Shown: positions 1-20,454 of the stretch, one piece after another
Layout of the letters: each line of letters starts with the position of its first letter
How positions within the stretch are numbered: the stretch's first letter is position 1
Position numbers and translations under genes: made by a program
Virus record (IMG/VR): IMGVR_UViG_3300025632_001019
Coordinates: 1 to 20,454 of that record
Reading direction: 5' to 3' (one strand)
DNA: 20,454 bases
DNA from: a virus
The notes under the pieces: generated by a model
What the model was told of the DNA's origin: nothing
Database searches by the model: none
What the model saw: only the letters and a program-made list of their open reading frames with translations

Positions 1-411
1 TGCTTTTTGATTTCTACCACAAAACCCACAATAATACATACAAGATAATCCAGGGAACAATGCCAGTCTAAATGGAAACTGATATTCATAATTAACAACC
101 TTTTCACTTACTCCGTTTTTAATATATGGTATCATTGTGTTCCAATACTTTCTACCCAATCCCTCTTTTACGATTAGTTGTTGGAAGAAATCATTATTGT
201 AAATCACTTTATTTAGTTCTCTTAATTTGTCTTTACTGATATTTAACTCATCTAATAAATCTTTCTGTGTGGTCCAAGGCATTTCTGATAATCTGTGTAT
301 GATTAATGATATATCCTCAACAATAGTCCAATCACTAACTTCGTTTTTGATTATGTTGTGAACTTCTTCTGGCAAGAACATATGATATTCACTTTGAAGC
401 CAATCTCTCAT
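1..411 (-). CDS. Radical SAM enzyme, N-terminal part (runs off left edge)
   Basis: The reading frame stays open from an ATG at 411 to the window edge, giving the first 137 residues. Near the end is a C-x3-C-x2-C motif (C124, C128, C131), the signature of radical S-adenosylmethionine enzymes. These hold a [4Fe-4S] cluster and cleave SAM to a 5'-deoxyadenosyl radical. About 120 residues precede the motif, so there is an N-terminal extension before the core; it is mostly helical in character and I do not recognise it. The start lies 4 bases after the stop of the upstream oxidoreductase fusion, so the two are probably co-transcribed. Its place at the end of a sugar-gene run suggests a sugar or glycan modification, but this is inference. 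The substrate and the rest of the protein are not visible. Confidence 0.78.
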   Translation of the reverse strand, partial: MRDWLQSEYHMFLPEEVHNIIKNEVSDWTIVEDISLIIHRLSEMPWTTQKDLLDELNISKDKLRELNKVIYNNDFFQQLIVKEGLGRKYWNTMIPYIKNGVSEKVVNYEYQFPFRLALFPGLSCMYYCGFCGRNQKA

Positions 412-415
412 TATT

Positions 416-2113
416 TTAATCTTGTTCATTTAACATCCTTATCAATTCGTTTGCGGAATCAACGCAAGTATCTATTTTACCACTAAACAAACTATAAACA
501 TTTCCACCCTCGTGATTAACTAATGTTGGTCTTGCGTCGTCGTGGTCTCTATTTTTCAATACGGTTCTAATTGTATACATTGAACCTATATGCTTTAACT
601 TATGAAAGTCTTCAAAGAATATTTTACCCGTTTCAATAAACTTGTCTATGTTGGTGTGTTTTGGCTTTTCCACTACACTTTTATTTAAATATTGTTTCAA
701 TTCATCACTTACGATTGGTTCTTCACCGACATTTGTTTCGTGGATTGCGTGAACAACATTACCCAATACGTGATTTCTTTGTCCGTATGGGTCCAAACAC
801 ATAAAAGGTCCGTCCATAATCACTATACTTTTACCTCGATATTTTCGTGGTAATCTAACGACTGGCTTTTCACACACTTCAAACTGATATTCTTTCTTGT
901 TATCAAGTAATTGATTTAGTTTTGCGTAAGTTGCAATCACAACCACATCAAAACCTTTGAAGTCATCTTTGGTTGTTGTTTTGTTTTTCAAAACCTCTAC
1001 TCCACTTGACCATAATTTATCTCTGACTGCTTCATACAATTTATAGTTGTCAAACAATTCTTCCTCTACTTTAATTGTAATATCTGTACTCTTTACTGGT
1101 TCAACTCTTTTGTAAGGTAAATCCATTTCATTTAGGAACTCAAGATACTGACTTGGTGTCACTTTGGAATCCCTCGAAGATATTGCATAATAATGTTCTA
1201 TGTCACCATTCACTACACTTCGTTCGTATTTTCTTTTGAAAGTGTATAATCCTTTTAAGCACTCTTGTGCAGTTTCTTTACTTCGTGGATAATGATATCC
1301 TTTGTGTAATCTATATTGATTGATATCGGATGCCGCCATCATTACATCTTCAAGTTCTTCGTGTAGTTCTACTTGATAACCATTATTTGCTAATGCGACT
1401 GCTGATGTGGTTCCGAATATTCCCCCACCCACAACTAATGCTTTTGGCCATAATGTTTTTTTGACTTGTTCTGATAGTTTGGTGGCATTTAATGTTAATT
1501 TTCTATTCAATTTATAATCACCCGCATTAGAGAATAAGAACTCAAACATTATTCTCAATGGATTGTTCTGATTGTTTGTCATATCGTCTTGATTAACAAA
1601 ATGAACCACTTGAGAACTATCCCCATAAAAAAACTCTGCAGTTTTCCCATCTTGTAATTCTACTTTAAAGTCACTTGGTTCACCTGTGATATCTTTGATT
1701 TCAAAATCTGTATCCCCGACCCACATCATAAAATGATGATACGCCAACCTATCAATATAATTCTTATCTTTCTGGTTTGGTTTTGTCCAAACGAAATGGT
1801 TTACATTAGAGTAGATATCATAATCATCTCTCCAAGAAAATACATCATCTACATATAGTCTAACTCCCATAGTATCTGCGAAGTCAAATAATTCTTTTGC
1901 TGATTTATATGTTAAACTCAATGGCTTTTCACAAAATACATTTTTCTTTTGTCCTAACCAATAAGATACTTGTTCATAATGTAAATCATTAGGTGTAGAT
2001 ATGATAATCCAATCTGCTTCTTTTGGTTCCACGTGTTTAACCCTCAAGTCATTGATTGCGTTATCAATAACCGCACCCCATTTTCCGTGTCCTATTAAAT
2101 GAACTTTAACCAT
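416..2113 (-). CDS. Fusion of Gfo/Idh/MocA-type oxidoreductase and FAD-dependent oxidoreductase
   Basis: The 565-residue protein carries two enzyme parts. Residues 1-200 look like a Gfo/Idh/MocA dehydrogenase: a Rossmann motif LIGHGKWG (6-13), a strand ending IIISTPNDLH, and the family's EKP signature in VFCEKPLS (59-66). From about residue 224 a second dinucleotide fold begins with VVGGGIFG (227-234), followed by an acidic strand end and the segment RLHKGYHYPRS. This is typical of the DAO-type FAD oxidoreductases seen in surface-glycan clusters. A plausible role is oxidation or epimerisation of a nucleotide sugar; the substrate is unknown. I chose the ATG at 2113, which overlaps the upstream gene by 8 bases, rather than a TTG at 2125. 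No clear ribosome binding site precedes it, so translation may be coupled. Domain assignment is firm; function is inferred. Confidence 0.85.
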   Translation of the reverse strand: MVKVHLIGHGKWGAVIDNAINDLRVKHVEPKEADWIIISTPNDLHYEQVSYWLGQKKNVFCEKPLSLTYKSAKELFDFADTMGVRLYVDDVFSWRDDYDIYSNVNHFVWTKPNQKDKNYIDRLAYHHFMMWVGDTDFEIKDITGEPSDFKVELQDGKTAEFFYGDSSQVVHFVNQDDMTNNQNNPLRIMFEFLFSNAGDYKLNRKLTLNATKLSEQVKKTLWPKALVVGGGIFGTTSAVALANNGYQVELHEELEDVMMAASDINQYRLHKGYHYPRSKETAQECLKGLYTFKRKYERSVVNGDIEHYYAISSRDSKVTPSQYLEFLNEMDLPYKRVEPVKSTDITIKVEEELFDNYKLYEAVRDKLWSSGVEVLKNKTTTKDDFKGFDVVVIATYAKLNQLLDNKKEYQFEVCEKPVVRLPRKYRGKSIVIMDGPFMCLDPYGQRNHVLGNVVHAIHETNVGEEPIVSDELKQYLNKSVVEKPKHTNIDKFIETGKIFFEDFHKLKHIGSMYTIRTVLKNRDHDDARPTLVNHEGGNVYSLFSGKIDTCVDSANELIRMLNEQD

Positions 2114-2849
2114 ACAAGTAATCAAATGTTTTTTTCATCCACAATGGAACTTGTTCATCTTTGTTAGGTATTCCATTAAAATGGTATATCCAACCTATTT
2201 TTGTAAATAACATATCTTCATTTAGTATTTCTTTTTTAATCATACAACCCATATTATATTTGTAAGGTAATAACTTTACATCAACATCTTGTAAATTTAA
2301 ATTAAAGTTGAGTGGTGTTTGGTCTGTTCCAACTCCCCACTTTTGTTGTATCATATTGATATTCTCAATATTTTCAAAATAAAAATCTCTCATATGTTGA
2401 AAGAAATCTCTGTGTTTATCATTAACGATTTGGAAACCACTATTCCCATACTCCCAATAATTAAACCAAGCTCCATCATAAACATATTTAGAATAGTGTT
2501 CCATACCTCTCAACACCCAATCATAACTTCCGTCGTCGTGTATCATACAATACTTATTTTCTGTTTCGTTGAAGAAGTTTGGACAATCTGGATGAATAAT
2601 AGTATCTGCGTCCACCATTAAAGTTTGATTTGCTTTAATCTCATTTGCGTCATAAATATCAAACAAGAAATATCTTTGCCAGATGATATGCATATCCTCC
2701 ATTGGTAAAACTGGCTCCTCTAATAAAAATAATTCTACATCATTTTTCTTACACCACCTTCTCCAACTTTCAATACCTATTTCATATTCTGGTTTGAGTT
2801 GTCCGTCTTTTTTGACTGCAATTATAAATACAATGTCTTTATTTTTCAT
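2106..2849 (-). CDS. GT-A-like glycosyltransferase, paralogue of the upstream gene
   Basis: This 248-residue protein has a GT-A layout. A short hydrophobic first strand (DIVFIIAV) is followed by a W-x2-W-C-K-K-N segment, and then MVDADTIIHPDCPNFF with a D-x-D (D80, D82). The D-x-D in GT-A enzymes binds the metal and the sugar nucleotide. A late histidine in WIYHFNG could complete the metal site. The same plan is seen in the gene upstream (WKFWCKKN, YVDSDSMIHWDAPNPF, WIWHYTG), so the two are related. I placed the start at the ATG at 2849 because AAGGA lies just upstream; a GTG at 2882 would add 11 residues and a longer overlap. The overlap with the upstream gene is then 11 bases. Donor and acceptor are unknown. 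Confidence 0.75.
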   Translation of the reverse strand: MKNKDIVFIIAVKKDGQLKPEYEIGIESWRRWCKKNDVELFLLEEPVLPMEDMHIIWQRYFLFDIYDANEIKANQTLMVDADTIIHPDCPNFFNETENKYCMIHDDGSYDWVLRGMEHYSKYVYDGAWFNYWEYGNSGFQIVNDKHRDFFQHMRDFYFENIENINMIQQKWGVGTDQTPLNFNLNLQDVDVKLLPYKYNMGCMIKKEILNEDMLFTKIGWIYHFNGIPNKDEQVPLWMKKTFDYLYG

Positions 2850-3621
2850 CACTTTCCTTTGAATAGTTTGAATATCTTTCACTATATGCTTCCCAAGTCT
2901 TTCTCATCATATCTGTTCTTTGTTCAATACCAAAACCTGTGTAATGCCAAATCCAACTATACTTGACAAAGAATGGTGTTTTATCATCTCCGTCTTGCCA
3001 GTTGTGTCCAAACATTTCTCTTTTGTGCATTGGGAACATATTCCACCTGATATCTAATTCTTTTGTTTTGATACCTTGTTTTTTAACTTCATAATTACAA
3101 ATTGTTTGAACTTTACCACCACCCATTGTTGCTGTTTTGTCAAGTTCTGTTGCGTTATCTTCATATAACTTAATTAATCCGTCAAAAATTGGTTTGTGTT
3201 CTTTTGTAAAGAATTTTATCGCTGAACTATAATAATTGTATAAATCTAATTTTATGTCGGGATAAAACTTCTGATAATAATTAGAACTATTGTAAGTCCA
3301 CCTCAAATTAGAATAGTCTTTGGACCAACACCACTCATCTGTATATAAATCAAATGGATTAGGTGCGTCCCAATGTATCATACTATCACTATCAACATAA
3401 CCTATTTTATCATAAGTATCACCGACAATATCGAAAATCGTATCTTTATTCCAAACTGGGAATTTATATCTGTCGTGGTGTTTATCAATTACAATAAAGT
3501 CAATATTATTTTTCTTACACCAAAATTTCCAAGATAATTTGGCATATCTGGCATAATCTGAATTTTTATAAGTTGATGTTTCGTGATTAACTGCCACCAT
3601 ATATATTAAATTTTTACTCAC
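2839..3621 (-). CDS. GT-A-like glycosyltransferase
   Basis: The 260-residue protein shows a GT-A fold pattern. After the first strand (LIYMVAVN) come WKFWCKKNNIDFIVID and YVDSDSMIHWDAPNPF, containing a D-x-D (D77, D79) expected to bind metal and nucleotide sugar. WIWHYTG near residue 224 may supply a metal-binding histidine. There is no signal peptide or membrane segment, so it should act in the cytoplasm. The start is GTG at 3621, supported by AAGGAGAG 5-6 bases upstream, and it overlaps the epimerase stop by 8 bases. It is paralogous to the next gene, pointing to two related transfer steps or a duplication followed by divergence. Fold class is fairly sure; substrate is not. Confidence 0.75.
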   Translation of the reverse strand: MSKNLIYMVAVNHETSTYKNSDYARYAKLSWKFWCKKNNIDFIVIDKHHDRYKFPVWNKDTIFDIVGDTYDKIGYVDSDSMIHWDAPNPFDLYTDEWCWSKDYSNLRWTYNSSNYYQKFYPDIKLDLYNYYSSAIKFFTKEHKPIFDGLIKLYEDNATELDKTATMGGGKVQTICNYEVKKQGIKTKELDIRWNMFPMHKREMFGHNWQDGDDKTPFFVKYSWIWHYTGFGIEQRTDMMRKTWEAYSERYSNYSKESDEK

Positions 3622-4441
3622 TAATCTCTCCTTTGATATAATCTTCTAAATTATTCTTGACTAAAAGTAAATCTGGTTTTTTACAAAGTGTTTCTCTTGC
3701 TTCACCTGGTCTTTCGTCAATATACTGAACATCACAATCAAACATATCGGCTAATTCATTAATGGAATAATTAACACCACTACCCAATTCATAAGTTCCG
3801 AACTCTTTTGATAATGATAAAAACATACCATCAATGATATCATCAACGTGTGTGAAATCTCTTCTTTGGTTTCCGTCGCCTGTAATCGTTAGTGGTTCAC
3901 CTTTTTTGAATTGTTCCAAGAAAATACCAACGACTGCGGCGTATTCACCTTCAGTTAATTGGCCATCCCCGTAAACATTATAAAATCTACAAATTCTGGT
4001 TTCAACACCATAAACTCTATAATACATTTCACACAATTGTTCTCCAATATCTTTTGAAAAAGTGTATGGATTTTCATACATACCATTGTGATGTGATGAT
4101 GAGCCAGCATAAACTACTTTACAATTTTTAGTTCTTGCCCATTCCAATATATTCATCGTTCCCAATGCGTTTATTTCAAATGTTACTGCTGGATAATCAA
4201 ATGATGGTTGGATTCTCGGAAGTGCTGCCAGATGATAAACGACATCTGGGTCTTTCATAAAGAAATCAAAATCAAATGCGTCTCTCACATCAACACTATG
4301 ATATACACAACCCTCTTGATGATTTTCTTCTGTTCCTGTTGAATAGTTATCTAATGATACGACTTCGTGTCCGTCTTTTAATAACCCTTTAATTAAATTA
4401 GTGCCTATAAATCCTGCACCGCCTGTAACCATTACTTTCAT
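3614..4441 (-). CDS. NAD-dependent nucleotide-sugar epimerase/dehydratase (extended SDR)
   Basis: This is a 275-residue extended short-chain dehydrogenase/reductase. It opens with the NAD-binding TGGAGFIG motif (6-13) and has D31-N32-Y33 after the second strand, as in UDP-sugar epimerases. The catalytic site is S114-S116 with Y126-x3-K130 (NPYTFSK). Later family marks are RFYNVYGDGQ, the GDGNQRRDFTHVDD segment and the closing RPGEARETL region. It most likely interconverts or dehydrates a UDP- or other nucleotide-activated sugar for the adjacent glycosyltransferases. At 275 residues it is a little shorter than typical GalE-like enzymes (about 310-340), mainly at the C-terminus. AGGAGTT upstream of the ATG is a good ribosome binding site. 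The exact sugar cannot be told. Confidence 0.92.
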   Translation of the reverse strand: MKVMVTGGAGFIGTNLIKGLLKDGHEVVSLDNYSTGTEENHQEGCVYHSVDVRDAFDFDFFMKDPDVVYHLAALPRIQPSFDYPAVTFEINALGTMNILEWARTKNCKVVYAGSSSHHNGMYENPYTFSKDIGEQLCEMYYRVYGVETRICRFYNVYGDGQLTEGEYAAVVGIFLEQFKKGEPLTITGDGNQRRDFTHVDDIIDGMFLSLSKEFGTYELGSGVNYSINELADMFDCDVQYIDERPGEARETLCKKPDLLLVKNNLEDYIKGEISE

Positions 4442-4449
4442 TTTAACTC

Positions 4450-5106
4450 CTATATAATTTCATTGTATAGATTGTTTTGTACTTCTTGTCTTATAATATC
4501 TTTTTCGTGTTTTAATGTCAATTCTTCGTGTGGTGGCAAATGAGAGTATGTTGTTGCTCCGTCTATTACCTCGTGAACTGGCTTTATCCACTTAATGTGG
4601 TCTGTATTTCTAAATATTCTTGCCTGATAATCTGGAAAGTTTATCCAACCTTGTTCAGTTTGTCTCCATTTCCATAAGTTCATATGGAATTCTGTGATTC
4701 CGTTTACAATATTGATTCTTGGAACCCATACTAAGTCAGTATCGTTGATTTCTAATATTTGTGGTAATTGTTTTAACAATACCTCGTTTGGTATTTCGTC
4801 TGCGTCAATGTGAAATATATAATCACCTGAACATTGTTCTTTTGTGTAGTTTTTCAATGCAGAGAAATCTTTTCTAAAATGAAATGTATTTACTTTTAGA
4901 TTAGAAAAGTAATCTCCATATTCATATTTTTCTAACACTTTTTCAAGTGCTCGAAATTCAGGTTCAAAAACACCTGTTCCCTTTTTAGATATATCTTGTG
5001 TAACCACCACTTCATCTTCATCTCTAATGTGTTTAGATAAATGGTGTAGTAAATTATCTAATTCTTTGTGTTCATTGTAAACTGTTATTCCGTAACTAAT
5101 CTTCAA
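4450..5106 (-). CDS. Family 2 glycosyltransferase
   Basis: The 218-residue protein begins KISYGITVYNEHKELDNLL, the classic GT2 opening (TVYNE, 8-12). It continues with FRKDFSALKN and HIDADEIPNEVL, where D101-A-D103-E104 is the metal-binding D-x-D. GT2 enzymes are inverting GT-A transferases acting on nucleotide sugars in the cytoplasm. The usual catalytic Asp of a later ED motif is not obvious. The EVIDG and HEELTLKHEKD segments near the C-terminus resemble the WHE-like ends of related proteins (HEVIDG). The only sensible start is TTG at 5106, preceded by GGAGAG at about 7 bases; it overlaps the upstream gene by 11 bases. It lies just before the epimerase, in keeping with a glycan pathway. 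Confidence 0.88.
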   Translation of the reverse strand: MKISYGITVYNEHKELDNLLHHLSKHIRDEDEVVVTQDISKKGTGVFEPEFRALEKVLEKYEYGDYFSNLKVNTFHFRKDFSALKNYTKEQCSGDYIFHIDADEIPNEVLLKQLPQILEINDTDLVWVPRINIVNGITEFHMNLWKWRQTEQGWINFPDYQARIFRNTDHIKWIKPVHEVIDGATTYSHLPPHEELTLKHEKDIIRQEVQNNLYNEII

Positions 5107-5575
5107 GGTTGCTCTCCAGTATATTTATCGTATCTTTTTGTTTACTAATCTTGTCTGCCACTTGTTTGACTTGTAGTGTATTTAATGATTGATATTTATT
5201 TTCTAAAAACACTCTATTTTTTCTACACTTTCTCAATAAATAAGTTTTAAATATTGGATTTCGTTTTAAAAACCCCTTTATTGATTGGTATATCTTTTCC
5301 ATTTCTTGTGTAGTTGTTTGAGTTGGTGTATCGTCAGGTGTTCCCAATATTTCAAACAATTGTTTTGCTCTGGCAACTGGCAAACTTGGTTTATCTGATG
5401 CGTTTAGTTCTAATCCGATGAAGAATTGAACTACTCTATTGGTTGATTTCTTTCTATAACGAAATTCAGGGTCTAAACACAACACCGTTCTGTTTACACT
5501 TCTTCCATTTTCAGACTTATATCTAAACGATACTATCTGTCCTGATTCTACTAATTGCCAAGTGGTGTTCTTCAT
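5096..5575 (-). CDS. Hypothetical protein (unknown function)
   Basis: I do not recognise a named family for this 159-residue protein. The first 75 residues are compact and strand-rich, including TWQLVESGQIVSFRYKS and RTVLCLDPEFRYRKKS. A short Pro/Thr/Gln-rich linker (about 79-90) follows, and the remainder is Lys-rich and helical, ending in a stretch that could form a coiled coil (about 130-156). There is no signal peptide or membrane segment. It overlaps the upstream zinc-ribbon gene by 4 bases (ATGA) and the downstream GT2 gene by 11, so it is translated within the glycan operon. Its position inside the cluster does not show that it acts on glycans. It is a real gene by length, packing and strand, but the role is open. 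Confidence 0.75.
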   Translation of the reverse strand: MKNTTWQLVESGQIVSFRYKSENGRSVNRTVLCLDPEFRYRKKSTNRVVQFFIGLELNASDKPSLPVARAKQLFEILGTPDDTPTQTTTQEMEKIYQSIKGFLKRNPIFKTYLLRKCRKNRVFLENKYQSLNTLQVKQVADKISKQKDTINILESNLED

Positions 5576-6027
5576 ATGTCTTTCTTAACGATTCCCATAT
5601 CTTTACACGCATCTAAGAATTCGTGTTGTCCGTATTCTTTTGCATTATCGATATCTAATGTGTGTTCGTGTCCTTGGTACTTAGAGTCTTTTTGTTCTTC
5701 TTCTGTTAGTTCTCTAACTTGTGCAAATTTCCAAGACCAATTATCTTTAGTTCCCTCTGGATATATCATACCGAATTTACCCATATTTAAAATTGTTGGA
5801 AACCAATGTATTTTTCTGTCATAATCATAGAAACTTACTTCATTCATCAAGTCTGATGTTGATTCTTGTATTTTCTTTAATGCGTCCGAGTCATTTATAT
5901 AAAGTGAATTACTCATAAATCCACAATTAAAACAAATAAATGAACTGAAGTTCTCTATTTCTACTCTTTCTTCAAAACATTGTTTGTCACTTAAACAATG
6001 TGGACAAGTCATTTTTATCTCTGCCAT
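5572..6027 (-). CDS. Zinc-ribbon protein, unknown function
   Basis: The N-terminus of this 151-residue protein carries two C-x2-C knuckles, C8/C11 (TCPHC) and C32/C35 (ICFNC), 20 residues apart. This is a typical zinc ribbon. The rest (about 45-151) has no motif I can name; it contains an aromatic-rich part (YDYDRKIHWFPTILNMGKFG) and an acidic helical end. Proteins of this kind are common small accessory proteins in large phages, where the ribbon often binds nucleic acid or holds a protein contact. The gene starts with ATG one base after the upstream glycosyltransferase stop and overlaps the next gene by 4 bases. The zinc site is visible; any function beyond that is not. Confidence 0.75.
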   Translation of the reverse strand: MAEIKMTCPHCLSDKQCFEERVEIENFSSFICFNCGFMSNSLYINDSDALKKIQESTSDLMNEVSFYDYDRKIHWFPTILNMGKFGMIYPEGTKDNWSWKFAQVRELTEEEQKDSKYQGHEHTLDIDNAKEYGQHEFLDACKDMGIVKKDI

Positions 6028-6028
6028 A

Positions 6029-7348
6029 TTATCCCTTTTTTAGTTTTGGTAATTTTAGTTTCTTTGGTTCTTTTTTCAACGAAGGTAATTTTAATTCAAC
6101 TGGTTGTGGGATATTTGCCAACAATGGACTAATTATCTCATCTAACTTTTGTTTCATTGATTCGTGTGAAAATAACTCCCTATTAACAATCATTTGCTTT
6201 TTTGCTTTAAGTTTGTACTTATCGTAATTGTTATAAACATCTTCCATTAACTTACCTGCCATTCCATAGTTTACCGTAGACCATTCTGCTTCTGGGTTTG
6301 CGTAATCTTTTGGAAATGCACTTGCTGGAACTTTTGTCATTTGGTGTGGTATTTGTACGGTATATTCTTTATTTAAGAAATCAGCTTGACCTGTTGATAT
6401 TGGTGCTATCATAGGTTTACCACTAAATGTTGCTTCTAACATTGGTCTTCCGAATCCCTCTCCGTGAGTAAACGAAACGTGTGCTTTTACTTTCGGGTGA
6501 TTATACATTTCGTTCATTTCTTTGTCTGATAAATCTCCGTGTAGTAAATATACGTTTGGTAATTTATCTGCTTTCATACTATCTTTTACCAAGTTTATTT
6601 TTTTCATCATTTCATTTCTGTCCATAATGGAAAATCCTGCTCCACTTGTTTTCAATATAAGTGCTGGTGGATTCTTTTTGTTTTTAAACATAGTGTAGAA
6701 TACTTTTAACATCATACCGATATCTTTTCTGTCTTCTCCGAGATTACCACTTAACCAATGTCCTACAAATAGAAAACAAAAGTCTTCTTTGATTTTGGAA
6801 AACTTCTGATTTAACTTTTCTGATATTTCTTTTGTTTCTTTGTATATATTTGTATCTGCTCCTTCAAACAATACATCACTTGATTTTTCTAATTTTAGTT
6901 GTCCTACAACTTGTTTTGTTTTGTTGTCCAATTTATCAAAATTAACATTGGTAAATGCACTTCTTGAAAACTCAGATGTAAATATTGTCATATCCATACG
7001 ATTACAACCCTCTACCCAACTTGCTGGTGGTATCGTGTGTTCAATACCTGCGGTCATACCGATATTTCTTTTTCCGATTGCCTGAAACTCATTTGGTATT
7101 ACGATATGTAAATGTAAGTCTGGTTGTTTTTCTAATGAAGGTTGTCTTAAAATTCTTTTATCAATTTCTTGATGAATAGGATTATTCTTTTCTAAAGCAG
7201 TTGGTGGTGTATTCCCCCAACGAACTGATTGTATTCTAACATCATACTTATCCAGTTCGATTAATGCTTGACAAATATCTCGTGAGTGGTTTCCGTATCC
7301 ACTACGAGTCTGTACTGGTGCCGTAACTAATATCATTGGTTTTATCAT
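6029..7348 (-). CDS. GT-B glycosyltransferase (GT4-like) with Lys-rich LPxLKK tail
   Basis: The 439-residue protein has the two-domain GT-B plan. The N-terminal domain opens MILVTAPVQTRSGYGNHSRDI, a glycine-rich acceptor-side loop. The C-terminal domain has FLFVGHW, a linker, and then HGEGFGRPMLEATFSGKPMIAP, in which E297 and E305 make the EX7E motif that contacts the donor nucleotide sugar in retaining GT4-type enzymes. The last 30 residues form an odd basic tail with two copies of KLP[S/K]LKK. The same tag opens the neighbouring glycosyltransferase. The ATG overlaps the upstream stop by 4 bases (ATGA). I expect it to work in the cytoplasm as a partner of the upstream GT-B enzyme; donor and acceptor are unknown. 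Confidence 0.9.
   Translation of the reverse strand: MIKPMILVTAPVQTRSGYGNHSRDICQALIELDKYDVRIQSVRWGNTPPTALEKNNPIHQEIDKRILRQPSLEKQPDLHLHIVIPNEFQAIGKRNIGMTAGIEHTIPPASWVEGCNRMDMTIFTSEFSRSAFTNVNFDKLDNKTKQVVGQLKLEKSSDVLFEGADTNIYKETKEISEKLNQKFSKIKEDFCFLFVGHWLSGNLGEDRKDIGMMLKVFYTMFKNKKNPPALILKTSGAGFSIMDRNEMMKKINLVKDSMKADKLPNVYLLHGDLSDKEMNEMYNHPKVKAHVSFTHGEGFGRPMLEATFSGKPMIAPISTGQADFLNKEYTVQIPHQMTKVPASAFPKDYANPEAEWSTVNYGMAGKLMEDVYNNYDKYKLKAKKQMIVNRELFSHESMKQKLDEIISPLLANIPQPVELKLPSLKKEPKKLKLPKLKKG
6035..6052. repeat. Short direct repeat coding for LPKLKK, copy 1
   Basis: The plus-strand bases here read c-t6-agttttggtaa. They are nearly the same as 8742-8760 and encode, on the minus strand, the KLPKLKK end of one GT-B enzyme. 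The other copy encodes the LPKLKK start of its neighbour. The two copies lie about 2.7 kb apart at the outer ends of the two glycosyltransferase genes. Confidence 0.5.
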
Positions 7349-8766
7349 ACTTTGTATACCTCGTATCTTTCTCTTGGTTGAAACTTATCAAGTGCTGTGT
7401 TCATATGGTCCATAAATAATCCACACATAGCTCTTGCACTCATCATTGCGTCATCACCACATACAAATTCATATCCTTTGAATCCACATTCTTCTCTTTC
7501 TTCTGATGACAATTCATACCATTCTTGGATTCTGTCTGCAACTTCTATCCAATCTGCTCTATCATCAAAAATGTATGGTGTTGGTGGTGAACCTTGTAAT
7601 GAACGAGTCTTAGGCCATACTGGTTTCACCCATTCACCCCAAGTTAATTCTTCATTGTTTTCCCACTTTCTCCAATCGTGTAGTGAGTGGATATCTTTGT
7701 AGTCTTGGTAAGTAATGAATTTATCTTTTAATCTAAATCCACATTGGTCTTGTAAACCACCCGTAACATTTACAATAATTGGTGTTCCACACATTAGACT
7801 TTCACAAGTTCCTAATCCGAATCCCTCATTTGATGCAATATTAATCGTTACATCTGCTATGTTGTATAGATAATTTAGATGTTGATTGGATAGTTTTTGT
7901 GTAGAGAATATAATGTTTAAGTCTGGACACAATTCTTTAACAACTGCTGGCAAATCTGTTCCGTTTCCGTCAACTGGTTGAGTATGTAATATATAAGCAA
8001 CCTTATCTCTTTTTTCTTTTGGTAATTTATCTGCAAATTCCTTAAATGCCAGAATACTATCGGAAGTCATCTTTCTTCTGATGTTTCTATTGTTGTAGAA
8101 TAAACAAAAGTCTATTTCTTTTCCTTTGAACAATTCAGACTTCATTTTGTTCATTTCTAATCTTTCTTTTTCATTCTTAACTGGATAGAAGTATTTTTCA
8201 TTTATTCCGTGTGGAACATAAGTTGAATCCCAATCTGTTCTCTCTTTATTTTGACAAACATTTTGGACAATGTTGTGTGTTTGTTTTGATATGTTCATAA
8301 TCAAATCACAACTTTCATAGAATGGTTCGTTCCACCTCGGATAAGGTAAATCGTCCCAAATGTTATAATAAAATATAGGACATTGTTGTCTTACTTCGTG
8401 TTCCATATCATACAACCAACCCCAAAATCTTGGGTCTGTGTAGTGTAGAATAGCATCTGGCTTTTCTGTTTGGATTAATGTTCTTAATAATTCTTGACTT
8501 CCGTAACCATCAACTGGATATAGTTTTAAATAGGCGTCTTCAACACCAGTTTCTTTTCTTGTTGCTTCATTTAAATCAACTATCTTTCCTCCGTCGGGGT
8601 GTTTGATTGCTCCAGCGACTTGGACCCAATCATACTCTTTAATGGTTCCCATAACAATCTCTCTTGACATTGTTCCGACACCACTTGACATTCTTAAATC
8701 GTCTGATAGTAAAATGATTTTTTTCTTTTTCTTTTCTGTAACCTTTTTAAGTTTTGGTAAATCCAT
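7345..8766 (-). CDS. GT-B glycosyltransferase (GT4-like) with Lys-rich N-terminal tag
   Basis: This 473-residue protein starts with a basic tag, MDLPKLKKVTEKKKKK, before the first Rossmann strand IILLSDDLRMSSGVGTMSREI. That strand carries the glycine-rich loop of GT-B enzymes. In the second domain, ASNEGFGLGTCESLMCGTPII contains E314 and E322 in the EX7E arrangement, followed by a GGLQDQ loop. The segment YNIWDDLPYPRWNEPFY lies in the N-terminal acceptor-binding domain. The enzyme likely transfers a sugar from a nucleotide donor in the cytoplasm. AGAGG lies 4-5 bases before the ATG. It is the first enzyme gene after the small ribbon-helix-helix-like gene, so it probably shares that promoter. 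The acceptor could be a glycan, lipid, protein or DNA; the sequence does not decide. Confidence 0.9.
   Translation of the reverse strand: MDLPKLKKVTEKKKKKIILLSDDLRMSSGVGTMSREIVMGTIKEYDWVQVAGAIKHPDGGKIVDLNEATRKETGVEDAYLKLYPVDGYGSQELLRTLIQTEKPDAILHYTDPRFWGWLYDMEHEVRQQCPIFYYNIWDDLPYPRWNEPFYESCDLIMNISKQTHNIVQNVCQNKERTDWDSTYVPHGINEKYFYPVKNEKERLEMNKMKSELFKGKEIDFCLFYNNRNIRRKMTSDSILAFKEFADKLPKEKRDKVAYILHTQPVDGNGTDLPAVVKELCPDLNIIFSTQKLSNQHLNYLYNIADVTINIASNEGFGLGTCESLMCGTPIIVNVTGGLQDQCGFRLKDKFITYQDYKDIHSLHDWRKWENNEELTWGEWVKPVWPKTRSLQGSPPTPYIFDDRADWIEVADRIQEWYELSSEEREECGFKGYEFVCGDDAMMSARAMCGLFMDHMNTALDKFQPRERYEVYKV
8742..8760. repeat. Short direct repeat coding for LPKLKK, copy 2
   Basis: This is the second copy of the repeat at 6035-6052, differing at about one base over 18. 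It encodes LPKLKK at residues 3-8 of the GT-B enzyme that starts at 8766. Codon-level likeness favours duplication or recombination, though simple Lys-rich coding in AT-rich DNA could also give it. Confidence 0.45.
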
Positions 8767-8783
8767 AGAACCTCTTTCTTATA

Positions 8784-8978
8784 TTAATATTTAGAACCAC
8801 TTTCCTCTAAGTTGTCGTAGTCCATAACTTTTTTTGCAAACTCTTCATCATAAACAAATAAATCTAAACTACGATTTACTAATTTCTGTAATGAAAAGTC
8901 ATCTCTTATTGACTTCTCTCTGAACTTCTTGTAGAGTTCGTCAATGACTTTTACTGATGTTAATTTTTCTTCTTTCAT
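8784..8978 (-). CDS. Small ribbon-helix-helix-like DNA-binding protein (putative regulator)
   Basis: This 64-residue protein fits the Arc/CopG ribbon-helix-helix shape. A short strand (LTSVKV) is followed by a first helix (DELYKKFREKSIRD), a turn (DFS) and a second helix (LQKLVNRSLDLFV), with an acidic tail. In that family, dimers bind palindromic operators through the strand and often repress their own promoter. An AGAGGA ribosome binding site lies 4-5 bases before the ATG. The gene follows a 43-base AT-rich gap holding a near-palindrome and is followed after 17 bases by the glycosyltransferase genes. A role as repressor or switch of the glycan operon is therefore plausible. The fold call is from pattern only; an unrelated small helical protein is possible. 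Confidence 0.6.
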   Translation of the reverse strand: MKEEKLTSVKVIDELYKKFREKSIRDDFSLQKLVNRSLDLFVYDEEFAKKVMDYDNLEESGSKY

Positions 8979-9021
8979 AATTCCTCTAATATATACATAT
9001 ATATACTAATAAATAGTTAGT
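8979..9021 (-). promoter_or_regulatory. Putative promoter/operator gap ahead of the glycan operon
   Basis: This is one of only two gaps over 40 bases in the window. On the minus strand it is almost pure A/T, with TATATAT-type runs able to act as a -10 element, then AGAGGAATT leading into the ATG. At 8988-9007 there is a 20-base near-palindrome: arms AGTATATA and TATATATT, one mismatch, around TATG. A TTAG flanks it on each side. It may be the operator of the small DNA-binding protein encoded next. I cannot define a -35 box, and AT-rich DNA makes such palindromes easily. Confidence 0.35.
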
Positions 9022-9423
9022 TTAACCTAAAATAACGAATTTTTTATTTATTTTTTTACAATATTCTAATGCTGATTTTGTTCCGTTGGTAATGATATCA
9101 TCTTTGATAAATGCTACCACTTTATCTGAATACTTTACTAAATCTTTATTTCGTTTGTGGTAATAACCTACATTATATGGTTTACCATAATTGAATGCTT
9201 CTAAAACACAATGAATATTGTGCGTTTCGTGTTGTGGTGGAAACTCTGAATAATCTAATCCAAATTCTAATGCAAATCTCTTGGCATATTTATCTGCTCC
9301 GTCTTTGGCACCACCACTAACAATCTGTATATCTTTATGTTCCATTTTTAATCTAAACATAAAGTTCTGAATGTTTTTTTTGTTGGTGTAGTTTCTACTA
9401 CCTATGATTGCTATTTTCATCAT
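9022..9423 (-). CDS. SLOG-superfamily, YspA/DUF2493-like protein
   Basis: This 133-residue protein matches the DUF2493/YspA-like branch of the SLOG superfamily, a Rossmann-like fold that binds nucleotide-derived ligands. The marks in order are IIGSRNYTN (6-14), a strand then VSGGAKDGADKYAKRFA (35-51), HKRNKDLVKYSDKVVAF (89-105), and NGTKSALEYC (113-122). The GSR and SGGA-x-GAD loops form the ligand site. I placed the start at the paired ATG codons at 9423/9420; a TTG at 9474 would add 17 residues lying over the upstream gene. Overlap with the upstream gene is about 26 bases. In phages such proteins are common but poorly understood; nucleotide or NAD-derivative binding is inferred from family. 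Confidence 0.82.
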   Translation of the reverse strand: MMKIAIIGSRNYTNKKNIQNFMFRLKMEHKDIQIVSGGAKDGADKYAKRFALEFGLDYSEFPPQHETHNIHCVLEAFNYGKPYNVGYYHKRNKDLVKYSDKVVAFIKDDIITNGTKSALEYCKKINKKFVILG

Positions 9424-9892
9424 CGTTTCTCTTTTGTTTTCTTTTAAGTATAGTTGAGTTATCACGAGTGACAAATAAGTATTTTTTATGGAAATCTTTT
9501 ATACCCTCTAAAATACCTGTTTTTGGGTCTTGGTAAAGACACGCAAATCTATAATATTGCATAAATGGTATCTTTAGTTTTTCCTTTAACTTTTCATCTA
9601 AGTCATCTGGTCTAATGTCATACCAAATAAAATGATTTCCATCATCAAATGGTTCTGGGTGAAGACTTAATTTAGTTCCATACTCGCCCGTTGATTTCCA
9701 ATAACTTATAAAATCTTTTAATACACTTAAGTCGACTGCCTCATACTCTCTATCATACCAGAAGTATAATGGAAAATTTACACCTTGCATTTCTGAAGAT
9801 TGTTTTACTTTCATCAGTTCTTGGAATACTTCCTGTTCGAAGTCTGTTGCTAAAAAGTCCGTTACTTTAATTCTTAAACTTGGTTCTATCAT
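9398..9892 (-). CDS. Hypothetical protein (unknown function)
   Basis: I recognise no family for this 164-residue protein. It looks soluble, with a mixed alpha/beta middle rich in aromatic residues (PLYFWYDREYEAVDL, HFIWYDIRPDDLDEKL) and a strongly charged, probably disordered C-terminus (KRKQKRNDDENSNHR). That charged end is the stretch that overlaps the next gene's start. There is no signal peptide or membrane helix. Its ATG overlaps the nuclease stop by 4 bases, so it is tightly coupled to that nuclease and may work with it. This is an inference from spacing only. Confidence 0.7.
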   Translation of the reverse strand: MIEPSLRIKVTDFLATDFEQEVFQELMKVKQSSEMQGVNFPLYFWYDREYEAVDLSVLKDFISYWKSTGEYGTKLSLHPEPFDDGNHFIWYDIRPDDLDEKLKEKLKIPFMQYYRFACLYQDPKTGILEGIKDFHKKYLFVTRDNSTILKRKQKRNDDENSNHR

Positions 9893-10755
9893 TTTTTGTT
9901 CCTATCACATAAGTCTGATTTATCTTTGAACTCACAATACTTACAATTCTTTGCTGAAGCCATTTTCACATATTCTTTGTTGATAACTTTACCTTTGTCA
10001 TCATAACAATCATCTATGAACTCTTGTAACCTTGCCATAACTCTATTGACACTTGGTTTTCCACTTGCTGGTGAAAACGACTGAAGTCTTTTTTGTGGAT
10101 ACATCATATTTTCATATAGTCTTCTTTTCAGAATAAAGTATTCCACATCAATCTTGTCTTCTGATATCTCTAATTGTTTAGACATAAAGTGTTTATACAA
10201 CAACAACTGATTGGTTTTGTTCTTGTCGGCTTTCATATATTTATTCCAACCCATTGTAGAAGTCTTGATATCAATAATTTTCATACGACCAGTTTTCTTG
10301 TCGTGTAGAACAACATCCATAAAACCAACAAATCTCATATCTTGTGGTAATTCGAAGTTAAGGTTCATCTCGATACCGACTAATTCAGTATCTTTCTTTT
10401 TGAAATGACTACCTTTTCGTTTCTTAAATTCTTCAATGATATCCAACCCGTCTTTGTAGAACTCTGCCATTTCCTCTTTGGTAACTTCAAAGTTATCTTT
10501 ATGTCGTTCTGATGATTGTTTGTAGTTTTCTTTCATACGATACAATAGAATATCATCTAATGGTAAAGCATCTGCTTCTTTGATTGTTCGTTCATAATAA
10601 CAAACTAAATATGCTTGAATAGTTTCGTGTAGTGCCGAACCGAATATTGTAAAAATATTACCTGTAAATGTTCCAACTTTATCTACATAATTGAGTTTCC
10701 ACATTTGTGGACACTTATCCCATTGTGAAAATTGACTATAACTTATTTTGCCCAT
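9889..10755 (-). CDS. PD-(D/E)XK nuclease with four-cysteine (Fe-S type) cluster
   Basis: The 288-residue protein resembles the RecB/Cas4/AddB-type nuclease family. An N-terminal C15 in SQFSQWDKCPQMWKLNY comes first, then G39-x3-H43 in FGSALHETIQAY. The metal site follows: D147 in RFVGFMDVVL, D162-I-K164 in MKIIDIKTS, and Q183-x3-Y187 in TNQLLLYKHF. At the end are C271, C274 and C283 (CKYC...C). One early and three late cysteines around the nuclease core is the arrangement that holds a [4Fe-4S] cluster in AddB and Cas4. It probably cuts or trims DNA ends during phage replication, recombination or host DNA breakdown. The ATG at 10755 overlaps the upstream gene by 13 bases. No Cas1/Cas2 or helicase partner is adjacent, so it stands alone here. 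Confidence 0.88.
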   Translation of the reverse strand: MGKISYSQFSQWDKCPQMWKLNYVDKVGTFTGNIFTIFGSALHETIQAYLVCYYERTIKEADALPLDDILLYRMKENYKQSSERHKDNFEVTKEEMAEFYKDGLDIIEEFKKRKGSHFKKKDTELVGIEMNLNFELPQDMRFVGFMDVVLHDKKTGRMKIIDIKTSTMGWNKYMKADKNKTNQLLLYKHFMSKQLEISEDKIDVEYFILKRRLYENMMYPQKRLQSFSPASGKPSVNRVMARLQEFIDDCYDDKGKVINKEYVKMASAKNCKYCEFKDKSDLCDRNKK

Positions 10756-11141
10756 TTGCCTCTTGCTACGACTTGTGCCATAACCCCATAATTTGATACA
10801 TCTGAAAAACTATCAGTTACGGGTTCACCCTCAACTGAATTTGTTCCATTTCTCATCAATAATGTTTTCATTCTTTCTATCTTGTCGTTCATTCTAAACC
10901 AAATACCCAACAATGATAACTTAATATCTTCTGGTGTTTTTAGAATAGTTCCTACTGCAATATTTTGTGGACCATAATCATATTGTTTTCTACAAAACAA
11001 TTCATATTGGTCTTGTTGAATCTTTTTAAATTCTGATGTCATTTCAGGATAAGTTTTTTCCATATACCCAACGACATCTGTTGGTTCTCTTTCAAAATCA
11101 AGAGCCGAATCTGGTAATCCCTTTGGTGTGTCTTTAATCAT
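10743..11141 (-). CDS. Nmad1/DUF1599-like protein
   Basis: This 132-residue protein resembles the DUF1599 family, also named nucleotide modification associated domain 1. The signs are KQYDYGPQN (52-60), the all-helical core with FRMNDKIERMKTLL (82-95), and the acidic VEGEPVTDSFSDVSNYGVMA stretch (103-122). The spacing of acidic residues recalls metal-binding all-alpha nucleotide pyrophosphatases. The family is frequent in phages and has been linked by gene neighbourhood to base modification, but an enzymatic activity is not something I can assert. The gene shares one base with the stop of the clamp-loader small subunit (TAATG), so the two are translationally coupled. The family call is from motif likeness. 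Confidence 0.72.
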   Translation of the reverse strand: MIKDTPKGLPDSALDFEREPTDVVGYMEKTYPEMTSEFKKIQQDQYELFCRKQYDYGPQNIAVGTILKTPEDIKLSLLGIWFRMNDKIERMKTLLMRNGTNSVEGEPVTDSFSDVSNYGVMAQVVARGKWAK

Positions 11142-11572
11142 TATTTACTCCATATTTTTTTTAGTTGCTTTTCGTCTACACCATACTTTGATATAATCGA
11201 ATATACGACATCTTTACCCATAATGTCAAGCGTTTTCTCAATATTTTGTGAACTTTCTTCAAAGTGTTGACATAATATATCCATAGCCCACTTTTCTATC
11301 TTGGATTTCTTTTTAGATTTAGTATATCGTAAGTATGTATTTCCTCTCGGAAGTAGATTTGTATAGAATTGATAAATTGTTTTTGGTTTCAATTCCCAAT
11401 ATTGTTGTATTTCATTTACAACTTCTATCCACTCGGCTTTCATTGATAAGAATCTGTGAACCATATAATTGTTCCAACTTTTCTTATCTGCGTCTGTAAT
11501 GTTGTCCCAATACAATTGGTTCTGAACATTAGTAATTTGTTTTATGTGGTCAAATAGTGTTTTTGTTTTCAT
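11141..11572 (-). CDS. 62: Clamp-loader small subunit, T4 gp62-like
   Basis: The 143-residue protein has the plan of the divergent gp62 small subunit in marine T4-like phages. It has an N-terminal helix, then MVHRFLSM, an aromatic-rich helix (IYQFYTNLLPRGNTYLRYTK) with the typical L-P-x-G turn before basic residues, and a C-terminal part with repeated small helices ending KYGVDEKQLKKIWSK. In T4, gp62 joins four gp44 subunits to load the gp45 sliding clamp for DNA polymerase. A gp44 gene is present at the right edge, which supports the call, but about 8 kb of other genes lie between, unlike T4 where they are adjacent. AAAGG about 10 bases before the ATG is a modest ribosome binding site. Primary sequence likeness to T4 gp62 is low, so confidence is moderate. 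Confidence 0.68.
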   Translation of the reverse strand: MKTKTLFDHIKQITNVQNQLYWDNITDADKKSWNNYMVHRFLSMKAEWIEVVNEIQQYWELKPKTIYQFYTNLLPRGNTYLRYTKSKKKSKIEKWAMDILCQHFEESSQNIEKTLDIMGKDVVYSIISKYGVDEKQLKKIWSK

Positions 11573-11632
11573 AGTGAATAACCTTTTAGATATAAATAAG
11601 TATCTTGTATTAATCTGAAAATGTAATTTTTT
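11573..11632 (-). promoter_or_regulatory. 60-base gap, possible promoter for the gp62 group
   Basis: This is the longest gap in the window. Read on the minus strand, it is AT-rich and ends in AAAAGGTTATTCACT before the ATG of the gp62-like gene. TTATTTATAT about 30 bases before the ATG could serve as a -10-like element. I see no hairpin with a U-run that would end transcription of the radical-SAM gene. The plus strand contains TATAAATA (11591-11598), the T4 late promoter word, but it points away from every gene here. A promoter is suggested mainly by gap size at a module border. Confidence 0.25.
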
Positions 11633-13633
11633 TTAATATTGATTTGTCATTTCTGTTCTTGGAAATGATACTTTATATTTATCATATCTCTGTGAATCTA
11701 TATAATTTAAATCTTTTGATTTTAACTTGTAACCCTTTTCATTGAAATTGCCAGATTGAGAAAATGTATCTTTATAATTTAAATCATCTGACTCCAAAGA
11801 TTGATGAATTTCCAATCTATAATTATTATCATATGACTTACAATGAACTTTGTATTTGAATTGTGTATTTTCTAAAAGTTGTGGAATAAAGTTTTCCGTA
11901 AACTCAAAGTCTATTATGAAGTTTCCTTTAATTTTGTATAGTGCCCAAATCCAAACCTTTATATCATCTATGATTGATTGTTTTATGCTTTTTTCTTTAT
12001 CTTCAACTGAATCCATTTCCTTTTGCTTGTTTGCAAACTTTAAATAAGAGGTGTTGTAATCAATATTAGTAATATCCTTTTCATTATCATCAAATACCAT
12101 TTTGTTTAGTTTTATGTTATTATCAATATCTTGCATTGTAGTATTTTGAACATCTAATATATCTAACATCAAGTGTGTTAAATGTCCTCTAATATTACGA
12201 TTTAGTACATTGTTCTTGTAATCATTACTTACCCAATCCCCTACGAACCTATCATCTGAAATAGAATAGTGTGATTTGTGAACACTCATAGGTGTTCCCT
12301 CGTGAACTTCTACTGGGACCATCATCTTTACCCTACTGACAAACCTCTTATGTTCACCTTCACTTTCAGATTTATTATCAAAGTAGTTTCTTGTATCGTA
12401 TAAAAAGATTAGGTTTTGTAAGAAGTCCATAGAATTTTCTCTTGCGTATGCTGGTATCCAATTTGCAGCCAATTTTACTCCATTATTATGTGAGTGTTTT
12501 AATACATCTTTAATTATGTCTGGTGTTTGTCCCTTTTCCATTAATCCTAATATTTTTGGTATACCATTTTCTACTCCGACCTCTAACCAATTCATTCCAC
12601 TACTCTTTGCTCTTTTCATCAAATCATCATTCATTTTTGTAGAAGTTCTACCATAACCACCCCAATTAATTTTGAATGGAAGTTCATTTAATAGGTCAAT
12701 CAGTTCCTCAAATTGTTTCATTGAACCATTAATTAACGAATCAACAAACCAAAAGTCTGTATATCCGTATTCATTATAAAGTTTTACAATATCATCTCTA
12801 ACTTTCTTGGCTGATTTGTATCGATATAATCTTGTTTCACTACAAAATGTGCATTTAAAAGTGCAACCTCTCGCAGTCTGAATTGGTAACATAAAATATT
12901 CTTCACTATTTATCTGTTCATATAGTTTTAAAGTTTCTTTATCCCAAGTTGGAACTTCTAAATTGTTCATATTTACCAATTGCATTGGTCTTCCACCATA
13001 TACTGGGTTTCTTCCACTCCTTCCTTTTGGTAGGACTGATGCGAAACTTGGCTTCATTTTATCCCAAGTCCAAATACCCGTAACACCATTGTAGTTTTTA
13101 TTTGAACTATATTGATTTATTAAATCTTTTATTATGACCTCACCCTCATTTAATCCACAACCCACATCTACAAACTCTCTATACATTTCTACATCATCTT
13201 TTGTACTGACCAGACCACCAGATTTAGCATACCAACAATATGGTCCACCATACCAAATCTGAATATTTGGGTTTTTCTGTTTTAATTTTCTTGCGATGTA
13301 ATCTGTGGTAGTAATGTTAGAACTATAAGTTGTGAAACAAACAATATCAAACTTTGACATTTTATCAATCCAAACATTCCAAAATTTATCAAATCGTTTT
13401 GTGATATCCACAAAGTTTGCTTGAAATACTTTTCCGTCATATATTGGACTTTCTTTATTGGACAATCTCCAATATTTATGTCGTTCATCACCAACATAAA
13501 TTGCTGTCAATAAATTTAAATCTATTTGTTCTACTGAGTGGCCTTGACTTTCTAAGACCTGAGATAAACTACCAAGAGCGAATGATGGTGTTGTCAATGA
13601 CCATTGTGGGCATAAACATAATGCTATTTTCAT
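11633..13633 (-). CDS. Radical SAM enzyme with N-terminal B12-binding-like domain
   Basis: This 666-residue protein opens with a Rossmann-like domain (1-170: MKIALCLCPQWSLTTPSFALGSL, GHSVEQIDLN, DIVCFTTYSSN, IWYGGPYCW). This is the layout of the cobalamin-binding domain of B12-dependent radical-SAM enzymes. The radical-SAM core follows with C257-x3-C261-x2-C264 (ARGCTFKCTFCSETRLYRY), then WFVDSLING, GGYGRTST and WLEVGVENG, matching the barrel strands. The DxHxxG cobalamin motif is not seen, so B12 may be bound base-off or not at all. The last 170 residues are charged and unfamiliar. I chose the ATG at 13633, which overlaps the upstream stop by 4 bases and has GGGAG upstream, over TTG at 13657. 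The substrate is unknown; methylation or rearrangement of an unreactive carbon is typical for the family. Confidence 0.88.
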   Translation of the reverse strand: MKIALCLCPQWSLTTPSFALGSLSQVLESQGHSVEQIDLNLLTAIYVGDERHKYWRLSNKESPIYDGKVFQANFVDITKRFDKFWNVWIDKMSKFDIVCFTTYSSNITTTDYIARKLKQKNPNIQIWYGGPYCWYAKSGGLVSTKDDVEMYREFVDVGCGLNEGEVIIKDLINQYSSNKNYNGVTGIWTWDKMKPSFASVLPKGRSGRNPVYGGRPMQLVNMNNLEVPTWDKETLKLYEQINSEEYFMLPIQTARGCTFKCTFCSETRLYRYKSAKKVRDDIVKLYNEYGYTDFWFVDSLINGSMKQFEELIDLLNELPFKINWGGYGRTSTKMNDDLMKRAKSSGMNWLEVGVENGIPKILGLMEKGQTPDIIKDVLKHSHNNGVKLAANWIPAYARENSMDFLQNLIFLYDTRNYFDNKSESEGEHKRFVSRVKMMVPVEVHEGTPMSVHKSHYSISDDRFVGDWVSNDYKNNVLNRNIRGHLTHLMLDILDVQNTTMQDIDNNIKLNKMVFDDNEKDITNIDYNTSYLKFANKQKEMDSVEDKEKSIKQSIIDDIKVWIWALYKIKGNFIIDFEFTENFIPQLLENTQFKYKVHCKSYDNNYRLEIHQSLESDDLNYKDTFSQSGNFNEKGYKLKSKDLNYIDSQRYDKYKVSFPRTEMTNQY

Positions 13634-14199
13634 ACAAAGCAGTCTCCCAACATCCAAGTTATCAATGAATATCTTCTACCTTTTGTGACTGATGTAACTC
13701 TATGTGATAAGAATGCAGGAAAGATTGTAATACTTCCTCGTGTTCTTGGTGCGGTGTAATTATTTTTACCTGATTTGTCTGTGATACCGAACTCTAAGTC
13801 TCCACCCTCATATTTTGTTTCATCTGATAATTGAATAATGGCAGTTAGCTTTCTTGTGGAAGTTTCTTTTGCTCCACAATCAGTATGCCATTTGTATTTA
13901 CCACCATTTTCATATCGTAGTATTTTTACCTTTTCCATTTCTTGTATATTGTATTTCCAAATAGATTGATTAGATAATTCAAATACCATTTTTAGTTTGT
14001 TATTGAGTTTCTCATTATTGATTGTAACTTCTTTGTTATCACGAACTTCTTTGTTCAGAATGTTCTCATCGTAATTACCTGCGAGTTCTGATTCAGTTGG
14101 TTCACCTGTTTCTAAGTATCTCATCAACTTCTGACATTGACTTAATGATAGAAAGTCTTTTCTGTGAACTACAAATTTAAATGTATCGTTAGTAATCAT
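13630..14199 (-). CDS. 2-oxoglutarate/Fe(II)-dependent oxygenase (third paralogue)
   Basis: This 189-residue protein is a prolyl-4-hydroxylase-like dioxygenase. Iron ligands are H105 and D107 in KYKWHTDCG and H166 in FPAFLSHRVT. R176 in VTKGRRYSLI is placed to bind the 2-oxoglutarate carboxylate. Between them the YEGGDLEFG strand is typical of the P4H/PKHD group. The enzyme should hydroxylate or otherwise oxidise a side chain, base or sugar carbon. It is most like the first paralogue in the set (HTDF, LTLFPAFLCHNVTPVTKGKRY), and all three end in G-D-x-F. AAGGAG lies 10 bases before the ATG. It overlaps the sulfotransferase-like gene by 11 bases and the radical-SAM gene by 4. The oxidised substrate cannot be told. 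Confidence 0.92.
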   Translation of the reverse strand: MITNDTFKFVVHRKDFLSLSQCQKLMRYLETGEPTESELAGNYDENILNKEVRDNKEVTINNEKLNNKLKMVFELSNQSIWKYNIQEMEKVKILRYENGGKYKWHTDCGAKETSTRKLTAIIQLSDETKYEGGDLEFGITDKSGKNNYTAPRTRGSITIFPAFLSHRVTSVTKGRRYSLITWMLGDCFV

Positions 14200-14761
14200 A
14201 TGTGTAAAACTCCTTATTTAATTTATAGTGTTTATTTAAATCGTTTATATTTTCTATCTGAGTGTATTTGGTATTAACTTTCTCTCCAACTAAGATATGC
14301 TTTATATTTTCATAAGTCAATATACTATTCTTATCAACCATACTTAAAAGTCTGTCATTTATTTTTCTATTTACTATAACTCTTTCTTGTAAATCATATA
14401 AATTTAGTTCACGGACTGGTTGGTCTGTATGTTTGTGGTAAACATTAGTTTCATTTGCTATGTGTAATGACAATACTTGCTCAAATAAATTACTTCTTAC
14501 TAACAAAAAAACCTTATCGTGATAATCTATTACTTCCTTTATAAACACATCATTATCTTTATAAACTATTTTTGTTCCAATGAAACCACTTAATTTATAA
14601 CTCTTATCGAGAAATCCTTTGACTCCTAACTTATCTATTGGTGACTTAAAGTTATTAAAAAGTGGGTGTTCCCAAAACTTCCCATTTTGAGTTAGTTCCA
14701 AAGTTTTCATAAAGTTTGTAGAACCACACCTTTCAGTAGACACTACAAGTATTTTAGACAA
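14189..14761 (-). CDS. Sulfotransferase-like protein
   Basis: The 190-residue protein starts MSKILVVSTERCGSTNFMKTL, where STERCGST (8-15) fits the 5'-phosphosulfate-binding loop of PAPS-dependent sulfotransferases. VFLLVRSNLFEQVLSLHIAN has R89 and S98 spaced as in the 3'-phosphate-binding motif (R-x8-S). Together these point to transfer of sulfate from PAPS to a hydroxyl or amine. It is short for the family (usually 230-300), with a reduced C-terminal part. I prefer the TTG at 14761, because GGAG lies 6 bases upstream and the product then begins right at the first strand; it overlaps the upstream stop by 8 bases. A GTG at 14788 would add nine residues of no clear use. The acceptor is unknown but could be a product of the neighbouring oxygenases. 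Confidence 0.75.
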   Translation of the reverse strand: MSKILVVSTERCGSTNFMKTLELTQNGKFWEHPLFNNFKSPIDKLGVKGFLDKSYKLSGFIGTKIVYKDNDVFIKEVIDYHDKVFLLVRSNLFEQVLSLHIANETNVYHKHTDQPVRELNLYDLQERVIVNRKINDRLLSMVDKNSILTYENIKHILVGEKVNTKYTQIENINDLNKHYKLNKEFYTYDY

Positions 14762-15326
14762 AGGTATCTCCAACTCCCCAAGCAACACAAGAATATCTAT
14801 TTCCTTTTGTTACTCGTTTAACTCCGTGTCCTGCAAATGTTGGGTGTATGATTAATTTACCCACTTCAGGTTTAATAATTTTTCCATCAAAAAAATGAAA
14901 CTCTCCACCCTCATAATCATCATTTAAAAATACAATTAATGTTAGTTTATTTGTACTATACTCATCTAACCAATGAAAATCTGCGTGTGGATTATAATAT
15001 TGACCTACATCATACCTGTGACATTGAACTCTATTGTTGTAAATACCTTTACAATTATAATGGTAAGTAGTTAGGTCTGCTAATTGTATTGCTTTCCAGA
15101 ATTTATTCAATATTTCTGGATTACTATTTGTCTTTATATTTAAAATACAAGAATTCTTGTCATCATTTCCGAGAGTATCTCTGTTTTCTGTTCCACGGTG
15201 GTATCCACTTCTAAGGTCTGCTTCCTTGTCCACCAAATCCATAATCTCTTGGCACTCATCTTTACTAAAAAAGTTTTTTCTCTCTAAAAACCACCTAAAA
15301 TTAGGATTGGTTTTAAAGTTATTCAT
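14754..15326 (-). CDS. 2-oxoglutarate/Fe(II)-dependent oxygenase (second paralogue)
   Basis: This 190-residue dioxygenase has H114-A-D116 (YYNPHADFHW) and H167 (HPTFAGHGV) as iron ligands and R177 (VTKGNRYSCV) for 2-oxoglutarate. The strand YEGGEFHFF lies between them. It is the most diverged of the three: H-A-D replaces the H-T-D of the others, and a cysteine-bearing segment CILNIKTNSN precedes the core. Its end, VAWGVGDTFV, matches the others. I chose the ATG at 15326, which has AAAGAAG upstream and leaves a 25-base gap to the upstream stop; a TTG at 15374 would add 16 residues. It is followed at once by the sulfotransferase-like gene. Role: oxidation of an unknown target. Confidence 0.9.
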   Translation of the reverse strand: MNNFKTNPNFRWFLERKNFFSKDECQEIMDLVDKEADLRSGYHRGTENRDTLGNDDKNSCILNIKTNSNPEILNKFWKAIQLADLTTYHYNCKGIYNNRVQCHRYDVGQYYNPHADFHWLDEYSTNKLTLIVFLNDDYEGGEFHFFDGKIIKPEVGKLIIHPTFAGHGVKRVTKGNRYSCVAWGVGDTFV

Positions 15327-15351
15327 ATCTACTTCTTTATACATTTTACTC

Positions 15352-15969
15352 TTATCTGAAATGGTCTCCGACAAATAATTCTTGAATTACATATCGTTTA
15401 CCTTTTGTTACTGGCGTTACATTATGACATAGAAATGCCGGAAATAATGTTAATGCACCCTTATTCTTTTCCATCGTGTACCATTCTTTTGTATCTTTGT
15501 CTTGGATACCAAATTGAACTTCTCCACCCTCATATTCATTCGGGTCTGTTAGTTGAATAATTCCTACAATCTTTCTGTTAGAACAACTACCTGCATTAAA
15601 GTCTGTGTGCCACCCGTAGAATCCACCATCTTGGTATTCTATTAGTTTTAATTCATCATCACAACCATCAACATCAAAATGAAAAACGCTATCATTGACT
15701 ATGTTTACCATTTGAAACATTTTCTTCTGTAACCACGACCAATCTTTATTAACCTTATCTGGTCTGAACTCATTGTTTGGTTGGTCTCTTAAATACCACT
15801 CATTAGTTTTTCTAATTTCTGGTAATATTGCTGTTCCCTTTTCATCTCCTACACAACCAATTACATCTTGTTCAGATTCCATTATGTCTTTTAATAACTC
15901 ATCACACTTTTCTGGTGATAAAAAGTTTGGAATTTGGATTGAAAATTTTAAGTCATTATTGTATCTCAT
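15352..15969 (-). CDS. 2-oxoglutarate/Fe(II)-dependent oxygenase (first paralogue)
   Basis: The 205-residue protein has the full P4H/PKHD-type site: H121-T-D123 (FYGWHTDFN), H182 (FPAFLCHNVT) and R192 (VTKGKRYVI). YEGGEVQFG forms the strand before the second half of the barrel. It shares with the third paralogue the FPAFL-x-H-x-VT-x-VTKG-x-RY block, so these two are close relatives. The N-terminal 15 residues (FSIQIPNFLSPEKCDELL) match the usual PN-FLS opening of the family. AGGAG and AGG lie before the ATG at 15969. A 20-base gap separates it from the Hint-domain gene upstream. The target is unknown; a protein, glycan or base are all possible. Confidence 0.92.
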   Translation of the reverse strand: MRYNNDLKFSIQIPNFLSPEKCDELLKDIMESEQDVIGCVGDEKGTAILPEIRKTNEWYLRDQPNNEFRPDKVNKDWSWLQKKMFQMVNIVNDSVFHFDVDGCDDELKLIEYQDGGFYGWHTDFNAGSCSNRKIVGIIQLTDPNEYEGGEVQFGIQDKDTKEWYTMEKNKGALTLFPAFLCHNVTPVTKGKRYVIQELFVGDHFR

Positions 15970-15989
15970 TGTAACCTATCTCCTATTTA

Positions 15990-17363
15990 TTATTTTGGTG
16001 GAATATTGTGGACCAATATGTCTGATGTAAAGTATGTATCAATATCCTCAACATCTAATGAATAAAAAGTTTCTTCTTGTGCAACTTCTGATATTGAAGT
16101 TATTTCCAATTCATTTCCGTCTTTATCTAAAAGATAATCACCTATTGACATTTCATCTGGCATTTTCCAAGTCCAAGTGCTTCCTTGTTTCAAGAAATAC
16201 TTTCCACCAACTTTATTTCTTGCCATTTTTATAGAACCATTAACTAAAGTGTATCCATAAGATTCATCACTAAATGTTCTAATAACTATTGAACCTGATG
16301 CGACTGAACCACTTAAATCGGTTGTGCTATAACTCAACCAATCATTGTAAAAAAACTCATCTGGCATACCTACGGGTAAATATGATTTAACTATATCACC
16401 AGTTTCCACATCTTGAACTTGTTTGGTTGAATCATCATACATTCTGATTAAACTTCCACTCGAAGTTGAGAGCAGTAAAGAGTTATTCACGTGATATCTA
16501 TCACCATTTAAAATAAGTTTAGAACGTGTCAATACATCATAGTCTACATTGTCTCTCAATAGAATTTGTTTATCTGGTGTCATTAAATAATCACTTTTAT
16601 CTACCTTTAAGTATCCTTGTGTTCCTATTGTTGAACCACTCGGAACAATATAGGTTTCAATTAATGAACCACTATCCACACCAGATTGGTATGTACTATT
16701 CTCTGCTACATACTTATGGAATAATATTGTGCCATCAAATAAGGTTCCATCTTGTGTTGGATTTTTAACTACAAAGTCTGGATGATATGCGTTTGTATCT
16801 GAAAATGAACTTGTGTTAAATATTGGAATTACACTACTACTTTCTGGTGATGAACCCAAAATAGTTCTAAATGTAGTTTTGTTAAATGAACCACTAACAA
16901 TTTCTAATAAGTTATCATCACTATACCAAGGTGAACCCACAAATAAATGGAAACTGCCCGTATATTGATTTTGTCCTCTTTGTGAAAAGTATGTTATTGA
17001 AGTGTTATCATTGTATTCAAAATTTACTGGAATATTATGTTTTGCAAAACTTGCACTTATGACTGATTCTTGAGAAGAGTGTGGTGTTCTACCACTAGCG
17101 TCATCGTGTCCGTAAACATATGCAGTTGAACAACCCTTTTCGTTTGCATAGTTTGCAACCAAGTCAAATGATGCGGATTGCTCATTGTATGAACCATAAA
17201 TACCTGGACTGGTATTCATTTCGTTAAAATATATATTATCTGTGGTTTCTTGTTTGATGTAGTCAACACCAGACATAATACCAATATTAGTATTTGTTGG
17301 CCAACCACCTGCACTTCCCGTGATATAATTTAATAAATTTGTTATTTTTGTTTGTACTGACAT
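15990..17363 (-). CDS. Protein with C-terminal degenerate Hint (intein/hedgehog-like) domain
   Basis: The 457-residue protein has two parts. Residues 1-298 are Ser/Thr/Gly-rich with many GSF/SGS turns, recalling phage structural proteins, though I cannot name the fold. A short piece, GVDYI...FNEMNTSPG (32-54), resembles the last metal-binding segment of ATP-grasp enzymes, but the rest of that domain is absent. Residues 299-453 form a Hint domain. Block A is STSSGSLI with a downstream GDIV (322-325). A second GDYLL (408-412) follows, and the block F/G end is FYSLDVEDIDTYF...ILVHN. The terminal H-N is kept, but position 1 is Ser (S299), the block-B T-x-x-H reads A-R-N-K (381-384), and Ile follows the Asn. 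Splicing is therefore unlikely; single-end cleavage or a purely structural use is possible. AGGA lies 8 bases before the ATG. Confidence 0.8.
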   Translation of the reverse strand: MSVQTKITNLLNYITGSAGGWPTNTNIGIMSGVDYIKQETTDNIYFNEMNTSPGIYGSYNEQSASFDLVANYANEKGCSTAYVYGHDDASGRTPHSSQESVISASFAKHNIPVNFEYNDNTSITYFSQRGQNQYTGSFHLFVGSPWYSDDNLLEIVSGSFNKTTFRTILGSSPESSSVIPIFNTSSFSDTNAYHPDFVVKNPTQDGTLFDGTILFHKYVAENSTYQSGVDSGSLIETYIVPSGSTIGTQGYLKVDKSDYLMTPDKQILLRDNVDYDVLTRSKLILNGDRYHVNNSLLLSTSSGSLIRMYDDSTKQVQDVETGDIVKSYLPVGMPDEFFYNDWLSYSTTDLSGSVASGSIVIRTFSDESYGYTLVNGSIKMARNKVGGKYFLKQGSTWTWKMPDEMSIGDYLLDKDGNELEITSISEVAQEETFYSLDVEDIDTYFTSDILVHNIPPK

Positions 17364-17385
17364 AATTTTTTCCTATATATAAATA

Positions 17386-17952
17386 TCATCTTTCTAATAA
17401 ATCAGTAACATTTGATTCCAAATGCTTGATACAATGAACTATTGTAGACTTATTCCATATCTCAACGTCGTGAATTATAGACTTTTTACCCAATTTTTCC
17501 ATTTCTCTAAATGACCGTAAGTTCATATGTTTTCCCAACCCTCTATATTCATCACAAATCCAAGTATTATATGAATAACTATTGTCCTTACCAACATTCA
17601 TAGTTTCAACATTATTACTTTTAAAGAAACTTGGTGTGTCATATACTGGTGAACCTGTATTGTTCCAACTCTTTTTAACTTTACCACCTGGTGACTGCCA
17701 AACAAATGATATTATCTTATCATCTTTGGTGATGTAATGAAACTTCCTACCATTTTCTACTCTCCAAAAATAATCATCAATGTTCCACATTCCGTCATAA
17801 TTATTTATCTGTTTTCTAAATAACTTTAAACCTGACTCTAATAATTCTATCGTAGGTTCTTCGGTATGGTATTTCCAACCTTTAGGTAATTCTTCTATTG
17901 GCCAATGACCATTACAAAGTCTTTGAAATCTTAGTTGCTTCATATCGTTCAT
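17386..17952 (-). CDS. GNAT-like N-acetyltransferase
   Basis: The 188-residue protein has a GNAT core in its second half. A strand YSYNTWICDEYRGLGKHMNL holds R137-G-L-G140, the acetyl-CoA pyrophosphate loop (R/Q-x-x-G-x-G/A type). A helix with FREMEKLGKKS follows, then a strand IIHDVEIWNKSTI with an N-x-x-I/S contact typical of the fold. The first half has KYHTEEPTIELLESGLKLFRKQ and FHYITKDDKIISFVW, a usual GNAT substrate side. It would transfer an acyl group from acyl-CoA to an amine or hydroxyl. It overlaps the second SGNH hydrolase by 41 bases, a long overlap; an alternative ATG at 17943 would shorten it to 32. With the hydrolases next to it, acylation and deacylation of one substrate is a reasonable guess. 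Confidence 0.68.
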   Translation of the reverse strand: MNDMKQLRFQRLCNGHWPIEELPKGWKYHTEEPTIELLESGLKLFRKQINNYDGMWNIDDYFWRVENGRKFHYITKDDKIISFVWQSPGGKVKKSWNNTGSPVYDTPSFFKSNNVETMNVGKDNSYSYNTWICDEYRGLGKHMNLRSFREMEKLGKKSIIHDVEIWNKSTIVHCIKHLESNVTDLLER

Positions 17953-18715
17953 CTATAATTTTCTTTAATTTTTCTGCATATTGTTTATGAGCTTTTATAC
18001 CTGGATGTAATCCATCTTTTGTATGGTCTATACATTCAAACTCCACATCAAATTTATCTCTTGATAAATCTTGTTCCCAAGTTCCCCATATAATTTTATC
18101 TTTACCGATTAAACGATTTAAGATTTCATAGTTATGTAAGAAATTAATATAATGATTATACTCATTGATATCAGTTTTTTCTTTTACTTGCCAAGATGGG
18201 ATAATATTTCCATTATCATCAAACCACAATCTTCTAAAATAGTGTGGAACCGTAATGATAAATAGTTGTCGTGTTGATGTTGGCATATAAACTTCTGATA
18301 AAGTTTTGACTGCAAAATCTAAACCTGTTCCACCTGCTCCGTAATTATGAACTGCTGTGTTTTCATCTCCGAGTAAGTGTGTAAAGGTTTGTTCTTGTTC
18401 AACATCCCAACCATAAGTCCAACTATCTCCAAATGTATAGATTTGTCTTCTGGCACTCTCATCATTGTAGATTGGGTCGTGTTGTCTACCACCCTCTAAT
18501 CTACCATTATTGTTTTGGTATATGTTTATACCAGTTTCGTGTGAGTAAACATATTCACCTTTATCATTAGAGTAAACAACCTTACCTTCATCATCTTTAT
18601 GTTGATAAAGTTTTAATCCGTGTTCTCCTTGGGCGTAAACTTCACTTAGTTCTGTCGTTACTCTATAATTGTCGTAGAATAGTCTCTCTACATTATATTT
18701 AACTTTCTTGTCCAT
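17912..18715 (-). CDS. SGNH/GDSL hydrolase-like protein (second of two)
   Basis: This 267-residue protein has an N-terminal strand-rich part (1-90) and an SGNH core. Block I is YTFGDSWTYGWD with the nucleophile S98. Block II is NYGAGGTGLD (G126-G132). Block V is D234-G-L-H237 (KDGLHPGIKAH), the catalytic Asp-His pair. The usual GxND of block III is replaced by TVPHYFRR. SGNH enzymes remove or move acyl groups on sugars, lipids and proteins. Sequence blocks match the gene upstream along the whole length, so they arose by tandem duplication. The start is taken as ATG at 18715; GTG at 18724 would add three residues. It overlaps the upstream gene by 17 bases. There is no signal peptide, so it should act in the cytoplasm or on the virion. 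Confidence 0.83.
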   Translation of the reverse strand: MDKKVKYNVERLFYDNYRVTTELSEVYAQGEHGLKLYQHKDDEGKVVYSNDKGEYVYSHETGINIYQNNNGRLEGGRQHDPIYNDESARRQIYTFGDSWTYGWDVEQEQTFTHLLGDENTAVHNYGAGGTGLDFAVKTLSEVYMPTSTRQLFIITVPHYFRRLWFDDNGNIIPSWQVKEKTDINEYNHYINFLHNYEILNRLIGKDKIIWGTWEQDLSRDKFDVEFECIDHTKDGLHPGIKAHKQYAEKLKKIIDERYEATKISKTL

Positions 18716-19535
18716 ACCAACCACTTTTTCTCATTATATCTTTAATTCCCTCTGCGTATAATTTGTGAGATTCTACTCCTGGGTGTCTTCCTGCCAAGTC
18801 GTGTAAATCAAAGAATATATCAATCATATGTTTTGGTATTTCGTCGTCCCAAGTTCCCCATATGATTTTATCTCTACCGATTAATCTGTTGAGTATTTCA
18901 TAATGATGATAAAAATATAAGTAATGATTGTATTCGTTTTGTTCTGCGGCAGTTGGTTTATCCCAACATCTACGAGCCACTCCGTTGTCTTCAATGTACA
19001 TTCTTCTGAAGCTATGTGGAATCGTAATAACATAAATGAAGTTTTGATTTTCTTTGTGATTAAACTCTTGATAAACTTCTGTTATCTTTTTTACACAATA
19101 ATCCAAACCTGTTTTTCCTGCTCCATAATTCCATACTGATGTATTTTCATCTCCTAATAAATGTGGAAATGCTTCTTGTTGTTCAACATCCCAACCATAA
19201 GTCCAACTATCTCCGAAACAATGAATTTGTAATGGAGCGTTTTTGTCATTATATAGTGGGTCTTTGATTCTACTTCCGTCTAAGTAATACTCATTATCAA
19301 TATTTGTTTTTAATGGTATGGAATCTTTAGTGGGACGACCGTGTCTGTAATCAATACTTTGGTCAAAAGTTCCATCTTTATTTCCGTGTACAACTCTGAT
19401 ATTATCATTGTAATACATTTCAACATAACTAATGGTTTTATCAGAATACAATGTATCTGCGTCTGTAATTCCACTTTGTTTACTTGAAGGTGGTTTCCAA
19501 TCTATTACCTTTTTTACTTTATCGAGGATTCCCAC
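18699..19535 (-). CDS. SGNH/GDSL hydrolase-like protein (first of two)
   Basis: The paralogue of the next gene, 278 residues. Block I is HCFGDSWTYGWD (nucleophile S110) and block II is NYGAGKTGLD. The late segment EILNRLIGRDKIIWGTWDDE is nearly the same as in the second copy. Block V reads HDLAGRHPGVESH: the histidine H251 is kept, but the residue three before it is Ala (A248), where the second copy has the catalytic Asp. A nearby D246 might substitute. The start is uncertain: no ATG is near. I chose GTG at 19535, two bases after the zinc-ribbon stop, rather than TTG at 19577, which would add 14 residues lying over that gene. It may be a catalytically altered copy. Confidence 0.8.
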   Translation of the reverse strand: MGILDKVKKVIDWKPPSSKQSGITDADTLYSDKTISYVEMYYNDNIRVVHGNKDGTFDQSIDYRHGRPTKDSIPLKTNIDNEYYLDGSRIKDPLYNDKNAPLQIHCFGDSWTYGWDVEQQEAFPHLLGDENTSVWNYGAGKTGLDYCVKKITEVYQEFNHKENQNFIYVITIPHSFRRMYIEDNGVARRCWDKPTAAEQNEYNHYLYFYHHYEILNRLIGRDKIIWGTWDDEIPKHMIDIFFDLHDLAGRHPGVESHKLYAEGIKDIMRKSGWYGQES

Positions 19536-19537
19536 GA

Positions 19538-19771
19538 TTATCCCGTTTCCATCATATTTTTTGGAATTGCTCCACAATTACCACAACTAAAAACTTGCAT
19601 TGGAACAATGGCTTCTTTACCTGTTGGTGACATCAGTGCTGATATTTTCTTTAAGAAAAATGCCTGTATGAAAGATGCGTTTCCACATTCTTCACATTGG
19701 ATTGTATCTGCTTTTGATATATCTAATTGCTGTTGCCCTTGTGGCATTCCTCCGTCTGGATGACTACTCAT
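19538..19771 (-). CDS. Small zinc-ribbon protein
   Basis: A 77-residue protein with two C-x2-C knuckles, C26/C29 (QCEECGN) and C63/C66 (SCGNCGA), separated by a strand pair (SFIQAFFLKKISAL, IVPMQVF). The first 20 residues are Gly/Gln/Pro-rich and probably flexible. The pattern is a classic zinc ribbon. It overlaps the clamp-loader gene by 4 bases (ATGA), so its translation is coupled to a replication protein. Small ribbons of this type recur beside replication and late-transcription genes in large phages, but I cannot assign a function. The start ATG at 19771 is clear. Confidence 0.8.
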   Translation of the reverse strand: MSSHPDGGMPQGQQQLDISKADTIQCEECGNASFIQAFFLKKISALMSPTGKEAIVPMQVFSCGNCGAIPKNMMETG

Positions 19772-20454
19772 TTGATACTCCCTATAATCTCTACAAACAT
19801 AGCCATAATGTTGATTTCTTTATCCACTACAACTGCGTCTGATTGTTGATATTTACTTAAAATCAATATACACTCTGCGATATGTCCTTGACCCCAATCA
19901 TCTACGGTATCAAACATCAATCTGAATAAATCAGAGAAGTCCGTTACCTTTGAATCTGCTAACAATTGTCTAATGTTTTTGAATGAGTTTTTCTTATCTT
20001 GTGTTTTCAATATATCCAACACTTGATTCTTATAATCATTTTGAACAATAGTATTTTCATCAATTGTTAATTTGGAATCTACGACTTGTCGTTGAGCACC
20101 ATTGATTACTCTTCTGATATCTGGATAACCACCATTTACGGTCGTTGCGATATCTTTGACATCATATTCAATGTTTTCATTATTCAATATATTTGCCAGA
20201 TGTTGTGCAACTTGTTTTCTGTCTGGTGGTATAATCTGAAATGATTGACAACGACTTTGTATCGGGTCAATGATTCTTTCCACATAATTACAAGTTAATA
20301 TAAAACGACAATTCTTAGAGAAAGTTTCCATAAGATTACGAAGTGCTGCTTGAGCGTTTGGTGTAATGTAATCACACTCGTCCAAGATTATGACTTTCAT
20401 ATCTTTGAAACCTAATGTTGATGCGAAGTTCTTGACTTTCTCACGAACTACATC
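19768..20454 (-). CDS. 44: Sliding-clamp loader ATPase subunit, T4 gp44-like (5' part outside window)
   Basis: The frame is open to the right edge, so the window holds the last 228 residues of a protein usually about 315-320 long. The Walker A loop lies outside. Visible are DVVREKVKNFAS, the Walker B/DExD-type segment KVIILDECDYITPNAQAALR, sensor 1 in CRFILTCNYVERI, and the arginine-finger SRC motif in IQSRCQSFQI. A helical lid and collar domain follow. This order is that of AAA+ clamp-loader subunits (gp44, RFC). Four copies with gp62 open the gp45 clamp at primer-template junctions. An internal Met at 20400 must not be taken as the start, because the conserved sequence continues upstream. 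It marks the phage as T4-like. Confidence 0.95.
   Translation of the reverse strand, partial: DVVREKVKNFASTLGFKDMKVIILDECDYITPNAQAALRNLMETFSKNCRFILTCNYVERIIDPIQSRCQSFQIIPPDRKQVAQHLANILNNENIEYDVKDIATTVNGGYPDIRRVINGAQRQVVDSKLTIDENTIVQNDYKNQVLDILKTQDKKNSFKNIRQLLADSKVTDFSDLFRLMFDTVDDWGQGHIAECILILSKYQQSDAVVVDKEINIMAMFVEIIGSIK

Follow-up and report, generated by a model that had tools for sequence, protein, structure and literature searches.

A degenerate BIL-like Hint domain fused to a probable permuted ATP-grasp ligase in uncultivated marine phages

Introduction

Most of what is known of Hint domains concerns complete units that splice or cleave, and Hog domains require both Cys1 and the block-B His. 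In Tetrahymena, BUBL loci encode polyproteins in which ubiquitin-like domains are combined with several BIL domains. Here we describe a Hint domain, H1, that forms the C-terminal part of a phage protein encoded in a window of 20,454 nucleotides (the whole stretch of DNA analysed). Its best structural matches are the BIL of Clostridium thermocellum (2lwy) and BIL2 of Tetrahymena BUBL1 (6y75, 6tmm), with which it shares the Hint fold, the order of blocks and an HN end not followed by Cys, Ser or Thr, but whose native forms, unlike H1, retain Cys1 and the block-B TxxH. Like the BUBL polyproteins, relatives of the H1 protein carry several such domains in one polypeptide, although the Tetrahymena BILs flank ubiquitin-like domains, whereas the phage Hints follow each other directly.

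The closest relatives in sequence are two tail-region proteins of phage NCTB (BN7874_132 and BN7874_136) and the prophage-like L352 of Shewanella hanedai, the latter being the only related Hint returned by a search of genome contigs. The Hints of these three proteins, like H1, lie at the extreme C-terminus with a short tail, end in HN and contain a GM(P/L)DE and DW region and the same block-F Asp; unlike H1, they keep Cys1 and TxxH, and they sit on tail-region or adhesin-like proteins rather than on an ATP-grasp-like domain. A stand-alone NCTB Hint, BN7874_135, resembles H1 in having a dead N side (no Cys1, and VTGYP for TxxH) with HN kept; it ends in a tail of three residues and, unlike H1, is without a ligase-like fusion. 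Because Cys1, TxxH and HN are all kept in those three Hints, which are intact and share the block-F Asp, the C side of H1 can be read as the ancestral state: the Asp at block F position 13 is probably ancestral, and the catalytic losses of H1 probably all lie on the N side.

Results

The plus strand at 15990-17363 contains many stops, and the open reading frame (ORF listing) lies on the minus strand. The gene and the residues of H1 are as follows.

15990..17363, minus strand: whole gene, 457 aa, a probably permuted ATP-grasp-like domain plus a C-terminal degenerate Hint (ORF listing; >100 distinct homologues)
16005..16469, minus strand: degenerate Hint domain (H1), residues 299-453 (Pfam, Foldseek, hhalign, family profile)
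16467..16469, minus strand: S299, position 1, the Cys/Ser nucleophile in inteins (alignment, n=86)
16212..16223, minus strand: A381-R382-N383-K384 (ARNK) at the block-B TxxH site (alignment)
16038..16040, minus strand: D442, block F position 13 (invariant, 86/86)
16005..16010, minus strand: H452-N453, block G (invariant, 86/86)
15993..16004, minus strand: C-terminal tail I454-P455-P456-K457, then stop (P455 invariant)

The residues from which the initial annotation had recognised a degenerate Hint at 299-453 (S299, ARNK, H452-N453, Ile at +1 and a tail of four residues) are all present. Single-sequence Pfam searches with the window protein gave sub-threshold matches to Intein_splicing (E 0.0014) and PT-HINT (E 0.008), and the Pfam match improves to E 2e-6 in one relative; the best PDB sequence match of the window protein was the Tetrahymena BIL2 domain. 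Aligned by hhalign to the Hints that lie downstream of H1 in relatives, the H1 family profile scored E values of 9e-14, 1e-6 and 2e-6, and the same profile picked up the NCTB Hint domains at bit scores of 57-83. A first AlphaFold model, built on a 24-sequence alignment and containing H1 as its single Hint, had a pLDDT of 50; despite this, its best PDB matches by Foldseek were inteins and BIL domains. The second model (AF2) was of a two-Hint relative, L005, that is 81% identical to the window protein (86 sequences; pLDDT 84, pTM 0.70). It matched BIL2 (TM 0.82 on target, 1.9 A) and the C. thermocellum BIL (0.87), as well as numerous inteins, matches that are assignable to either Hint since the L005 model has two. 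Structure prediction, which had been proposed as a check on the domain, therefore returned a Hint fold, with BIL and intein structures matched by both models, and the Hint-domain signal of the window protein is well above chance.

Scans of IMG/VR yielded more than 100 distinct homologues, from uncultivated marine phages, with N-terminal identity down to ~36%. The H1 family was absent from the 50,697 phage records searched, where only distant Hint relatives were found, the sole matches to the window protein in that collection being distant Hint domains of phage NCTB. Conservation within the family was asymmetric. Position 1 was never Cys among the 86 aligned sequences (S 54, T 22, I 4, L 3, F 2, M 1), and the block-B TxxH occurred in none of them (0/86), its columns being among the most variable in H1. 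H452, N453, D442 and P455, on the other hand, were invariant across the same 86, as were V438, E439, T443, Y444, F445, S447 and V451 in the terminal hairpin. Both synonymous codons were used for His, Asn and Asp at the invariant C-side positions (CAT/CAC 54/32 for H452 and AAT/AAC 73/13 for N453, n=86); residues that are invariant despite mixed synonymous codons point to strong purifying selection on the C side. Thus, where it had been asked whether homologues keep S299, H452 and N453, the His and Asn are kept without exception while S299 drifts among S, T, I, L, F and M. A conserved hydroxyl nucleophile at position 1 was rejected, Ile, Leu, Phe or Met occupying it in 10/86. Given that position 1 drifts and TxxH has been lost family-wide, N-side chemistry of H1, whether splicing or hedgehog-like transfer, appears very unlikely.

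Comparison with the recognised classes places H1 outside each of them. At position 1, where class 1 inteins have Cys or Ser, the window has Ser, but 22 of the 86 sequences have Thr and ten have Ile, Leu, Phe or Met. Class 1 inteins also carry a block-B TxxH, where the window has ARNK and 86/86 sequences lack the motif, and an HN followed by Cys, Ser or Thr and a C-extein, where H1 has HN followed by Ile. The view that H1 cannot be a normal splicing intein is thus upheld, the more so as only four residues are left after HN. Class 3 inteins have Cys at block F position 4, and the corresponding residue 435 is Ser or Gly in 86/86, neither Asp nor Cys. With type A BILs H1 shares the predicted Hint fold, the HN end and a non-nucleophilic +1, and it lacks the Cys1 and TxxH that serve their N-terminal thioester. 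Type B BILs show no block-G similarity and cleave on the N side, whereas in H1 HN is invariant and the N-side residues are gone; the Cys1 and block-B Thr/His that go with ester transfer in Hedgehog (Hog) domains are likewise absent. We therefore class H1 neither as an intein nor as a BIL or a Hog domain, but as a degenerate derivative of the BIL type, set in an architecture that is new.

The number of Hints behind H1 varied. Of 107 distinct proteins, 40 stop after H1 and the rest carry one to three more Hints, joined to H1 by a linker of 3-5 residues, usually [IL]PP followed by K, GK or RK, such that the end of H1 in relatives reads HN[IL]PP(G/R)K before the CF... of the next Hint. The downstream Hints have Cys1, a TxxHP-like block B and mostly HN, and one type ends LVSDE(S). 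The terminal Hint at the L005 C-terminus, for example, keeps Cys1 and TDDHP, but has a conserved SD (in LVSDES) where HN would stand. That the last Hint is always without HN was considered and rejected, as several arrays end VTHNSP, LVHNKEP or LVHNEFGRK. In the tree, which requires 11 changes of Hint number (minimum possible 3), the window sequence, L003 and L004 are nested within two-Hint sequences and are sister to two-Hint L005 at 100/100. Because its clade sits inside two-Hint sequences, the window gene has lost a second Hint; its protein ends HNIPPK, immediately ahead of where Cys1 of that Hint stood. Among openly accessible papers, none turned up on tandem Hints or on Hints at the C-terminus of phage proteins. 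One phage contig holds two tandem ATP-grasp-like/Hint paralogues (L249:8708-10255 and 10842-12389).

Ahead of H1, the protein is probably a ligase, with these features.

16494..17363, minus strand: N-terminal domain, residues 1-290, probable circularly permuted glutathione-synthetase-like ATP-grasp fold (AF2 L005, Foldseek)
17211..17264, minus strand: D34...E48-x-N50-T51, ATP-grasp metal-binding motif (all four invariant, 84/84)
16878..16880, minus strand: K162, candidate ATP-binding Lys (invariant, 86/86)
16764..16766, minus strand: K200 of PDFVVK, candidate ATP-binding Lys (79 K, 7 R of 86)
16656..16658, minus strand: E236 of LIETYI, candidate adenine-binding Glu (invariant, 86/86)

The L005 model had a pLDDT of ~90 over most of this domain, and Foldseek matched it to about a dozen chains of eukaryotic glutathione synthetases; E values ran from 3e-6 to 9e-5, but TM scores were low (0.27-0.35) and the rmsd was 9-11 A. 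Weak Ddl and biotin carboxylase motif matches fell on the same N-terminal residues; no profile match to the domain exceeded the curated cut-off, and profile searches of the PDB gave no convincing match. The alignment contains what look like the Mg-binding D...ExN and the ATP-binding Lys and Glu of ATP-grasp enzymes. A gene permutation is known in eukaryotic glutathione synthetase (Polekhina 1999, as cited in PMC2845819), and in ScGS the metal ligands Asp130 and Glu146 precede Glu386 and Glu442 (PMC2845819). The phage domain has the same order of metal and ATP motifs, with the D...ExN pair first; it differs in size (~290 residues against 450-480), in identity (10-12%) and in that no glutathione context is evident here. 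Sequence motifs and the model together suggest that residues 1-290 are a probable permuted ATP-grasp ligase.

T4-like genes for replication (clamp loader, clamp, DNA polymerase) surround the gene, and three oxygenase genes follow it in the window.

15352..15969, minus strand: 2OG-Fe(II) oxygenase (PF13640), first gene downstream
14754..15374, minus strand: second 2OG-Fe(II) oxygenase
13630..14199, minus strand: third 2OG-Fe(II) oxygenase

A 2OG-Fe(II) oxygenase gene (PF13640) was directly downstream in 75/79 loci and within ~2.2 kb in the other four, and most of the 79 have three or four such genes. That these genes adjoin the ligase-Hint gene suggests a joint modification pathway. The proposed check by mass spectrometry on virions had implied a virion protein; an ATP-grasp-like N-terminal part and a setting of replication and modification genes do not support this, and a virion structural role, with weak PHROG Hint matches alone in its favour, was rejected.

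Several other genes were seen in these contigs. The modification gene cluster of the window includes a B12-binding radical SAM protein (11633-13657). Adjacent paralogues at 17912-18724 and 18699-19577 carry an SGNH-hydrolase-like FGDSWTYGWD motif, identified by eye, the former with a weak tail-fiber PHROG match. At L251:299-3034, next to a phage DNA polymerase gene, is a complete gene for a TonB-dependent receptor (CarbopepD_reg plus Plug); pieces related to it occur at the corresponding position in L252 and perhaps L250.

Discussion

Throughout the H1 lineage the active site has lost its N-side half and kept its C-side half. Because only the latter is kept, selection on C-side Asn chemistry alone becomes directly testable, and the varying number of intact Hints, with clean loss in the window clade, supplies natural before-and-after pairs, for example L005 and the window. 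In the reading that we favour, and to which, taken as a whole, we give an even chance, the probable ATP-grasp ligase (1-290) would be permanently fused to H1 (299-453), which would stem from a BIL-type Hint ancestor and have lost all N-side chemistry, with neither splicing nor detachment of the ligase. In relatives, the downstream Hint or BIL domains would probably remove themselves by Cys1 chemistry, leaving ligase-H1-[IL]PPK (or PPGK) as the mature end; in the window gene, with the second Hint lost, the same [IL]PPK end would be encoded directly.

Whether H1 itself does anything is finely balanced. Asn cyclisation is described as distinct from the acyl shift on the N side, so that C-side cleavage is chemically possible without Cys1 or TxxH, and the block-F and penultimate His are reported to be dispensable in some inteins (PMC4031507). 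Since the complete ancestral C-side set (F:13 Asp, His and Asn) is kept, any activity remaining in H1 would be Asn cyclisation at N453, releasing the short tail or whatever follows it; we regard this as roughly a coin toss, close in likelihood to a purely structural H1. If all chemistry has been lost, H1 would be a structural or recognition domain that holds the [IL]PxK tail fixed, perhaps for a partner to dock, a serious possibility that we place a little short of even. The [IL]-P tail is kept even with nothing after it, in single-Hint proteins, which would be odd were it simply discarded and counsels caution on C-side cleavage; moreover, a bulky +1 and Pro at +2 are in our judgement atypical of a cleavage site, and the entire terminal hairpin is invariant beyond its catalytic residues, so that HN may be kept for structure. 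Block F position 4, with Ser or Gly, likewise weighs against C-side cleavage, and the LVSDE end of the last Hint is also conserved, though not a canonical cleavage site. However, a structural domain would not be expected to hold H452, N453 and the block-F Asp fixed down to ~36% N-terminal identity while its N side drifts, and a second N-dead Hint with HN is found in phage NCTB (BN7874_135). There is a slim chance that the role of H1 is neither cleavage nor structural.

Other readings give the chemistry to different residues. Attachment of the hedgehog type, by an ester or thioester at residue 299, was raised in the initial annotation and has the Ser at position 1 of the window protein in its favour; it is highly improbable and is not sustained by the family: no relative has Cys1, 10/86 have no nucleophile there at all, and TxxH is missing in 86/86. 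Rather unlikely, too, is that the tandem array works as a permuted pair, in which HN and the next Cys1 flank [IL]PPK and the linker is freed or left as a thioester; such an arrangement, the reverse of normal splicing, would be akin to the engineered split-intein layout for peptide cyclisation. The first linker in two- to four-Hint relatives does place only 3-5 residues between HN and Cys1, but linker lengths vary, +1 is non-nucleophilic and a second Hint is missing from the window. A protein-modification cassette is conceivable though unlikely: a half-dead Hint would set the C-terminus of the permuted ligase, in relatives between one and three Hints that remove themselves would leave [IL]PPK there as an exact end or an activated one, and the 2OG-Fe(II) oxygenases encoded alongside (prolyl-hydroxylase type) would modify P455 or dock at that end.

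A further type of Hint among these proteins, the HA type (L223 residues 465-616, and L178), matches Pfam AXH, the ataxin-1/HBP1 module, at 3e-18 to 7e-25. No paper treating AXH and Hint together was found in the open literature. The L223 Hint also matches solved ataxin-1 AXH chains at ~5e-6 by single-sequence phmmer, and on these two matches AXH may be a degenerate relative of Hint.
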